The notes under the pieces: generated by a model
Told to the model about the DNA's origin: nothing
The model's input: only the letters and a program-made list of their open reading frames with translations
Databases searched by the model: none
Source of the DNA: Tepidisphaeraceae bacterium
GTDB lineage: Bacteria > Planctomycetota > Phycisphaerae > Tepidisphaerales > Tepidisphaeraceae
Assembly (NCBI GenBank): GCA_035998445.1
Contig: DASYHQ010000061.1
Location: 248,001 to 312,000, forward strand
Length of the DNA: 64,000 bases
Direction: 5' to 3'
Program-made: the position numbers and the translations under genes
Shown here: piece after piece, positions 1 through 64,000 of the stretch
Position numbering within the stretch: the first letter of the stretch is position 1
Layout of the letters: every line of letters begins with the position of its first letter

Positions 1-475
1 GCAGCACGAGCCGGCCAACCGGATTGGCGCTGCGGGTGCAGTAGTCGAGCACGTCGGTCCAGCGCTCGTAGCGCGACACGTGCTGGTCTTGCCGAAACGC
101 CGACAGCAGGTCCAGGAACGGCTCGATCGGCAGGGCGTGCCGGTCGATCGTCAGCTTTAGCCCGACAAAAAGGGGCTGGTCGGGCGACCCGGCGTAGCAG
201 GCGCGCAGCTGTTGCTCGCAATCGTCCAGTCGACGCAGCGCCACGGCGCGGCTCGGGGCGGTGTCGGCCAGGTCGTCGGCGTGCCGGCAGAAGGCGTAGA
301 CGTTCGCGAAGTCGACCCGCAAATGCTTAGGCAACAGGCAGCTTAAAACGTGGAAGTTCTCGCCCGTCGAACGGGCAGTTAACGCGCTAACCGATGTCGC
401 GTGTTCGTTCGGAGATGCCGAGGCAGGGTCGCCAGCACCGATGCTGGTGGGAAGTTCATCGACGGCGAATGGCAT
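1..475 (-). CDS. hpnC: Squalene synthase HpnC, 3' part cut by window edge
   Basis: Squalene/phytoene synthase family member; HpnC, with HpnD and HpnE, converts farnesyl diphosphate to squalene for hopanoids. The visible 158 codons begin at an ATG at 475 and contain the segment FANVYAFCRHADDLAD, which is the first Asp-rich (DxxxD) substrate-Mg binding motif of the family, followed by the helix pattern VLDYCTRSANPVGRLVL typical of HpnC. The N-terminus carries a Ser/Thr/Ala-rich extension before the conserved core. The second Asp-rich motif and the C-terminal half lie outside the window. An upstream ATG at 486 is out of frame, so 475 is the first usable start. HpnD and HpnE would be expected further left (inference). 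Confidence 0.85.
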   Translation of the reverse strand, partial: MPFAVDELPTSIGAGDPASASPNEHATSVSALTARSTGENFHVLSCLLPKHLRVDFANVYAFCRHADDLADTAPSRAVALRRLDDCEQQLRACYAGSPDQPLFVGLKLTIDRHALPIEPFLDLLSAFRQDQHVSRYERWTDVLDYCTRSANPVGRLVL

Positions 476-601
476 CTTGCTGCCATCGTAGGCAGTTAGC
501 AGCGGGGCGGCCAACTAGAAATTCAGCGTGCTGATCGGAATTGAAAATCCTGCGTCAATCGATGGCAATGCGCGCCGCCATCCACAAAATGGCGCGGACC
601 G

Positions 602-1291
602 ATGCAGATGCAGCCCTACCTCATCACGGCGACCCTTCTCCTGGCCCTTTTCGGTTGCGCCGATCGGGAGGCCAACAGGCCCGTCGCGGCGCCAGCCGCG
701 ACGGTGGATCGAACTGCGTCAACCACGCAGTCGGCAACGACGAACCCGTCACACGCCTGGGCCGAGGGCAAGCAGCTGTTCTACGAGTTGATCTCCGGCC
801 AGTCGAAATCGACGGACGCATCGCAGCGCTACTGGCAGCGCGCCGCCGACGCCCAGCCGGACGCCGTCGTGCCGCAGGCGTACCTCGGGGCGACGAACAT
901 GATGGCGTCGGCGCACTCCCGGTGGCTGCCCACGAAGGGACAGCTGGCGCGCACCGGCCTGAAGCAGTTGGACGCCGCGGTTGCCGCCGATCCGGAGAAC
1001 GTGGAAGTGCGGTTCTTGCGCGGCATGACGAGCTATAACCTCCCCGGCTTCTTCGAGCGTGGCGCGATCGCAGCGGAAGATTTGGCGTTCGTCGCCGGGC
1101 GGGCGAAGGAGGCGGTCGCAAGCCAGCAATTGCTGCCGGGCCAGGGGGCGGCAGCGCTGTATCACCATGGCCTGTTGCGCGAAGTCGCCAAGGACCGCGC
1201 AACCGCCCGGCAAGCATGGCAGGACGCGATTGCGATTGCGCCAGACAGCGCCCCCGCCAAAGCGGCGCGCGAGCGCCTGAATGAAAACTGA
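602..1291 (+). CDS. Exported lipoprotein with TPR-like helices
   Basis: Predicted lipoprotein of 229 residues: the N-terminus MQMQPYLITATLLLALFGC is a lipoprotein signal with the acylated cysteine at residue 19. A Thr/Ala-rich linker follows, then helical segments with small/aromatic spacing reminiscent of tetratricopeptide repeats, ending in APAKAARERLNEN. No catalytic motif is visible. It is transcribed divergently from hpnC, with 126 bases between them. No clear ribosome site precedes the first ATG; an internal ATG two codons later is an equal alternative. The function is unknown; a periplasmic scaffold is only a guess from the helical repeats. Confidence 0.6.
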   Translation: MQMQPYLITATLLLALFGCADREANRPVAAPAATVDRTASTTQSATTNPSHAWAEGKQLFYELISGQSKSTDASQRYWQRAADAQPDAVVPQAYLGATNMMASAHSRWLPTKGQLARTGLKQLDAAVAADPENVEVRFLRGMTSYNLPGFFERGAIAAEDLAFVAGRAKEAVASQQLLPGQGAAALYHHGLLREVAKDRATARQAWQDAIAIAPDSAPAKAARERLNEN

Positions 1292-1339
1292 ACGCGACGG
1301 TCTCAGTACGATCTAGCGATCGCTTGCGGCTTCGGGGAA

Positions 1340-1450
1340 CGGAAGCGGTCGGGACTGCGAAGCCGCAAGCGACCCGAGGGATCTCGAACGCCGAGCGATT
1401 GACGCCAGTGGGAGATCCCTCGGGTCGCTACCGCTCCCCTCGGGATGACA
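1340..1450. repeat. REP-like palindromic element, family 1 (degenerate copy)
   Basis: The right half (about 1412-1449) matches the family consensus ending in CTCGGGATGAC and carries GATCCCTCGGGTCGCTACC. The left half is eroded but keeps GCGACCCGAGGGATCTC near 1368-1384, which can pair with the right half. It fills most of the gap between the lipoprotein and the next gene. Confidence 0.7.
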
Positions 1451-1483
1451 GGCTTCGCGGAAACTCGATCCGTCAGACCGTGG

Positions 1484-1708
1484 CTAGAACGGCGTCTTCA
1501 TGCCCATGCCGCGGACGACGCAGTAGCCGGCCTTGGCTTGCCAGAGGCAAAGCGCCGCCGCCGCGACGAAGCTGCCACCGACGATCGCGACGGGCACGTT
1601 CTGCCAGAAGTACGCAGCCAGCAGCAAAGCGATCGCGACGATGAGGCAGACGATGCCGATCGTCCTGCGGACGCGCCGGCCGTGGGTGTCGATGTTGCAT
1701 TGCATCAT
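1484..1708 (-). CDS. Small two-helix membrane protein (DUF2892-like)
   Basis: A 74-residue protein starting MMQCNIDTHGRRVRRTIG, with two hydrophobic segments (about residues 15-35 and 38-57) and a C-terminal Cys/Met tail YCVVRGMGMKTPF. The basic N-terminus, paired helices and length resemble the DUF2892 family of small inner-membrane proteins, often found beside or fused to rhodanese domains; that assignment is tentative. Two adjacent ATGs at 1708 and 1705 follow an AAGG-type ribosome site. It stands alone between the family 1 repeat and the hydrolase on the other strand. Confidence 0.5.
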   Translation of the reverse strand: MMQCNIDTHGRRVRRTIGIVCLIVAIALLLAAYFWQNVPVAIVGGSFVAAAALCLWQAKAGYCVVRGMGMKTPF

Positions 1709-1816
1709 AAATGGGTCGCCTTGATGTTGCGCGTTGTGGCTCACGGGCGCGCAGCGCATTGTGATACGATCGTCTCAAGAACCATCCCGCAGCCGCTACC
1801 GTTGCCAGTAAATCTT

Positions 1817-2542
1817 ATGCGATACACTACCTTACCCGATTGGTTCACGGCCACCGAAGTGGGGCCGGGCGTCGTGCGGATCAACGAGCCTTACTATAGG
1901 CAGGACTACCGCTGTAACATTCTGCTGATCAAGGGGCACGACCGCGACCTGCTGATCGACACGGGCCTGGGGCTCGGCAATTTACGCCAATTTCTACGGC
2001 CGATGAGCGAAAATCCTCTATTAATCTGCAGTCACTCGCACTACGACCACATCGGCAGCAACTTCGAGTTCCCTGAACGGCTCATCCACCCCGCCGAGGC
2101 CGACGTCGTCGCGCAACCCACCCAGCGCAACACATTCGCCGACCCGGTACTGCTGACGAAGGACTTCAGCACGCTTCCCTGGCCCGGTTGGGACGCGAAT
2201 GATTGGTCGCCACCCCCGGCGCCGGCGACGGGCTCGCTGAACGAGGGAGACGTGCTGGAGCTTGGGGACCGTTCGCTGCGCGTGTTGCACACGCCGGGCC
2301 ACTCGTGGGGCAGCATCTGCCTGTGGGACGAGCGCAGCCGTGAGTTGTTTTGTGCCGACACTGTCTACGAAGGGGAGATCTTCGACTTCCTGCCCTGCTC
2401 GGATGTGCCGACGTACGTGAAGTCGATGCAGCGACTGCGCGAACTGCCGGTGCGCGTGGCGTACCCTGGGCATGGGCCGGTGTTGGAGGAGGCCGCGTTC
2501 TTTGGGATCGTCGATGGGTACATCGCGCGGAATGCGAATTGA
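1817..2542 (+). CDS. Metallo-beta-lactamase-fold hydrolase
   Basis: A 241-residue MBL-fold protein. The core metal motif HSHYDHIG (the HxHxDH signature) is near residue 73, and further ligands are seen in HTPGHSWGS and in CADT and YPGHGP, so a dinuclear zinc/iron site should be complete. The segment LLIDTGLGLGNLR is the usual strand-turn before it. The reaction is a hydrolysis; the substrate (thioester, lactone or phosphodiester) cannot be told. The ATG at 1817 was chosen because the conserved fold begins right after it; the frame is open for 124 codons upstream but those codons read antisense to the neighbouring small gene and have no family character. Confidence 0.8.
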   Translation: MRYTTLPDWFTATEVGPGVVRINEPYYRQDYRCNILLIKGHDRDLLIDTGLGLGNLRQFLRPMSENPLLICSHSHYDHIGSNFEFPERLIHPAEADVVAQPTQRNTFADPVLLTKDFSTLPWPGWDANDWSPPPAPATGSLNEGDVLELGDRSLRVLHTPGHSWGSICLWDERSRELFCADTVYEGEIFDFLPCSDVPTYVKSMQRLRELPVRVAYPGHGPVLEEAAFFGIVDGYIARNAN

Positions 2543-2545
2543 GGT

Positions 2546-2792
2546 TTGAAAGAGAACGCGAAGGCGCGAAGGACCGCGAAGAAAGCCGCGAGGGAATGCA
2601 ATAGATGTGGCGCCCGATCCGCGTCACTCTCGCAGGGCGGCACTATAGAAGCGTAGTGGCACAAGCCCCTGTCTACTTCGCGGTCCTTCCCGTCCGCCCT
2701 TTGCGTTCGCATTCTCTGCACTTGAAGCGAGAGAATACGGGGGGAGAGTAAGACGGGGGGAGAGACAGGCAGGAATGCCTGTCCTACAGAAG
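2546..2792. repeat. Composite repeat: GCGAAGGCGCGAAG tract plus tail element
   Basis: Downstream of the hydrolase the DNA contains AACGCGAAGGCGCGAAGG near 2560 and an inverted echo CTTCGCGGTCCTTCCCG near 2677. It ends in the palindromic unit GACAGGCAGGAATGCCTGTC, followed by CTACAGAAG, at 2762-2792. The same modules recur at 19887-20457 and 60828-60945, so this is one copy of a dispersed non-coding family. No gene is supported here. Confidence 0.7.
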
Positions 2793-2826
2793 CGCGGTTT
2801 ATTTAGCATCGCTGGTTCGTAGGCCG

Positions 2827-3687
2827 TCATGATTTGAACCGTCCGAACCGTTGCTTCTGTCGTTGGCCTTGCCAGCAGACGACGTTCCAGAGATTGGCGA
2901 CGGGTTGTTGGGTGTAGGGCAGTTGCTGCATGTAGCCGTCGGGGCCGAACTCGCTGGTCATGGTGACGACGGGCATGCCGCGGGCGCGTTGCGATTGCCA
3001 GATCTCGTCCCACCAGCGCTCGTGGGCCAGCAGGGCCGGTTGATATTCCGGGGCGGCGGGGTCGGGCACCTGGGCGTGCTGGGCATAGCCGACACGGCAA
3101 TGCACGTGGTGCGCGCGGGCGGCGCATTGCCTGATGATGTCCATCTCCGTGTCGATCAACCGCTCGGCCACCACGCACCAATGGCTGAAGTCGCACGTGA
3201 GCTTCATCGTCGGCAGCGCCGCGATCACGTCGCGCGTGATCCACGGGTTGAACAGCGACCGGCAGCGGTGCGTCTCGAAGCTGATCGTGACGCCGCTCCG
3301 CTCGCTCATCTCGACGCCGCGGCCGAAGAAGTCGAGGTTCTGCTGCAGGCTCCAGGCGTCGTAGCCGCACATCGTGCTGATGAACAGTGGTTCGACCTCG
3401 CTGGCGAGGTTCACGGCCGTCTGAAGATCGCGCAGGTGATCGTCGACCGTGAAGTGCGGCTCGGGCACCCACCAATCGTAGGTCGGCTTATCGCTTAGGC
3501 CGGTCGTTACCTCGGAGATCATCGACAGGCCATTGCGCGACAGCAGTTCGCGCAGCCGCTTGCGCGTGGGGGCGTCTTTGGGAATCGGCATCTCGATCCC
3601 ATCAAACCCGCCGGCGACGGTTTGGGTCACCAGCGTTTCGAGATCGGTGGGGGCACCCCACCACGTACGGCACATTTGCAGTTGCAT
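2827..3687 (-). CDS. Sugar phosphate isomerase/epimerase-like TIM barrel
   Basis: A 286-residue member of the xylose isomerase-like / AP endonuclease 2 TIM-barrel superfamily. Diagnostic segments are the first strand-loop GGFDGIEMPIPKDAP, the metal-ligand type strand TISFETHRCRSLF (Glu), LTCDFSHWCVVAERL (Asp and His) and the C-terminal VVTMTSEFGPDGYMQQ (Glu). Together these suggest a divalent-metal site used for epimerisation or isomerisation of a sugar or polyol. Planctomycetes carry many such paralogues, so the substrate is not assignable. An AGGGA ribosome site lies 7 bases before the ATG at 3687; an in-frame GTG at 3711 upstream lacks one. Confidence 0.75.
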   Translation of the reverse strand: MQLQMCRTWWGAPTDLETLVTQTVAGGFDGIEMPIPKDAPTRKRLRELLSRNGLSMISEVTTGLSDKPTYDWWVPEPHFTVDDHLRDLQTAVNLASEVEPLFISTMCGYDAWSLQQNLDFFGRGVEMSERSGVTISFETHRCRSLFNPWITRDVIAALPTMKLTCDFSHWCVVAERLIDTEMDIIRQCAARAHHVHCRVGYAQHAQVPDPAAPEYQPALLAHERWWDEIWQSQRARGMPVVTMTSEFGPDGYMQQLPYTQQPVANLWNVVCWQGQRQKQRFGRFKS

Positions 3688-3708
3688 GGAAATCCCTGTC
3701 TTTTTCCG

Positions 3709-3849
3709 CACGTAGCATGGGCGTCTCGCCCATGAGTGTGGTTAGAACCCGCGTCGTTATTGCTGGCGGATCGCGCTGCTCGAGCGGCACGTTGCAAATT
3801 CGATCTCTCTGACTTAATGCGGTCATGGGCGGGACGCCCATGCTACGTG
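3709..3849. repeat. Inverted repeat pair, 27-bp arms (family 3)
   Basis: Arms 3709-3735 and 3823-3849 are reverse complements at 26 of 27 positions. Each arm contains an inner palindrome, CATGGGCG..CGCCCATG, so the element can fold as two small hairpins or one long one. A sister element lies at 14730-14868. The rest of the 317-base gap (3688-4004) shows nothing else recognisable. Confidence 0.8.
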
Positions 3850-4004
3850 AAGAGCGGGCGCCCTCACGTGCTTCCAGCGTTTCCCACTCGCAGTTCACCA
3901 CCGACGCCCACAACAGCAAAACCCCGCGAGCCGCCGCCCGCTCCGGGGGGGAAGAGACGGGACGGACGGCCGCGGGGAAAATCGGGTGATGCATCAGCGA
4001 AGCG

Positions 4005-5069
4005 TTACTTCGCCTCTGCCTTATACCCTTCGTCGGCCAGCATCTTCAGTGGCGTCAGGTCGACGCTGGCCTCGATGGGCATGTCCTTCTTCATAATGCC
4101 GAACTTCACCCACCAGTCGTTGGTGAGCTTCGTCGTCGCCTTCACCTGGCCGTTGGACTGGCCCTCGGGCGCGTCGCCCGGCAGCACGCCCATGTAGCGG
4201 GCGGCTTCCTCGAAGGAATAGACGTACATGCCGCCGACCTTGGGCTTGCCGTCGCTGCCGATCGTCTCCTCGACGGCCGACACGTCGAACTTGATCGCCT
4301 TGGCGATGATCGCGTTGCCCTCGGCCGGGTTGGCGCGCCAGAACTTGATCGCTTCGTACCAGCCCTTCATGACGTTCTTGGCCACCTCGGGCTTGTTCTT
4401 GATAAAGTCGGCGTTCATGTAGACGGCGTCGTGCAGCAGGCCGGTCTTCAGCCAGTAGGGGTCGTGCGAGTTGGCCAGGACGTGCGAGCCCTTGATGTTC
4501 TTCAGCACCTGTCCGCCGTACGGTTCCCAGAATTCCCCAGCGGCCACCTCGCCACCGATCATGGCGGCGGCGGCGTCGTCCATGATGACGTTGACGTACT
4601 TGGCGTCGGCGAACGGCACGCCGTTGATTTCCAGGTAGATGCCCATGAAGATCTGCGACAGCCCACCCTCCATCACCGCCACGCTCTTACCCTTCAGGTC
4701 GGCGGCGGTCTTGATCTCCTGGCGCGCGATGATCTTGTCGGTGCCGTAGCTCAGGCCGTGATACGCGACGTACTTGATCGGGCTGCCCGCCTCGGCGGCG
4801 ATCGGGCCATATTCACCGGTGCTGCTGATAACGTCGAGCTGACCGGCCGACATCATGCCGAAGCTCTGCATGGGGTCTTCGATGATCTGAATGTCGAGGT
4901 CAACGTCGGGCGCGAGGTTCTTCTCTTTGGCGATGAACCAGAAGCCGTACGTGGGCCAGGAGAAGATCGACACGCGCACCTTTTCGGCGGCGTGGGTGAG
5001 GGAACTGGTAGACAGGATCGTCGCCGCGCCGATCGCGGTGAGTAAGAGGGTCTTCAACGGGTTCTTCAT
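4005..5069 (-). CDS. ABC transporter substrate-binding protein (NMT1/SsuA/TauA type)
   Basis: A 354-residue periplasmic binding protein. It has a Sec signal MKNPLKTLLLTAIGAATI with cleavage likely after THAA, then the family pattern VSIFSWPTYGFWFIAKEKN and LDVISSTGEYGPIAAEAG, and AADLKGKSVAVMEGG, the hinge motif of nitrate/sulfonate/taurine-type receptors. The mature protein should deliver a small organic solute to the permease encoded just upstream (176 bases). The ATG at 5069 has GGAG five bases before it; an in-frame TTG four codons earlier is less likely. A related but distinct receptor is encoded at 9061-10089, so this cluster has two receptors. The substrate is unknown. Confidence 0.85.
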   Translation of the reverse strand: MKNPLKTLLLTAIGAATILSTSSLTHAAEKVRVSIFSWPTYGFWFIAKEKNLAPDVDLDIQIIEDPMQSFGMMSAGQLDVISSTGEYGPIAAEAGSPIKYVAYHGLSYGTDKIIARQEIKTAADLKGKSVAVMEGGLSQIFMGIYLEINGVPFADAKYVNVIMDDAAAAMIGGEVAAGEFWEPYGGQVLKNIKGSHVLANSHDPYWLKTGLLHDAVYMNADFIKNKPEVAKNVMKGWYEAIKFWRANPAEGNAIIAKAIKFDVSAVEETIGSDGKPKVGGMYVYSFEEAARYMGVLPGDAPEGQSNGQVKATTKLTNDWWVKFGIMKKDMPIEASVDLTPLKMLADEGYKAEAK

Positions 5070-5114
5070 TCTGTTCTCCAATGGTTGGTTGCAGAAAATA
5101 CGGACGCTGCTCCT

Positions 5115-5232
5115 GCCCCTCTCCCGGTACTCCGGGGGAGGCTGGGTGGGGGTGATTTCGAGCTGCTGACGGTTCTCGGCAGCACAAAATCACCCTCACC
5201 CAGCCTCTCCCATGAGTACATGGGAGAGGGGC
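5115..5232. repeat. REP-like element, family 2
   Basis: Paired hairpins: CCTCTCCCGGTACTCCGGGGG on the left and CCTCTCCCATGAGTACATGG on the right. The inner arms GGTGATTTCG and AAATCACCCTCACCCAGCC pair with each other. It lies between the permease and binding-protein genes of the same operon, so it may shape the mRNA between them (inference). Confidence 0.8.
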
Positions 5233-5245
5233 AAGATTCTCAGGC

Positions 5246-6136
5246 TCACTTGGCCGCCTTTAGTCGCAAGTACGGGAACACCACGTGACGCGCCAGCCGG
5301 AACAGGCAGTCGAACGCCAGCCCCAGCGCGCCGATGACGAGGATGCCGGCCAGCACGTCCTCGGTGCGCATGAAGCGTTTGGCGCGCATCATCACGGCGC
5401 CGATGCCGTCGGTGCTGGCGACGATCTCGGCGATCACGAGGTAGGTCCAACTGACGGCCAGCATCTGCCGCATCACGTCCAGCACGTGCGGCATGACGGC
5501 CGGCACGACAACGCTGAACATCAACCGGCGGCGGCTGGCGCCCAGCGTCTGGGCGACCTCGATCAGGTCCATCGAGACCTGCTTCGTGTGGTCCATGACG
5601 AGCGTGATCAGGAAGAAGACCACGCCCAGGAACAGCAGCGCCAGCTTCTGCATCTCACCCGTGCCGAACCACATCAACAGCAGCGGCACGAACGCCGGCG
5701 CGGGCAGGTAGCGCCACACCGCCACCACGGGGTTCAGCAGCGCCCCGGCCCGCGTGAAGGTGCCCATGACGATGCCCAGCGGCACCGCGACCGCGCACGC
5801 CGCGGTGAAGCTGGCCAGGATGCGGACGACGCTCGTTCCGATGTCGGCGGCGAAGTTGCGCTCGGCGAGCAGCGTGTACAGCGCCTTCAGCACGTCCCAC
5901 GGCGACGCCAGGATGACATTGGCCGCCGACGCCGACTGCCAGTGCCAGAAGCCGATGAAGAGCACGAAGCCCATCACGCCGAGGAACAGCGTGTGGCCCG
6001 TGCCGATCGGCGCGCGCACGGCCAGCAGGCGACTGCGCCGGCGCGACGGTGTGGTTTCGATTCCGGGAACATTTCGCGACGACGCCGCCGGCATCAGCTT
6101 TGGGCTGAGATCGGTCGTGTCGCCTGCGTAGGACAT
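5246..6136 (-). CDS. ABC transporter permease (SsuC/TauC type)
   Basis: A 296-residue inner-membrane permease of the binding-protein-dependent transport family. Several hydrophobic helices are visible: one after residue 55 (TLFLGVMGFVLFIGFWHW), then VVRILASFTAACAVAVPLG and LALLFLGVVFFLITLV. The EAA-loop signature that contacts the ATPase reads EVAQTLGASRRRLMF with the following VVVPAVMP. The first 50 residues are hydrophilic and Ser/Arg-rich. The ATG at 6136 is preceded by AAGAAGGG; 31 bases separate it from the SUMF1-family gene upstream, consistent with one operon. No ATP-binding subunit gene is found anywhere in the cluster. Confidence 0.85.
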   Translation of the reverse strand: MSYAGDTTDLSPKLMPAASSRNVPGIETTPSRRRSRLLAVRAPIGTGHTLFLGVMGFVLFIGFWHWQSASAANVILASPWDVLKALYTLLAERNFAADIGTSVVRILASFTAACAVAVPLGIVMGTFTRAGALLNPVVAVWRYLPAPAFVPLLLMWFGTGEMQKLALLFLGVVFFLITLVMDHTKQVSMDLIEVAQTLGASRRRLMFSVVVPAVMPHVLDVMRQMLAVSWTYLVIAEIVASTDGIGAVMMRAKRFMRTEDVLAGILVIGALGLAFDCLFRLARHVVFPYLRLKAAK

Positions 6137-6167
6137 CAGATCAACCCTTCTTCGCGATAACGGAAAT

Positions 6168-6947
6168 TCACAGGTCACAGGCCACGCGGAAACCGGTGTT
6201 GTCGAATCGCTGTGCGCTGCCGATCCAATCGCGATAAGCGCAGCGAAGGACGCGCGGCAGCGCGTCCCAGCCACCGTTGCGGACGACCTTCCATTGTGAT
6301 GGACGGTCCCCACTGTTCATCCACGCCGAGCCGTCCGTCGGGGCGCCGGTGTAGTCGTCGTGCCAATCGTCGGCCGTCAGTTCGCAGACGTTGCCGTGCA
6401 TGTCGAACAGGCCGAAGGCGTTGGCGGGATACGAACCGACGGCCACCGGGCGGCCCTTGCCGGGTTCCTGGCGGTAGTCGTAGTAGAGGAAATTGGCCTG
6501 TTCGACCGTGATGTTCGACCCGGTGGCGAAGACGCCCGTCGTGCCGGCCCGGCAGCCGTACTCCCACTCGGCCTCGGTCGGCAGGCGATAGGCGCGACCG
6601 GTGATGCGCGACAGCCACAACAGGTAACCCTGCACGTCGTCCCAACTGATGTTGAAGACCGGCAGCCACCCACGCCCCCAGCCACAGTCATCGGGGCGAT
6701 GTGCACTGGGCACGGCGGCCGAGTAGGCATCCCACGCGTCGAACGTCACGGGATATCGGCCGATGGCAACGTTCGGCTTGATCTGCACCGTGTGCCGCGG
6801 CAGTTCGATTCGGCTGATGAACTTGTCGTCGCCGTCCGTCGCGCCCATCGTGAACGCGCCCGCAGGCAGCACGACCATTTCGGGCGCGGCGTCGGCATCG
6901 CGGAACGTCGTGCCCGCGGGGAGAGGTGCGGTGAGCGTGCTGGTCAT
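6168..6947 (-). CDS. SUMF1-family protein, not a canonical formylglycine enzyme
   Basis: A 259-residue formylglycine-generating-enzyme-like fold (SUMF1/EgtB/PvdO superfamily). Landmarks are MVVLPAGAFTMGATDGDDKF, the PVTFDAWDAY strand, VFNISWDDVQGYLLWLS, YRLPTEAEWEYGCRAGT, the GLFDMHGNVCELTADDWH turn and the end VVRNGGWDALPRVLRCAYRDW..NTGFRVA. True sulfatase-activating enzymes carry two active-site cysteines in a CHxSYC-like stretch at this last position; here it reads DALPRVLRCAYR, so that chemistry is unlikely. No signal peptide is seen. It sits between the Rieske oxygenase and the permease, suggesting a role in the same catabolic unit. An AAGG site precedes ATG 6947. Confidence 0.8.
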   Translation of the reverse strand: MTSTLTAPLPAGTTFRDADAAPEMVVLPAGAFTMGATDGDDKFISRIELPRHTVQIKPNVAIGRYPVTFDAWDAYSAAVPSAHRPDDCGWGRGWLPVFNISWDDVQGYLLWLSRITGRAYRLPTEAEWEYGCRAGTTGVFATGSNITVEQANFLYYDYRQEPGKGRPVAVGSYPANAFGLFDMHGNVCELTADDWHDDYTGAPTDGSAWMNSGDRPSQWKVVRNGGWDALPRVLRCAYRDWIGSAQRFDNTGFRVACDL

Positions 6948-7013
6948 CGTGCGCCTTGGAGAACGGGGCGTAGGGAGAGCTTCATGGAACAAAGCCAAAA
7001 TTGAGGCATGCAC

Positions 7014-8330
7014 CTATGCCCGCACGTGCGCCGCGGCGACGTCATACGCGCGGGCGTCAACGGGTTCGTCGTGGCAGTCGCCGGCGCATTGGGGTGAATA
7101 GGCAATCGCGCCACCGCGATCCGGTGCCGGGACGGGTTGTTCGTACGCCTCGCGAATCTTGCGGGCGAGGTATCGCTGGATGAACCAGATCGGTTGTTCT
7201 AAATAGCTCAGCGGGCCTTGGCGATAGGTGGCGGAGTTCATGCCCTTCTGCACGGCCTCGCAGGCCTCCATGTCTTCCATGTGGAAGTCCTTCAGCATCT
7301 GGATGTCGGTCTCCAGCGCCTTCTCGAAGTGCGGCATCTTGCGCGCATCGGGATGGGCGAGAATGGTGGTCAGCAGCTTCACCCGCTGGGGACCATCGGG
7401 CACCACGCGGTACCAGTAGACGCGGTCGGGCGCCGCGAACAGCAGCATGGTGGGGTAGCCGACGTAGACGTACCACTCCACGCGTTTCTCGACCGGCACG
7501 GTGGGAATATCGATGAAGGTCTTCAGCTCGCTCTTGTCCGATCGCACGTCGTCGGCCAGCTCTTTGATCAATGGCAGATGCGCAACGGTGTACATCGGCT
7601 GTTCTTCATCCGAATAGCACGTTTTAGCCGGAAATAGCGGTTCGAACGTCTTGATGTGCGCGCCGCAGTGGTGGTAGCACTCGGCGAAGTTCTCGACGAT
7701 CACCTTCCAGTTGAAGGCGCAGTCCCACTCCATCTCGGCCATCACTTCAAGGTTGCCCAGCTGCCAGTCGGCCAGCTTCTTGCCCATGTCGCCGTACACT
7801 TCAGCGGCAGGGGGAATGTCGGCGGCGAAGGTGACGAAGATCAGGCCGTTCCAGATTTCCGAGCGAAAGTGGGGCAGGCCGGTCTCTTTGCGGTTGAAGT
7901 TCTCGCTCTTGTTCATCTCGGGCGCGCCTTTACAGCGGCCGTCGAGGTCGTAGGTCCAGAAGTGGTAGGGACAGATGAGGAACCGCGCGTTGCCCTTGGC
8001 CTCACGGCCGTACTCGGTTGGGTTCACGTCCATGCCGCGATGCGGACAGACGCGCGACAGCACGCGCACGAGCATGTCCTTGCCGCGCACGACGACCATC
8101 GGCTCGCCGAGCAGGTCTAGGTTGAAGTAGTCACCGGCCTTGGGAATCTGCGAGACGTGGCCCACGCTGAGCCACTCGCGCTTCAGGATATTGTCGACCT
8201 CGAACTCGTAGTGGACCGGGTCGGTGTACGCGCCGGGCGGAAAGGTCGTCGCCTGGCTCAACGGCCGACCGGCCGCTTCCAACATTTTCTCATGAAGCAC
8301 GGACAACGGGGTCGTCTTGATAGCCGACAT
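7014..8330 (-). CDS. Rieske non-heme iron oxygenase, alpha subunit
   Basis: A 438-residue ring-hydroxylating-type oxygenase. The Rieske [2Fe-2S] ligands are Cys95-x-His97 (VCPHRGM) and Cys120-x2-His123 (CPYHFWTYD). The catalytic mononuclear iron motif is ENFAECYHHCGAH (Asn214, Glu217, His220, His225). The closest recalled relatives with this motif style are oxygenases acting on quaternary amines (carnitine, betaine, stachydrine) as well as aromatic dioxygenases, so the substrate is open. No reductase or ferredoxin partner gene is visible nearby. The ATG at 8330 follows GAGG by eight bases; an in-frame ATG seven codons upstream has no site. It is the first gene of the leftward operon. Confidence 0.88.
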   Translation of the reverse strand: MSAIKTTPLSVLHEKMLEAAGRPLSQATTFPPGAYTDPVHYEFEVDNILKREWLSVGHVSQIPKAGDYFNLDLLGEPMVVVRGKDMLVRVLSRVCPHRGMDVNPTEYGREAKGNARFLICPYHFWTYDLDGRCKGAPEMNKSENFNRKETGLPHFRSEIWNGLIFVTFAADIPPAAEVYGDMGKKLADWQLGNLEVMAEMEWDCAFNWKVIVENFAECYHHCGAHIKTFEPLFPAKTCYSDEEQPMYTVAHLPLIKELADDVRSDKSELKTFIDIPTVPVEKRVEWYVYVGYPTMLLFAAPDRVYWYRVVPDGPQRVKLLTTILAHPDARKMPHFEKALETDIQMLKDFHMEDMEACEAVQKGMNSATYRQGPLSYLEQPIWFIQRYLARKIREAYEQPVPAPDRGGAIAYSPQCAGDCHDEPVDARAYDVAAAHVRA

Positions 8331-8510
8331 CTGTGATACCTCGAACATCAATCACAAGATCGCTCCGTTGTTGCTGTGCACTAGCTGCCCGAAGGTTGCA
8401 CAGCAAATGGAGGGCCAAGCGGGGAGGGGCGGCCGGGACGACGGGGCGAGGATGAAGTCAGGGGCCGCTCCAGGCGTGTGCAGGCAGTTGACGAACGGCT
8501 CTAGTAAACC

Positions 8511-8590
8511 GTCATCCTGAGGTACTCCGAAGGATCTCCACCGTATTCGCTTCGAGAAGAAAGACATCCTTCGGAGTACCTCAGGATGAC
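8511..8590. repeat. Perfect 25-bp inverted repeat (family 1 relative)
   Basis: Arms 8511-8535 and 8566-8590 are exact reverse complements, beginning GTCATCCTGAGGTACTCCG, with a 30-base loop. It shares the GTCATCC...GGATGAC termini with the other family 1 elements but has a different inner sequence. It may act as a transcription barrier between the divergent operons (inference). Confidence 0.85.
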
Positions 8591-8779
8591 GCGGACTGCG
8601 CGGATGACGTGTTCCACAAGGGCAAAGTTCATATGGCCGAACGTGCGATGTCTGCGCGCTTTCGGGGCATCGCATCACCGGTTGCAGCGGAACTGTGCAT
8701 CATGGGGATCGACCACCGGTGCACGTGTTGCTGGATCCGGATGTATCCCGACCCTGCGTTTGATCCGTAAGTCCTGCAT

Positions 8780-8795
8780 TGTTCCGCGTGGAACA
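8780..8795. promoter_or_regulatory. Short palindrome, possible operator
   Basis: TGTTCC-GCGT-GGAACA is a perfect 6-bp inverted repeat with a 4-base centre, in the divergent regulatory region 265 bases before the start of the second binding-protein gene. The layout suits a dimeric DNA-binding protein, but no such site is known to me for this cluster and it could be chance. Confidence 0.25.
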
Positions 8796-9060
8796 CGCGT
8801 TGCGCCACGTTCACCACTACGCCTGCCATCCGGCGGCACGGCGGTTGCTTTACGCACCTTCGACAGTTTGGTCCCGCCGTACGGCGTAGGTGGCAATCAA
8901 AACGCCACCGAGATTCGGCCTCCCCGGCCGTCCGACCAACACCGCTCAGTTGTTGCTGATTTGCAGCACTAGCCGCCCAAGCTTACTGCAACACGTTTAG
9001 CAACGGTCTACCACCCTTTACTGGTCGTGCGCACGCCGGTTCGTGCGCATCGGAGGCTCC

Positions 9061-10089
9061 ATGGTGTCACCCGTCAGGTCCCTCGCGTTCGTCTTTGCCT
9101 TTCTCATCTCCCTGGCGCTGTCCGGCGTTGCGCGGGCACAGGAGGCGCTGCGCATCGGCTATAGCGACTGGCCCGGTTGGCACCTCTGGGACGTCGCCAA
9201 GGAAAAGGGCTTCTTCGACAAGGCCGGCGTGAAGGTCGAGCTGGTCTGGATGGACTACATGGCCAGCATGGAGGCCTTCAGCGCCGGTAAGCTCGACGGT
9301 GTCGCGATGACCAACGGCGACGCCATGGTCACCGGCGCCGGTGGCCGTAAGGGGACCAACATCCTCCTGAACGACTTCTCCAACGGTAACGACATGATCG
9401 TCGTCGCGCCCGGCCGGGGCATCGAGACCGTGAAGGACCTGAAAGGCAAGAAGATCGGGCTCGAGCTGAACATCGTCGACCACCTCCTGCTGCTGAAAGC
9501 GCTGGAGATGAACGGCATGAGCGAGTCGGACGTGACGCTGGTCAACGTATCCACCCCCGAAACGCCGCAGACGCTGGCGTCGGGCGATGTGGATGCGATT
9601 GGATCGTACTACCCGTTCTCGGGGCAGGCGCTAACGCAGGTGCCGGGCTCGAAGACGATCTTCACCAGCAAGGACGCGCCGGGCCTGATCTTCGATTGCC
9701 TCTACGTCGGCCGCGAAAGCCTCGCCGCCCGGCGTGGTGATTGGAAGAAGGTGGCCGAGGCGTGGTACATGGCGGTCGACTACCTGAAGGACCCGGCCAC
9801 GCGCGACGACGCGATCAAGATTATGGCCGGCCGCTGTGGGGTGGCGCCGGCGGAGTACGCGCCGTTCCTGGACGGCACGTACCACCTGTCGCTCGACGAG
9901 GCCGCCAAGGCTTGGCAGAAGAGCGAGGCGCTGACCTCCATCTACGGCAGCACGAAGGTCGCCGACGCGTTCAACGTGAAGCACAAGGTCTACGAGTCGC
10001 CGCAGGACATCGATTCGTACCTCGACCCCAGCATCACGATGGAACTGGCCAAAGCCAAGGGCATCACCGTCGCGGCGGATACGAAGTAA
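9061..10089 (+). CDS. ABC transporter substrate-binding protein (NitT/TauT type)
   Basis: A 342-residue receptor with a Sec signal MVSPVRSLAFVFAFLISLA cleaved near VARAQ. The mature start LRIGYSDWPGWHLWDVAKEKG and the segments SAGKLDGVAMTNGDAMVTG, VKDLKGKKIGLELNIVDH and TPETPQTLASGDVDAIGSYY are typical of nitrate/taurine/sulfonate-type receptors. It differs clearly from the receptor at 4005-5069 although both share the opening W-P-x-W/Y layout. GGAGG lies just before the ATG at 9061, which decides the start over an in-frame GTG at 9043. It lies upstream of the glutamine synthetase gene, with a hairpin terminator between. The partner permease is presumably the one on the other strand. Confidence 0.85.
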   Translation: MVSPVRSLAFVFAFLISLALSGVARAQEALRIGYSDWPGWHLWDVAKEKGFFDKAGVKVELVWMDYMASMEAFSAGKLDGVAMTNGDAMVTGAGGRKGTNILLNDFSNGNDMIVVAPGRGIETVKDLKGKKIGLELNIVDHLLLLKALEMNGMSESDVTLVNVSTPETPQTLASGDVDAIGSYYPFSGQALTQVPGSKTIFTSKDAPGLIFDCLYVGRESLAARRGDWKKVAEAWYMAVDYLKDPATRDDAIKIMAGRCGVAPAEYAPFLDGTYHLSLDEAAKAWQKSEALTSIYGSTKVADAFNVKHKVYESPQDIDSYLDPSITMELAKAKGITVAADTK

Positions 10090-10109
10090 TCGCTGATCGG
10101 TTTGAAGGT

Positions 10110-10152
10110 AGGACGGCGGCAGTCCGGGCAAGTGTCGCCGTCCTCCTTTTTC
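10110..10152 (+). terminator. Rho-independent terminator after the second receptor gene
   Basis: Stem AGGACGGCG (10110-10118) pairs with CGCCGTCCT (10136-10144), followed by CCTTTTTC. It lies 20 bases after the stop codon, so the glutamine synthetase gene downstream may need its own promoter or read-through. Confidence 0.7.
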
Positions 10153-10274
10153 AGTAGTTCCATTCACCTATTTAGATTGCAGGATGCGTCAAAGCCGCAG
10201 GGTGCCAGTGCGCCATCGGTCTAGCCGTAACCTGCCAAGTTGTTCTTTCTGTTTTTGTTTTTGAGGGACAAGTC

Positions 10275-11663
10275 ATGCAGATGATCGAACAGGACCCGAA
10301 GTTGGTCGCCGCCACGAAGAAGAAGCTGATCGACGCGGGTGTGGAGTATTGCTTTGCCAGTTACGTCGACGTGCACGGCGTGCCGAAGGCCAAGTGCGTG
10401 CCGATCGAGTTCTTCGAGAAGATGTGCAAGGGGTCGGAGCTGTTCACCGTCGGCGCGATGGAGGGCATGGGACTCGTGGGCCCTGAAAAGGACGAGTGCG
10501 CCGCGGTGCCGGACTTGGCATCGTGCGTGATCTGCCCGTGGGACAAGCGCTACGCCTGGTTTGCCAGCGATCTGTACTTTCACGGCAAGCCCTACGTCAA
10601 CTGCGCCCGCGTGATGCTGAAGCGCGCGATCGCCCGCGCCGCCGACCGGAATTACCTGTTCAACATCGGAATCGAGCCCGAGTTTTACGTGTTGAAGGAG
10701 ACGCCCGACGGCAAGTACGTGCCGCTGGCCACACCGTACAAGGGCATGTGCGCCGCGTACGACGTCGACCAGACGATGCAGTCGGCTGGCTTCCTTGTGC
10801 CACTGGCGAAGTACATCAAGGAACTTGGCTGGGGGTTGTTCAGCTTCGACCAGGAAGGGGGCTACGGCCAGTACGAGTTCGACTTCAACTACGCCGAATG
10901 CCTCACGATGGCCGACCGCTTCATCTTCCTGCGCCTGATGGCCAAGAACGTCGCGCGCAGCATCGGCGCGATCGCGACCTTCATGCCCAAGCCCTTCAGC
11001 CACGACTTCCGCAACGGCGCGCACCACAACATGAGCCTGATGGACACGAAGACCGGCAAGAACGTCTTCATGCAGGATGACCCCAACGAGCCCCTGGCCA
11101 AGAAGTATGGCCTGCCGTTCAGCAAGTCGGCGTTCCACTTCGTCGGTGGCCTGCTGAAGCACGCTGGGGCGATCACCGCCATCTCGTGCCCCACGTTCAA
11201 CAGCTACCAAGGGTTACTGGCCCAAGGTGACATGACCGACGTCAGCTGGGCGCCGGTGCTGAAGGGCTACGGCAACAACAACCGCTCGGCGATGCTGCGC
11301 CTGCCGATGAGCCGGCCGGTCATTGAAAACCGTTCACCGGACATGAGTTGCAATCCGTACCTGACCGCCGCGCTGCACCTGGCGGCGGGTCTGGAGGGAA
11401 TCAGCCAGCAGATCGACCCCGGCGAGCCGCTCAACATGAACTTGTACGAGATGACGGAGGACGAGAAGAAGCGTCGCAACGTCCAGAGCATCCCGCGCAC
11501 GCTGATTCACGCGCTGGACGCCTTCGAGGCTGACGAACTGGTTCCCGAAACGTTCGGCAGCGAGTTCCGGGATATCTATTTGAAGACGAAGCATGCCGAG
11601 TTCAATAAAACGTTCTTCCGTGTGACGGATTCGGATCGGGCGGCGATGTTGACGTATATCTGA
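10275..11663 (+). CDS. glnT: Glutamine synthetase, type III/GlnT-like
   Basis: A 462-residue glutamine synthetase catalytic-domain protein. Recognisable elements are the beta-grasp start FASYVDVHGVPKAKCVPIEFF, the metal-site strand FNIGIEPEFYVLKE (Glu-x-Glu), QEGGYGQYEFDFNYAECLTMAD, the FMPKPFSHDFRNGAHHNMSL segment (the family's K-P and N-G-x-G-x-H-x-H region, here with His-His-Asn) and the ATP/glutamate end CNPYLTAALHLAAGLEGI. Proteins of this subgroup include the GlnT form and gamma-glutamyl-amide synthetases that ligate amines to glutamate. Given the oxygenase and transporter beside it, capture of an amine or of released ammonia is plausible (inference). The ATG at 10275 follows GAGGGAC. 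Confidence 0.8.
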   Translation: MQMIEQDPKLVAATKKKLIDAGVEYCFASYVDVHGVPKAKCVPIEFFEKMCKGSELFTVGAMEGMGLVGPEKDECAAVPDLASCVICPWDKRYAWFASDLYFHGKPYVNCARVMLKRAIARAADRNYLFNIGIEPEFYVLKETPDGKYVPLATPYKGMCAAYDVDQTMQSAGFLVPLAKYIKELGWGLFSFDQEGGYGQYEFDFNYAECLTMADRFIFLRLMAKNVARSIGAIATFMPKPFSHDFRNGAHHNMSLMDTKTGKNVFMQDDPNEPLAKKYGLPFSKSAFHFVGGLLKHAGAITAISCPTFNSYQGLLAQGDMTDVSWAPVLKGYGNNNRSAMLRLPMSRPVIENRSPDMSCNPYLTAALHLAAGLEGISQQIDPGEPLNMNLYEMTEDEKKRRNVQSIPRTLIHALDAFEADELVPETFGSEFRDIYLKTKHAEFNKTFFRVTDSDRAAMLTYI

Positions 11664-11694
11664 TTCTGGCCACGCGCGGGTGCGCCCGTTTCGT

Positions 11695-11797
11695 TGTCAT
11701 CCCGAGGGGAGCGGTAGCGACCCGAGGGATCTCCCACTGGCAGCGATGTTGCGCCGTCGGGATCCCTCAGGTCGCTACCGCTCCCTTCGGGATGACA
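11695..11797. repeat. REP-like palindromic element, family 1
   Basis: About 103 bases with TGTCATCCCGAGGGGAGCGG at the left end and its complement CTCCCTTCGGGATGACA at the right; the inner AGCGACCCGAGGGATC pairs with GATCCCTCAGGTCGCT. It sits 31 bases after the glutamine synthetase stop and could serve as its 3' barrier. Confidence 0.85.
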
Positions 11798-11903
11798 TGT
11801 TGCATTAAAGGCGAACGAACTGTGTTGTCCGCGATCGTCCTGAGACATCTCCGGACACCATTGCCAAACCAATCCGCCGTAGCGATCATCGACCGCCACT
11901 GGC

Positions 11904-12731
11904 ATGGCCACCGCAGTCGATTATCTCGCGGCGTTGCTTCGGTCGCGCCTCATCATTACCGAGGCGCAGGTGTTGACGTCGCCGCCCGGGGCCGTGCACG
12001 CACGGCACGTGGTGGCGTTTCCCAAGCTCATGCTCGTCTACGACGGCGCGATCGAATATCAGATCGATGGCCAGCTCGTTCGGTTGCACGCGGGGGACAT
12101 GTTCTACCGGCCGGCGGCGTCGGCGGCGCGGTGGACGTTGGCGCCGGGGCAGACGTGCTCGATCGGCTGGTGCGAGTTTCGGGCTGAGCCGGAGCTGGAC
12201 GAGCCGCATCATCCGCTGTTGCGCGCGACGAGCGACGTGCCCCTGGAACTGGCCAGTTTCCATCGCATTCGCGATCTGTACCAGCGCGACGATGCGCCGT
12301 CGCGCCTGACGGTCGAGGGGGAGCTGAAGGCCGTGCTCGGGCGCTTCCTGCCGACGGCGACGCCGTTGTTCGACGAGACGATCAGCGACGGGTTTACGTC
12401 CGACGCCTCGCGCGGCGACGATTCGGTGCGGCAGGCAGTGGCATGGCTCGGCCGCCACTTCGCCGAGGCCAGCGTCGCAACGAAGGTCCGCGATCGCACG
12501 GGGCTTAGTCCCGACCACTTCCGGCGGGTGTTTAAAGAGATGACCGGGCTCAGCCCGAATGGTTACCTGCTGCGATTGCGCATGAGTGCGGCGCGGTTTT
12601 ACCTGCAGCGGTCGGACCTCAGCATCAAGCAGGTCGCGGCGCAGGTGGGATACGCCGACCCGCTGTACTTCTCCCGCCTGTATCGCCGGTACTGGAAGTC
12701 CACGCCCACCGCCGACCGTAAGCGGCAATAG
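11904..12731 (+). CDS. AraC-family transcriptional regulator
   Basis: A 275-residue AraC/XylS regulator. Residues 1-100 form a cupin-like sensor half (VYDGAIEYQIDGQLVRLHAGDMFYRP), and residues about 172-270 hold two helix-turn-helix units. The first is around FAEASVATKVRDRTGLSPDHFRRVF. The second is SIKQVAAQVGYADPLYFSRLYRRY, where the GYADPLYFSRLYRRY stretch is the family signature (usually GF-x-D-x-S-x-F-x-R-x-F-K). Its place at the end of the transporter/oxygenase/glutamine synthetase cluster makes it the likely regulator of that cluster, or of the FAD oxidoreductase gene that follows by 100 bases. No strong ribosome site is seen before the ATG. Confidence 0.85.
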   Translation: MATAVDYLAALLRSRLIITEAQVLTSPPGAVHARHVVAFPKLMLVYDGAIEYQIDGQLVRLHAGDMFYRPAASAARWTLAPGQTCSIGWCEFRAEPELDEPHHPLLRATSDVPLELASFHRIRDLYQRDDAPSRLTVEGELKAVLGRFLPTATPLFDETISDGFTSDASRGDDSVRQAVAWLGRHFAEASVATKVRDRTGLSPDHFRRVFKEMTGLSPNGYLLRLRMSAARFYLQRSDLSIKQVAAQVGYADPLYFSRLYRRYWKSTPTADRKRQ

Positions 12732-12831
12732 CTGCCCAGCTTCCGTCCCATAAACGTGCAGCGACCGTCCCGCGCATGTTTCGTCCATGCTTTCCGCGGA
12801 AGCCCCCATTTGAAATGGCCGGTTCTATGGC

Positions 12832-14706
12832 ATGATCGTCCATATGAACGACCTTCACGAAATCGAGACAGACCTCCTGGTGGCCGGTGGTGGCATGGCT
12901 GGCGTGTGCGCGGCGATCGCGGCGGCGCGGCAGGGGGTGCGGGTGGTGCTCGTGCAGGATCGCAGCGTGCTCGGTGGCAACGCGTCTAGCGAGATCCGCA
13001 TGCACATCGTCGGCGCCGACAACCACGGCGGGCGCAAGGGCTGGCGCGAGTCGGGCATCATCGAAGAACTCCGCCTGGAAGATGCCGTGCGCAACCCCGA
13101 GCGGTCGTTCCCACTGTGGGACGCGATTCTGTACGAGAAGGTCATCGCCGAGCCGAACATCACGCTGTTGCTCGATTCCGACGTGGTGGGCGTCGAGATG
13201 GCGTTCGGTGGCTTGGATCCGGCGAAGCTGCCAGCGCGCACCGATCGCATGTACGAGTTCAACGGCGTGCCGGGTCGCATTGCGGCGGCACGCGTGGTGC
13301 GCAACATCACGCAGGACGAGTTCGTCATTCGAGCTAAGCAGTTCGCCGACTGCACCGGTGACGGCCGGCTGGGGTTCGAGGCGGGCGCCGACTTCCGCAT
13401 TGGCCGCGAGTCCAAGGCCATGCATGGCGAGTCGCTGGCGGTGGACGTGGACGACGTGCACACGCTGGGCAGCTCGATGTTGTTGACGACTCGCAACGTG
13501 GGTCACCCCGTGCCGTTCACGCCGCCGCCCTGGGCGCGCAAGTTCGACCCCGAGCAACTGAAGGTGGGACGCCACTTCCGCTCGTGGGAATACGGATTCT
13601 GGTGGATCGAGTGGGGCGGCACGCTGAATACGATCAAGGACAACTGCACCACGATCCGCCACGAGCTGTATCGCATCGCGCTGGGCCTGTGGGACTACGT
13701 GAAGAACTCGGGCCTGTTCCCCGACAGCGCCAACTGGGCGCTGGACTGGGTCGGGGCGGTCCCCGGCAAGCGCGAGAGCCGGCGCTTCATGGGCCCGCAC
13801 GTGCTGACGCAGCAGGACGTGCTGGAGGCCCGCCAGCACCCCGACGTGGTGGCGTACGGCGGGTGGGCGATCGACCTGCACCCGGTGAGGGGCATCGACG
13901 CCGTGGACGAGCCGCCGTTCACGCCCACGCACACGCCCACGGTGTACGGAATCCCGCTGCGCTGCTACTTCTCGCGCAACATCGAGAACTTGTTCTTCGC
14001 CGGCCGCGACATCAGCGCGACGCACGTGGGGTTCGCCTCGACGCGCGTGATGGCGACGTGCGCCATCGGCGGCGAGGCCGTGGGCTTCGCGGCGGCACAG
14101 TGCGTGAAGGAGCAGGTCACGCCAGCCCAACTGGTCGCCGACGCCCAGCGCCTTCGCCGATTGCAGCAGACGATGCTGCGCCACGACGTCACGCTGCTGA
14201 ACACGAAGGTCGACCCCGCGGGCAACCACGTGATGTCGGCCGAAATCACCGCCAGTTCGACGGCTGCGCCGTCCGCGGTCGAGAACATCCGCAACGGTCA
14301 AACGCGCGACGAGGTGGCCCCGAAGACCGCCGAACTCCTGCGAAGCCACGGCTGGCGCAGCGCCGCCCTGACCGCGGGCACACCGCAATGGATCGAGGTG
14401 CGCTGGCCGCAACCGGTCGAGATCCGCGAGCTGCACCTCTGGTTCGACAGCGGCTTCACCCGAGAACTGATCCTCAGCCCCAGCAACGGAACCACGTCCC
14501 ACTGCATCCGCGGACCGCAACCGGAACTGGTGAAGGACTACACGATCGAGGTGAACGGCGACAAGGCCGTGACGGTCGCCGGCAACCACGAGCGCAAGCG
14601 CGTGCACCGGTTCGAGAAGCCCGTGGTGGTGCGCTCGCTGCGCCTGAACGTCACCGCGACGCAGGGGGCGGAAGAGGCGCGGGTGTTTGAGATCCGGGCG
14701 TACTAA
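12832..14706 (+). CDS. FAD-dependent oxidoreductase with C-terminal discoidin-like domain
   Basis: A 624-residue protein. The N-terminal dinucleotide site reads LLVAGGGMAGVCAAIAAARQG, followed by LGGNASSEIRMHIVGADNHGG, the signature of the large FAD_oxidored family (pfam12831 type) common in planctomycetes. The C-terminal FAD contact is NLFFAGRDISATHVGFASTR..CAIGGEAVGFAAA. The last about 150 residues (IEVRWPQPVEIRELHLWFD to RVFEIRAY) look like an F5/8 type C, carbohydrate-binding-like beta sandwich. No signal peptide is visible, so it is probably cytoplasmic. The substrate is unknown. An alternative ATG lies four codons further in (12844). Two CDS-sized regulators or transporters are not linked to it except the AraC gene upstream. 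Confidence 0.8.
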   Translation: MIVHMNDLHEIETDLLVAGGGMAGVCAAIAAARQGVRVVLVQDRSVLGGNASSEIRMHIVGADNHGGRKGWRESGIIEELRLEDAVRNPERSFPLWDAILYEKVIAEPNITLLLDSDVVGVEMAFGGLDPAKLPARTDRMYEFNGVPGRIAAARVVRNITQDEFVIRAKQFADCTGDGRLGFEAGADFRIGRESKAMHGESLAVDVDDVHTLGSSMLLTTRNVGHPVPFTPPPWARKFDPEQLKVGRHFRSWEYGFWWIEWGGTLNTIKDNCTTIRHELYRIALGLWDYVKNSGLFPDSANWALDWVGAVPGKRESRRFMGPHVLTQQDVLEARQHPDVVAYGGWAIDLHPVRGIDAVDEPPFTPTHTPTVYGIPLRCYFSRNIENLFFAGRDISATHVGFASTRVMATCAIGGEAVGFAAAQCVKEQVTPAQLVADAQRLRRLQQTMLRHDVTLLNTKVDPAGNHVMSAEITASSTAAPSAVENIRNGQTRDEVAPKTAELLRSHGWRSAALTAGTPQWIEVRWPQPVEIRELHLWFDSGFTRELILSPSNGTTSHCIRGPQPELVKDYTIEVNGDKAVTVAGNHERKRVHRFEKPVVVRSLRLNVTATQGAEEARVFEIRAY

Positions 14707-14729
14707 TGGTTTCGTGGAGGCGAGTCTGA

Positions 14730-14868
14730 CCGTGGCATGGGCGTCTCGCCCATGCGTGTAGATAGCACAGGCGATTTTATTTGTGGCCAACTGCTTCGGT
14801 CGCGCAGCAAGCCACAAAGTAAATCTTCCCGCCTCATTACAAGCATGGGCGAGACGCCCATGCCACGG
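14730..14868. repeat. Inverted repeat pair, 26-bp arms (family 3)
   Basis: Arms 14730-14755 and 14843-14868 are exact reverse complements; each has an internal CATGGGCG..CGCCCATG palindrome, as in the copy at 3709-3849. It lies between the convergent oxidoreductase and polA genes and probably separates their transcription (inference). Confidence 0.85.
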
Positions 14869-14900
14869 TGAAGAGGCGGTACGGGGGGCGGGCCGTGGTG

Positions 14901-17735
14901 CTACTTCACTTCCTGCCAGTTCTTGCCCCAGCCAACCTCAACCTTCAGCGGCACCCTTAGCGTCATTGCCTTGGTCATCTCGTCGCGCACGAGGGCGGCC
15001 TCGGCTTCCACGACGGCTTGGGGGGTTTCAAAGACGAGTTCGTCGTGGACCTGCAGCAGCATACGGCTGGCGCTCTTAGTGGCGGTCAGGCGTTGGTGGA
15101 CGTGCAGCATGGCCAGCTTGATGAGGTCGGCGGCGCTGCCTTGGACGACGCTGTTGATCGCGGCGCGCTCGGCGTAGTTGCGCTGGGCGATCACGCCACT
15201 GGCGATGTCGGGGATCGGTCGCCGGCGGCCGCTGATCGTCTCGACGAAGCCCTTCTCGTGGGCCTCCGCGACGCATTTCTTGAAGAACTCGTTGATGCCC
15301 GGGAATCGCTTGTGATAAGCCGCGATCAGCTCACCGGCGGCCGAGACGCTGAGGCCTTCGATGCGCTGCGATAAGCCGAAGGCGGATACGCCGTAGATGA
15401 TGCCGAAGTTGATCGTCTTGGCGTAGCCGCGCTGCTGGCGCGTCACCTCGGTCAGCGGAACGTTGAACACCTCGCTGGCGACGGCCTGGTGAATGTCCTC
15501 ATCTTCGGCGAAGGCTTTCACCAAGCCCGGTTCACCCGTGAAGTGGGCGAGGATGCGCAGCTCGATCTGGCTGTAGTCGGCCGTAAGTAACACGTTGCGC
15601 GCCGCGTCGCCCGGGACGAACGCGCTGCGAATCCGCCGGCCTTCATCCGTGCGAATCGGGATGTTCTGCAAATTCGGGTCGCTGCTGCTCAGTCGGCCGG
15701 TGCCGGCGCCGGTTTGGTTGAAGTGGCTGTGGATGCGGCCGGTCGCGGGGCTGATGTACTCGGTGAGGTTGTCGAGGTACGTGTTCTTCAGCTTCACCAT
15801 GCTGCGGTAGTCCAGAATCATACGCGGCACGGGGTGCTCGGTGGCCAGGCGTTCCAGCACCTGCACGTCGGTGCTGAAGCCGGTCTTGGTCTTCTTGCCG
15901 GTCTTCAGACCCAAGCGGTTGAAGAGCACGTCGGCCAACTGCTTGGGCGAGTCGGGGTTGAACTCGCCACCGGCCTCGGTGTAGATGCGCTCGCGCAGCT
16001 CGTCGATGCGCACGCCGAGCACCTCGCTTTGCTCCTTCAGCACGGCCGGGTCGACGGCGATGCCGTTGGTCTCCATCGTGGCCAGCACTTCGATCAGCGG
16101 CGTCTCGAGTTCGTCGCCGAGCTTTTTGATCGTCGGCAGTTGTTCCAGCCGGTTGTGCAGGAACTCGTACAACCGCCACGCGACGTCGGCGTCCTCGCTG
16201 GCGTAGCGGCTGATGGCGTTCAACTCGACGCAGTCCATCGTGCGCAGCGTCTTGCCCTTGCCCAGAAGTTCGACGGTCGCCACCTTCTTGATGTTCAGCA
16301 GGTCCAGCGCCAGGCGATCGATGCCGTACTGCATGCGGCTGCTGTCGATCAGGAACGCCGCGATCATCGTGTCGAGCTCGATGCCCCGAAAATCGATGCC
16401 CGCCTGCCGCATGACCATCAGGTCGTACTTCAGGTTGTGGCCGACCTTTTTGATCTGCTCGTTCTCCAAAATCGGCTTGACCGCTTCCAGCACGCGCTCG
16501 CGCGGCAGAATCGTGCAGCCGACCGGTCCCTTCACGGGAATGTAATAGCCCGTGGTCGCACGCCAGCTGAAGCTCATGCCGACGAGGTTGGAACGCATGG
16601 CGCCGAGGTCGTCGGTCTCGGTGTCGAACGCGAAGCGCGGCTGCTTGCTCAGTGCAGTGATGAAAGCGTCGAGCTTCTCTTCCGTATCGATCAGTTGATA
16701 GTCGCAACTGGCGCACGTCTCGGGCGCGTTGATGGGCGTGCCGTCTTCGTTGGCTTGCGGCGCGGATGTGTCGGGACCGAACAATCCGTCGGAGAACAGG
16801 TTGGGCGCTTGCGGCTTCGCGGAGGCCGCTGTCTGCTTCCCGCGTCCGCTCGTCTGCGAAGCCGCGAGCGGGGCATCGCCACCAATGCGTCGGATCAGGT
16901 TGTTGAAGCCCAGCGTCTGCAAATGCGTCGTTAGCGCGCTCTTGTTCAGTCCCTGAAATCGGCACGCCTCCGGGTCGAACTCCATCTCGACGTCATCCTT
17001 CAGCGTCACCAGCTGGCGCGAGATCGGCAGGCGGTCGGCGTACTTCTCGAAGTTTTCTCGCTGCTTGGGCTTTAGCTCGGCCAGGTGATTGAGGACGTTG
17101 TCGGCCGTCTTGTACTTCTTGATGAGCTCGAGCGCGGTCTTCGGGCCAACGCCGGGAATGCCGGGGACGTTGTCGGTGCTGTCGCCCATCAGGGTCTGAA
17201 TCTCGACCGCCTCGTGCGGGCCAAAGCCGAGCTCGGCTTCCATGACGGCGGCGTCGATCACCTTGTCGCCGGCCATGTCGTACATCTTCACGCACGGGCC
17301 GACGAGCTGGCGCAGGTCCTTATCCTTGCTGACCAGGAACGTGTCGTAACCGGTCGTACACAGCCGCTTGGCCATGGTGGCGAGCAGGTCGTCGGCCTCG
17401 AAGCCGTTCTTGCCGAAAATGGGGATGCCGGCGTCGCGCACGATCTGGAGGATGCGCTCTTCCTGCGGGCCGAAGTCGTCGGGGCGTTTGTTTCGGTTGG
17501 CCTTGTATTCCGGGAAGATCTCCTTGCGGAAGACGTGCTCGTCGCCGCCCTGGTCGATCACCATGGCCAGGTAGTCGGGCTTTCGGTGTTCGATGAGGTT
17601 CAGCAGCCACTGCGTGAAGACGAACGTGCCCTTGGTGGGCTCGCCGGTGGGGCTGGTCAAATCGCGGAACGGCGCGAAGTAGGCGCGGTAGATCTGGGCG
17701 TGACCGTCGATGATGTAGAAGGATTTGTTTGGCAT
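14901..17735 (-). CDS. polA: DNA polymerase I
   Basis: A 944-residue family A polymerase. The 5'-3' exonuclease domain covers about residues 1-290 (SFYIIDGHAQIYRAYFAP, FEADDLLATMAKRL, LMGDSTDNVPGIPGVGPKTA). The 3'-5' proofreading domain covers about 330-520 and keeps its acidic residues (FAFDTETDDL, VGHNLKYDLMVM, SRYASEDADVAWRLYE), so proofreading is probably active. The polymerase domain has motif A TADYSQIELRILAHF, the O helix RGYAKTINFGIIYGVSAFG and motif C LLQVHDELVFE. It fills RNA-primer gaps and acts in excision repair. The start at 17735 begins the conserved MPNKSFYIIDG; the frame is open 78 codons upstream, but those codons are the 21-bp repeat array and not protein. Confidence 0.95.
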   Translation of the reverse strand: MPNKSFYIIDGHAQIYRAYFAPFRDLTSPTGEPTKGTFVFTQWLLNLIEHRKPDYLAMVIDQGGDEHVFRKEIFPEYKANRNKRPDDFGPQEERILQIVRDAGIPIFGKNGFEADDLLATMAKRLCTTGYDTFLVSKDKDLRQLVGPCVKMYDMAGDKVIDAAVMEAELGFGPHEAVEIQTLMGDSTDNVPGIPGVGPKTALELIKKYKTADNVLNHLAELKPKQRENFEKYADRLPISRQLVTLKDDVEMEFDPEACRFQGLNKSALTTHLQTLGFNNLIRRIGGDAPLAASQTSGRGKQTAASAKPQAPNLFSDGLFGPDTSAPQANEDGTPINAPETCASCDYQLIDTEEKLDAFITALSKQPRFAFDTETDDLGAMRSNLVGMSFSWRATTGYYIPVKGPVGCTILPRERVLEAVKPILENEQIKKVGHNLKYDLMVMRQAGIDFRGIELDTMIAAFLIDSSRMQYGIDRLALDLLNIKKVATVELLGKGKTLRTMDCVELNAISRYASEDADVAWRLYEFLHNRLEQLPTIKKLGDELETPLIEVLATMETNGIAVDPAVLKEQSEVLGVRIDELRERIYTEAGGEFNPDSPKQLADVLFNRLGLKTGKKTKTGFSTDVQVLERLATEHPVPRMILDYRSMVKLKNTYLDNLTEYISPATGRIHSHFNQTGAGTGRLSSSDPNLQNIPIRTDEGRRIRSAFVPGDAARNVLLTADYSQIELRILAHFTGEPGLVKAFAEDEDIHQAVASEVFNVPLTEVTRQQRGYAKTINFGIIYGVSAFGLSQRIEGLSVSAAGELIAAYHKRFPGINEFFKKCVAEAHEKGFVETISGRRRPIPDIASGVIAQRNYAERAAINSVVQGSAADLIKLAMLHVHQRLTATKSASRMLLQVHDELVFETPQAVVEAEAALVRDEMTKAMTLRVPLKVEVGWGKNWQEVK

Positions 17736-17838
17736 CCGTGCGACGAATCTTAGGGGCAGCAGACGCGAACGTCGATTTATGAGACGGAGGATCACACGCG
17801 AGCAGTCGAAGGAATGCCCCAAGGGTGTGACGCCGTAT

Positions 17839-17975
17839 CCCATGCGTGGGACGGAGCATCCCATGCATGGGACGGAGCATCCGATGCATGGGACAGAGCA
17901 TCCCATGCATGGGACGGAGCATCCCATGCATGGGACAGAGCATCCGATGCATGGGATGGAGCATCCCATGAGGGT
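17839..17975. repeat. Tandem 21-bp palindromic repeat array
   Basis: Six full 21-bp units start at 17839, 17860, 17881, 17902, 17923 and 17944, with a partial seventh at 17965. The unit is CCCATGCATGGGACGGAGCA plus T; its first 12 bases CCCATGCATGGG are a perfect palindrome. Every third unit starts CCG instead of CCC, giving a 63-bp higher-order period. The array is open in several frames because the unit is a multiple of three and lacks stops, so a coding reading is not supported. It lies about 100 bases upstream of polA. Confidence 0.95.
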
Positions 17976-18061
17976 TATTTGCCACCAGGATCATGCGAAG
18001 TGGCGAAAACGCCCTGAAAACGCCTTCGCCCCGCAATGCGTCCGGTAACGCAGTTCAGGCC

Positions 18062-18158
18062 GGGTGCCACGAGTCGGCGTACTCGCAGACCTGTGTCTTC
18101 CTTTGTCCGCCGCCGTGGTGAAAACACAGGTCTCGGGGTACCGCGACCCGTGGCACCC
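18062..18158. repeat. Imperfect inverted repeat with GGTGCCAC ends
   Basis: The left arm GTGCCACGAGTCG..AGACCTGTGT and right arm ACACAGGTCT..CGACCCGTGGCAC pair with several mismatches across about 33 bases, with a 25-base loop. The ends resemble the GGTGGCAC repeats near 57800. The rest of the 17736-18331 gap holds the 21-bp array and a promoter. Confidence 0.7.
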
Positions 18159-18226
18159 ATGCGAGGATCGCATCCAGTTTACGAACGCCCGATAACGTCA
18201 ATCTGTAGCGGTGGCTTACAGTTTTC

Positions 18227-18256
18227 TTGACCCGCGCGCGAGCGGGTCGGTACACT
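18227..18256 (+). promoter_or_regulatory. Sigma70-like promoter with palindromic spacer
   Basis: TTGACC (18227-18232) and TACACT (18251-18256) are spaced 18 bases apart, 76 bases before the start of the next gene. The spacer is covered by the inverted repeat GACCCGC-GCGCGA-GCGGGTC (18229-18248), which overlaps the -35 box and could be a repressor site (inference). Confidence 0.5.
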
Positions 18257-18331
18257 TGTCCGATGCGATAGGCGGAATCGTTCTAGCCCCGCTTTCCTGC
18301 TTCGATAACTGCACCGACGGAGGCCTCACCT

Positions 18332-19777
18332 ATGCCCCCCATTTCCCCGCAAGGTTCGCGCGGCGGTCTGATTACGGCCGTGGTCATCTTCGCGATCCTG
18401 TTCGTCACCTCGACGATCTTCGCGTTCATCTACAGTGCCCGGGCGACCCGCTCGGAAGAGGATCTGCGCAGCTTCCGGCTGCGGTACAACGGCATCGTGG
18501 CCGAGTCGAACCTGCAGGGCCCGGAGATTGAAGCCCTCAAGGCCGCCAAGGATGCCCCTGCCAGTGGGTTTGGCCCGAACGACACCGCCCTCACGGTCGC
18601 GCTCGGTCAGACGCGACAGGTGGCGACGCTGCTGAGCGGCAAGCCCGATGTGACCGCGGCCACCGCCACGGCCCGGCAGGCGCTGAACAGCGCGAAGGAC
18701 AAGCTGAAGGGCGTGCAGGGCGTGACGATCGGCAACGATCTGGCGAGCGCGGTTTCGACGCTGGCCGATGCGATCGTCGCCCGTGAAGGGCAGATCGCCC
18801 AGCTGACGACGCAGCGCGACGCGACCGCCGCCGAGGTGACGGCCGCCAAGCAGCAGCAGGAGGCCATGGTCGCCGCCAACGCGACGGCCGTGCAGGAAGC
18901 CCGCGACCAGGCCGCCGCCACCGCCGCCGCGGCTCAGACCGATCGCAGCAGCAAGGATGAGCAGGTCGCTCAGATCGAGGCCGAACGTGAGGCCGAACGC
19001 ACCCGCGCCGCTGCCAACACCGAAGCCCTCAACACGCAGATCGCCGAGCGCGACAGCACGGTGAAGAACCTGCAGAGCGAGCTGAAGCGCATCCGCGATC
19101 GCATCGCGCTGCTCCGCGGCAACGTGACGAATGCGGTCATCGGCCAAGCCGATGGCACGATCATCCGCCTGCCGGGCAACAACATCGCCTACATCGGCCT
19201 TGGCGCCGGCGACCAGATCGCCCCGGGCCTGACCTTCGAGGTGTACGACAAGTCCGAAGGCGTGCCGATCCCCAGCGCCGAGTCCAACGACCTGCCCCAG
19301 GGCAAGGCGTCGCTTGAGGTGTTGCGCGTCGGGTCGACCAGCAGCGAGTGCCGCATCACCCGCACCACGCCCGGCGAACAGCTGACCGAGGGCGACCTGA
19401 TCGCCAACCTCGTCTACGACCGCAACACCCGCTACGCGTTCTACATCTACGGCAACTTCGACCTCGACCAGAACGGCGTCTCGACCCCCGGCGACGCCAA
19501 CGTCATCAAGCAGCTCATCACCCAGTGGGGCGGCCGCGTGGGTGACCAGATCAACGTGAACACCGACTTCGTCGTGATCGGCGCCGAGCCGGTCGTGCCG
19601 AACTTCACCGAAGAGGAACGGGCCGACCCCGTGAACCAGAAGAAATACGAGGACGCCCAGGCCGAGCTGAACACGTTCCAGGAAATCCTGAACCGTGCCG
19701 GCGAGCTGAACATCCCCGTGCTGAACCAGAACCGCTTCCTGTACTACGTGGGCTACTACGACCAGGCCCGCCGGTAA
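18332..19777 (+). CDS. Membrane-anchored coiled-coil protein of unknown function
   Basis: A 481-residue protein with one N-terminal transmembrane helix (residues about 12-34, GLITAVVIFAILFVTSTIF). A long Ala/Glu/Gln-rich coiled coil follows (roughly residues 140-265, with repeated blocks such as AQIEAEREAERTRAAANTEA), then a C-terminal globular part (from about 268: TNAVIGQADGTIIRLPGNN..YIGLGAGDQIAPGLTFEVYD) that looks like a small beta domain. The end VLNQNRFLYYVGYYDQARR is Tyr-rich. The topology suggests a short cytoplasmic tail and a large periplasmic part, or the reverse. I do not recognise a named family; similar architectures occur in planctomycetes. GGAGG precedes the ATG, and a promoter and terminator frame it as a single-gene unit. 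Confidence 0.7.
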   Translation: MPPISPQGSRGGLITAVVIFAILFVTSTIFAFIYSARATRSEEDLRSFRLRYNGIVAESNLQGPEIEALKAAKDAPASGFGPNDTALTVALGQTRQVATLLSGKPDVTAATATARQALNSAKDKLKGVQGVTIGNDLASAVSTLADAIVAREGQIAQLTTQRDATAAEVTAAKQQQEAMVAANATAVQEARDQAAATAAAAQTDRSSKDEQVAQIEAEREAERTRAAANTEALNTQIAERDSTVKNLQSELKRIRDRIALLRGNVTNAVIGQADGTIIRLPGNNIAYIGLGAGDQIAPGLTFEVYDKSEGVPIPSAESNDLPQGKASLEVLRVGSTSSECRITRTTPGEQLTEGDLIANLVYDRNTRYAFYIYGNFDLDQNGVSTPGDANVIKQLITQWGGRVGDQINVNTDFVVIGAEPVVPNFTEEERADPVNQKKYEDAQAELNTFQEILNRAGELNIPVLNQNRFLYYVGYYDQARR

Positions 19778-19805
19778 CGGTTAGGTTGGACAACTTGAAG
19801 TAAGA

Positions 19806-19842
19806 CGAGCCTCGCCCAATCTGGGCGAGGCTCGTTCATTTT
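19806..19842 (+). terminator. Rho-independent terminator
   Basis: The stem CGAGCCTCGCCC (19806-19817) pairs with GGGCGAGGCTCG (19823-19834) and is followed by TTCATTTT. It lies 28 bases after the stop of the coiled-coil protein gene. Confidence 0.85.
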
Positions 19843-19886
19843 ACCTTTACGGCGACCCCCGCAACCGCCGCGTCGCGTGGCACCCT

Positions 19887-20457
19887 CTTCTGTAGGACAG
19901 GCATTCCTGCCTGTCTCTCAGGGCGTCCTCCTCTCCCCCCGTATTCCTTCTTCTGCGGGACGAGCATTCGTGCCTGTGTCGCTTCCGTCTTTTGCCTTTG
20001 GGTGGGGCATCGTTCTCGTCAACCACGTTGCGGAGCCGCGACAACGAAGAGGAAGAGACGCGAAGGCGCGAAGACGCGAAGACGCGAAGGAGGCGCGAAG
20101 GGTGTTGCGCCGGTTCCGCGTGAACGGCGCAGCGCGGGCGTAGAGATGGATAGCGTGCTCTTTGACAACTGAATAGCCGACGTCGCGCGGGGCGCCCCGC
20201 TCAATCGCATCCACTTGATGGTGCATAATGGTGCATAATGGTGCACGGTTTCGCGTTCTGCCTTACCCAAACCGCCGTCGCCACAACTGGTTGCGGAATC
20301 TCCTTCGCGTCTTGCTTCGCGCCTTCGCGTCTTCGCGTCTCTTCTTCGTCGACGAAACCGCACTATTCGCGCAAGGAGAGACCGACAAGAATGTCCGTCC
20401 TACCGGGAGAAGAAAATACGGGGGGAGAGACAGGCAGGAATGCCTGTCCTACAGAAG
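19887..20457. repeat. Large composite palindromic element, about 570 bp
   Basis: Outer arms: CTTCTGTAGGACAGGCATTC at 19887 and its complement GAATGCCTGTCCTACAGAAG ending at 20457. Inner arms are GCGAAGGCGCGAAG tracts at about 20049-20102 and their inverted form at about 20304-20347. The centre carries three copies of ATGGTGCATA (20218-20250). Related partial copies lie at 2546-2792 and 60828-60945. No gene is supported in the 709-base gap 19778-20486. Confidence 0.75.
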
Positions 20458-20486
20458 AGCGGCGGGTGAGCGTGGGTGGCCCGCGA

Positions 20487-21671
20487 TCAGGTCGTCGCGT
20501 CTTTGCGGCTGGTCCACCAGAAGACGACGATGAACATCAGCAGCAGGGTCATTCCGAGGGCGGCACCGAAGGGGGCGTTGCGGGCTTGGCCGAACTGGTT
20601 CTGGATGATGTTGCCGATCATCTGCACGCGCCGGCCACCCATGAGGTCCTGAATCGCGAACATGCCGATGGCGGGGATGAAGACCAGCAGACAGCCGGCG
20701 ACAATGCCGGGCTGGGTGAGGGGGATGATGACGTGGCCGAACGCCCGCGCGGGGCTGGCGCCGAGGTCGAACGCGGCCTCGACGAGGGCGTTGTCCATCT
20801 TCTCGACGCTGCCGTAGATCGGCAGAATCATGAACGGCAGGTAGGAGTAAACCAGCCCGATCATGATCGCGACCGGTGTGTACAGCAAATCGAACTGCCC
20901 CTCGGCGGTGATGTAGGGCGCATCCCGATAGCTGAGCCACTTGGCTAAAAATTCGAACTGCACGAGCTTTGCCAGCAGGAACGAGACGCCTGCGAAGTCG
21001 ACGAAGCTGTTGAGCAGGCCTTCCCTCTTCAGAATGGTGATCCACGCGTAGGTGCGGATGAGGAAGCTCGTCCAGAAGGGGACCATCACCAGCATCAGCA
21101 GGCGGTTGCGGTTGGCCTCGCTCGCCCGGCCGATGAAGTAGGCGACGGGGTAACCGGCGATCACGCAGATGATCGTGGTGTACGCCGCGTACTTCACGCT
21201 GCGCCAGAGGATCTTGAGGTAATTGCCCCCTTCGACGAGGTCGACCGAGCGGTCGAACCCGACGAAGAACGCGATGACGCCGCCCCAGATCAACCCGCGC
21301 CAGATCGCCCGCGATTCCGGTCCGACGCGACCGGTGCGGTGCCACCAGAGCAGCGCGATCGCCAGTCCGATCGCCGCCCCGCAGATGGCCCATCCCGCCG
21401 AGCGGGTGAAGACTTGGAGGTAAGCGGGGTCGAAGACGCGCAGGTAGTTGTCGAACGCGGTGATCTCACCGGTCTTCTCGTCGCGCCACTCGAACTCAGC
21501 CTGGCCGAGTGCGTCGCGCTGCCCGAAGCTGTAGGCGAGCAGGATCGCCGTCGGCGCGATCACGAACAGCGCCAGCCAAAGCAGCAGCGGCGCCATCAGG
21601 AGCCAGCCGAACAGGCCGGGACGCCGATGGGCGGTGGGCGTGGCAAGCGTCGTGGGGACGGTGGGGGTCAT
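20487..21671 (-). CDS. potB: ABC transporter permease, PotB type (spermidine/putrescine)
   Basis: A 394-residue inner-membrane permease. Helix-forming stretches include GWLLMAPLLLWLALFVIAPT near the N-terminus, VKYAAYTTIICVIAGYPVAY and MTLLLMFIVVFWW at the end. The ATPase-contact loop reads EAAFDLGASPARAFGHVIIP, and the NRNRLLMLVMVPFWTSFLIRTYAW segment is typical of PotB/PotH. It is longer than E. coli PotB (about 275-285 residues) because of an extra region around residues 70-150 containing two more hydrophobic segments. The start at 21671 (MTPTVPTTL) precedes the first helix; upstream codons come from a repeat element. It is the last gene of potC-potD-potB. Confidence 0.85.
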   Translation of the reverse strand: MTPTVPTTLATPTAHRRPGLFGWLLMAPLLLWLALFVIAPTAILLAYSFGQRDALGQAEFEWRDEKTGEITAFDNYLRVFDPAYLQVFTRSAGWAICGAAIGLAIALLWWHRTGRVGPESRAIWRGLIWGGVIAFFVGFDRSVDLVEGGNYLKILWRSVKYAAYTTIICVIAGYPVAYFIGRASEANRNRLLMLVMVPFWTSFLIRTYAWITILKREGLLNSFVDFAGVSFLLAKLVQFEFLAKWLSYRDAPYITAEGQFDLLYTPVAIMIGLVYSYLPFMILPIYGSVEKMDNALVEAAFDLGASPARAFGHVIIPLTQPGIVAGCLLVFIPAIGMFAIQDLMGGRRVQMIGNIIQNQFGQARNAPFGAALGMTLLLMFIVVFWWTSRKDATT

Positions 21672-21717
21672 GGGGCGGTGCGGCGAGGAGCTTACCTGGA
21701 TGCTGCCGTGCGCAAGA

Positions 21718-21823
21718 TGTCCTCCCGATGGGAGCCTTGGCGACCTGAGGGATCTCGATTGGCCTGACGATTCGCGGCTGACCGAGATCCCTCCCGTCGC
21801 CTGAGGCTCCGCTCGGGATGACA
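21718..21823. repeat. REP-like palindromic element, family 1
   Basis: Ends TGTCCTCCCGATGGGAGCC and GGCTCCGCTCGGGATGACA pair; the inner GCGACCTGAGGGATCTCG pairs with CGAGATCCCTCCCGTCGC. Together with the family 2 half-element that follows, it separates potD from potB. Confidence 0.85.
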
Positions 21824-21848
21824 ATGGAAGGGATTCTGTGGTCGTTCG

Positions 21849-21895
21849 AAATCACCCTCACCCAGCCTCTCCCGGCGTACCGGGAGAGGGGCAGG
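21849..21895. repeat. Half copy of REP-like family 2
   Basis: Only the right-hand hairpin is present: AATCACCCTCACCCAGCC followed by CCTCTCCCGGCGTACCGGGA and GAGGGGC. Placed directly downstream of potD. Confidence 0.75.
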
Positions 21896-21914
21896 ATCTG
21901 CGATCGACTTCCGA

Positions 21915-22943
21915 TCAGCCACCGCTGCGCACGTCGGTGACGAGCTCGTCGATCAGCGTCGCGCCATCGCCGATCTCGCGGAAGGTGGAGAGCTTGGCCT
22001 CCTTCGGGTAGCTGGCGGCGTTATTGCGCTGCTCGTCGCTCAGCAGTTTGCGCGCCTCGGTGTTGGGGTTGGTGTAGGGGAAGTCGTCGCTGATCAGCTT
22101 GCTGACCTCGGGACGCAGGATGTAGTTCATGAACAGCATCGCGTTCTCCTTGTGCGGCGCGCCCTTGGGGATGGCGAGGCTGTCGATGAACTGGTGGGCG
22201 CCCTCTTCCGGCAGGATGTACTTGTACTTGGCCGGGTCTTCCTGGATCAGCAGCGCTGCCTCACCGCTCCAGACGACGCCGAGGTCCACGTCGCCGTTGA
22301 GCATGGCGGTCTTCGGGCTGTCGCTGTCGAACACCTTGATCAGCTTCACCCACTCGGCCAGCGTCGGCTTCACACCGGCCAGCACCTCGGGGGTGATGTT
22401 GTTGATGTCCTTGCCTTGCGCCGCCAGCACCCACGTCACCATCTCGCGGCCGTCGTCCAGCGCCACGATGCGGCCTTTGTACTTGTCCTGGAAGACGTCG
22501 GTCATCCCCTTGATCTCGTCGGTCATCTTCTCGGTGTTCACCACGATGCCGACCGTGCCCGCCATCCATGGCACCGTGAATTTCTGCTCGGGATCGTGCG
22601 GCAGGTTCTTGTACGCCTTGTCGATGTTCTTGATGTTCGGCACCTTCGACCAGTCGATCGGTTCCAGCTTGTCCAACTTCACCAGCGACTCGATCGTGTA
22701 CTCCGACGGCTGAATGAGGTCGTACTGCGTGGCGCCGGCCAACAGCTTGGCCAGCATTTCCTCGTTGCTGGCGTAGGTCTCGTAATTCACCTTGATGCCG
22801 GTCTCCTTGGTGAACCCGTCGATCACGCCCTGCGGCACGTACTCGGACCAGGCGTACAGGTTGAGTTCCTTGCTCTGCGCACCGGCGATCCCGGTGGACA
22901 TGAACACAAGCCCGGCAGCCAACAGTTTTATGAAACGCTTCAT
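21915..22943 (-). CDS. potD: Spermidine/putrescine-binding protein
   Basis: A 342-residue periplasmic polyamine receptor. The Sec signal MKRFIKLLAAGLVFMSTGIA is cleaved after GAQ; the mature start ELNLYAWSEYVPQGVIDGF is the PotD/PotF hallmark. Further family segments are YDLIQPSEYTIESLVKL, VPWMAGTVGIVVNTEKM and DVDLGVVWSGEAALL. The acidic and aromatic residues that hold the polyamine amines (Trp and Tyr in YAWSEY, Asp/Glu in VWSGEA) are present, supporting a polyamine substrate. A strong AAGGAGG site precedes the ATG at 22943. It lies between the two permease genes. Confidence 0.9.
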   Translation of the reverse strand: MKRFIKLLAAGLVFMSTGIAGAQSKELNLYAWSEYVPQGVIDGFTKETGIKVNYETYASNEEMLAKLLAGATQYDLIQPSEYTIESLVKLDKLEPIDWSKVPNIKNIDKAYKNLPHDPEQKFTVPWMAGTVGIVVNTEKMTDEIKGMTDVFQDKYKGRIVALDDGREMVTWVLAAQGKDINNITPEVLAGVKPTLAEWVKLIKVFDSDSPKTAMLNGDVDLGVVWSGEAALLIQEDPAKYKYILPEEGAHQFIDSLAIPKGAPHKENAMLFMNYILRPEVSKLISDDFPYTNPNTEARKLLSDEQRNNAASYPKEAKLSTFREIGDGATLIDELVTDVRSGG

Positions 22944-22953
22944 CTGACCTCCT

Positions 22954-23097
22954 TATGAGATAATGACCAATGACCAAATCCGAATGACCAATGAATGACC
23001 AAGCACCAATGACCATGTCGCTCACGTTGACTCCTAGGGTCGCATTGGTCATTGAACATTGATTGGTCATTCGGGTTTGGTCATTCGTCATTCCTTT
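22954..23097. repeat. ATGACCAA-type inverted repeat
   Basis: Left half: repeated AATGACCAATGACCAA words (22963-23018). Right half: their complement CATTGGTCATTGAACATTG onwards (23043-23095). The halves can fold on each other. It lies in the potC-potD intercistronic gap of 161 bases, so it would form an mRNA structure inside the operon. Confidence 0.75.
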
Positions 23098-23104
23098 TAT
23101 CACA

Positions 23105-24037
23105 CTATCGCTTCCACCGCCGAGCATATTCTGCGCCCAGAACCAGCACCACCGTGGCGACGACGAAGATCGTGCTGATCGCGTTCAGCGACGGGTCGAG
23201 CCCCTTGCGTACGCGCCCGTACACCACGATCGGCAGCGTTTGCGAGTCGGCGGAGTAGACGAAGTAGGTGACGATCAACTCGTCCAGGCTCAGCGTAAAG
23301 CTCATGAGCGCCCCGCTGATGATCGCCGGTAGCAGGTAGGGCACCATCACCTTGAAGAACGCCTTGGTGGGCGTGGCGCCCAGGTCCAGTGCCGCCTCTT
23401 CCAGCGCCGGGTCGACGCCGGCCAGACGGGCCTGGATCGCGATCAGCACGAACGGGAAGCAGAACGTCACGTGCGCGATGATGATCGTCGTGTATCCCAG
23501 CGACATCGGGTTGCCGTCGAAGCCGATCTGCCCCAGCAGCACGTTGCTGTGGCGGTTGACCAGCGCGAACAGCAGCAGCAGGCTGATGCCCATAATGATC
23601 TCGGGAATGATCATCGGGACGAAGATCAGCGTGTTGACCGCCCGCATGAACGGGTACTTGTAGCGGTACAGCAGCCAACCCCCGAGCGTGCCAAGGATGA
23701 CCGAGATGACGGTCGTGATCGCCGCCACGATAATGCTGTTGTTCATCGCGCCGATCAACGGCGGCGCCGGCATGAGCGCCGCGGGCGCAGCGCCAATTCC
23801 GATCTTGGCGAGCGTGGTCTGCCAGACCCATTTCGTAGCCGTCCCGTACCATTCGAGGCCCAGGTCGCCGTACCACTTCCAGGTGAAGCCTTCCCACTTC
23901 ACGTTCAATCGCGAATCGTTGAACGAGAAGACGACCAGCAGGACGATCGGCAGGTACAGGAAAATAAGGATCAGCAGCGTCCAACTGCCGAGCAGCAGGT
24001 TGACGAGCCGCATTCCGGAGGGCAATCGGACGGTCAT
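23105..24037 (-). CDS. potC: ABC transporter permease, PotC type (spermidine/putrescine)
   Basis: A 310-residue inner-membrane permease. The first helix LLILIFLYLPIVLLVVFSFN followed by DSRLNVKWEGFTWKWYGDLG is the classic PotC/PotI start. The ATPase-contact loop is EEAALDLGATPTKAFFKVMVP, and FTLSLDELIVTYFVYSADSQTLP is the conserved PotC end. It is first in the leftward potC-potD-potB set. No potA-like ATPase gene lies in the set or elsewhere in the window, so the energy subunit must come from another locus. The ATG at 24037 has no strong ribosome site. Confidence 0.87.
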   Translation of the reverse strand: MTVRLPSGMRLVNLLLGSWTLLILIFLYLPIVLLVVFSFNDSRLNVKWEGFTWKWYGDLGLEWYGTATKWVWQTTLAKIGIGAAPAALMPAPPLIGAMNNSIIVAAITTVISVILGTLGGWLLYRYKYPFMRAVNTLIFVPMIIPEIIMGISLLLLFALVNRHSNVLLGQIGFDGNPMSLGYTTIIIAHVTFCFPFVLIAIQARLAGVDPALEEAALDLGATPTKAFFKVMVPYLLPAIISGALMSFTLSLDELIVTYFVYSADSQTLPIVVYGRVRKGLDPSLNAISTIFVVATVVLVLGAEYARRWKR

Positions 24038-24148
24038 AGCATGACGATCACACGCGAGGCGGACTGGTTCGCCCGAGTGTAGCGGCAGCGGTGGGCGGAG
24101 GGCAATGTTTTGTTTAGCGGGATTGCCTCAGCGGAAACGAGCGGCTCT

Positions 24149-24268
24149 GGTCCCCTCTCCCGGTACGCCGGGAGAGGGTTAGGGTGAGGGTGATTCTGAA
24201 CTGCTGACGACGCCGGAAGATTAAAGGCACCCTCACCTAGCCTCTCCCGGCGTACCGGGAGAGGGACC
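24149..24268. repeat. REP-like element, family 2 (complete)
   Basis: Two hairpins, CCCTCTCCCGGTACGCCGGG.. on the left and CCTCTCCCGGCGTACCGGGA.. on the right, joined by GGGTGAGGGTG and CACCCTCACC arms. Lies between the aldehyde dehydrogenase and potC genes, both leftward. Confidence 0.85.
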
Positions 24269-24281
24269 GGATCGACATTCT

Positions 24282-25691
24282 TTACCTTTCAAACCCGTCC
24301 TTCCCCAACTGCACCACCTGCTCGTCGGTCGTGAACCGCACAAACCCACGGCCACCGGGGCGACCGTTGCCGGAATCGCGCAGGCCGCCGAAGGGGAGCG
24401 TGGAGGGGGAGAACGTCGTCGGCAGGTTCGCGTAGACGTTGCCGACGGCGAGCCCGTCGGCCATGCGGTCGAACGTCGCCCGGCTGCGCGTGAAGACGGA
24501 TGCCGTCAGCCCGAAGGGCGTCAGATCGTGAAGGGCCAGCATCGCTGCTTCATCCGCGGCCGCCACGAGCGTGATGATCGGCGCAAAGGCTTCCTCCGCG
24601 AACAACGCCGGCTGCTCGGCGGCCAAGCCGTCGGGCAAATGCAGAAGGGCGGCGTTCACGTAGTGCCCCCGCTTGCCATTCACGCTCGACGGCATGGCCG
24701 GCGGGATGATCCACTGGCCATCCGCCTCGGCGGACGTCATTCGCTCGTAACGATCGACCGCCGCCTGACTCACCAATGGTCCCAGATTCGTCGCTTCATC
24801 CAGTGGATCACCCGGCACGAACTTCTTCAGCGACTGCCGCAACCGCTCGATCAACCCGTCGCTCACACGCCGATCAACGATCACCCGGCTCGTCGCGTTG
24901 CAGCGTTGGCCGGCGGTCAGACAGGCGGCCTCCGCGATCGCGTCGGCGGCCTTTTGTAGGTCGGCATCCGCGCAGACGATGGCGGCGTTCTTCCCGCCCA
25001 GTTCCAGGGCAACATCCTTCGACAGATCGCCCGCCAGCAGCGTCGCCAATTGCCGGCCGACGGGGACCGATCCCGTAAACGCCACCGACCGCACCGCCGG
25101 GTGCGTGCAGAGCGCCTTGCCTTCCTCACCGCCTCCTTGCACGAGGTTGAACACGCCTGCGGGGAAGATGCCGGCCATGACGCGCCCGTACCGCGCGCAG
25201 ACGTTGGCCGCCAAGGGCGAGGGCTTGAAGATGACCGGGTTGCCTGCGATCAGGTGGGCCAGGATCTGCCCGTGCGGCAGGTGGATCGGAAAGTTAAATG
25301 GCCCCACGACCACCGCCGGCCCGCGCGGCCGCCGCCGGACGATCGCAGGGTGCAGATTTTGGGGCGAATCGTCCGCTAGCAGCCGCTGGGCGTCGTCGAT
25401 CGTGAGATCGAACTTCGCGATGACGGCACCGATCTCACCCGTCGCCTCGCGCAACGGCTTACCGGTCTCCAGCGCGATACCGTCGGCCAAGTGCTGCTTG
25501 TCCTGCTCGATCGCGGCCTGCGCCTGCTTGAACATCGCTACGCGGTCGCCAAGCGGCGTCGCGGCCCAACCGCGCGACGCGTTCACGGCCGCCTCGATCG
25601 CGGGCTCGGTTGGGTCGCTGTGGACTTCGGGCAACTCAATCGACAGATCGCCCGGTGATCGATTGCGCCATGATGTGACGGTGTTTCCCAT
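24282..25691 (-). CDS. Aldehyde dehydrogenase, AstD-like
   Basis: A 469-residue NAD(P)-dependent aldehyde dehydrogenase. The coenzyme region reads VVVGPFNFPIHLPHGQILAHL, close to the GPFNFPGHLPNGH pattern of succinylglutamate semialdehyde dehydrogenases (AstD). The general base is in VALELGGKNAAIV (Glu) and the nucleophile is in TAGQRCNATSR (Cys); FAEEAFAPIITL and ANLPTTFSPSTLPFGGLRDSGNG complete the fold. No other arginine-succinyltransferase pathway gene is recognised, so in this setting oxidation of a polyamine-derived aminoaldehyde is at least as likely (inference). It lies between the deacylase and potC, same strand. Confidence 0.8.
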   Translation of the reverse strand: MGNTVTSWRNRSPGDLSIELPEVHSDPTEPAIEAAVNASRGWAATPLGDRVAMFKQAQAAIEQDKQHLADGIALETGKPLREATGEIGAVIAKFDLTIDDAQRLLADDSPQNLHPAIVRRRPRGPAVVVGPFNFPIHLPHGQILAHLIAGNPVIFKPSPLAANVCARYGRVMAGIFPAGVFNLVQGGGEEGKALCTHPAVRSVAFTGSVPVGRQLATLLAGDLSKDVALELGGKNAAIVCADADLQKAADAIAEAACLTAGQRCNATSRVIVDRRVSDGLIERLRQSLKKFVPGDPLDEATNLGPLVSQAAVDRYERMTSAEADGQWIIPPAMPSSVNGKRGHYVNAALLHLPDGLAAEQPALFAEEAFAPIITLVAAADEAAMLALHDLTPFGLTASVFTRSRATFDRMADGLAVGNVYANLPTTFSPSTLPFGGLRDSGNGRPGGRGFVRFTTDEQVVQLGKDGFER

Positions 25692-25727
25692 AACCTATCC
25701 TATGCCGCGCGCCGCACAACTATCCCC

Positions 25728-25797
25728 GTACCACGGCGTCCCGCCCGTGTCTCTCTTCGTCTCCATAGCGAGGGAACGGGCGAGCCGCCCGTGGTAC
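25728..25797. repeat. Inverted repeat with CGGGCG arms
   Basis: GTACCACGGCGTCCCGCCCGT (first 20 bases at 25728-25747) pairs imperfectly with 25776-25797. It occupies the gap between the deacylase and aldehyde dehydrogenase genes and resembles the 63103-63183 element. Confidence 0.65.
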
Positions 25798-25808
25798 GGC
25801 GGAACCGT

Positions 25809-26732
25809 TCAACTGTACACCGACACCGCCGCCTCGAACGTGTTTGTGTGAACCTTCACCACCTGCATCACGTCGCTCGTGTAGCCGCCGGCGAGCACCC
25901 AGGCGATTGGGATGGAGTGCGACCGCGCGAACTCGAACACCTTCCTGTCCCGCGCCAGCAGATCATCGTGCGTCAGGGCCAGTGGCGAGAACGGGTCCTC
26001 GCGATACGGGTCGGCGCCGGCCTGGTAGATCAGCACGTCCGGCTTGCCGCGCGACAGCATCAGAGGCAGGACAGTGTCGAGCGTCGCAGCGAGCGTCGCG
26101 CCATCACAGCCAGCGGGCAAGGAGATGGACCGGTGGTTCTCGCCGTCCTCATGCCGGCGAACAGAGACGTCGCGGTAGGCGGTGTTGTCCCAGTAATCGT
26201 TGCCATAAATCGACCACGCGAACACGTACGGGCGGGTGCGCGCCAACTGCGCCGTGCCGTTGCCGTAGTGCAGGTCGCAGTCCAGTATCGCCGCGGTGCG
26301 GATTGTGCCCTCGGCCCGCAGGCGGTCGAGCGCGATGATGAGCCCGTTGAACGTGCAGAACCCCTCGCCCTGGCTCGCGTGGCTGTGGTGAAACCCACTG
26401 ACGAGCCCGGCGGCCACACCCTCGTCGATCGCCGCCTTCGCCGCGGCGTAGCACCCGCCACTGGTGAGCAAGACCGACTCGTACAACTGCGGGCTCCACG
26501 GAAATTTCTGGCTCTCCGCCAGCGCCCGCGGCTCGCCGGTGCGGACGGCGTCGACGTACGCCCGTTCATGCACCCGCAGCACGTCCGCCTCGCTCACCGG
26601 CTTCGGCTCGATCAGCCGCACGCGCGGCTCGCCCCGCAACGCGTCGGCAATCAGGCCAAACTTACGGATCGGCATAATGTGCTGTCCAATCGGGGCGGCG
26701 TATCCGGGATGGTAGAAGGTGCTGATCGTCAT
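25809..26732 (-). CDS. HDAC-family zinc deacylase (class IV-like)
   Basis: A 307-residue member of the histone deacetylase / acetylpolyamine amidohydrolase superfamily. The catalytic His pair and Gly-rich turn read VSGFHHSHASQGEGFCTFNG, the zinc ligands are in AILDCDLHYGNGT (Asp, His) and IYQAGADPYREDP (Asp), and the active-site end is VLAGGYTSD. The GEGFCTFNG style recalls class IV/HDAC11-like bacterial enzymes. Its ATG overlaps the stop of the acetyltransferase gene (ATGA), so both are translated together. With polyamine transport genes downstream, an N-acetylpolyamine or other amide substrate is suggested, but protein deacylation is possible. Confidence 0.85.
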   Translation of the reverse strand: MTISTFYHPGYAAPIGQHIMPIRKFGLIADALRGEPRVRLIEPKPVSEADVLRVHERAYVDAVRTGEPRALAESQKFPWSPQLYESVLLTSGGCYAAAKAAIDEGVAAGLVSGFHHSHASQGEGFCTFNGLIIALDRLRAEGTIRTAAILDCDLHYGNGTAQLARTRPYVFAWSIYGNDYWDNTAYRDVSVRRHEDGENHRSISLPAGCDGATLAATLDTVLPLMLSRGKPDVLIYQAGADPYREDPFSPLALTHDDLLARDRKVFEFARSHSIPIAWVLAGGYTSDVMQVVKVHTNTFEAAVSVYS

Positions 26733-27592
26733 CGTGAGTCCGTGGGTAGCACCAGGGCAATCGGCACGTCATCGGATGGCAGCGTGGCCAATTGATCGTA
26801 CACCGCCGCCATGTCTTGGGGGCGGAAGTCGGCGTCGTACATGCGGTATAGCGAGGTGATGATGCGGCGGACGGTCGCTGCGACGATCGTGTCGTCGGCT
26901 TCGTGCCCCACTCGTCGCACGACCAGCGACATGGGCAGCGGCCGCACGACGTCAGCGTCGATCGCGGCGGCATCACGGAAGTCTGGCTGATGGTAGTCGA
27001 TGGCCGCGGGGTCAATCTTGCGAAACCCCGCCTTCTCGTATGCGATCAATCGTGACATCTTCGCCGGGTCGATTGGATCCGGATGCTCCATCTCGGCCAC
27101 CAGGATGGTCGGCACCGGCGTCGAGATGCCTGCCGCGGCCGCGCATTCTGCTGCGGTGGCCAGCGGCCAGGTCCGCATCCATCCCGCGAGCCCGCTGCCC
27201 CGGTGCGCCGGCGCGATTAGCACGTGCGACAGGTGCACGACAAACATTGGCGGCGCCGGGCTGGGCGACAGAATCGCCGTGTGGTCGCGCACGCCTACGA
27301 ATCGGCCCTCAGCCTCGCGAGCGAGGATCATCTCGTAGCACGTTTGGATGCCGCCCTGCATCGGCACGGGGTTCCTTGCCAACCGTTTCTCGATGACCGC
27401 GCGGGTCTCCATCTCACCTAGCTGGCCGAATTGCGTCCATAACGCGTCGTAACCCGTTGCGAGCAATGGGTCGCCGGCGCGCGAGATCCGGCGAACGTCG
27501 AGCGTGCGGGGATCAAAGGTTCTGGCGCGCCGTTCGCCTGGGGCTAGATCAGCCAGCCGAACGGGCGGAATTTGCTGTTGGTCGTTTGACAT
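26729..27592 (-). CDS. GNAT-like acyltransferase
   Basis: A 287-residue protein starting MSNDQQQIPPVRLADLAPG. The central part VVHLSHVLIAPAHRGSGLAGWM is a GNAT motif A (strand followed by the R-G-x-G-x-A/G acyl-CoA pyrophosphate loop), preceded by GRFVGVRDHTAILSPSP and followed by VPTILVAEMEHPDP and LIAYEKAGFRKID, the motif B helix with the common Y-x-K-x-G-F end. N- and C-terminal extensions are specific to this subgroup. It is coupled by a 4-base overlap to the deacylase gene, which implies opposite acyl chemistry on one substrate or pathway (inference). It is transcribed away from the GT39-like gene from a shared 183-base intergenic region. Confidence 0.7.
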   Translation of the reverse strand: MSNDQQQIPPVRLADLAPGERRARTFDPRTLDVRRISRAGDPLLATGYDALWTQFGQLGEMETRAVIEKRLARNPVPMQGGIQTCYEMILAREAEGRFVGVRDHTAILSPSPAPPMFVVHLSHVLIAPAHRGSGLAGWMRTWPLATAAECAAAAGISTPVPTILVAEMEHPDPIDPAKMSRLIAYEKAGFRKIDPAAIDYHQPDFRDAAAIDADVVRPLPMSLVVRRVGHEADDTIVAATVRRIITSLYRMYDADFRPQDMAAVYDQLATLPSDDVPIALVLPTDSR

Positions 27593-27775
27593 GAGAGCGC
27601 CGCTCCATCCGTCGACCCCGCACGTGCCGTGTGCCGGGCATGATGGCAGGCCCAATCATACCCGCCGCGTTCGAAATGCGTGTGCAGCGCGCGACACGTT
27701 CCGGTAAGCTCCCCGTCGCCACGCGGGGGTCGTTGGTATGGCACCACGACACGACGGGCAACACGGGTCGCCTTC

Positions 27776-29398
27776 ATGAGTCAACCATTGCTCGCAGCTA
27801 CCTGTGCCTCTACGCAGAAGTGGGCACGGTGGGAGTACCTCGTCGTCGCCATCCTCATGCTAACGGGGCTGGGTCTGCGCGCATACCAATTGGACACCAA
27901 GGGGTTCTGGGGGGACGAAGCGTGGACGATGATGGTTTCGACCGGGCGTGGCGCGACTTTTACCGAACTGCCGCTCAATCAGTTGTTGTACCCCGCGCCC
28001 AATCCCACGACACTGTCGCCGGACGTGCCGTTCTATGCCGCCTGGACGAACACGTCGTTCGACGTCCACCCGCCACTTTACGCGGTAATTGTGAGGTTAT
28101 GGCGAGCCGCGGTTGGCGAGTCGGACGTGGCCGTCCGTCTTCTGTCGGTCGTGACCTCCACCCTTGCGGTCGGGCTGATCTACGCCGTCGGCCGGCGTGC
28201 GCTATCTCCAATGGTCGGACTATGGGCGGCGACTCTGATGGCGTTCGGGCCGCAGCAGGTGTTTTACGCGCAACAGGCGCGGAGCTACGGACTTGCCACC
28301 GCACTGTCGTTGGCCGCGATGTTAGCCGTCCTGAAGTTCCTCCAGGATGGCGCGACTTGGCCCAGGCGTGCCGCGATCATCGTATTGAGTTGCGCGATGG
28401 TGTTGACGCATTACTTCACGGCCGGCCTGGCGGCGGCGCTCTGCGGGTACGCGTGGTGGTCCCGTGCCGACCAACGCCGTCGCCGTGATGCCGCGTTCTG
28501 CCTCATCGGAGGCCTTCTTCTGGCGGCCGTCAGTTGGCTGCCGTTCGCGATCGACCAGCGCATCGAGGCGGGTGGAATCGGTGGCTGGCTCGACGATTCT
28601 GGCCCGGGCCGCGCGGGCCGTCTCTTCGGCGCCCTCGTCGCGGCTCCGGTCTCCTTGCTTGGCGAGGCCTTCCTCAATCCACTGGCTGCAGACGTCGTCT
28701 TCACAGGTGTCACGATCACGTTGCCGTTGATATTCATCAGACGCCATCGCGGGCTGCTGCTGCCTTACCTCGGGTTAGTCCTGTGTCTCGCGCAACCGCT
28801 CGTGCTGGATGCGATGCAATCGACTCGGACGTTGCGGGAGGTGCGGTACGTGCTGCTGGCCATGCCGAGCCTTTGCCTTGTGCTGGCGTCGTTCGCGCAG
28901 GTCCTCCACGGCCCGCTCCGCCATGCCGTGCCTGCGCTCGCGCTGGTGTTCAGCCTGTTCGGCCTGTTCGCGGGCGACGCATACCGAAAGCGCTACGGGG
29001 ACTGGCGTGAACTGGCTACGCCTCTCGCCGCCGCCGGGAACGACGGCCGGGTATTGGCAGTCGCAGGGCATCATGGAGAGTCCGCCACAATTCACAACGA
29101 TCCGCGGTACATGTACCTCTGCGTCGAACGCTACCTGCCGCCCGGTCGACCCGTCGTCCTGCTGAATGATCGCGCCAGCGACGAGACGCTGAAGCAGTTG
29201 AGGCAACATGGCGACATCTGGCTCATCAGCGCGATGGAGATTGACCTAGAGCAGGTTCTGCCCGGGTCGAGACTGGTTGATCCACGCCCCCATGCGTTCG
29301 AGTTCCCGCTGGGGACAACGCTGGTTGTCACCTTCGATCCACCGACCACCGCACCCACCGTCTCAGAGAGTTCTGTCGGCACGAAGACGGCGCGGTAG
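27776..29398 (+). CDS. Polytopic glycosyltransferase, GT39/ArnT-like
   Basis: A 540-residue membrane protein. The first helix (EYLVVAILMLTGLGLRAYQL) is followed by the loop DTKGFWGDEAWTMMVSTGRG, whose Asp-Glu pair marks the first periplasmic loop of PMT_2/ArnT-type lipid-linked sugar transferases. About ten further hydrophobic segments are visible (for example VGLIYAVGRRALSPMVGLWAATLMAF and LLLAAVSWLPFAI), then a soluble C-terminal part from about residue 410 (ATPLAAAGNDGRVLAVAGHHG). It probably transfers a sugar from a polyprenyl carrier to an envelope acceptor; the acceptor is unknown. The ATG at 27776 begins just ahead of the first helix. It interrupts the polyamine genes. Confidence 0.75.
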   Translation: MSQPLLAATCASTQKWARWEYLVVAILMLTGLGLRAYQLDTKGFWGDEAWTMMVSTGRGATFTELPLNQLLYPAPNPTTLSPDVPFYAAWTNTSFDVHPPLYAVIVRLWRAAVGESDVAVRLLSVVTSTLAVGLIYAVGRRALSPMVGLWAATLMAFGPQQVFYAQQARSYGLATALSLAAMLAVLKFLQDGATWPRRAAIIVLSCAMVLTHYFTAGLAAALCGYAWWSRADQRRRRDAAFCLIGGLLLAAVSWLPFAIDQRIEAGGIGGWLDDSGPGRAGRLFGALVAAPVSLLGEAFLNPLAADVVFTGVTITLPLIFIRRHRGLLLPYLGLVLCLAQPLVLDAMQSTRTLREVRYVLLAMPSLCLVLASFAQVLHGPLRHAVPALALVFSLFGLFAGDAYRKRYGDWRELATPLAAAGNDGRVLAVAGHHGESATIHNDPRYMYLCVERYLPPGRPVVLLNDRASDETLKQLRQHGDIWLISAMEIDLEQVLPGSRLVDPRPHAFEFPLGTTLVVTFDPPTTAPTVSESSVGTKTAR

Positions 29399-29407
29399 AA
29401 TGAAAGT

Positions 29408-30763
29408 ATGGACCGCACCCAACTCGACAACCTCCGCGCGTCGGACCGGAAGTTTCACCTGCACCCGTTCACGCACCACGCCGACATGCACAAGGCTGGC
29501 ACGCAGGTGGTCACCGGGTCCAGCGGCGTGTACGTGACCGATCAGGACGACCGCCAGTTGCTTGACGGGCTGGCGGGCCTGTGGTGCGTGAACGTCGGAT
29601 ACGGGCGCAAGGAGATCGCCGAGGCGGTCTACAAGCAGATGCTGGACGTGCCGTACTACCCGTCGTTCTTCAACACGACTACCGAGCCGGCCGTGAAGCT
29701 GGCCGAGAAGCTGGCGGCGATCGCGCCGAAACGCATCAAGCGCAGCATCTTCTGCAACAGTGGATCCGAAGCCAACGAGTCGGCGGTAAAACTGGTGCGC
29801 GGCTACTGGAAGCTGAAGGGAAAGCCGGGCAAGTACAAGATCCTGACGCGCACCTACGCCTACCACGGCGTGGGTGTGGCCACGACCAGCATGACCGGCC
29901 TGCCCAGCTGCTATGCGCCATTCGACCTACCGCTGGAAGGGGGCATGTTCGTCCACGTGCCGGGCCCGCATCATTACGAGGCAAAGACGGACCTCGATCC
30001 GATCGCCTACGGCCAATGGTGCGTGGACGAGACCCGGCGGATCATCGACCAGCAGGGTGCCGACACGGTTGGCGCGATTTTCGTCGAACCGATCCAAGGC
30101 GCCGGCGGGGTGATTGTGCCGCCAGATGGCTACCTGAAATCGCTGCGCGAACTGGCGCGCGAGAAGGACGTGCTGTTCGTCGCCGACGAGGTCATCACCG
30201 GCTTCGGCCGACTGGGCGACTGGCTGGCGTCGAACCTGTGGGACCTGGATCCCGACCTCATCAGCGTCGCCAAGGGCCTGACCAGTGGCTACCTTCCGTT
30301 GGGCGCGACGATGGTGAGCGACGAGATGGTCGACGTGCTGAACACCGGTGGCTATCTCGCTCACGGTTTCACCTACAGCGGTCACCCGACACCCTGCGCC
30401 GCGGGGCTGGCGAACCTGGCGATCATCGAGAACGAACGGCTCGTCGAGCGCGTGCGCGACAATGTCGGCCCGTACTTTCAGCAGAAGTTGCGCGCGTTCG
30501 CGAGCCATCCTGCGGTCGGGGAGGTGCGCGGATATCAGCTGATCGGCGCAATCGAGTTGTTACCGGCGTCGCGCCAGAAGGCCGACCGCGTCGCGACCAG
30601 CCCGCTTGGCATCAAGGCGGCGGCCATCGCGCGAAAGCATGGCGTGATCGTCCGCGGCATTCGTGACCTCATCGCGATAAGCCCCCCGTTGACGATCACG
30701 CATGCCGAGCTCGATTTCCTGTTCGAAGTGGTCGGGAAGACGCTCGACGAACTGTGGGCCTGA
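29408..30763 (+). CDS. Class III aminotransferase, putrescine/omega-amino acid type
   Basis: A 451-residue PLP enzyme of the class III (omega) aminotransferase family. Landmarks are LLDGLAGLWCVNVGYGRKEI (the typical SpuC/omega-amino acid:pyruvate aminotransferase start), FCNSGSEANESAVKLVRGYW (phosphate cup), FVEPIQGAGGVIVPPDGYL, LFVADEVITGFGRLGDW (Asp for the PLP nitrogen) and SVAKGLTSGYLPLGA (PLP lysine). These features match putrescine-pyruvate type enzymes. With potBCD and the aldehyde dehydrogenase it would give putrescine to 4-aminobutanal to GABA (inference). Only nine bases separate it from the glycosyltransferase stop, so the two may be co-transcribed. Confidence 0.85.
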   Translation: MDRTQLDNLRASDRKFHLHPFTHHADMHKAGTQVVTGSSGVYVTDQDDRQLLDGLAGLWCVNVGYGRKEIAEAVYKQMLDVPYYPSFFNTTTEPAVKLAEKLAAIAPKRIKRSIFCNSGSEANESAVKLVRGYWKLKGKPGKYKILTRTYAYHGVGVATTSMTGLPSCYAPFDLPLEGGMFVHVPGPHHYEAKTDLDPIAYGQWCVDETRRIIDQQGADTVGAIFVEPIQGAGGVIVPPDGYLKSLRELAREKDVLFVADEVITGFGRLGDWLASNLWDLDPDLISVAKGLTSGYLPLGATMVSDEMVDVLNTGGYLAHGFTYSGHPTPCAAGLANLAIIENERLVERVRDNVGPYFQQKLRAFASHPAVGEVRGYQLIGAIELLPASRQKADRVATSPLGIKAAAIARKHGVIVRGIRDLIAISPPLTITHAELDFLFEVVGKTLDELWA

Positions 30764-30939
30764 AGGCTGGCGGACAAACCGCTGCGTTGATCCGAGAGGT
30801 GTCATCCCGATGGGAGGCTTGCCGACCTGAGGGACCTCCCCTTGCCGAGAACCGTTTGTGGTTCGAGATCCCTCAGGTCTCCTTAGGCTCCCTTCGGGAT
30901 GACAAGCGCGCGAGGCGACAGAGTTTGTCCGCTAGCCTT
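30763..30939. repeat. Terminator-like hairpin split by a family 1 REP-like element
   Basis: Outer arms AAGGCTGGCGGACAAA (30763-30778) and TTTGTCCGCTAGCCTT (30924-30939) pair at 15 of 16 positions and begin at the last base of the aminotransferase stop. Between them lies a complete family 1 element (30801-30903) with GTCATCCCGATGGGAGGC and its complement at the ends. Confidence 0.8.
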
Positions 30940-30964
30940 AAAGCTGAAGGGTCTGGATTTGCAT

Positions 30965-31000
30965 CGGCCGGCGTGGTTGCTTGAGCGAACACGCCGGCCG
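30965..31000 (+). terminator. Strong GC hairpin after the aminotransferase
   Basis: CGGCCGGCGTG (30965-30975) pairs with CACGCCGGCCG (30990-31000), 11 bp, followed by TTGTCTGC. The U-run is weak, so termination is probable but not certain. Confidence 0.5.
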
Positions 31001-31056
31001 TTGTCTGCGCCTATCGTTAGATGTTCGGCCCGCGTCGAACAATAGGAGTCGCACCG

Positions 31057-32103
31057 ATGAGCCCGCAATCGCCCGTTCGCTATTCTCTGCTTGATCTTGC
31101 ACCGATTATCCCCGGCAGCACGGCGGCGGTGTCATTCCGCAATTCGGTCGACCTAGCGCAGCACGCCGAGCGACTGGGTTACCACCGTTTCTGGCTGGCC
31201 GAGCACCACAACATTGCAGGCATCGCCAGTGCGGCCACATCAGTGGTCATCGGTCATGTCGCCGGCGCTACGAGTCACATTCGCGTGGGGGCGGGTGGCA
31301 TCATGTTGCCGAACCATGCGCCGCTGGTGATCGCTGAACAGTTCGGCACGCTGGAGTCGATGTACTCGGGGCGGATCGATCTCGGCTTAGGTCGAGCCCC
31401 CGGTGGTGACGGCCGTACGGCCCGCGCCCTCCGGCGGAACCTTGGCAGCAGTGGAGACACGTTCCCGCAAGACCTGGCCGAGCTGCGATCTTACTTCCGC
31501 CCGGCCGAGCCGGGGCAGGCGGTGCGGGCGGTGCCGGGCGAGGGGTTGAACGTGCCGATCTACCTGCTGGGCTCGAGCGATTTCAGCGCCAGGTTAGCGG
31601 CCATCGAAGGGTTGCCGTTCGCGTTTGCGTCGCACTTTGCGCCCGATTACCTCGCGATCGCGCTCGACCTGTACCGCGGGAACTTTCGGCCAAGCGATCA
31701 GCTAGATCGCCCGCATGCGATGGTCGGCGTGAACGTGTTCGCGGCCGACACCGACCGCGAAGCCGTTCGGCTCTTTACAACGTTACAGCAGACGTTCCTG
31801 AGCCTCGTCCGCGGCATGCCGCGCGGGCTGGCGGCGCCGGTCGATTCGATGGAAGGCCGCTGGCATCCGGAGGAGGCGGCCCACGTACATCGCATGACGC
31901 GATACTCGGTCGTCGGTTCACCGCAGAGCGTCCGCCAGCAGTTGCAGCAGGTGCTCGACGACACTACCGCCGATGAATTGGTTCTGACGGCTCAAATTTA
32001 CGATCACGACGCGCGGAAGCGCTCGTTCGAGATCGCCGCCGGGGCGTTCGATGAGATCAACCGCGAGCGGGCATCGAGCGAACTGCAGACGGCGGGGGGA
32101 TGA
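31057..32103 (+). CDS. LLM-class flavin-dependent oxidoreductase
   Basis: A 348-residue luciferase-like monooxygenase family protein (FMN or F420 dependent). It starts [13 protein letters not shown], typical of the MsnO8/YhbW-type subgroup, and contains [39 protein letters not shown] and [20 protein letters not shown], the flavin-binding TIM-barrel strands. The reaction and substrate are not predictable from sequence. AGGAG precedes the ATG at 31057; an in-frame ATG at 31021 lacks a site. It is followed by a REP-like element and appears monocistronic. Confidence 0.85.
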
Positions 32104-32153
32104 TACCATCGAGCGGCCGGGAAGGTGTGACGATCGACGAATACCCCACGGTT

Positions 32154-32255
32154 GTCATCCCGATGCGAAGCTTGCCGACCTGAGGGATCTCGCAAGGCCA
32201 AGAACCGTCCGTCATTCGAGATCCCTCAGGTCGCTACCGCTCCCGTCGGGATGAC
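32154..32255. repeat. REP-like palindromic element, family 1
   Basis: GTCATCCCGATGCGAAGC..GACCTGAGGGATCTCG pairs with CGAGATCCCTCAGGTC..CTCCCGTCGGGATGAC. Lies between two rightward genes. Confidence 0.85.
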
Positions 32256-32309
32256 ATTCACGCGATGATCGAGTAACCATTCTTCTTTACGTTCGCTTCG
32301 AAAGGCCCC

Positions 32310-33473
32310 ATGCCCTCCGTGCAATTCCAGATCGACCAGACCGCCTTGCGACATCCCGACAGCTTCAAGTGGACGAAGTACCCGCAGGACGTGCTGCCGT
32401 TGTGGGTGGCGGACATGGATTTCCCGGTCGCGCCGTCGATCATCACGGCCATCACCGATCGCCTGCGACACGGCATTGGCTACCACCAGCTCTACGGCGA
32501 TCCGGAACTCACGGGCCTGCTGCGCGCAAAGCTAGAGAAGGACGGCTTGGTTGGCCTGCCCGAGAAGGGTTGGATGGGTTACCTCGTCGGCGTCGTGCAG
32601 GGGTTGTACGTCGCGGTGACCGGGCTCACACGCGCGGGCGACGACGTCATCACGATGACGCCGATCTATCCGCCGTTCATGTCGGCGATCACCGATCACG
32701 GTCGTAATGCACGGCTGGTAGCGTTGGCGGAATTGCCCGAGGGTTGGACGATCGACTGGCCCGCGATGGAGGCGGCGGTCACACCGGCGACGCGATTGCT
32801 GATGCTCTGTCACCCGCACAATCCGACCGGGCGCGTCTGGACGCGCGACGAGCTGGCGCGGCTCGCCGACTTCGCGGATCGGCACAGGTTGTGGGTGGTG
32901 TCGGACGAGCTGCACGCCGACCTCACGCTCAGCGGTGAGTACGTGCCGTTCGTCGCCGTTGCGCCGCCGGCGGTGCAGGCGCGCACCGTCACTCTGATCG
33001 GCCCGTGCAAGGCGTACAACACCGCAGGGCTGGGCATCGGGGCGATGGTCAGCCACAACCCGCAGTTGATCGCGCGACTGAAGAAGGCGGGCGCGGGGTT
33101 GATGGGGCATCCCGGTGTGCCGAACGTAACGATGTGGAAGGCGGCGCTGCGGGACGACGGCATCTGGCTGGCCGAAGTGCTCGACTACCTGCGAGGGAAC
33201 ACCGACCTGATCGCGGCGTTCGTCCGCGACCGCCTGCCGGGCGTTCGCTACGTGCCACCGCAGGCGACGTACCTCGCCTGGCTCGACTTTCGGAATCACC
33301 CGCGCGCCGGCGACATCCACAAGTACCTGCTGGAGACCGCAAAGGTCGCGTTGAACGACGGCCCGGCGTTTGGCCCCGGTTACCAAGGCTTCGTCCGCCT
33401 GAACTTCGCCACCAGCAAGGCGATCTTATCCGAAGCGCTGGAGCGCATCGCCGCGGCCGACGTGGCGCGGTAG
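32310..33473 (+). CDS. PatB/MalY-like PLP aminotransferase or C-S lyase
   Basis: A 387-residue fold type I PLP enzyme. The opening FKWTKYPQDVLPLWVADMDF is the PatB/MalY (cystathionine beta-lyase-like) signature. Others are GIGYHQLYGDPELTGLLRAK, LLMLCHPHNPTGRVWTRDEL (Asn-Pro-x-Gly), LWVVSDELHADL (Asp) and TLIGPCKAYNTAGLGIGAMV (PLP lysine). The family cleaves C-S bonds in cystathionine or cysteine conjugates, releasing pyruvate, ammonia and a thiol; some members also transaminate. The MPSVQFQIDQ start at 32310 lies 55 bases after the REP-like element. Confidence 0.85.
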   Translation: MPSVQFQIDQTALRHPDSFKWTKYPQDVLPLWVADMDFPVAPSIITAITDRLRHGIGYHQLYGDPELTGLLRAKLEKDGLVGLPEKGWMGYLVGVVQGLYVAVTGLTRAGDDVITMTPIYPPFMSAITDHGRNARLVALAELPEGWTIDWPAMEAAVTPATRLLMLCHPHNPTGRVWTRDELARLADFADRHRLWVVSDELHADLTLSGEYVPFVAVAPPAVQARTVTLIGPCKAYNTAGLGIGAMVSHNPQLIARLKKAGAGLMGHPGVPNVTMWKAALRDDGIWLAEVLDYLRGNTDLIAAFVRDRLPGVRYVPPQATYLAWLDFRNHPRAGDIHKYLLETAKVALNDGPAFGPGYQGFVRLNFATSKAILSEALERIAAADVAR

Positions 33474-33853
33474 AACATATTGTCGACTGTCCCATTGTCC
33501 ACGGGAGTCGTGATTGCCACCGGACGAACACGGTGACGTATCACCCGTGGCACCCACCCAATGGAGCCGATGCGGGCTACGCTGCACTGCAGCGAGCGCA
33601 TCTAAGCCGCGATCTTCAGCGCAACTATCGTAAGCCCATTAAACAGGTCCGCGCCTCGCGCGAGCTTCATGCAGGTCGCGAGTCTGTCCGATAACCGCTC
33701 GCCAGCTCGCGTCCCACCTTTCGCACGGCGCAGGCGTTACAGACCACGCAACGCGGGGCCTCTCCGCGAGATTTTTGAGCACAGTTATCCGATTTGCAGT
33801 TGAATCGCATTGTATCTCTCTCTTCGAACGCTTTTCTAAGAAAGGGAAAAAGC
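33474..33853. other. Intergenic region before the PEP-CTERM gene
   Basis: 380 bases without a supportable gene. It must hold the promoter of the PEP-CTERM protein gene, but no clear -35/-10 pair or repeat-family member was recognised; GCTCGCG/CGCGAGC words near 33655-33680 could form a small hairpin. Confidence 0.5.
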
Positions 33854-34414
33854 ATGCAATGTGGTAAAGGGTTAGTGGCCGCCGTGTTCGCCGTTGGCTC
33901 GCTTGTGGCGAGCGCCGATCAAGCGGATGCGGGGTTGCTGTTGGGGACCGCGTCGGGCAACGACCACAAGGCGGACGTCGTCGGCGTCATCACTGCGTAT
34001 AACGCGGCGAACACGACATCGCTGTCGACCGACATCTCGCTGTTCAAGAAGACCGACGATAACTCGACGTTCGTCTTTAACGCGAGCAACGGCTTCACGT
34101 TCTACGATAGCCAAGTGGGGGGCAATCAGATCTCGACCGAAAACGGTCTGACGAACACGACGACCGCGTGGTTCACGTACACCGGTCCCGCATCGGTGTC
34201 GTACTACTCCCTGAAGGCGTCGGGTAATTTTTCCGTCTACTCTTACGATGCGGGGGTGCGTAACTTGCTCCAGGTGCCGGACACCAAGTTGAAGGACATC
34301 TCGCACGCCAGCTTCTGGACCACGCCCACCGCGGTCCCGGAACCGGCAGGTATCGCGACGATGGCGGTGCTTGGGTCCATCGCGTTGGTGCGACGCCGCC
34401 GGGCTAACGCCTAA
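33854..34414 (+). CDS. PEP-CTERM sorted exported protein
   Basis: A 186-residue exported protein with a Sec signal (QCGKGLVAAVFAVGSLVASA, cleavage near ADA) and the C-terminal PEP-CTERM sorting signal: TAVPEPAGIATMAVLGSIA, then LVRRRRANA. Such tails are cut by exosortase and sort proteins to the envelope or exopolysaccharide matrix. The middle part is a Thr/Ser/Asn-rich beta-type domain (STDISLFKKTDDNSTFVFN) with no catalytic motif. AAAGGGA precedes the ATG at 33854. Two hairpins follow. No exosortase gene lies in the window. Confidence 0.85.
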   Translation: MQCGKGLVAAVFAVGSLVASADQADAGLLLGTASGNDHKADVVGVITAYNAANTTSLSTDISLFKKTDDNSTFVFNASNGFTFYDSQVGGNQISTENGLTNTTTAWFTYTGPASVSYYSLKASGNFSVYSYDAGVRNLLQVPDTKLKDISHASFWTTPTAVPEPAGIATMAVLGSIALVRRRRANA

Positions 34415-34447
34415 GGGGTAGGAGACCGTCTGGCTTGTGAAATGAAA

Positions 34448-34469
34448 CCTTGCCACTGATGTGGCAAGG
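34448..34469 (+). terminator. Hairpin after PEP-CTERM gene
   Basis: CCTTGCCAC (34448-34456) and GTGGCAAGG (34461-34469) form a 9-bp stem 34 bases after the stop codon; there is no U-run, so it may act with the stronger terminator at 34510. Confidence 0.5.
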
Positions 34470-34509
34470 CCAGGCTGGACGGTTGGGGGGATCGAATCTG
34501 TAGTAATTG

Positions 34510-34551
34510 GCCTCGGCCGTCGCGCAATGCGTGACGGCCGAGGCTTTTTTT
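34510..34551 (+). terminator. Rho-independent terminator
   Basis: A perfect 12-bp stem, GCCTCGGCCGTC (34510-34521) with GACGGCCGAGGC (34533-34544), is followed by seven T residues. It ends the PEP-CTERM transcript. Confidence 0.9.
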
Positions 34552-34639
34552 GAGCCGCTGCCGACAGCGGGCGGGGCCGTCAGTGGTTGAAAATCGGGGC
34601 TTGTCCTGGCGCGAGTTTCGTCCAACAATTCAGGCGATC

Positions 34640-35092
34640 ATGCATCGCGATCCGCAACCCATCCAGTTGGACGACGCGACCGCGTCACTGCCCGCCGCCG
34701 ACGTTCGACCACGCATGGCCGAGCCGCTACCGGTGCGGCTGGTGGCGATCAACGACGTGCAATTGCCGGCGCCTGCGGGCGTCGAGGTAAAGCTGGACGC
34801 GTTCTACGAGGGGATCTTCCGGTTCGCGCGCTCGGCGGACCTGCACGAGCTCGTCTACCACGCCGACAACTTCGACCTGCGGTTCACCGTGCTCGACCGG
34901 CCGGTGCCGCATGCCAGCATTCGCCCGACCGGCATCGAAGTGCCCCTGCTGGCCGACATCACCCAACGGCTAACCGAGGCCGAGATCGAGTACACGGTCC
35001 AACGCGGCATCTTCCCCGGCTTGGAAAGCCTGCTGCTGCTGGACCCGGCTGGGAACTGGATCGAAGTGACAGATCAGCGGGCGGTGGGATAG
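34640..35092 (+). CDS. Small VOC/glyoxalase-like protein
   Basis: A 150-residue protein. The central and C-terminal parts (VKLDAFYEGIFRFARS, ITQRLTEAEIEYTVQRGI and LLLLDPAGNWIEVTDQR) fit the vicinal oxygen chelate fold: paired beta-alpha-beta halves ending in a D-P-x-G-N-x-I/V-E motif. The usual metal-binding His at the first strand is not obvious, so it may be non-catalytic. The ATG at 34640 was chosen because the preceding codons overlap the upstream terminator. It is 85 bases downstream of that terminator and appears to be a single gene. Confidence 0.5.
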   Translation: MHRDPQPIQLDDATASLPAADVRPRMAEPLPVRLVAINDVQLPAPAGVEVKLDAFYEGIFRFARSADLHELVYHADNFDLRFTVLDRPVPHASIRPTGIEVPLLADITQRLTEAEIEYTVQRGIFPGLESLLLLDPAGNWIEVTDQRAVG

Positions 35093-35159
35093 ATGGAGGG
35101 GAAGGGAACATCCCAGGCCCTAGAGCACTTTTATTTCATTCGTAGCGGGCCAAGACACT

Positions 35160-35259
35160 GTCATCCCGAACCCAGCGGTAGCGACCTGAGGGATCGGTAT
35201 GAAGATAGCGCTCGTCCCGTCGAGATGGGTCAGGTCGCTACCGCTCCCATCGGGATGAC
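35160..35259. repeat. REP-like palindromic element, family 1
   Basis: Ends GTCATCCCGA and TCGGGATGAC; inner AGCGGTAGCGACCTGA pairs with TCAGGTCGCTACCGCT. It sits between the convergent VOC-like and coxD genes. Confidence 0.85.
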
Positions 35260-35316
35260 AACGTGTCCTGCGCTCGCTACTGATGAACTGAAAAAGCGCT
35301 AAACGCCTCAACGAAA

Positions 35317-35341
35317 TCGGCTGGCCACATTGGCCAGCCGA
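35317..35341. terminator. Hairpin at the end of the respiratory operon
   Basis: CGGCTGGCCA and TGGCCAGCCG (35318-35340) form a 10-bp stem 37 bases after the coxD stop (leftward), followed on that strand by ATTTCG. Probable transcription end for the long act-cox operon. Confidence 0.6.
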
Positions 35342-35377
35342 CTAAGTTTATCTGCATTTGAACCGCGGGCGGGGCAG

Positions 35378-35812
35378 TTAGTGGTGCTCGGCGGTGCCTG
35401 AGCGTGGGCCAAGGTTCTGGGCCTCGCCGACCTCGTTGATGCGTTTCTCGCCGTCCTCGAGGCCAAGATGGGCGGGGGTGTAGCTCTCGCCGATCGGGCT
35501 TTCCCAGCCGGGCATCCAGCCGCGGGTGAGGTACTCGTGGCCGGTGCCGATGATCAGGATGCCCAGCCAGAGGAAGCTGGCGCCGACGAAGACCCACGTC
35601 AGCTTGCTGGCATCCTTCACGTGCATGAACCAGAGCAGTACGACCAGCGCCTTCACCGTGGCGATCAGCATCGCCAGCGAAATGTTGGCGCCGGTGAAGA
35701 CGTGTTCGAGGTCGATGTCGGCCGCGAGGACGGTGGCCAGCAGCAGCACCATCAGCACGAACCAGACGACGATGTACGTCCCGACGGAAGATACGTGTTT
35801 GTGCGCTTGCAT
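35378..35812 (-). CDS. coxD: Cytochrome c oxidase subunit IV (prokaryotic type)
   Basis: A 144-residue small membrane subunit of the oxidase. Three hydrophobic segments are seen: TYIVVWFVLMVLLLATVLAA, ISLAMLIATVKALVVLLWFM followed by HVKDASKL, and LTWVFVGASFLWLGILIIGT. The LIATVKALVVLLWFMHVK stretch is the hallmark of the prokaryotic COX4 / CaaD family. Its ATG overlaps the coxC stop by one base (TAATG), showing translational coupling. It is the last gene of the operon. Confidence 0.87.
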   Translation of the reverse strand: MQAHKHVSSVGTYIVVWFVLMVLLLATVLAADIDLEHVFTGANISLAMLIATVKALVVLLWFMHVKDASKLTWVFVGASFLWLGILIIGTGHEYLTRGWMPGWESPIGESYTPAHLGLEDGEKRINEVGEAQNLGPRSGTAEHH

Positions 35813-36600
35813 TAGCGGATCAGGTAAAGGAGCGGGAACAGGAAAATCCAGACGATGTCGACGAAGTGCCAGTACAGCCCGAGCATTTCGGGGAAGTTGG
35901 TCTTCTCGATGGCGAATCCGAAGAACTTGGCGCGGACGACGAGCCAGAGCATGACGCCGACGCCGATCACCATGTGAATGGCGTGGATCATCGTCATCAT
36001 GAAGTAGAAGAAGAAGAAGATCCGCACGTGGTTCTGGTGGATCGCCGTGATGCTCTCGGGGGTCGTGAACCCTCTGATGTTGAGCCGCATTGCCTCGGCG
36101 ATCCAACCGTGCTCACCGAAGGGGTTCCAAGCCGTCGCGAGCGGGACGAGGCCGAGGTGCCACTCGTGCGTGTACTCCAGCGACAGCTTTAGCGCCACGA
36201 ACGCGGTGCCGAGGATGGCGGTCAGGAACAACCAATTGACGCAGGCGTTGCGGCGGCCCTGGTGGGCGGCCCGCACGCTCATGGCGGCGGTGAAGCTGCT
36301 GCACAGCAGCACGCCGGTATTGGCAAAGCCCACCCACTTGTTCAGAAAGTGGCTGCCGATCATGAACCCGTCGAAGAATTCGCCACGGTAAATGACGTAC
36401 GCGCAGAAGATGCCACCGAAGAAGAGCACTTCGGTCGCCAGGAAGGCCCACATGCCCAGGGTCGTGGCATCGTACTGCTGGACGGCGTCGTCGAACTGGT
36501 GGGCATGGTCGTGCCCGTGATCCGCCGGCGCCGCCGCGTGCGCGGGCGTGCCGTGCTCGGTGAACGGGGTGGTGGAATGTGTCGCTGCTGAGTGTGCCAC
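35812..36600 (-). CDS. coxC: Cytochrome c oxidase subunit III
   Basis: A 262-residue subunit III. A His-rich N-terminal segment ([13 protein letters not shown]) precedes the membrane core, which includes [63 protein letters not shown] and the end [29 protein letters not shown] and [12 protein letters not shown] are standard family motifs. I place the start at a GTG (36600) with GGAG nine bases upstream, because the 25 codons before it, reaching an ATG at 36675, read out of a dispersed GCGGATTGCGG-type repeat. The longer form cannot be excluded. Confidence 0.8.
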
Positions 36601-36617
36601 GCTAGGTTGCTCCGTGT

Positions 36618-36728
36618 CTTCAGTTGCGGATTGCGGAATGCGGATTGTGAAATCCCCACTGTGCAACCCGGCCATTCAATGCCTAAGTCTTAAATCCGCA
36701 ATCCGAACTCCGCAATCCGCATTCCTGC
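36618..36728. repeat. GCGGATTGCGGAAT-type inverted repeat
   Basis: TTGCGGATTGCGGAATGCGG near 36627 is echoed in inverted form by CCGCAATCCGAACTCCGCAA near 36700 and by CCGCATTCC at 36716. It fills the coxA-coxC junction. Confidence 0.7.
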
Positions 36729-36729
36729 T

Positions 36730-38433
<1,704 letters not shown>

Positions 38434-38621
38434 GGTTTCACTCGTTTACGGCTATTCAGATCAGCTTCTCAGATCAGCTTCGGGCGTCAATCGAGTCCCG
38501 GTCATAAGGGCGATCGCCCTCAGAAGGGCAATTGCTCGGGCACCGGACGAAGATTCGAAGCGATTTTCTTGCTCGGTCGTCTTCAATTGTTCATTTCGTC
38601 GGTCACGGTGCCTTCATGGAC

Positions 38622-39743
38622 TTAGGGCTGCGTGGTCGGCCGGGTCGTTGCGGAACCGAACGGGACGATGCCGTCGTCGACGTGCATCACGCTTTCGCGC
38701 GGTCCCGAGGCGGCCGCGGGATCGGGGACGATCGCGCCTTGCGGCATGGGTGCGGCATCGACCGGCCGGCCTTCCGGGCGGCTGCTGTTCGTGTCGTTCA
38801 GCGACTTCACGTACGCGATCAGTTGGTTCACCTGATCTTCAGTAAGAATGCCCTGATAGGTCGGCATGAGCGGGGGGTAGCCCTCGACCAGCTCGGCCTG
38901 CGGGTTCAGGATCGCCCGGCGGACGTAGTCCTCGTCGGCGAAGACCTCGACGGTCTTACCGCCACGAACCACACGACGCGGGGTGCCGTAGATGTTCGCC
39001 AGCGTCGGCGCTTGCTGCCCGTGGCAGGTGATGCAGCTGAACTGTTCGAACAGCTTTGCACCGGCCAGGTGCGGGGCCTCGTCGGCGACGCTGTTGGTCA
39101 GCCAGGCGGCGTATTCCTGCTCGCCCATTACGACCAGCCGACCGACCATGCCCGAGTGCAACGTGCCGCAGTATTCGGTGCAGAACAGGTAGTACGTTCC
39201 GGCCTCGGTCGGCGTGAACCACATCTCGGTGTAACGGCCGGGCACCACGTCGTGCTTGGCGCGGAACGCCGGCAGCGCGAACGAGTGGATCACGTCCTCG
39301 GACGTCATGCGCAGCTTCACCGGTCGGCCCAGCGGCACGTGCAGCTCGTTCTTCTCGCGCTTGCCGGTCGGATGCTGCACGTTCCACATCCACTGCTTGC
39401 CCGTGACCGCGATTTCCATCGCGTTCTGCGGGATGTTGCTCATGCGGACGAAGAGCTTGGCGCCCCAGAAGAACATCACCAGTGCGATCAGCAGCGGGAT
39501 GAACGTCCAGGTGAGCTCCAGCACCATGTTGGTCGGCAGCTGCTCCGGGTACTCGTCGACGTGCTTCCGTCGGTACTTGATGACGAAGAAGATCAGCAGG
39601 CCGAAGATCAGCACGGTGAAGAACAGGCTGACGGCCGTCAGGAAGAAGTACAGCGCGTCCATCTCCGGCGCGAAGTTCGAGGCCTGCTTGGGGAAGAGGC
39701 GGAACGGTTCGATCTTCTCGAATTGGGCGAGCACGCTCATCAT
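38622..39743 (-). CDS. coxB: Cytochrome c oxidase subunit II with fused cytochrome c (caa3 type)
   Basis: A 373-residue subunit II. Two N-terminal helices (LYFFLTAVSLFFTVLIFGLL and ELTWTFIPLLIALVMFFWG) precede the cupredoxin domain. CuA ligands are in DVIHSFALPAFRAK (His) and FCTEYCGTLHSGMVG (Cys, Glu, Cys, His, Met). From about residue 235 a class I cytochrome c domain follows, with heme motif CITCH and the distal Met in PPLMPTYQGILT. This fusion defines caa3 oxidases and lets the enzyme take electrons directly from alternative complex III. Tandem ATGs lie at 39743 and 39740. The C-terminal 40 residues are Pro/Ala-rich and variable. Confidence 0.92.
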   Translation of the reverse strand: MMSVLAQFEKIEPFRLFPKQASNFAPEMDALYFFLTAVSLFFTVLIFGLLIFFVIKYRRKHVDEYPEQLPTNMVLELTWTFIPLLIALVMFFWGAKLFVRMSNIPQNAMEIAVTGKQWMWNVQHPTGKREKNELHVPLGRPVKLRMTSEDVIHSFALPAFRAKHDVVPGRYTEMWFTPTEAGTYYLFCTEYCGTLHSGMVGRLVVMGEQEYAAWLTNSVADEAPHLAGAKLFEQFSCITCHGQQAPTLANIYGTPRRVVRGGKTVEVFADEDYVRRAILNPQAELVEGYPPLMPTYQGILTEDQVNQLIAYVKSLNDTNSSRPEGRPVDAAPMPQGAIVPDPAAASGPRESVMHVDDGIVPFGSATTRPTTQP

Positions 39744-39932
39744 CGCAGTTTCTTCTTCAGGTCTTGGACAACTCTGTTCGTCATGCCCGACGCGCCGTCG
39801 AAGCAACGCTTCGCTTGCGGGCCGGGCGCCAACGTTCCCCGTCGCGACGAACCGTCGGTCGACGACGCGTTGGCTTACGTCTCATCTCCCACCGGCCGGA
39901 CCGTTCCGGCCACTCATGCGCTGGCTGCTGCC

Positions 39933-40832
39933 CTACGAATGCCCCGCGCCCACCGTCGGTGGGGGAAGTGCCCGTCGGTCGCGCATCAACATGATCGTCA
40001 TAAAGATCGCCAACGCCAGCACGGTCAGGATGCCGCCCAGCTTTAACGCGTTCATGATGACGAACCCGTACTTGCCGGTCGTCGGGTCGTAATGGAAGCA
40101 GTACAGCAAAACCGCGTCGACCAGGCCACCGACCTTGTTCTTGTTGGCCGTCGTGATCGCCAGCCGCAGGTCGGTCGGCGAGTAGTCGATGCCGTAGAAG
40201 TACTGCGACAGCCGGCCATCGGTCGTGGTGACCATGATGCCGCTGGCGTGGATGTATTCCTTGCGCGCCTCGTCGTAGCGATACTTGAAGCCGACGGTCT
40301 GGGCGACGCGCGTGATGTTTTCCTGCGTGCCGGTCAGGAAGTGCCAGCCCGCCGGCGTGCCGCGCTCGCCGTACGCCTTCATGTAAGTGCGCTTCTTCTT
40401 GGCCGCGACCTCGGGCGATTCGTTCGGATTGATGCTGACGGCGATCACGTCGAACTCTTGACCAATCGTGTGGGTCGTGATGCCGTTCATCGTCCGCAGC
40501 AGGTCGTTGAGGACCATGTTGCAGAGCATCGGGCACTCGTAATAGACCATCACAAGCACTGCCGGCCGCTTGCCGTACAGGTCACCGAGCTTAACCGTCT
40601 GGCCGTAGTCGTCGGTGAAGACGGCGTCCATCGGCAGCTGGGCGTTCAGGTTCTGCTCGATGCCAATGTCCTTCAACATCGGCGAGACGTTCAGCTCGGC
40701 GGTCGACCGCCCGGGCACGCCCGGGGGCGGCAACTGGGCCAGCGCCGGCGCGGCGCAGAGCATCATTCCCGACAAGGCTGCGGCCAGCAGCGTCGAGCGG
40801 GTACGGCAAGATGTTCTGTACAACCAGTTCAT
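39933..40832 (-). CDS. sco: SCO1/SenC copper chaperone
   Basis: A 299-residue thioredoxin-fold copper protein. A Sec signal (LLAAALSGMMLCAAPALAQ) is followed by the domain with the copper-binding CxxxC in VMVYYECPMLCNMV and the third ligand His in KEYIHASGIMVTT. A C-terminal transmembrane helix (IMNALKLGGILTVLALAIFM) anchors it, so the copper site faces the periplasm. It delivers copper to the CuA site of CoxB. Its position between the act genes and coxB fits that job. The C-terminal anchor is unusual compared with N-terminally anchored SCO proteins but recurs in this operon type. Confidence 0.88.
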   Translation of the reverse strand: MNWLYRTSCRTRSTLLAAALSGMMLCAAPALAQLPPPGVPGRSTAELNVSPMLKDIGIEQNLNAQLPMDAVFTDDYGQTVKLGDLYGKRPAVLVMVYYECPMLCNMVLNDLLRTMNGITTHTIGQEFDVIAVSINPNESPEVAAKKKRTYMKAYGERGTPAGWHFLTGTQENITRVAQTVGFKYRYDEARKEYIHASGIMVTTTDGRLSQYFYGIDYSPTDLRLAITTANKNKVGGLVDAVLLYCFHYDPTTGKYGFVIMNALKLGGILTVLALAIFMTIMLMRDRRALPPPTVGAGHS

Positions 40833-41009
40833 AAGCTCGTTCGAGGCACTCGGCCCCGCCGTTTGGTGTTAGTCGGTCGAAGGGACGTCGTGGGGCAGGG
40901 CAGTTAACCCTTGCCCGGTCCCGATCGTACGCGTCAAGCGACCTATCGAACACCAATCAGCGGCACTTTCACCGCTTTCACTTTTCCCGAACAGTTCGTG
41001 ACCGCTCGC

Positions 41010-41594
41010 TCATCGTGCCGGCGGTTCACCACCCGCACGGGCGGGGAGCATCTTGGGGTCGGCCAGCACCTTTTCCATTGCCTGGTCGACCGGAATGCGG
41101 GCGACGCCGTTCTTCTCATCCACCCAACCGTAGTTGTCCAGGGCAGCCTTGTACGCATTGTCGAGGAAGATCCAGTCCTGATCGTCGGTCGACTCGTGGC
41201 CGCGCGAGGGTTGCAGGCGCGGCTCCGGTGGCAGCATGCGCTGGGTGGGGTCGCTGGCCAGTGCCGACCGCGGGGCATCGGTTTCCGCTTCGTTGTTGAT
41301 GAAGCCGAACATCGTCACGTAGACGACGATGTCGACAACGATCAGCACCGCGACCAGCCATGCCATCGCCTTAAAGATGCCGCGCAGGCCGACCTCGTAC
41401 TGCTCGTGACCGATCGTCCGGCTCGCGGGCAGACCCGACGCGTCGGTCGGCGGCATGCCGGACGTGTCGATGGCGCCCTTCTCGGTGACGAGCGGGGTGA
41501 TGGTCGGTGGTTCCGTCCGCTGATCGCCCGAGTTCGTCGGGGGGTTCTGCGGCGCGGGATCGTACGGGGCGTCGTAAGAATTGTCGTTAGGCAT
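41010..41594 (-). CDS. Conserved membrane protein of ACIII/caa3 operons, function unknown
   Basis: A 194-residue protein. Residues 1-60 are disordered and Pro/Thr-rich; one transmembrane helix follows (AMAWLVAVLIVVDIVVYVTM), then a short periplasmic domain with RMLPPEPRLQPSRG and the motif LDNYGWVDEKNGVARIPVD ending in a helix QAMEKVLADPKML. I recall the YGWVD..G..RIP(I/V)D pattern from small proteins encoded beside SCO and caa3 genes, but no function is established to my knowledge. The ATG overlaps the end of actF by eight bases, so it is co-translated and probably a subunit or assembly factor. Confidence 0.7.
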   Translation of the reverse strand: MPNDNSYDAPYDPAPQNPPTNSGDQRTEPPTITPLVTEKGAIDTSGMPPTDASGLPASRTIGHEQYEVGLRGIFKAMAWLVAVLIVVDIVVYVTMFGFINNEAETDAPRSALASDPTQRMLPPEPRLQPSRGHESTDDQDWIFLDNAYKAALDNYGWVDEKNGVARIPVDQAMEKVLADPKMLPARAGGEPPAR

Positions 41595-42876
41595 GACTCA
41601 CCACCTGCCCACCAACGGGCGCGTGTGCATGACTGTGGCTATGGCTGCCGTGACCGTGACCGGGCTTGGGCTCCGTCGTCGGCGACAGCACGCGGCGGCC
41701 GCTCAGGAAGTAGAAGAACCCGCTGAGCCAGATGCCGCCCAGGCCCAGCACGGCGGCGAAGTCGACCCAGTGAACGTAGTTGGGCTTGAACCCTTCGTAG
41801 ATGTGGGCACCGGACGGCACGACCCACCAGATCACGTCCACGATGCGCATCAGGAACACCAGCACTGCGATCGCGCCCAGCGTCCGCATCCGCTGCTTCA
41901 GCGGACGCTGCAGCAGCAGGAGGAAGGGGACCAGGAAGCCCAGCAGGACCAGGGCGATGGCGACGTACTGCCAGCTGTTGAACATGTTGCGCCCGAACCC
42001 GCGGGCGAGGTACCAGGTCTGCCCGTGGCTGGTGTTGCCCGAGTAGATGATGATCAGCTGTGCGATCGACGTGTAAGTCCAGAAGATGGTGTTGGCCATC
42101 ATCATGGTGCCCACGTCGTTCAGCGTCATCTTCTCGACCGGCATCTTGTCGTCCTTGCGGCCGAAGCGCCAGCAGATCGCGAAGATGCAGATCGAGATAC
42201 CCATAAGGGCCTGGCTGGCCATGTTCACGAAGCCGATGATGCTGCTGTACCAGTGGCTGTCGCGGCTCATCACCCAGTCGATCAGGAAGAACGTGACGGT
42301 GAAGAACTGCAGCACCATTCCGGCAGCGCTCAGGCGGTAGGCCAGCGTGGTCGGGCCCTTCTCGCCACCTTCGCGGATCTTGCGACCCTCGCGGTACAGG
42401 ATGAGGCCGATGATCGACCACAGCGCCAGGAATCCGACCGTGCGGCCGATGACGAACGGAGGGTTCAGGTAAACTTCCTTGTGCTGTAACACACGGTCGG
42501 CCTCAACCTTGTGGTGGTCGGCCCACTCAAAGTTGTGTTCGAGCCCGAAGAAGAGCGGGATGAACAGGATCGCCATGATCGGCAGGCAGGCCATGCCGGC
42601 CTCGAGCGGTCGGCGGAGGATTTTGCCCCACTCGCCCCATGACAGGTTGTGCATGAGGGAGAAGAACAGGCAGCCGAGCGACGTGCCCAGCCACAGGAGG
42701 ATGCCGACGAGGTAGGCGCGGTAGAAGGTTGACCGCGGCACGCCGTCGACGTCGAAGAAGCCGATGACCAACCCGATGATGCCGATGATGCCCGCAATGG
42801 CCGCCAGCACCCGCAGGGGGCCGTAGGACCGCTGGGCGTGCGGTTCGTTCGGATCGATGGTGGAATGCTCGCTCAT
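41587..42876 (-). CDS. actF: Alternative complex III subunit ActF
   Basis: A 429-residue polytopic membrane subunit, related to ActC but smaller and without a signal peptide. About ten hydrophobic segments are seen, for example LRVLAAIAGIIGIIGLVIGF, YLVGILLWLGTSLGCLFFSL, VIGRTVGFLALWSIIGLILY and YVAIALVLLGFLVPFLLLL. HNLSWGEWGKILRRPLEAG and NVGTMMMANTIFWTYTSIAQ-type segments match the family (the latter reads DVGTMMMANTIFWTYTSIAQ here). It ends in a His-rich tail (HGHGSHSHSHAHAP). Its start shares one base with the actE stop (TAATG). Confidence 0.9.
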   Translation of the reverse strand: MSEHSTIDPNEPHAQRSYGPLRVLAAIAGIIGIIGLVIGFFDVDGVPRSTFYRAYLVGILLWLGTSLGCLFFSLMHNLSWGEWGKILRRPLEAGMACLPIMAILFIPLFFGLEHNFEWADHHKVEADRVLQHKEVYLNPPFVIGRTVGFLALWSIIGLILYREGRKIREGGEKGPTTLAYRLSAAGMVLQFFTVTFFLIDWVMSRDSHWYSSIIGFVNMASQALMGISICIFAICWRFGRKDDKMPVEKMTLNDVGTMMMANTIFWTYTSIAQLIIIYSGNTSHGQTWYLARGFGRNMFNSWQYVAIALVLLGFLVPFLLLLQRPLKQRMRTLGAIAVLVFLMRIVDVIWWVVPSGAHIYEGFKPNYVHWVDFAAVLGLGGIWLSGFFYFLSGRRVLSPTTEPKPGHGHGSHSHSHAHAPVGGQVVSHA

Positions 42877-43529
42877 TACTCGGTTTCCGTCTTGCTCGCC
42901 GGTGTGATGGCCGGTTGGGTGGTCGACTGGGCCACGCGCGTCTTTTCCTCAGGCGTCAGTGTCGCGAACTCCTGCGACTGGCTGACCTGCAGCGCCTTGA
43001 TGTACGCCGCGATGCGCCAGCGGTCTTCCGGGGTCACGCGTTCGGCATAGCTGTACATCGCGCCGTAACCGTTGGTGATGACCTGATAAATGTAGCCCGG
43101 CGGGGCGTTCTTCACCCGATCGGTGTGGAACGACTGCGGGCGGACGAAGCCGCGCTGCACGATCATCCCGTCACCGTAGCCGGTCTTGCCGTGGCAGACG
43201 TAGCAATAGATGTCGAACATCTTCTTGCCCTGCTGCAGGTCGGCGGCGGTCATTTGCCAGGGGAACTCGGCCGAGGCCTTCCCGTCGGCGCCGGTGCCGG
43301 TGTACAGGATGCCGTCCGTGCGCGGTTGGCCGCGCACCACGGTGCCCTCGACCAGCGGGCGCGAGGCGATGCCGTCGGCGAAGAGCGTGGACGCCTCGTG
43401 CGGGTCCTTCTTCTCCTGCTGGTGCATCTCGGGCTTACGGCAACCGGTCAGGATCGCCGAAACCGCGACCGTCGCCAGCAGCGAGGCTGTAAAGCGTCGT
43501 CGGATCATGGGAAGCGTACCGTTGTTCAT
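42876..43529 (-). CDS. actE: Alternative complex III subunit ActE, cytochrome c lipoprotein
   Basis: A 217-residue monoheme c-type cytochrome. A lipoprotein signal (FTASLLATVAVSAILTGC) anchors it to the membrane; the heme motif is CYVCH in KKMFDIYCYVCHGKTGYGDG, and the axial Met is expected in the YAERVTPEDRW region or just before it (GAMYSYAERV). The C-terminal tail is Thr/Gln-rich. It passes electrons from the complex to the oxidase. The ATG at 43529 overlaps the actD stop (ATGA), which decides the start over the internal ATG at 43508. Confidence 0.9.
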   Translation of the reverse strand: MNNGTLPMIRRRFTASLLATVAVSAILTGCRKPEMHQQEKKDPHEASTLFADGIASRPLVEGTVVRGQPRTDGILYTGTGADGKASAEFPWQMTAADLQQGKKMFDIYCYVCHGKTGYGDGMIVQRGFVRPQSFHTDRVKNAPPGYIYQVITNGYGAMYSYAERVTPEDRWRIAAYIKALQVSQSQEFATLTPEEKTRVAQSTTQPAITPASKTETE

Positions 43530-44074
43530 GCGGGCACCACCGCGACTTCGGCCGGGTGCATGTCTTCGAGAAACTTGCGCGTCTGTTCCAAGTCGAACTT
43601 CGGGTCGGCCGACTCGATCTCGATGAAGAAGCGGTCCTGGCTGGCCAGGCTGAAGCTCGGCACGTTGAACAGCGGGTTGTACGGGCGGGGGAGCCCGTTC
43701 AGCCCGATCACCGCGCCCCACACCGCCGCCTGCACGCTGAACAGCACCGTGCACTCGAACATGATCGGGATCCAGTACGGCCAGCTGTTGTACGGCCGGC
43801 CACCGATGTTCAGCGGGTAGTGGATGACGTTGGCGAAGTACTGCATGTAAAAGCCGACGAAGCAACCGATCGCGCCGAAGCAGAAGATCAGAAGGGGGAC
43901 CTTCGTCTTCTTGTGGCCGATCGCCTCGCTCAACCCGTGTATCGGGAAGGGCGCGTAAGCCTCGGCGCGCTTGTAGCCGGCGTCGCGCACGCGTTCGCAC
44001 GCTTCCAGCAACGCCTCGGGCGTCGTGAACTGGGCCAGCAGGCCGTGTATCGGATTGGGTTTAACCGTTTCCAT
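43526..44074 (-). CDS. actD: Alternative complex III subunit ActD (DUF3341)
   Basis: A 182-residue membrane subunit. The N-terminal cytoplasmic part (GLLAQFTTPEALLEACERVR, AYAPFPIHGLSEAIG) and two helices (VPLLIFCFGAIGCFVGFYMQ, IPIMFECTVLFSVQAAVWGAV), with the loop NIGGRPYNSWPYW between them, are the DUF3341/ActD signature. The C-terminal end FFIEIESADPKFD resembles a small ferredoxin-like domain without ligands. It lies 27 bases after actC and is coupled to actE. Confidence 0.92.
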   Translation of the reverse strand: METVKPNPIHGLLAQFTTPEALLEACERVRDAGYKRAEAYAPFPIHGLSEAIGHKKTKVPLLIFCFGAIGCFVGFYMQYFANVIHYPLNIGGRPYNSWPYWIPIMFECTVLFSVQAAVWGAVIGLNGLPRPYNPLFNVPSFSLASQDRFFIEIESADPKFDLEQTRKFLEDMHPAEVAVVPA

Positions 44075-44101
44075 CCAAAAGTCCGTCGTTAGACCGTCGT
44101 A

Positions 44102-45589
<1,488 letters not shown>

Positions 45590-45590
45590 T

Positions 45591-45710
45591 CCCCCTCCCC
45601 CGGTAATCCGTGGGAGGGTCGGGGTGAGGGTGATTCCGATGGCCAGCCTCGTCGGCCGGTCGCGATCACCCTTCACCCTAGCCCTCTCCCGAATTGCCGG
45701 GAGAGGGGAC
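45591..45710. repeat. REP-like element, family 2, inside the act operon
   Basis: Two hairpins (CCCTCCCCCGGTAATCCGTG side and CCTCTCCCGAATTGCCGGGA side) with GGTGAGGGTGATT and ATCACCCTTCACCC arms. It lies exactly in the actB-actC junction and touches the actC start codon region. Confidence 0.85.
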
Positions 45711-45724
45711 AATCCTTCGTTTTC

Positions 45725-48700
45725 CTATCCGTGCCCGATTTCCGGGTTCGGGTTGGTGAACCGGCCCATGTACGTCACGCGGGGTCGGGTGTTCAGTTCG
45801 GTCAGCAGGCCGTAGTCGGTCGGCTCCGACTTCAGCTTCCGCACGGGCGATCCCACGTCGGTCAGGTTGCCGAAGATGATCGCGTCGGTCGGGCAGGTCT
45901 GCTGGCACGCGGTCTTGGGGACGAGGTCCCCCGTCACCTTACCGTAGCTTGGCCCACCGTCCGGCCCGCCGTGCTTCTTGGCTTCGATGCGGGCGCCGCT
46001 GATGCGTTGGACGCAGAACGTGCACTTCTCCATCACGCCGCGCGTGCGGATCGTGACGTTTGGGTTGCGCATCAGCGCGATGCTCTCGTTCTGGTCGTCT
46101 TTATAACGGAAGAAGTTGAACCGGCGGACCTTGTACGGGCAGTTGTTGCTGCAGTACTTCGTCCCGACGCACCGGTTGTACGTCATCTCGTTCAGGCCCT
46201 CGTGGCTGTGCGACGTCGCCTCGACGGGGCAGACGACCTCGCACGGCGCCGCCTCACAGTGCATGCACATGATCGGCTCGAAGAACGGGCCCTCGACGTC
46301 GTGGACGCTGTCGCCACCGTAATAGGTATCGATGCGCAGCCAGTGCATCTCGCGGCCGAAGATCACCTCGGTCTTGCCGATGACCGGGATGTTGTTCTCC
46401 GACTGACACGCGATGACGCACGCGTTGCATCCAATGCAGGCGTTGTTGTCGATCGACATGCCCCACTGGTTGGTGTCCATGTCGTACGGCGGGTCGGAGG
46501 GCATCTTCTGGTCGTACAGCGTCAGCGGGACGTTGCGGTACTTCTTGTCGAACGCCGTCTCGCGGGTCGGTGACGCCTCGGTGGCACCATGATCGTGACC
46601 GTCGCTCGGAAAATGCGGAGCGGGCAGCGGGTTACCGGAGACAGTGCCTTGCGCCACAGCGCCATGGGGGCTGGCGGGCGTGGCATCTTCGGCCGCGTGG
46701 TTCTCGGGGTCGTCACCGTGGCCACCACCATGACCGGCCTGCGACCCGTGCGGGCCGTACTTGGCTTTCTCGTAGTCGCTGATCGGGTTGACGCGGATGA
46801 GGTCGCGGGCGTTGGACCCCTTCATCAACTGGTGCATCTGCGTGCAGGCCAGCCGAAGCCGACCTTCGCCACGCTTCACCTCACCGTTGGTAGCGAACCA
46901 CGGGTTGGCCGACGAGCGCAGCGGGGCGACGTCGAAGCCCAGGTTCGTGCCGACCACGCCCGCGCGACTGCGGCCGTAGCCTAGGAAGACGGTGACCGCA
47001 TCATCCGGATGACCCGGCACGACCCACGCGGGGCCAGTGACCGTTTGTCCGTTGGCGGTAACGGTGACGTAATAGCCCCAGGCATCGTCCCACTTGTCGG
47101 TCAGCGGAATGTCGAGCGACTGGGCCATCTTCTGGCTGATGAAGATGACGTTGTCCCACGTCAGCTTCGTCAGCGGGCGGGGCAATTCCTGCAGCCAGCC
47201 GTTGTTCGCGAATCGACCGTCGAGCACGTTCGGATCAGGGCGAACGATGACTTCGATGCCACCCGTCGCCGCCGGTGCCGGCGGTGGGGCGGCCTTGGCG
47301 GTCACCTGCTTCGGCGCAAAGGCGGTGTTCGGGATAACGCCCTTGTTCAGGGCCTCGCGCCACCACGATTCGAAGTTCGCGCCACCCGCTTCGCGCCACG
47401 TATCGCGGACGAGCTGGTAGTCCGACCGATCCGCTTGGCCCGTGATGACCGCGAGGATCGTGTGCATCGACTTGCTGTCGTACAGCGGGGCGATCAGCGG
47501 CTGAACGATGCTGGCGGTGCCGTCGAAGGCCCGCGCGTCGCTCCACATTTCCAGGTAGTGCGTCTCGGGGATGTGCCAGTGGCATTGGAACGACGTCTCG
47601 TCGTCGTACGCGCCAAGGCGGACCTTGTAAGGCACGTTCTGCAGGACCTGCTTGAAGTCCTGATCGCCGGGCAGATCGTAAACCGGATTGCCACCCAGAA
47701 TGAATAGCAGTTCAACCTTCCCCGCGCTCGCGTCGGTGATCAGCTCGGCGATGCTGCCCGAGGCGACGGTGGAGTAGATCGGATTGGTGTAGTACAGCGT
47801 CTGACCGACGTTGCCCAAGGCGGCGTTGATCTGGTGGGCCAATGCGTGGACGACCGGCGTCTGGTGATCGCCCGCGATGACGACCGACGCGCCACGGTTG
47901 GCGGCCAGATCTTTGGCGGCGGCGGGGAGCCAGGGGAACTCGGCGGCGCCGGCGGCGGTGTCGCCGTTGATTTGGGCCAGCAGCGCACGAGCGAAGACCT
48001 CGACCGCGCTGGGCTTCACGCGCAGCTTGTGGTCGGCCATGGCGCCGGTGATCGTCGGGCAGCTTTCCACGACGTACAGGCGGTTCATGTCCTTCGGATC
48101 ATGATGATCCGCACGCACCCGCCGACCGTTGATGAACTGTTTGGCGTAGCGAAGGCTGCCACCGGTCTCCTGCAGGAAGTTGCTGTCGAGCGAGAGCAGA
48201 ACCTTGGCTTTATCGATCTGGTAAACGGTATTAACGTTTTCACCGAACGACTCTTGCGCGCCTGCGCCCGAGGACATGTGGCCCAGCGGATCGTAGGTGT
48301 GCACCTTGGCCGACGGATACTGCTCCATCAGCAGCTTCAGTTGTCGCTCGGCAGTGGGGCTGGCATTGGGCGTCATCAACAGACGCAGCCCAGTGCCACC
48401 CACGGCCCGCTGGGCAGCCAGCCGGGGCGTGATCTCGGCGATAAAGCGATCCCAGGTGGCGTTGTCCCCGGTGCGCATCAGCGATTGCGAGCGCTCGGGG
48501 TCGTACATCGACAGGATCGACGCCTGCATGTGGGCACTTGCGGTGCCCAGGCTCGCGGGGTGGTCGGGATTACCTTCGATCTTTGTCGGACGGCCTTGGT
48601 GGCTCTCGACGATCACACCGCGGCCGGCGCCCTCCATCGTGTAGGTGGTGGCGAAGAAGAGCGGCTTACCGGGCACCACTTGTTCCGGTGGCACGACATA

Positions 48701-49123
48701 CGGCACCACGATTTCGTCAGGACGCTTCCAGCAGCCTGCAGCACCGGCGAACGCCAGCGAGGCGCCCATGATCTTCATGAAATGCCGACGGCTCAGCTCG
48801 TCGGTCCACTCGCTGGCGGCCTTGGGGAACTCGCGTTCCACCAGTTCCATAAATTCAGGCGAGTTCTCAAGTTCCGCTACGCTACGCCACAGCTTCTTGG
48901 GCGCAACGGTCGAGCTTGGATGCCGCAAGGTGGAGGGCAGTTGCGGCTGGTCGGTCGCGTCTGCTGCAACTTCGGTCGGGGCGTGCGCATGTTCGTGCGC
49001 GTGACCCGGGCACTCGTCGGGCAGCTTGGCAACCGCAGTGCGACGTTGTTCGACCGCATCATGCGCGGGGGTGGCGCTGGCGGCGGTGGCGTTCGACAGG
49101 GATGGAGCGACGTCAGACTTCAT
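45725..49123 (-). CDS. actB: Alternative complex III subunit ActB, molybdopterin-like plus iron-sulfur
   Basis: An 1132-residue fusion. About 110 N-terminal residues (with a His-rich GHAHEHAHAP stretch) precede an internal twin-arginine signal SRRHFMKIMGASLAFAG at Arg112-Arg113, as in the MoCo/4Fe-4S proteins with a displaced Tat signal. Residues about 140-770 form a molybdopterin-oxidoreductase-like domain that lacks an evident cofactor ligand. The last 250 residues carry ferredoxin-type cysteines for four clusters: ACIGCNACVIACQSE, CMHCEAAPCEVVCPVEA, CVGTKYCSNNCPYKV and CTFCVQRISG with TACQQTCPTDAI. It wires electrons within complex III. The ATG overlaps the actA stop. Confidence 0.95.
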   Translation of the reverse strand: MKSDVAPSLSNATAASATPAHDAVEQRRTAVAKLPDECPGHAHEHAHAPTEVAADATDQPQLPSTLRHPSSTVAPKKLWRSVAELENSPEFMELVEREFPKAASEWTDELSRRHFMKIMGASLAFAGAAGCWKRPDEIVVPYVVPPEQVVPGKPLFFATTYTMEGAGRGVIVESHQGRPTKIEGNPDHPASLGTASAHMQASILSMYDPERSQSLMRTGDNATWDRFIAEITPRLAAQRAVGGTGLRLLMTPNASPTAERQLKLLMEQYPSAKVHTYDPLGHMSSGAGAQESFGENVNTVYQIDKAKVLLSLDSNFLQETGGSLRYAKQFINGRRVRADHHDPKDMNRLYVVESCPTITGAMADHKLRVKPSAVEVFARALLAQINGDTAAGAAEFPWLPAAAKDLAANRGASVVIAGDHQTPVVHALAHQINAALGNVGQTLYYTNPIYSTVASGSIAELITDASAGKVELLFILGGNPVYDLPGDQDFKQVLQNVPYKVRLGAYDDETSFQCHWHIPETHYLEMWSDARAFDGTASIVQPLIAPLYDSKSMHTILAVITGQADRSDYQLVRDTWREAGGANFESWWREALNKGVIPNTAFAPKQVTAKAAPPPAPAATGGIEVIVRPDPNVLDGRFANNGWLQELPRPLTKLTWDNVIFISQKMAQSLDIPLTDKWDDAWGYYVTVTANGQTVTGPAWVVPGHPDDAVTVFLGYGRSRAGVVGTNLGFDVAPLRSSANPWFATNGEVKRGEGRLRLACTQMHQLMKGSNARDLIRVNPISDYEKAKYGPHGSQAGHGGGHGDDPENHAAEDATPASPHGAVAQGTVSGNPLPAPHFPSDGHDHGATEASPTRETAFDKKYRNVPLTLYDQKMPSDPPYDMDTNQWGMSIDNNACIGCNACVIACQSENNIPVIGKTEVIFGREMHWLRIDTYYGGDSVHDVEGPFFEPIMCMHCEAAPCEVVCPVEATSHSHEGLNEMTYNRCVGTKYCSNNCPYKVRRFNFFRYKDDQNESIALMRNPNVTIRTRGVMEKCTFCVQRISGARIEAKKHGGPDGGPSYGKVTGDLVPKTACQQTCPTDAIIFGNLTDVGSPVRKLKSEPTDYGLLTELNTRPRVTYMGRFTNPNPEIGHG

Positions 49124-49797
49124 CGGTGGCAAATCGAGCAGTTGGTGAGCTGCCCGGCCCTAATGTGGTATTGCTTCAACAGGTCCGCCTGCATTTCCGG
49201 CACCGTGGTGCCGCGGCTTGCCGCCTCGGCCTTCGGGTCGTAATGCATGTTGTAGATCTCGTCCTTCGGACGGATGAACTCTTCCGGCTTACGGTGACAG
49301 CTCAGGCACCAGTCCATTTGCAGCGTGGAGTGCTGCCACATCAACCGCATCTCGTCGACCGGGCCGTGGCAGGTGTTGCAGCCCACGCCCTTGGCCACGT
49401 GGATCGAGTGGTCGAAGTAGACGTAGTCGGCAAGATTGTGAACCCGGTTCCAGACGATGGGCTTGTTCTGTTCCCAGCTGTCGCGCACCGGCTTGAGCAT
49501 GTCCGAGTCGCGGTAGACCTGCGAGTGACAGGTCATGCAGGTCTTGGTCGATGGGAAGCCGGCCGACCCCGAGTGCTCGACCGACGTGTGGCAGTAACGG
49601 CAATCGATGCCGAGACCCTTCACGTGGTGGGCGTGGCTGAACGGGATCGGTTGGTTTCGGATGACGCCTTGGTTGGTCATGTACGGCGAACGGTCGACGA
49701 CCGCGCCCAACGCGCCCAATGCCGCGGCGAACAAGACCCCACCGATGATGCTGGCCTTGGCCAGCGTGTTCATGCGGGGGTGGAATATCTGAGCCAT
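49120..49797 (-). CDS. actA: Alternative complex III subunit ActA, pentaheme cytochrome c
   Basis: A 225-residue membrane-anchored multiheme cytochrome. One N-terminal helix (ASIIGGVLFAAALGALGAVV) anchors it, and five heme motifs follow: CRYCH, CMTCH, CNTCH, CLSCH and CSICH, with His-rich spacers (FSHAHHVKGLG, FDHSIHVAKGVG) that supply distal ligands. This five-heme arrangement is typical of ActA. It is the first gene of the operon; the ATG at 49797 begins the conserved MAQIFHPRMNT. Its stop overlaps actB (ATGA). It is divergent from dps across 258 bases, where the operon promoter must lie. Confidence 0.95.
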   Translation of the reverse strand: MAQIFHPRMNTLAKASIIGGVLFAAALGALGAVVDRSPYMTNQGVIRNQPIPFSHAHHVKGLGIDCRYCHTSVEHSGSAGFPSTKTCMTCHSQVYRDSDMLKPVRDSWEQNKPIVWNRVHNLADYVYFDHSIHVAKGVGCNTCHGPVDEMRLMWQHSTLQMDWCLSCHRKPEEFIRPKDEIYNMHYDPKAEAASRGTTVPEMQADLLKQYHIRAGQLTNCSICHR

Positions 49798-50055
49798 TCC
49801 GTAGTTCCGTGGACGTAAACGTTCGTGCTGTGTGTTTCCCGGACGAGCGTCACATGATGATGAGGACCTCGTCGCGCGGCAAACCTTATCCCGACTTGCG
49901 CCATCAAGCCAGCCCTGTGCTTTCAAAAAAAACCAGTGCATTCTAATCGACACACTCGTTGAGATTTAATGTCAGCTGCAATCGAAATTATTGGACCGTA
50001 CGCGCGTCATGGAATTGTCCTACAATCGGGTGTCACGCAAACAAGGGAGCGAACG

Positions 50056-50664
50056 ATGACCAGCACAAGACAACCGCAAAATCGCGGGCAAAACGGCAAG
50101 TCGGAGTCGAGCGCCACGCCGCTCGTTCACCAGCGCGGGCGCGAGATGCAGGCGTTCGGGAAGGTCGTGCGCATGCCGATCGGCTTGGACGAGGCAACGT
50201 GCTCGCAGAGCGTCGAGCAGTTGAATCAGATTCTCGCCGACACGATCACGCTGCGCGACCTGTACAAGAAGCACCACTGGCAGGTGTCGGGGCACACGTT
50301 CTACCAGCTGCATTTGCTGTTCGATAAGCACTCCGAGGAACAGACGGCGTTGATCGACACGATCGCCGAGCGCATCCAACTGCTGGGCGGCGTGTCGATC
50401 GCCATGGCACACGATGTGGCCGAGCTGACGAAGCTCGAGCGCCCACCGAAGGGCCGCGAGGAGGTGCCGGTGCAGATCTCCCGCCTGTTGGAGGCCCACG
50501 AGTACATGTGCAAGCTGTGCCGCAAGGCCGCGTCGGAAGCGTCCGACCGCGGCGACGAGGGGACGAACGACATGTTGATCAGCGACGTGCTGCGCACGAA
50601 CGAGCTTCAGGCGTGGTTCGTCGCCGAGCATGTGGTGGAGACGCCGTTGGTGAAGGCGGATTAG
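50056..50664 (+). CDS. dps: Dps-family ferritin-like DNA protection protein
   Basis: A 202-residue Dps/MrgA protein. The intersubunit ferroxidase centre is visible in KKHHWQVSGHTFYQLHLLFD and the following KHSEEQTALIDTIAER (His, His, Asp, Glu). VRMPIGLDEATCSQSVEQLN leads in, and EHVVETPLVKAD ends the protein. A basic, Gln/Asn-rich N-terminal tail of about 45 residues (TSTRQPQNRGQNGKSESS) could bind DNA, as in longer Dps proteins. It oxidises and stores iron and shields DNA from peroxide. AAGGGAG precedes the ATG at 50056. It lies divergent to the respiratory operon. Confidence 0.9.
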   Translation: MTSTRQPQNRGQNGKSESSATPLVHQRGREMQAFGKVVRMPIGLDEATCSQSVEQLNQILADTITLRDLYKKHHWQVSGHTFYQLHLLFDKHSEEQTALIDTIAERIQLLGGVSIAMAHDVAELTKLERPPKGREEVPVQISRLLEAHEYMCKLCRKAASEASDRGDEGTNDMLISDVLRTNELQAWFVAEHVVETPLVKAD

Positions 50665-50731
50665 GCGTTGCCCTTACCACGGGCGGCACGCCCGTGTATT
50701 GAACAGCAAGCCTAAAGGCCTGCGCAGGTTC

Positions 50732-50851
50732 GGTCCCTCTCCCATGTACTCATGGGAGAGGCTAGGTGAGGGTGATTTTGTACTGCTTACGGTTCACGAA
50801 AGAACGAAATCACCCTCACCTAGCCTCTCCCGGAGTACCGGGAGAGGGACC
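50732..50851. repeat. REP-like element, family 2, overlapping the racemase 3' end
   Basis: Complete double hairpin: GGTCCCTCTCCCATGTACTC side and CCTCTCCCGGAGTACCGGGA side, with GGTGAGGGTGATTT and AAATCACCCTCACC arms. Its right part supplies the last codons and stop of the racemase gene. Confidence 0.85.
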
Positions 50852-51766
50852 GGAGTGCCGTCCCAACCCGCACAGGCGCAACATCGCCGCTTGTGCTGGC
50901 ACCTGCCACGCCGTCGCGACGGTCTCCAGGGGTAGCGCGTCCCCCAGTAATTCGCCCTCGTCACCCGCGCGGTCACTAGCTTCCAGTTCCACAAATGCCG
51001 TCTGCATCCCCACCTCGAGGATGCGCCGCGGTTGGCCATTTACCAGGCACGGCCCAACCGACAGCCCGTGCGCGTAGCCCGCGAGGATCACCCCGTGCCG
51101 CCGCGTGACGAACCCGCCATAACCGGCCGGCCCGTTCGAGTCTCGCGCATCGACCAATCGGGTGCTGACACGCACCGCATCGCGATAGAGCGCCAGCCCC
51201 GGCCGTACGGCGTCGAACCGCGCCGCCGGGTCATCTAACAGCGCCGTTCCCGCAGCGTGGCGACGCAATCCTCTACCCGCCGTGAGTTGATCGAACAACA
51301 CCGCTTGTTGAGCGTTGGACGCGTGCGTCATCGCCTCTTCGATCGCACCGGCGGACAGGATGGCGTCCACGTCCTCCCGAGCGCACGCGAAGCGTTGCTG
51401 CCCGGTATCCACGGATAATACCGGTCGTGCCCCGCGAAGCGCCGCGGCTCGCCGCGTGGTCCACACCACCGGGCGCACGCCCGCGTCGCGGTAGGGGGTC
51501 GGATCATCGGTCTCATCCAACAACGACAGGATCGGCTTCCCATACCGCCGCAAATCGATCGCGGTCGCCTCGGCCAGTTCGAAGACGTAGAACCCATCCA
51601 CTACAGGGGCGATCGCATCCGCCACCCGCGCCGCCCCCAGGCCGTAGGCGTCGGCCTTCAGCACCGCGATCACGTCGGCTCCCGCGACGGCGCGCTTCAC
51701 CCGCTCGGCCGCGGCGCGGACGTGGTCCAGATCGACGTGAACGGTGACGTATTGGCTAAAGGTCAT
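50816..51766 (-). CDS. alr: Alanine racemase-like protein, C-terminus replaced by repeat
   Basis: A 316-residue alanine racemase-family protein. The PLP lysine motif is [35 protein letters not shown] and [17 protein letters not shown] are the family's central and phosphate-binding segments, and the second-subunit Tyr is expected in [16 protein letters not shown]. It is about 50 residues shorter than typical Alr (about 370). The usual ending LCGLGRR-V-P-x-V is cut after RLCGLGRH, and the remaining residues ([12 protein letters not shown]) and stop come from a family 2 repeat. It would supply D-alanine for peptidoglycan; whether it is still active is open. The start is the ATG at 51766. Confidence 0.75.
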
Positions 51767-51830
51767 AGGGAGCACACCGCCGCGGCGTGCGCGACCAGTC
51801 TACCCGAACCGCGGCGATCGTTGGGCACCG

Positions 51831-51960
51831 CACGTAGGGGCAGGCCTCCGTGCCTGCCCTCCCTCCCTCGCCGCGGAAGAAAAACGGGCAGGCACGGAGG
51901 CCTGCCCCTACGTGCGCGGAAGAAAAAAGGGCAGGCACGGAGGCCTGCCCCTACGTGCAT
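51831..51960. repeat. Three copies of a GGCAGGC-type repeat before xylA
   Basis: One inverted and two direct copies of a unit built on GGGCAGGCACGGAGGCCTGC followed by CCCTACGTGC, spaced by CGCGGAAGAAAAA. The first copy (51831) pairs with either of the others. It lies in the gap between alr and xylA. Confidence 0.8.
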
Positions 51961-52061
51961 GCCGCGAGAGTACGAACCGTCACCATCTTGCGAAACCGGC
52001 ACTGTTCGAGGAAACTCCCGCCTCGCAATTTCACCCCATTACCCGGCGAAGGATGCACATC

Positions 52062-53225
52062 ATGAGCAGCGCGTTCGACAAGAAGTACAAGTTCACGTTC
52101 GGCCTCTGGACGATCAACAACCCCGGCCGCGATCCGTTCGGTGGCCCCACGCGCGAAGCGATCGACGCCCCGCGCGTCTGCGACATCGTCGGTGCCGCCG
52201 GCGCGTACGGCGTCAACTTCCACGACAACGACCTCATCCCCATCGACGCCTCCGCTAGCGAAGCCGACGCCATCAAGCGCGACTTCAAGAAGGCCCTGAA
52301 GAACAACGGCCTGGTCGTGCCCATGGCCACCACGAACCTCTTCGGCGACGCCGTCTTCAAGGATGGCGCCTTCACCAGCAACAACGCCGGCGTGCGGGCC
52401 TACGCCATCCAGAAGACCATGCGCGCCATGGACCTCGGCGCCGAGTTCGGCGCTAAAATCTACGTCTTCTGGGGCGGCCGCGAGGGCACCGAGAGCGACG
52501 CCACCAAGTCCCCCGTCGACGCCATCAAGCGCTTCCGCGAAGCCATCAACTTCCTCTGCGAATACTCGATCGAACAGGGCTACAATTACAAGTTCGCGTT
52601 CGAGGCCAAGCCCAACGAGCCACGCGGCCACATCTACTTCGCCGTCACCGGCAGCTACCTCGGCTTCATCCCGACTTTGGATCACCCCGACATGTGCGGC
52701 GTGAACCCCGAGTTCGCCCACGAGTCGATGGCCGGCCTCAACTTCGTCCACCAGGTCGCCGCCGCCTTGGAAGCCGGCAAGCTGTTCCACATCGATTTGA
52801 ACGACCAGGAGTTCGGCCGCTACGACCAGGACTACCGCTTCGGCTCTGCCAACCTGAAGCACGCCTTCTTCCTCGTGAAGCTGCTCGAAGACCACAAGTA
52901 CAACGGCCCGCGCCACTTCGACAGCCACGCCTTCCGCCAGTCCGACTACGCCGACGTCGCCGAGTTCGCCAAGGGCTCCATGCGCACCTACACGCTGCTG
53001 GCCGAGAAGGCCCGCAAGTGGAACGCCGACGCCGAGATTCAGGGCCTGCTGAAGACCATCAACGTGCAGGATGCCGCGATGTCGAAGCTCACCAAGTCCT
53101 ACAGCAGCGGCAACGCCAAGAAGCTGCTCGCCGCGCCGCTGGACCGCGTGGAACTGGCCAAGGCCCGCCTGCCGTACGAGAAACTGGACCAGCTGACCAT
53201 GGAGATCATCATGGGCACGCGCTAA
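52062..53225 (+). CDS. xylA: Xylose isomerase (class I, actinobacterial type)
   Basis: A 387-residue D-xylose isomerase converting xylose to xylulose (and glucose to fructose). The length and sequence style match the short class I (Streptomyces-like) enzymes. Active-site elements are [13 protein letters not shown] (catalytic His and Asp), [15 protein letters not shown] (metal Glu and Lys), [14 protein letters not shown] (metal His) and [16 protein letters not shown] (metal Asp residues). AAGGA lies eight bases before the ATG at 52062; a start nine bases earlier is poorer. No xylulokinase gene is adjacent. A hairpin terminator follows the stop. Confidence 0.95.
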
Positions 53226-53261
53226 CCCCGCCCGCGATCATCAGGATTGAGATGACCCCGT

Positions 53262-53290
53262 AAGGGCAGGCCCCGTGCCTGCCCTTTTGC
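53262..53290 (+). terminator. Rho-independent terminator of xylA
   Basis: AAGGGCAGGC (53262-53271) and GCCTGCCCTT (53277-53286) form a 10-bp stem, followed by TTGC. The stem shares its sequence with the repeat upstream of xylA. Confidence 0.75.
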
Positions 53291-53393
53291 GTTGGACCTG
53301 CAGAGGGTCGGATGCCGCGATGCGACGGCCGCAGTGCGTAGGCTGTGCTTCAGCACACGTCTTGGGCGTTGGCAGGGCATCAGAAGCCGCGTG

Positions 53394-53632
53394 CTGAAGA
53401 ACCTTGCGCATCAAACGCGGAAGCGTGCCCACGAATTAGCACTAATCAGCACGAAAAGGGCGAAATGGAATGCGATGCGATCGTCTCTTATTCGTGTTCC
53501 TTCGTGCCCATTCGTGGGCGATGTTTTCGTCGGCCTTGCAGGCCGTTTCATTCGACTGACGGCACTTTTGATGCGCAAGGTTCTGAAGCACACCCTACGT
53601 AACGATCCGAATTTGACTCCCGACCCCTTATT
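53394..53632. repeat. Nested inverted repeats, decayed element
   Basis: Outer arms CTGAAGAACCTTGCGCATCA (53395) and TGATGCGCAAGGTTCTGAAG (53567) pair with one indel. Inner arms are CACGAATTAGCACTAATCAG / CGTGCCCATTCGTGGG. At 53612-53632 lies a 21-bp sequence (GACTCCCGACCCC core) whose exact complement is at 58393-58413. No gene is supported in the 53226-53737 gap. Confidence 0.7.
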
Positions 53633-53737
53633 CAACTCCAACGGGATGGTAAACAGTTACGCGACCTGTTGCTTAAGCCTACATGCCGAATTCACGCGCG
53701 CAATGCTCGGTCGCAGGTGAAGCTTACCTCGTCGCAA

Positions 53738-54472
53738 TCAGCCACGTCGGGTGCGGCGGCGGGTGAGGAGGGTGACGCCGGCGAGGGCGAGCAGGGTCAT
53801 GCCGGCCGGTTCGGGGACGGCGGCGGCGTAGACCTGAACTTCGTTCACCCCGATAAATCCGGTGCCGTCGGTGCCCGCGGGGCCGCGGCCGTCGCCGATG
53901 ACGCGCACGCCGTTGATCCCATCAACGGGATCGAACGTGAAGGTGGCGCCGGGCCTTTGATTGCCGAAGCCGCCGGGAACGTTGGAACTGTTGACGACGG
54001 TGTCGTAGTCATCGCTGGCGCCGGTCACCTCCGTCCAGGTAAGGCCGGCGTTGGTGGTGACTTGGATGCGGGGGTGGATGTCGGCGACGTCGCCGGTGCC
54101 GGAATCGGAGAGGCCCGGGTTTGCGAACCAGCCGCCGTCGCTGAACGTGGTGTGGAACAGCCGGAAGGCGGCCACGCCATTCTGCGGGGTGGCGAACAGC
54201 ACGCCGGCGAAGTCATACCCGAACGTGGTGTCGTTGTTCTGGTGGGTGGTGACGTAGGAGGACGAACTATTGTCCACCACACGCGAAGCGGGATTGCCGT
54301 TCTGCGTGTAGAGCGTGCCCAGCGTCCCATTGTCGACCGTCGCGTGCCCAACGAGCCCGGTAACCCCGGCACCGTCCGTCAGGTCGGTGCTGTAGTCGAC
54401 CACAGCGGCGGAACCGTATCCCGCAGAACCAAGCAAAGCGGCAGCGGCAAGGGAGGTGGTAATGCGGTTCAT
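53738..54472 (-). CDS. PEP-CTERM sorted exported protein with beta-sandwich domain
   Basis: A 244-residue exported protein with a Sec signal (MNRITTSLAAAALLGSAGYG, cleavage near SAA) and a C-terminal PEP-CTERM tail: AAVPEPAGMTLLALAGVTLL followed by TRRRTRRG. The domain between resembles an F5/8 C or galactose-binding-like sandwich (STDLTDGAGVTGLVGHATVD, LFHTTFSDGGWFANPG, INGVRVIGDGRGPAG and FIGVNEVQVYAA), suggesting carbohydrate or surface binding. GAGG stands just before the ATG at 54472. It is convergent with xylA across the decayed repeat region and divergent from the nuclease-NTPase gene. Confidence 0.85.
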   Translation of the reverse strand: MNRITTSLAAAALLGSAGYGSAAVVDYSTDLTDGAGVTGLVGHATVDNGTLGTLYTQNGNPASRVVDNSSSSYVTTHQNNDTTFGYDFAGVLFATPQNGVAAFRLFHTTFSDGGWFANPGLSDSGTGDVADIHPRIQVTTNAGLTWTEVTGASDDYDTVVNSSNVPGGFGNQRPGATFTFDPVDGINGVRVIGDGRGPAGTDGTGFIGVNEVQVYAAAVPEPAGMTLLALAGVTLLTRRRTRRG

Positions 54473-55344
54473 AGATCCTCTGATTGGGGACGCAACAGTT
54501 GAGTTCGACGACAGGAAAACGAATTGCAATGGGTGTATACCACAACTTTCGCGACAGTCCAGAAGAATGTTGCCGCTAAACCTCAATCGTCGGGCGTTTC
54601 TCTGCACCTTCACCGTCCGCACACGGAAAACGGGACGGGCAGACAGATGCTTATCTCCAGCAACTGCACGTCACGTTATCCGGGTTCGTCCACGCGTCCC
54701 CTCCTGTAAACCGGTGAGCGGACGTTCAGACGTCCTTGGGTGGCTTTAATCCCGCAATGGATCGCGGGTCGAGGAAAAGAGGTCGGGAGTCATTTTTCCA
54801 CGGCATCAAAGACTCCCGACCCCTTTAATTGCCCGACCCCTTTAATTGCCGCCGAAGCGTTCGAAGCGTGGCCATGTCTTGGTCCGAACGAAAGACATGG
54901 CCACGCGGGACGTTTACCAGACGATCGCGCGACCACCCCCGCGTGGCCATGGCACCCACCTACGAAGGACATGCCACCCGCCCGCTGCGGTGGGTGCCAT
55001 GGCCACGCCTGCCGATCGCGCCCGTCCGCCGAAGCGTTCGAAGCGTGGCCATGTCTTAGTCCGAACGAAAGACATGGCCACGCGGGACGTCCATCCGATC
55101 ATCCAACGGTCTCCCACCGCGTGGCCATGGCACCCACATTCGAAGGACATGCCACCCGCCCGCATCCTCCGCGCCGAAACCGCCACCCTCGTCGCCCTCA
55201 CCATGGCCCATGCGACGTGGGGGATTTCAGAAGGAGGTAGAGTCCGGTGCACGATCATCCCAGTCGCTGCGGATTGCTACCACGATCGCCGTTTACCGTC
55301 TGCGAGATACTGACAGCCTTTCGAGGGGAAGTTACATTGCGCGT
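54473..55344. other. Repeat-filled region before the nuclease-NTPase gene
   Basis: 872 bases. It contains an inverted GGTCGGGAGTC pair (54781-54791 and 54811-54822), a tandem CCCGACCCCTTTAATTGC (54817-54851), and two copies of a GTGGCCATGTCTT..AAGACATGGCCAC hairpin block. No host-like gene is supported. Near its end a strong AAGGAGGT lies at 55231-55238. Confidence 0.65.
54843..55165. repeat. Duplicated block of GTGGCCATG hairpins
   Basis: Block 1 (about 54843-54985) and block 2 (about 55025-55165) share GCCGAAGCGTTCGAAGCGTG, GCCATGTCTT[G/A]GTCCGAACG, AAGACATGGCCACGCGGGAC and GCGTGGCCATGGCACCCAC in the same order. Each block has two hairpins; the first stem is GTGGCCATGTCTT with AAGACATGGCCAC. 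The stretches between the shared parts differ. Confidence 0.8.
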
Positions 55345-55390
55345 ATGTCAAAACAGATTGAGGCGGGGCTTTCGGCTCTTGAAAACTTGA
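55247..55390 (+). CDS. Possible 47-residue leader ORF overlapping the nuclease-NTPase start
   Basis: A GTG at 55247 follows a near-perfect AAGGAGGT ribosome site (55231-55238) by eight bases and opens a frame of 47 codons (beginning MHDHPSRCGLLPRSP) that stops at 55390, 43 bases inside the next gene and in a different frame. The product is basic and Cys-containing with no known motif. It may be a leader peptide that couples translation, or the site may be fortuitous. Codon use gives no support for a conserved protein, so this is tentative. Confidence 0.25.
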   Translation: MHDHPSRCGLLPRSPFTVCEILTAFRGEVTLRVCQNRLRRGFRLLKT

Positions 55391-57783
55391 GTGCGAGGGC
55401 AGTGTACAGGAAAGCAGATCGCAACGAAGACACCACGCGTCTACACCTGGTCGACGCCCTCTTCTTTGAGGTACTCGGGTGGGACAAGGCAGAGTGTGTT
55501 ACTGAGGAAGCCCACGGAGGCGAGTACGCGGACTACGTCTTTTCCAACCCCCAGCCGATACTGATCGTTGAAGCGAAGCGCGAGGGAAAGTATTTCGAGG
55601 TTACATCCGGTTCGAACGATCCTAATCAGTCATTGCGGCCCCTCATTCGAGGCAATGCCGAGCTTAAGGCTGCGCTAGAACAGGTCTGCGGATACTGTCA
55701 AACGCGAGGGGTGAAATACGGTGTTGCGACAAACGGACATCAGATAGTGGCAATGGTAGCCGTCCGCGACGACGGTGTGCCCCCGCTTGACGGACGGGCC
55801 CTAGTGTTTGGTTCCTTCGAAGAGATAAAGAGCAGCTTCCACGTTTTCTGGAACGGACTGTCCCGAGAAGGGATCGCCGATAGAAACCTCACCCGAATGC
55901 TCTTGGGGAAGAACCGTCCTCACGTACCGGCCCGACTCTCTGCAAGCATTTTTCCCTACCCGGGAGTTAAAGGCCGAAACCGGCTTCAGGCACAACTTCA
56001 GGTGTTGAGCGAGTTGGCACTTGAAGACCTACCAAAATCAAAGGAACTCAAAGAAGAGTTTCTCAAACGCTGCTACTGTCAAAGTGGTGCTCTATCGCAG
56101 CACTCCGCAACGGCGAGGAACCTGCTTTTGGCGCGTTATGCGGCTTTGTTCGATTCAGAGTCGCCGGGACCGGTGCACAGCCCAGCTTCGACAAAGAGCG
56201 GAATCACGCAGGAACTTCTGGCCGAAAGTATAAGTCGTCGGCCGATCCTGCTCATCGGCGACGTCGGTGTAGGAAAAACCACCTTCATCGATCACCTTAC
56301 ATACGTCGAGGCAAAGCAGATCCTTGCCAAGTCGGTAATGCTGTATGTCGATCTCGGATCGGAAGCCACTCTCACGCGGGATGTTCAGAACCATATTCTC
56401 GAAGTTATCGCACGGCAGTTGCACGATAACTACGACGTGAACGTCGATGACGATGGCTTCGTCCGCGAAGTTTACGAAAAGGAATTGACAGACTTCGAAC
56501 GCGGGATTTTCGGGCGCCTCAAGGCGAGTGCTCAATCGGTCTATTTGGAGAAGGAAATCGCTCACCTCGCGGGGCTAATCGGAAGACGAGACCAGCACAT
56601 CAGGCGGGCACTTGAGCATCTGTCGCTCAAACGAAACCACCAGATCGTTCTCTTTATCGATAATGCGGACCAACGAATTGAGCGGGATTATGCCGTGCAA
56701 CAACAATCGTTCTTGATCGCCGAAGAGATCGCGAAAAACTGGCCAGTGATGGTGTTTCTCACTCTGAGGCCAGAAACGTTCCATCGCTCACTCAAATCGG
56801 GATCTCTGAGCGGATACCATCCGAAAGCGTTCACGATTGCTCCCCCTCGGATTGATGAGGTGCTTCAAAAGCGGTTTACCTTTTCGCAGCGTTTGCTAAC
56901 GCAAGTAAATAAGCTCCCAGCAAACGCTCTGAAGCTCGCGCCCGACATCCAAAAGATCAATGTGCTGATGGACGTTTTTCAGAGGTCATTGAGAGTCAAT
57001 CCCGATCTCGCGAGGTTCATCGACAACATAGCGGCGGGCAATGTACGGCTCGCTCTGGATATGGTCAGGAACTTCTTTGGCAGCGGCCACGTCGACACAA
57101 GCTATATACTCGAAGTCGAATCGAGAAAAGGTGAACGATACGTTATACCGGTACATCAGTTCTTTCGGGCAATCGCGTTTGGTGATAATGAACATTATTC
57201 GCCTGACGCGACGCCAATCGCGAACCTGTTCGACATCGTATATCCGGACCCGAAGGAGCATTTTCTTCGGCCGCTGTTGCTTTCCATTCTGTACGAAAAC
57301 TCAAGGACCGGTGATGGCTTCGTTGAGACCGGAGCTGTCTACTCTCGTTTGCAATCGTTAGGGTACCTTGCCGATCAGGTGGATGAAGCCATCCTCCAGT
57401 GCCTTCAGAAGAAGCTCCTAGAAACATCCGGTCGGAGGAATCCGGCTCTAAGCACTAATCCTTCATCTGTGCTAAGGATCACGCAAATCGGCGCTTATCA
57501 TATCTCTGAATTGTGCATGAGCTTTCAGTATATCGACACAATCCTCGTCGACGTCCCTGTTACGGATAGCGCGGTACGAAGTTCAATGGATAGCAAAACG
57601 TACATCCTCGACAGGCTTGCAAGATGCAGAATGTTCTGCGGATATTTGGATGAGTGCTGGAACAATATCAAGCCGAGCACGATTGCCTGGAATTGGCCGC
57701 AAGTGCGTCAGAGGATAGTTGACAGCATGGCGCGAGTTGAGGCATCTGCTAAAAAGCGTGAACGGTATGATCTTGTGGATTGA
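55345..57783 (+). CDS. Nuclease-NTPase fusion, candidate single-gene defence protein
   Basis: An 812-residue protein in three parts. Residues 1-180 resemble the HsdR N-terminal nuclease: a PD-(D/E)xK site formed by Asp63 (YADYVF) and Glu76-x-Lys78 (ILIVEAKREG), then VCGYCQTRGVKYGVATNGHQ, the usual Q-x-x-x-Y helix and TNG strand. Residues 290-590 are a P-loop NTPase: Walker A GDVGVGKTT (Lys311), Walker B IVLFIDNADQR (Asp439) and a sensor-like MVFLTLRPETFHRS. Residues about 655-710 look like a winged helix (AVYSRLQSLGYLADQVDEAI). No methylase or specificity subunit is nearby, so this is not a classical restriction system. GC is visibly lower than in neighbouring genes, suggesting transfer. Chosen start: ATG 55345. 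Confidence 0.8.
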   Translation: MSKQIEAGLSALENLSARAVYRKADRNEDTTRLHLVDALFFEVLGWDKAECVTEEAHGGEYADYVFSNPQPILIVEAKREGKYFEVTSGSNDPNQSLRPLIRGNAELKAALEQVCGYCQTRGVKYGVATNGHQIVAMVAVRDDGVPPLDGRALVFGSFEEIKSSFHVFWNGLSREGIADRNLTRMLLGKNRPHVPARLSASIFPYPGVKGRNRLQAQLQVLSELALEDLPKSKELKEEFLKRCYCQSGALSQHSATARNLLLARYAALFDSESPGPVHSPASTKSGITQELLAESISRRPILLIGDVGVGKTTFIDHLTYVEAKQILAKSVMLYVDLGSEATLTRDVQNHILEVIARQLHDNYDVNVDDDGFVREVYEKELTDFERGIFGRLKASAQSVYLEKEIAHLAGLIGRRDQHIRRALEHLSLKRNHQIVLFIDNADQRIERDYAVQQQSFLIAEEIAKNWPVMVFLTLRPETFHRSLKSGSLSGYHPKAFTIAPPRIDEVLQKRFTFSQRLLTQVNKLPANALKLAPDIQKINVLMDVFQRSLRVNPDLARFIDNIAAGNVRLALDMVRNFFGSGHVDTSYILEVESRKGERYVIPVHQFFRAIAFGDNEHYSPDATPIANLFDIVYPDPKEHFLRPLLLSILYENSRTGDGFVETGAVYSRLQSLGYLADQVDEAILQCLQKKLLETSGRRNPALSTNPSSVLRITQIGAYHISELCMSFQYIDTILVDVPVTDSAVRSSMDSKTYILDRLARCRMFCGYLDECWNNIKPSTIAWNWPQVRQRIVDSMARVEASAKKRERYDLVD

Positions 57784-57784
57784 A

Positions 57785-57960
57785 CAGGCGGGTGGCGTGG
57801 CCACACTCGCGGTTCGCGTCGGCGGGTGGCACGGGCTGGTACTCCTGCCTGTGCGGGTTGGCCGTCGGAAAGCACAGGTACGAGTAGGAACCTGTGCCAC
57901 CCGCCGCCAAAGATTTGTGGGACGTGGCGGGTGGCACAGGTTGATATTTCGACCTGAGGC
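57785..57960. repeat. GGTGGCAC-type inverted repeats after the nuclease-NTPase gene
   Basis: CGGGTGGCACGGGCTGGTAC near 57820 pairs imperfectly with GAACCTGTGCCACCCGCC near 57888, with GCACAGG words in the loop; a further GGCGGGTGGCACAGG follows at about 57925. Related sequence occurs at 18062-18158. It may terminate the upstream transcript. Confidence 0.65.
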
Positions 57961-57965
57961 TTGAG

Positions 57966-58397
57966 TTGGCGAACCTGCACGGGGGGCGGGGTGTTACCAA
58001 TGATGCGGCGGTGTCGAACGATGCGAGAGGCCGTCGCAGGAATCACCCTCGTAAAGAATTCAATGAAGGTCTAAAAGAATTAAATGAAGGCTGCAAAGAA
58101 TTTCGGGAAAGCTTCTGGGAATTCCTGGAGGGTCTCAACGATATTCGGGAAGGCTTCAAAGATATTAAAGAGGGCGTAAAAGAATTCCGGGAGAGCTTCC
58201 GCAATATCAAAAAGGGTCTCAAAGATATTCGGGAAGGCTTCTCGAATATTAAAATGACCTTCAAAGAATTCCCGGAGACCTTCTCGAATATCAAAGAAGG
58301 TCAAAAAGAATTCCCGGAGACCTTCCGGAATATTCTAGAAACGTTTATTTGGACGTTCGGCCGGGATGGGGACGGCGGGGCGGGCGGGGGAGAATAA
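57966..58397 (+). CDS. Heptad-repeat protein with aromatic/aliphatic core (14 tandem heptads)
   Basis: A 143-residue frame starting at TTG 57966 with GAGG six bases upstream. From 58053 to 58346 it consists of 14 contiguous 21-base units encoding heptads such as KEFNEGL, KEFRESF, NDIREGF, KDIKEGV and KEFPETF. Position 3 is Phe/Ile/Leu and position 7 is mostly Phe/Leu/Val, giving the 4-3 spacing of a coiled coil with a Phe-rich core; other positions are charged. Units vary at third codon positions (GAA/GAG, GGC/GGT), as expected under coding constraint, but the array is also open in two frames of the other strand. GC is low. It follows the nuclease-NTPase gene by 182 bases. Function unknown. 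Confidence 0.5.
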   Translation: MANLHGGRGVTNDAAVSNDARGRRRNHPRKEFNEGLKELNEGCKEFRESFWEFLEGLNDIREGFKDIKEGVKEFRESFRNIKKGLKDIREGFSNIKMTFKEFPETFSNIKEGQKEFPETFRNILETFIWTFGRDGDGGAGGGE

Positions 58398-58780
58398 GGG
58401 GTCGGGAGTCAAATCGTGATTCGACGCCCGACGCCTTATCGCCCCGCCCGTTGAGTCGGGAGGCGCATCTGTGTCGACGGATGGAGCATCTCTCGGGCAT
58501 TGTGCGGACGGCGGAGGCGAGGGGACCGCGTTGTTGAGCTGCAAAGGGGCTTTCGGGTTATTGGCCGTGGGAAGTACGGGGGCGGCGGGGGCACGGCCCG
58601 TGCGTGGCCGTGTTCGGAATTCGCGGGGTGGATCGGCTCGCCTCGGCAGGCGGATGATGGGTTGCCGCCGGTTGGGCGACCGGTCGGCATCACCCACCTG
58701 TCGCGATTCTGCTTGATCGGGTTCGGGGATTTCATCACAATCGCGGTACGGCGACAGCACCACCAAGATGGGGAATCCAT
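58398..58780. other. Intergenic region after the heptad-repeat ORF
   Basis: 383 bases. A 21-bp sequence at 58393-58413 is the exact reverse complement of 53612-53632. The remainder is GC-rich with long open frames on both strands but no family character; no gene is supported. Confidence 0.5.
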
Positions 58781-60253
58781 ATGATCCAGGTCAAACATGT
58801 TGCGTCACGCTTGCTCATGCCCGCGGCGATGCTCGTGATCGTCGGTGGGTGTACGCATGCCGGTTCGCAAGGGGCCGCGCCCACGGCCACGCCGTCCACC
58901 GAGCGACTGAGCGTGGCCGCAGCGCCACTGCCGGCGGACGCAAGCCGCGTCGGCGTCGGTTCCGAACTGGCGGCGAGACTGGAGACGCCGGTAGCGGATG
59001 TGCTGCGATTTGACCAGACCCCGCTGGACGAGGTGATGGAATCGCTGCGAACGCAGACGGGCGTGAATTTGTTCGTGAACTGGCGCGCGCTGGAAGCGGC
59101 TGGCGTAAAGCGGACGACGCCGATCACAGCGCGCCTGCGCAACGTGCCGCTGGCGAAAGCGCTGAACGTCCTCCTGCAGGACGCGGGGGGCAGCAGCGTT
59201 CGCCTGATGTACGTGGCCGACGACAACGTGATTACCGTTTCGTCGCGCGATGACCTGGAAACGCTGAACGTGGTAGCGCGGGCGTACGACGTTCGCGACC
59301 TGATCATCAGCATCCCGGACTACCCCGCGCCGCGCGATACGCCGAGCGGCGTGGCGGAGGACGCCGTCGCAGCGACGCCAACGAAACAGCAGTTGATCGA
59401 ACAACTCGTCACACTGCTGCAGGCAAACATCGCGCCGGAAACGTGGAAAGTGAACGGCGGAACGGTCGGGGAGATTCGAGAGATCAACGGCACCCTCGTC
59501 GTCACGACGGCGCCGGCCCACCAGGAGCGCGTGGCGGCCCTGCTCGAGAAGCTGCGCGAGCAGCGCGCCGTTCAGGTGACGATCGAGGCGCACTATCTCT
59601 GGCGCACGCCCGAACAGTTGCCGCGCGACATTCGCACGGCGCTCGCGGCGGACTTCGGCAAGGACAGGGAAGCCGTCACGTTCTTGAACGATGAACAGAC
59701 GCAACGCCTGATGAAGCAGCCCAGTGCCCGCCGCAACCCGCGCGAGTTGGCCAGGGGTGATGATGACGCGGAGGGGTTGGCGCATCTTACCGCACCGAGA
59801 CTGACGCTGTTCAACGGTCAGCGGGCGTACGTGGTGGTAAAGTCGCTTCATTCGTTCGTCGGCGCGTACGAACCGGCGGCAGACGCGACCACCGAGCCGA
59901 CACCGGTCATGAGTCAGGTGGCCGTGGGCGTGACCACCGACGTGCAGGCGACCCTGTCGTCGGACCGTAAGTACGTCACCGTCGCGCTTGAGACCGTCCT
60001 GTCGCGCCTGCTGGACATGAAGGACGTGGCGTACACGCTGCTGCCGGGGCACAAGGACCTGCTGGTGCAGGAGCCCGACGTGCGGGAACATCGCGTGATG
60101 ACAAGCTTGAGCATCCCCAATCGCGCGACCGCCCTGGTGGCCGGCCTCGCGGAAGCCGATCGCGAAGGCGGTGGAGCGGGTGCAAGGCTGTACATCCTGT
60201 TAAAGCCGACCGTGCTCATTCACACGCCCATGCCTATGGCCGCGAGCCGATAG
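58781..60253 (+). CDS. Secretin-like (STN domain) lipoprotein
   Basis: A 490-residue exported lipoprotein: signal VASRLLMPAAMLVIVGGC with acylated Cys. Residues about 65-150 (LRFDQTPLDEVMESLRTQTG, VNLFVNWRALEAAGV, ITARLRNVPLAKALNVLLQD and VRLMYVADDNVITVSS) form the secretin/TonB short N-terminal (STN, N0) domain. A second ring-building type domain follows (GTVGEIREINGTLVVTTAPA..VAALLEKLREQRAVQVTIEA). The C-terminal part has VQATLSSDRKYVTVALETVL and ARLYILLKPTVLIHTP, as in the secretin core, but shorter. Planctomycetes encode several such proteins; a pilotin or pore role is possible. It stands alone, with no type II secretion genes nearby. Confidence 0.75.
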   Translation: MIQVKHVASRLLMPAAMLVIVGGCTHAGSQGAAPTATPSTERLSVAAAPLPADASRVGVGSELAARLETPVADVLRFDQTPLDEVMESLRTQTGVNLFVNWRALEAAGVKRTTPITARLRNVPLAKALNVLLQDAGGSSVRLMYVADDNVITVSSRDDLETLNVVARAYDVRDLIISIPDYPAPRDTPSGVAEDAVAATPTKQQLIEQLVTLLQANIAPETWKVNGGTVGEIREINGTLVVTTAPAHQERVAALLEKLREQRAVQVTIEAHYLWRTPEQLPRDIRTALAADFGKDREAVTFLNDEQTQRLMKQPSARRNPRELARGDDDAEGLAHLTAPRLTLFNGQRAYVVVKSLHSFVGAYEPAADATTEPTPVMSQVAVGVTTDVQATLSSDRKYVTVALETVLSRLLDMKDVAYTLLPGHKDLLVQEPDVREHRVMTSLSIPNRATALVAGLAEADREGGGAGARLYILLKPTVLIHTPMPMAASR

Positions 60254-60319
60254 TCGTGTGGGACGCTGGGGCGCATTCGGCGTTGCCCGATTCCGACGGG
60301 ACGGATTAACGTTTCAGGG

Positions 60320-60799
60320 ATGAAGCGCGCAACACACGAAACGTCGGCCGGGTTCGGGACGAAACTGATCGCGGGGCTGGCCGGCGCGGTGGCGGTGAAC
60401 CTGGTGCATGAGGCGACGCGGAAGGCGGCGGGGGGTGATCCGTCGCCATCGCGCGTGCCGCGGTTGGATCGGATGGGGCAGTCGGGGCTGGTGAAGACGG
60501 CCCGGGCGGTGGGGCTGGAACCGCCGGCGCCGGGGCCCAAGCGATACTGGACGGCGCTGGCGGGGGACATCGCGGTGAACGGGTTGCTGTACGCGATCAC
60601 CAGCCGCCGCTCGCGCCCGCTGCGCGGCGGGGCGTTCAGTGGCGTGCTCGCGGGCGTCGCGGGGCTCGTGTTGCCACGCCTGGTCGGGCTGGGCCGGCAT
60701 ACCGGCAGGAATTCGCGCACGAAGGCGATGACGTTCGCGGATTACGCGATCGGTGGGTTGGTGAGCGGTGCGGTGATGAAGATGCTGAGCCGCAAGTAA
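60320..60799 (+). CDS. Small glycine-rich membrane protein, unknown
   Basis: A 159-residue protein with hydrophobic Gly/Ala-rich segments: TKLIAGLAGAVAVNLVH (residues 14-30), YWTALAGDIAVNGLLYAI, GGAFSGVLAGVAGLVLPRLV and FADYAIGGLVSGAVMKML. Such Gly-spaced helices pack tightly in the membrane. Arg/Lys-rich loops between them fit the positive-inside rule. No named family is recognised. It starts 66 bases after the secretin-like gene and may be co-transcribed with it. Confidence 0.55.
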   Translation: MKRATHETSAGFGTKLIAGLAGAVAVNLVHEATRKAAGGDPSPSRVPRLDRMGQSGLVKTARAVGLEPPAPGPKRYWTALAGDIAVNGLLYAITSRRSRPLRGGAFSGVLAGVAGLVLPRLVGLGRHTGRNSRTKAMTFADYAIGGLVSGAVMKMLSRK

Positions 60800-60827
60800 G
60801 CGGTGCGACCTGGTGCGGCGATTCTTC

Positions 60828-60945
60828 TGTAGGATAGGCATTCAGGGCTGTCTCTCAGGGCGTCCGCTCTCTTCCACTTCTCGTACATTAGGAAGCCGAA
60901 GAGACGCGAAGGCGCGAAGGCGCGAAGGGGGCGCGAAGGTGGGGG
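60828..60945. repeat. Partial copy of the composite repeat (GCGAAGG tract and tail)
   Basis: Starts TTCTTCTGTAGGATAGGCAT and continues GCTGTCTCTCAGGGCGTCC, then GAAGAGACGCGAAGGCGCGA and GGCGCGAAGG. It matches the left half of the 19887-20457 element in order and sequence. It lies between the small membrane protein and terC. Confidence 0.75.
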
Positions 60946-61081
60946 CCAGCGGGCATTTGGCTGATCGCCCATTGACACGGTTGGCCGGTCGATAGGAAAG
61001 TGTCGCGACCGGAGCAGCGGCAGCAGCAGCGGGGCGGTGTCGCCTTGCGGGTGCCCGCGTTCGGTTCAGTCAGGAAAACCT

Positions 61082-61969
61082 ATGCTCCTCGAGCTCGCCG
61101 CCGCGTCGATGCCGTTTCTGTCCGCCGCCACTGAGGGCGCCCAACCGATCGCCAACTTGTTCTCGATGCAGGCGGCGATCGCGCTGATCACGCTGACGCT
61201 GCTCGAGATCGTGCTGGGCATCGACAACATCATCTTCATCTCGGTGCTGGCCGATAAGCTGCCGCTGGAACAGCAGGGCAAGGCGCGGAAGATCGGGTTG
61301 TCGCTGGCGATGATCATGCGCGTGATCCTGCTGCTGTGCATCAGCTGGATCATGGGCCTGACCACGCCCGTGCCGATCATCGGCGACTGGTTCGGCTGGG
61401 CGCTGGGCGACAAGGAACAGCTGAACTGGCGCGACATGATCCTGCTGCTGGGCGGGCTGTTCCTGATCTACAAGAGCGTGACCGAGATCCACGACAAGCT
61501 GGAAGGCGAGGAACACGGCGCCGGTGGCGGCAAGAACCAGATCTCGTTCGCCAGCGTGATCACGCAGATTTTAATCCTGGACATCGTGTTCAGCCTGGAC
61601 AGCGTGATTACGGCGGTCGGCATGGTGCAGACGACGCCGGAGACGCGCACGGTGGGCCTGACGATCATGATCACCGCTGTGGTGATCGCGGTGGGCGTGA
61701 TGCTGTTCGCCGCCAAGCCGATCAGCGAGTTCGTGAACCGCCACCCGACGGTGAAGATGCTGGCGTTCTCGTTCCTGATCCTGGTGGGCGTGGTGCTGAT
61801 CGTGGATGCGTCGCACCGGCACATCCCCAAGGGGTACATCTACTTCGCGATGGCGTTCTCGATCGGCGTGGAAATGCTGAACCTGAAGCTGCGCGGCAAG
61901 AGCAAGAAGCCCGTCCAACTGCACCAGACGTACGTGGCGGACGCCTCGACGGGACCCGCGGGGCATTAA
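61082..61969 (+). CDS. terC: TerC-family membrane protein
   Basis: A 295-residue polytopic membrane protein of the TerC/Alx family, associated with metal (Mn) export or tellurite resistance and membrane-protein metallation. Family landmarks are ALITLTLLEIVLGIDNIIFI (Glu and Asp within the first helix) and ILDIVFSLDSVITAVGMV (the repeated acidic helix), with seven to nine helices in all, for example LLLCISWIMGLTTPVPII and LAFSFLILVGVVLIVDASHR. The ATG at 61082 follows AGGAAAACCT; an in-frame start 45 bases upstream lacks family character. It converges with the SprT-like gene, the two stops lying three bases apart. Confidence 0.9.
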   Translation: MLLELAAASMPFLSAATEGAQPIANLFSMQAAIALITLTLLEIVLGIDNIIFISVLADKLPLEQQGKARKIGLSLAMIMRVILLLCISWIMGLTTPVPIIGDWFGWALGDKEQLNWRDMILLLGGLFLIYKSVTEIHDKLEGEEHGAGGGKNQISFASVITQILILDIVFSLDSVITAVGMVQTTPETRTVGLTIMITAVVIAVGVMLFAAKPISEFVNRHPTVKMLAFSFLILVGVVLIVDASHRHIPKGYIYFAMAFSIGVEMLNLKLRGKSKKPVQLHQTYVADASTGPAGH

Positions 61970-61972
61970 GGG

Positions 61973-62452
61973 CTAAACGGGGTATTCGAGGCGCGACGAG
62001 GGTGCGGTCGCGATCGCGCGCCAGACGACCTTCCCCCGGCATCGTTTGCAGACGTACGCCCGCCGGGTGCGCCGATGGCGGGGCGCCCACCAGTTGCAGG
62101 CGTTGCAACCCATCTCGTACGGCGCCACGCGACGCGGCGGCGAGACGACGGTCGAATCGTCGTAGCAGCGCTTGGGGCGGGCGCCGATCTGCACGCAGAC
62201 GCGCCGCCATTTAACGCCATGACCATCGCCGGGGGCCAGGGCGTGGGCGATCTCGTGCAGCAGGGTGTCGCGGACCTCGTCGAGGTTATTCAGCAACGTG
62301 AGCGGCCGAGAGAGCGTGATGAGCCGACGCGTGTAATTGCACCGCCCGAACCGCCTGCGGGCGTGGTCGAACGCGAACGACCAGCCGGCGTCGGCCAGGC
62401 CGTGCTGTTGCAGTAGCTGTTTGGCGAGGTACGACGCTTCGTAGAGGTTCAT
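61973..62452 (-). CDS. SprT-like zinc metalloprotease domain protein
   Basis: A 159-residue SprT-family protein. It contains the gluzincin-type motif TLLHEIAHALAPGDGHGVKW (HExxH, with a third His in DGHG..KW) and a C-terminal zinc ribbon with YEMGCNACNWW and AYVCKRCRGKV (two CxxC pairs), like the SprT and Spartan/ACRC domains that act on DNA-protein crosslinks in eukaryotes. The N-terminus MNLYEASYLAKQLLQQHGL is helical. The frame continues upstream over 700 bases, but those codons are antisense to the neighbouring kinase-like gene; the ATG at 62452 starts the conserved part. Confidence 0.8.
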   Translation of the reverse strand: MNLYEASYLAKQLLQQHGLADAGWSFAFDHARRRFGRCNYTRRLITLSRPLTLLNNLDEVRDTLLHEIAHALAPGDGHGVKWRRVCVQIGARPKRCYDDSTVVSPPRRVAPYEMGCNACNWWAPRHRRTRRAYVCKRCRGKVVWRAIATAPSSRLEYPV

Positions 62453-62533
62453 GGGAAGACCGCCACCTTCTTGCCACGGCGATCGAAAAGCGTCAAGCGG
62501 TGGGGCGGTTGTCGCACAAAACGGTAAAGACTT

Positions 62534-63073
62534 ATGAAACTCGATGCCCAGCGCATCCTCATCTACGGCGTGTGCGGCAGTGGCAAGACCACGTTCGCGC
62601 GGCAGCTCAGCGAGCGCACCGGCATTTCGTGGACGGCCGTCGATGACATCGCCTGGCGGCCCGGTTGGGTTAGCACTTCCAACGAACAGCAGGTGGCTGA
62701 AGTTACCACCATCTGCGCTGGCGAGCGGTGGATCCTCGACAGCGCCTATGCCAAGTGGGCCGACGTGCCGCTGGCCCGCGTGGAACTGATCGTGGGCCTC
62801 GATTATCCGCGCTGGTTCTCCCTCGCCCGCCTGCTGCGGCGGACGTTCACGCGCGTCGTCGACAAGCAGAAAATCTGCAACGGCAACGTGGAAACGTGGC
62901 GGCAGACCTTCTCGCGCGATTCCATCCTGCTCTGGCACTTCCGCAGCTTCACCAACAAGCGCCGCCGGATGCGCGCCTGGCGCGACGCCGCCGTTGCAGG
63001 CGGCCCGGCCGTCATCCTCTTCCCCAGCGCGCGGGACACTGAACGGTGGCTTGCCACCATCGACGGCGTCTGA
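62534..63073 (+). CDS. P-loop kinase-like protein (FlaR/adenylate kinase-related)
   Basis: A 179-residue P-loop protein. Walker A is RILIYGVCGSGKTTFARQLS; TAVDDIAWRPGWVSTSNEQQ is the acidic and Trp-rich segment typical of the topology-modulation protein FlaR group; WILDSAYAKW and VELIVGLDYPRW form the Walker B-like strand, and RLLRRTFTRVVDKQKICNGN is the Arg lid. The RRMRAWRD C-terminal helix is also common in the group. These proteins are thought to be small nucleotide or phosphoryl-transfer kinases; the target is unknown. Confidence 0.75.
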   Translation: MKLDAQRILIYGVCGSGKTTFARQLSERTGISWTAVDDIAWRPGWVSTSNEQQVAEVTTICAGERWILDSAYAKWADVPLARVELIVGLDYPRWFSLARLLRRTFTRVVDKQKICNGNVETWRQTFSRDSILLWHFRSFTNKRRRMRAWRDAAVAGGPAVILFPSARDTERWLATIDGV

Positions 63074-63102
63074 CCTCGAGCTGCAGCGAGTCGTCAAGAT
63101 TG

Positions 63103-63183
63103 TGTGCCACCGGCGGCTTGCCCGCCCGTGTCTCCCCCATCGATGGAATAAAAGACACGGGCGGGCAGGCCGCCGGTGGCACA
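63103..63183. repeat. Inverted repeat, 31-bp arms
   Basis: Arms 63103-63133 and 63153-63183 pair at 30 of 31 positions; each starts or ends TGTGCCACCGGCGG. The loop is 19 bases. It separates convergent genes and can act as a bidirectional terminator. Confidence 0.85.
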
Positions 63184-63196
63184 CCGATCGTCGGCG

Positions 63197-63586
63197 TTAC
63201 TGCGCCGCCTCGGCCTTCTGTTCGTAGTACTCGGTGATGTGCTCGTAGACGCCTTCCGGAAACGTCAGGTTGCGGTAGACGTTGCAGCCGTCGGGATCCT
63301 CGCTTGGGCAGATCGGGAAGTCCTGCTCCTTCTGCCATTGCATGATCTTGGCAGCCTTCGGCGGGTTGTACCCCTTCGCCTCCACCTGCATCACCAGGGC
63401 CTTCGCCTGCGTCTCATCAAACCCGCCACCCTTGGCGAGGTGCTTGATGACTTGATCGGCCGGCATAAAGTGCCGCGCGATCATCGCAAACGTCAGCCGT
63501 CCGTAATGCCCGATGTCCTTCCCCTGCGACAGGGATTCGAGCAGGTGCGACATCATTTCGTTCTTCTTCAGGTCTGTGATAGCCAT
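63197..63586 (-). CDS. Small conserved protein, unknown
   Basis: A 129-residue soluble protein. The N-terminal half (AITDLKKNEMMSHLLESLSQ, GKDIGHYGRLTFAMIARHFM) is helical, and the C-terminal half has CPSEDPDGCNVYRNLTFPEG with two Cys and EHITEYYEQKAEAAQ. No named domain is recognised. A perfect AAGGAGG lies six bases before the ATG at 63586, which decides the start. High charge and the strong ribosome site suggest good expression. Confidence 0.65.
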   Translation of the reverse strand: MAITDLKKNEMMSHLLESLSQGKDIGHYGRLTFAMIARHFMPADQVIKHLAKGGGFDETQAKALVMQVEAKGYNPPKAAKIMQWQKEQDFPICPSEDPDGCNVYRNLTFPEGVYEHITEYYEQKAEAAQ

Positions 63587-63679
63587 TGCGGGCCTCCTTG
63601 TTAGATGGGGAAGGAGGTGCAAGGGGCGTGCCTAAAGGTAGCATTTTGTTAGGGTGAGGGGCTTGGCGAGCTCGGACGT

Positions 63680-64000
63680 TCACCGATCACTGTCTGCAGC
63701 TTCATAAGCTGATATGTCATTGCTTATCATGTAAATCCCGAGGTTACAGCGCGCGCATGCTTTGATGAGCTCAATAGGAAGATTTGATTCGAACTGGTCT
63801 TGGTTCATTCGAAGGTCAACATAAAGTTGCATCCTCAACCCACGACTTTGCAACTCTGAAAAGTCCGTTCCGACGCGGCGATCTAAGAAGGCTGCCACTC
63901 GCGTAAAAAGTTGGCTCGTACGTACCTCGAACTCCTCAGTTGGCTCAGTGGCCTCACGGCACTCGCTGAGCCTGACTGGGGCGAAACTGACCGTCACGCC
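63680..64000 (-). CDS. Small protein reaching the window edge, DUF4279-like
   Basis: At least 105 residues; a GTG at 63997 could start it, but the frame is open to the edge, so the start is not known. The segment SQLFTRVAAFLDRRVGTDFS, then SRGLRMQLYVDLRMNQDQFE and LPIELIKACARCNLGIYMIS, follows the layout of DUF4279, a small domain found in immunity-like and phage-related proteins. This match is from memory and weak. GC is lower than in neighbouring genes. Confidence 0.45.
   Translation of the reverse strand, partial: GVTVSFAPVRLSECREATEPTEEFEVRTSQLFTRVAAFLDRRVGTDFSELQSRGLRMQLYVDLRMNQDQFESNLPIELIKACARCNLGIYMISNDISAYEAADSDR

What the first reader, a model, noticed from the sequence alone, without database searches (positions are those of the whole stretch)
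55345..57783. Orphan HsdR-like nuclease fused to a P-loop NTPase and winged helix
The sequence shows a PD-(D/E)xK site (Asp63, Glu76, Lys78), a Walker A (GDVGVGKTT) and Walker B (FIDNADQ), and a likely winged helix, in one 812-residue chain. Known defence proteins (Avs and other STAND ATPases with nuclease effectors) use nuclease plus NTPase, but here the nuclease is N-terminal and of the type I restriction kind, with no methylase, specificity subunit or helicase nearby. The lower GC indicates recent transfer. A sense-and-cleave single-gene system is an inference.
Basis: partly seen in the sequence, partly recalled or inferred. Interest (0 to 1): 0.78.

Follow-up and report, generated by a model that had tools for sequence, protein, structure and literature searches.

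The report
Prophage-borne HsdR-nuclease AAA+ ATPase family
This gene makes a single protein that joins a DNA-cutting domain to an ATP-driven switch, belongs to a large uncharacterised family carried by prophages and plasmids across many bacterial phyla, and is probably a stand-alone weapon against phages or plasmids, though nobody has tested it.

Summary
Window 55345-57783 (+) encodes an 812-residue protein with the stated PD-(D/E)xK residues (D63, E76, K78), Walker A (305-313) and Walker B (437-443). It also carries the QxxxY motif (Q113, Y117) known from HsdR/RecB nucleases. Structure prediction (pLDDT 87.6, pTM 0.85) gives an HsdR-type nuclease domain, a Cdc6/ORC-like AAA+ ATPase and a winged helix. 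It is no one-off. It belongs to phrog_14719 (unknown function, E 9e-84), and at least 95 candidate genome loci encode a relative; the near-full-length ones aligned share about 29-45% identity and span 13 phyla. The nuclease and ATPase residues are invariant in them. The gene stands alone, is sparse (8 of 392 genomes of the phylum), and has lower GC than its flanks in 46 of 48 loci. In E. coli it occupies a variable cargo slot of lambdoid prophages, where another strain carries a Tmn-like defence gene. In Klebsiella a homologue sits at the P2 gpQ defence hotspot. Best reading: a mobile, single-gene, ATP-gated nuclease for anti-phage or anti-plasmid immunity (about 0.55); trigger unknown. The claimed contrast with Avs is wrong (Avs effectors are N-terminal too), and recent transfer is not shown. 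New variant of a known kind.

The parts
55345..57783 (+). Complete gene, 812 aa, member of phrog_14719
55345..55914 (+). HsdR-type PD-(D/E)xK nuclease domain (residues 1-190; D63, E76, K78; QxxxY at Q113/Y117)
   Evidence: (3h1t Z 10.8, rmsd 3.1 over 116 residues)
55936..56211 (+). Helical linker (about residues 198-289), partly low confidence around 250-280
56212..57219 (+). AAA+ ATPase of Cdc6/ORC-TnsC type (about residues 290-625)
56257..56283 (+). Walker A GDVGVGKTT (residues 305-313)
56653..56673 (+). Walker B FIDNADQ (residues 437-443)
57046..57048 (+). R568 in GN-R, candidate sensor-2 arginine
   Evidence: invariant in 73 relatives; the role is inferred
57250..57483 (+). Winged-helix domain (about residues 636-713)
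57523..57780 (+). C-terminal helical region (residues 727-812); only the last 30 residues are poorly conserved

Best explanation
The gene is a mobile, single-gene immunity effector against incoming DNA (phage or plasmid). An ORC/Cdc6-like AAA+ ATPase with a winged helix acts as an ATP-dependent switch. On meeting a trigger, most simply a nucleic-acid structure bound through the winged helix and ATPase, it oligomerises and brings several N-terminal HsdR-type nuclease domains onto DNA, which is then cut; either the invader alone or the cell's DNA as well is lost. Shown here: the domains, their invariant catalytic residues, stand-alone gene organisation, sparse distribution, foreign composition, and residence in prophages and plasmids, including known or likely defence-cargo sites. 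Inferred: nuclease activity, oligomerisation, the trigger, and protection.
For: Nuclease: HsdR fragment 3h1t is matched by the fold (Z 10.8, 116 residues, rmsd 3.1), and the profile lines up its DY...EAK and QxxxY stretches, though weakly on its own (E 0.38). ATPase: Cdc6/ORC Z 12.4-12.9, TnsC 12.1, MuB 10.4, Avs3 10.6, RdrA 9.7. Catalytic residues are invariant across relatives from 13 phyla. Family: phrog_14719. No conserved partner gene in about 80 loci; recombinase or integrase clusters recur as neighbours in 10, 6 and 6 loci, several integrases directly beside a tRNA gene (L066, L068, L076, L080, L084, L110). Sparse: 8 of 392 genomes of the phylum, none of 60 nearest relatives by direct search. 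Gene GC is below flank GC in 46 of 48 loci, mean -11.7 points, p 2e-13. In E. coli it is found in 8 and 7 of 5,426 genomes, and the four loci opened are lambdoid/Rac prophages. The flank DUF977 occurs in 4,013 genomes while the slot beside it varies, and strain D3 has a Tmn-like gene there (PADLOC E 1e-66). The Paracoccus plasmid homologue is adjacent to another Tmn-like gene (E 8e-78). The K. aerogenes homologue follows P2-like gpP and gpQ, the cos-proximal hotspot described in PMC9122126. Phage-type contigs carry it as cargo: L033, on the opposite strand between tail and head genes with HK97-type capsid and portal, and L024, beside DnaB.
Against: No experiment. PADLOC 2023 has no model for it. 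Defence genes were not visibly enriched among immediate neighbours compared with genes more than 6.5 kb away. The window's own locus is surrounded by housekeeping genes, not an island. Some other occupants of the E. coli slot are not defence genes (a transporter, QueH). It was not found in 50,697 isolated phage records. The C-terminal half is as conserved as the rest, unlike a fast-evolving pathogen sensor.
Confidence: 0.55

Rival explanations
1. It is a single-chain, ATP-dependent restriction enzyme of type IV style: the AAA+ domain recognises or moves along modified or foreign DNA and the HsdR-type domain cuts that DNA directly, as McrBC or GmrSD do, without abortive cell death.
For: HsdR-type nuclease with QxxxY; one K. 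aerogenes homologue is annotated 'Predicted type IV restriction endonuclease'; ORC, TnsC and MuB, the best ATPase matches, bind DNA; there is no linked methylase to protect the host in the window; distant relatives end in cold-shock or S1 domains, which bind nucleic acids.
Against: No recognisable modified-base reader domain; no helicase motor; the AAA+ type differs from the McrB GTPase (own knowledge, not compared here).
Confidence: 0.25
2. It serves the mobile element itself (target selection, replication, excision or plasmid maintenance), in the manner of TnsA plus TnsC or an ORC-like initiator.
For: AAA+ fold near TnsC, MuB and ORC; a PD-(D/E)xK nuclease beside a TnsC-like ATPase recalls Tn7; found on plasmids and prophages.
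Against: No conserved transposase, terminus or other partner. It sits in unrelated prophages, plasmids and lone chromosomal sites, sometimes opposite to the phage operon, which fits cargo, not an element function.
Confidence: 0.1
3. It is a host housekeeping protein (DNA repair or replication) inherited vertically.
For: The family tree is largely clustered by phylum (13 changes against a minimum of 12).
Against: 8 of 392 genomes of the phylum, 15 or fewer of 5,426 E. coli genomes and only in prophages among the four loci opened, low GC in 46 of 48 loci, several broken copies.
Confidence: 0.03

Closest known systems
phrog_14719 (PHROGs v4, unknown function)
   Same: Full-length sequence family; the window protein matches residues 16-751 with E 8.8e-84
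   Different: Nothing is known of its function; some members carry an added cold-shock or S1 domain at the C-terminus
Type I restriction subunit HsdR (N-terminal domain, e.g. 3h1t, EcoR124I)
   Same: PD-(D/E)xK nuclease fold and QxxxY motif
   Different: Fused to an AAA+ ORC-like ATPase instead of a helicase motor; no HsdM or HsdS nearby
Avs (AVAST) STAND nucleases
   Same: N-terminal nuclease, central NTPase with fold similarity to Avs3 (8dgc Z 10.6), single large gene
   Different: 812 residues, Walker B DN, ends in winged helix and helices with no large repeat sensor; no Avs model hit in PADLOC
Tmn (KAP-type transmembrane NTPase defence)
   Same: Single-gene P-loop NTPase in the same mobile cargo sites; KAP Pfam model matched by E. 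coli and Klebsiella relatives above its cut-off
   Different: No transmembrane segment; carries a nuclease
TnsC / MuB / Cdc6-ORC AAA+ ATPases
   Same: Best-matching ATPase folds, Z 10-13 over about 230-250 residues; winged helix follows as in Cdc6/ORC
   Different: Fused N-terminal nuclease; no transposase or origin context

Membership tests
phrog_14719 | Full-length profile match | tested here: met
   E 8.8e-84, protein 16-751, profile 16-759 of 833
Type I HsdR | PD-(D/E)xK nuclease with QxxxY | tested here: met
   D63, E76, K78, Q113, Y117 invariant; 3h1t Z 10.8
Type I HsdR | SF2 helicase/translocase motor in the same chain | tested here: not met
   The only P-loop domain is AAA+ of ORC/TnsC type
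Type I HsdR | Linked hsdM and hsdS | tested here: not met
   Absent around the window gene; nearest N6_Mtase on other contigs
Avs / STAND | N-terminal effector, central NTPase | tested here: met
   Model layout; Avs3 Z 10.6
Avs / STAND | Walker B hhhhD[D/E] | tested here: not met
   LFIDN; D439-N440 invariant
Avs / STAND | Large C-terminal sensor, usually repeats | tested here: not met
   Only about 190 residues after the ATPase: winged helix plus helices
Avs / STAND | Match to PADLOC Avs models | tested here: not met
   None at E up to 1
KAP P-loop NTPase | KAP_NTPase Pfam model above cut-off | tested here: inconclusive
   Met by relatives L006 (28.7 bits) and L008 (25.6) against a cut-off of 20; not listed for the window protein
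KAP P-loop NTPase | Transmembrane segments in the P-loop domain | tested here: not met
   Highest 19-residue hydropathy 1.17
Cdc6/ORC-like AAA+ | AAA+ core followed by winged helix | tested here: met
   Z 12.4-12.9; C-terminal matches are winged-helix proteins
Cdc6/ORC-like AAA+ | Binds DNA through ATPase and winged helix | not testable with these tools
   Needs biochemistry
Known anti-phage defence system | Model in a curated defence collection | tested here: not met
   PADLOC 2023: best E 8e-4, P-loop only; NCBIfam best E 0.002, far below cut-off
Known anti-phage defence system | Demonstrated protection against phage | not testable with these tools
   Needs plaque assays

The most novel reading that the evidence does not exclude
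A distinct, unrecognised class of immune nuclease in which an initiator-type (Cdc6/ORC/TnsC-like) AAA+ ATPase, rather than a STAND receptor or a helicase, senses a conserved nucleic-acid structure of invading elements, such as a replication intermediate, and licenses an HsdR-type nuclease in one polypeptide. The evenly conserved C-terminus and the cold-shock/S1 tails of distant members would reflect nucleic-acid sensing.
Probability: 0.25. Interest if true: 0.75.

Novelty: new variant of a known kind. Interest (0 to 1): 0.52.

Why it matters
A family with invariant nuclease and ATPase active sites, found in 13 phyla and carried as lone cargo by E. coli prophages and by Klebsiella and Enterobacter plasmids, has no match in the 2023 PADLOC models, no specific curated NCBIfam or Pfam model found here, and no paper found in the library. 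If it protects, it is a single-gene defence with easily cloned E. coli alleles, and it links the HsdR nuclease to an initiator-type ATPase, a different solution from helicase-driven restriction and from STAND receptors. It would also mark the DUF977-hokD slot of lambdoid prophages as a place to look for other defence genes.

Tried and rejected
Single-sequence scans of genome and viral collections found nothing; alignment-based scans were needed. A search of 50,697 phage records found none with either query. A paired inverted repeat flanking the gene (53611-53633 and 58392-58414) was considered as terminal repeats of an element, but its core GGGGTCGGGAGTC occurs 30 times in the genome, mostly as closely spaced inverted pairs, so it looks like a dispersed REP-like hairpin. 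A defence-island test by PADLOC counts near versus far gave no clear enrichment; only the 25 top rows per set are shown, so it is a weak test. A clean inter-phylum transfer signal in the tree was expected and not found: labels cluster by phylum, although the two planctomycete rows (the window and L039) do not group. Weak matches to mad8, AAA_22, NACHT and Sll1717 cover only the P-loop region and were not used to assign a family. The full-profile search of solved structures gave only P-loop chance hits. Paper searches by accession and by domain terms gave nothing on this family.

Full report
Observation. The reading frame 55345-57783 encodes 812 residues and contains every motif at the stated positions. 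The gene has 52.2% GC against 64.2 +/- 2.1% for 39 other ORFs of the window. Its neighbours are ordinary host genes and the genome holds one copy.

Family. Curated general and defence libraries give only P-loop matches plus a sub-threshold HSDR_N_2 hit. PHROGs gives phrog_14719, unknown function, E 8.8e-84 over almost the whole chain. Homologues occur on 30 plasmid records. After one empty scan, an alignment-guided scan of genome contigs found 95 candidate stretches that encode a relative; 80 were kept as loci. The near-full-length ones aligned are about 29-45% identical to the window protein and span 13 phyla. About 70 are 777-835 residues long, so the architecture is stable. In 73 aligned chains the nuclease and ATPase residues are invariant. 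Conservation is even along the chain, and only the first 20 and last 30 residues are loose. Distant relatives add two cold-shock domains (L014) or an S1 domain (L015) at the C-terminus.

Structure. AlphaFold2 with 60 sequences gave mean pLDDT 87.6 and pTM 0.85. The N-terminus has the order helix, three strands, helix, strands, with D63 in the second strand, E76 in the third and Q113/Y117 on the following helix, as in PD-(D/E)xK enzymes. VIA-align matched HsdR 3h1t at Z 10.8 (116 residues, rmsd 3.1). The ATPase matched Cdc6/ORC at Z 12.4-12.9, TnsC 12.1, MuB 10.4, Avs3 10.6 and RdrA 9.7. The C-terminal part folded alone (pLDDT 90.0) matched winged-helix proteins almost exclusively, top Z 7.2; this supports a winged helix but not a specific relative.

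Mobility. The family is sparse: 8 of 392 genomes of the window's phylum by profile, and 0 of 60 close relatives by direct search. The gene has lower GC than its flanks in 46 of 48 loci with adequate flanks, mean difference 11.7 points. No neighbour gene is conserved, while recombinases and integrases recur, several next to tRNA genes. In E. coli two subfamilies occur in 8 and 7 of 5,426 genomes. The four loci opened are Rac or other lambdoid prophages, with the gene between DUF977 and either hokD or DUF1367. The DUF977 flank is present in 4,013 genomes, but only 7 share most of the region upstream of this gene. In other strains the slot holds a Tmn-like protein (L114, E 1e-66), unknown proteins, a transporter or QueH. 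In K. aerogenes the homologue follows P2-type terminase and portal genes, which is the position of the P2 hotspot of antiviral genes (PMC9122126). On a Paracoccus plasmid it is next to a second Tmn-like gene. In a phage-type contig with HK97-type capsid and portal it lies on the strand opposite to the structural genes.

Interpretation. The active-site conservation implies that the protein is used as an ATP-dependent nuclease. The stand-alone, low-GC, prophage and plasmid cargo pattern is that of single-gene immunity. The ATPase resembles DNA-binding initiators and transposition regulators more than STAND receptors, and the C-terminus is not hypervariable. I therefore favour sensing of a nucleic-acid feature over sensing of a phage protein, but this step is inference. 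A type IV-like restriction enzyme is the main rival and overlaps with the best explanation. An element-maintenance role is less likely because the gene moves among unrelated elements without partners. Vertical housekeeping is close to excluded by the distribution, even though the tree itself is largely clustered by phylum.

Limits. The genome scan selected for GDVGVGK and QQxxF stretches, so conservation there is inflated. The near-versus-far defence comparison showed no enrichment. Prophage context was read from annotation for four E. coli loci and from selected gene checks for two viral contigs. MAG loci may contain frame errors: about nine of the 82 extracted frames are short or split, three of them by an in-frame stop. 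PADLOC dates from 2023, so a later description of this family cannot be excluded. Nothing here shows activity.

Noticed in passing
window 57966-58397: ORF of 143 aa made of about 21-nt/42-nt repeats (KEFRESFRNIKKGLKDIREGFSNIK and similar), reading as a repetitive amphipathic sequence just downstream of the gene; no Pfam match.
   Followed up: partly
window 53611-53633, 54776-54826, 58392-58414: Dispersed palindromic element with core GGGGTCGGGAGTC, 30 exact copies in the genome, usually as inverted pairs about 32 bp apart; REP-like.
   Followed up: partly
window 54849-55163 and 57820-57983: Two direct repeats about 177 bp apart with internal inverted repeats upstream, and imperfect inverted repeats downstream of the gene; repeat-rich borders of the low-GC insert.
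   Followed up: no
L014:8929-11799 and L015:8170-10851: Distant relatives with C-terminal cold-shock (two copies) or S1 RNA-binding domains, suggesting a nucleic-acid-sensing tail.
   Followed up: no
L114:5823-9455: 1210-aa Tmn-like protein occupying the same DUF977-hokD prophage slot in E. coli D3; the slot is a candidate uncatalogued cargo hotspot of lambdoid prophages.
   Followed up: partly
L086:3763-6216, L089:9797-12361, L097:999-3449: Family genes interrupted by in-frame TGA or TAG at different places after the nuclease motifs, probably decaying copies or assembly errors.
   Followed up: partly
L115:5615-7594 and L117:5602-6624: Uncharacterised proteins without PADLOC matches in the same E. 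coli prophage slot, possible further defence candidates.
   Followed up: no
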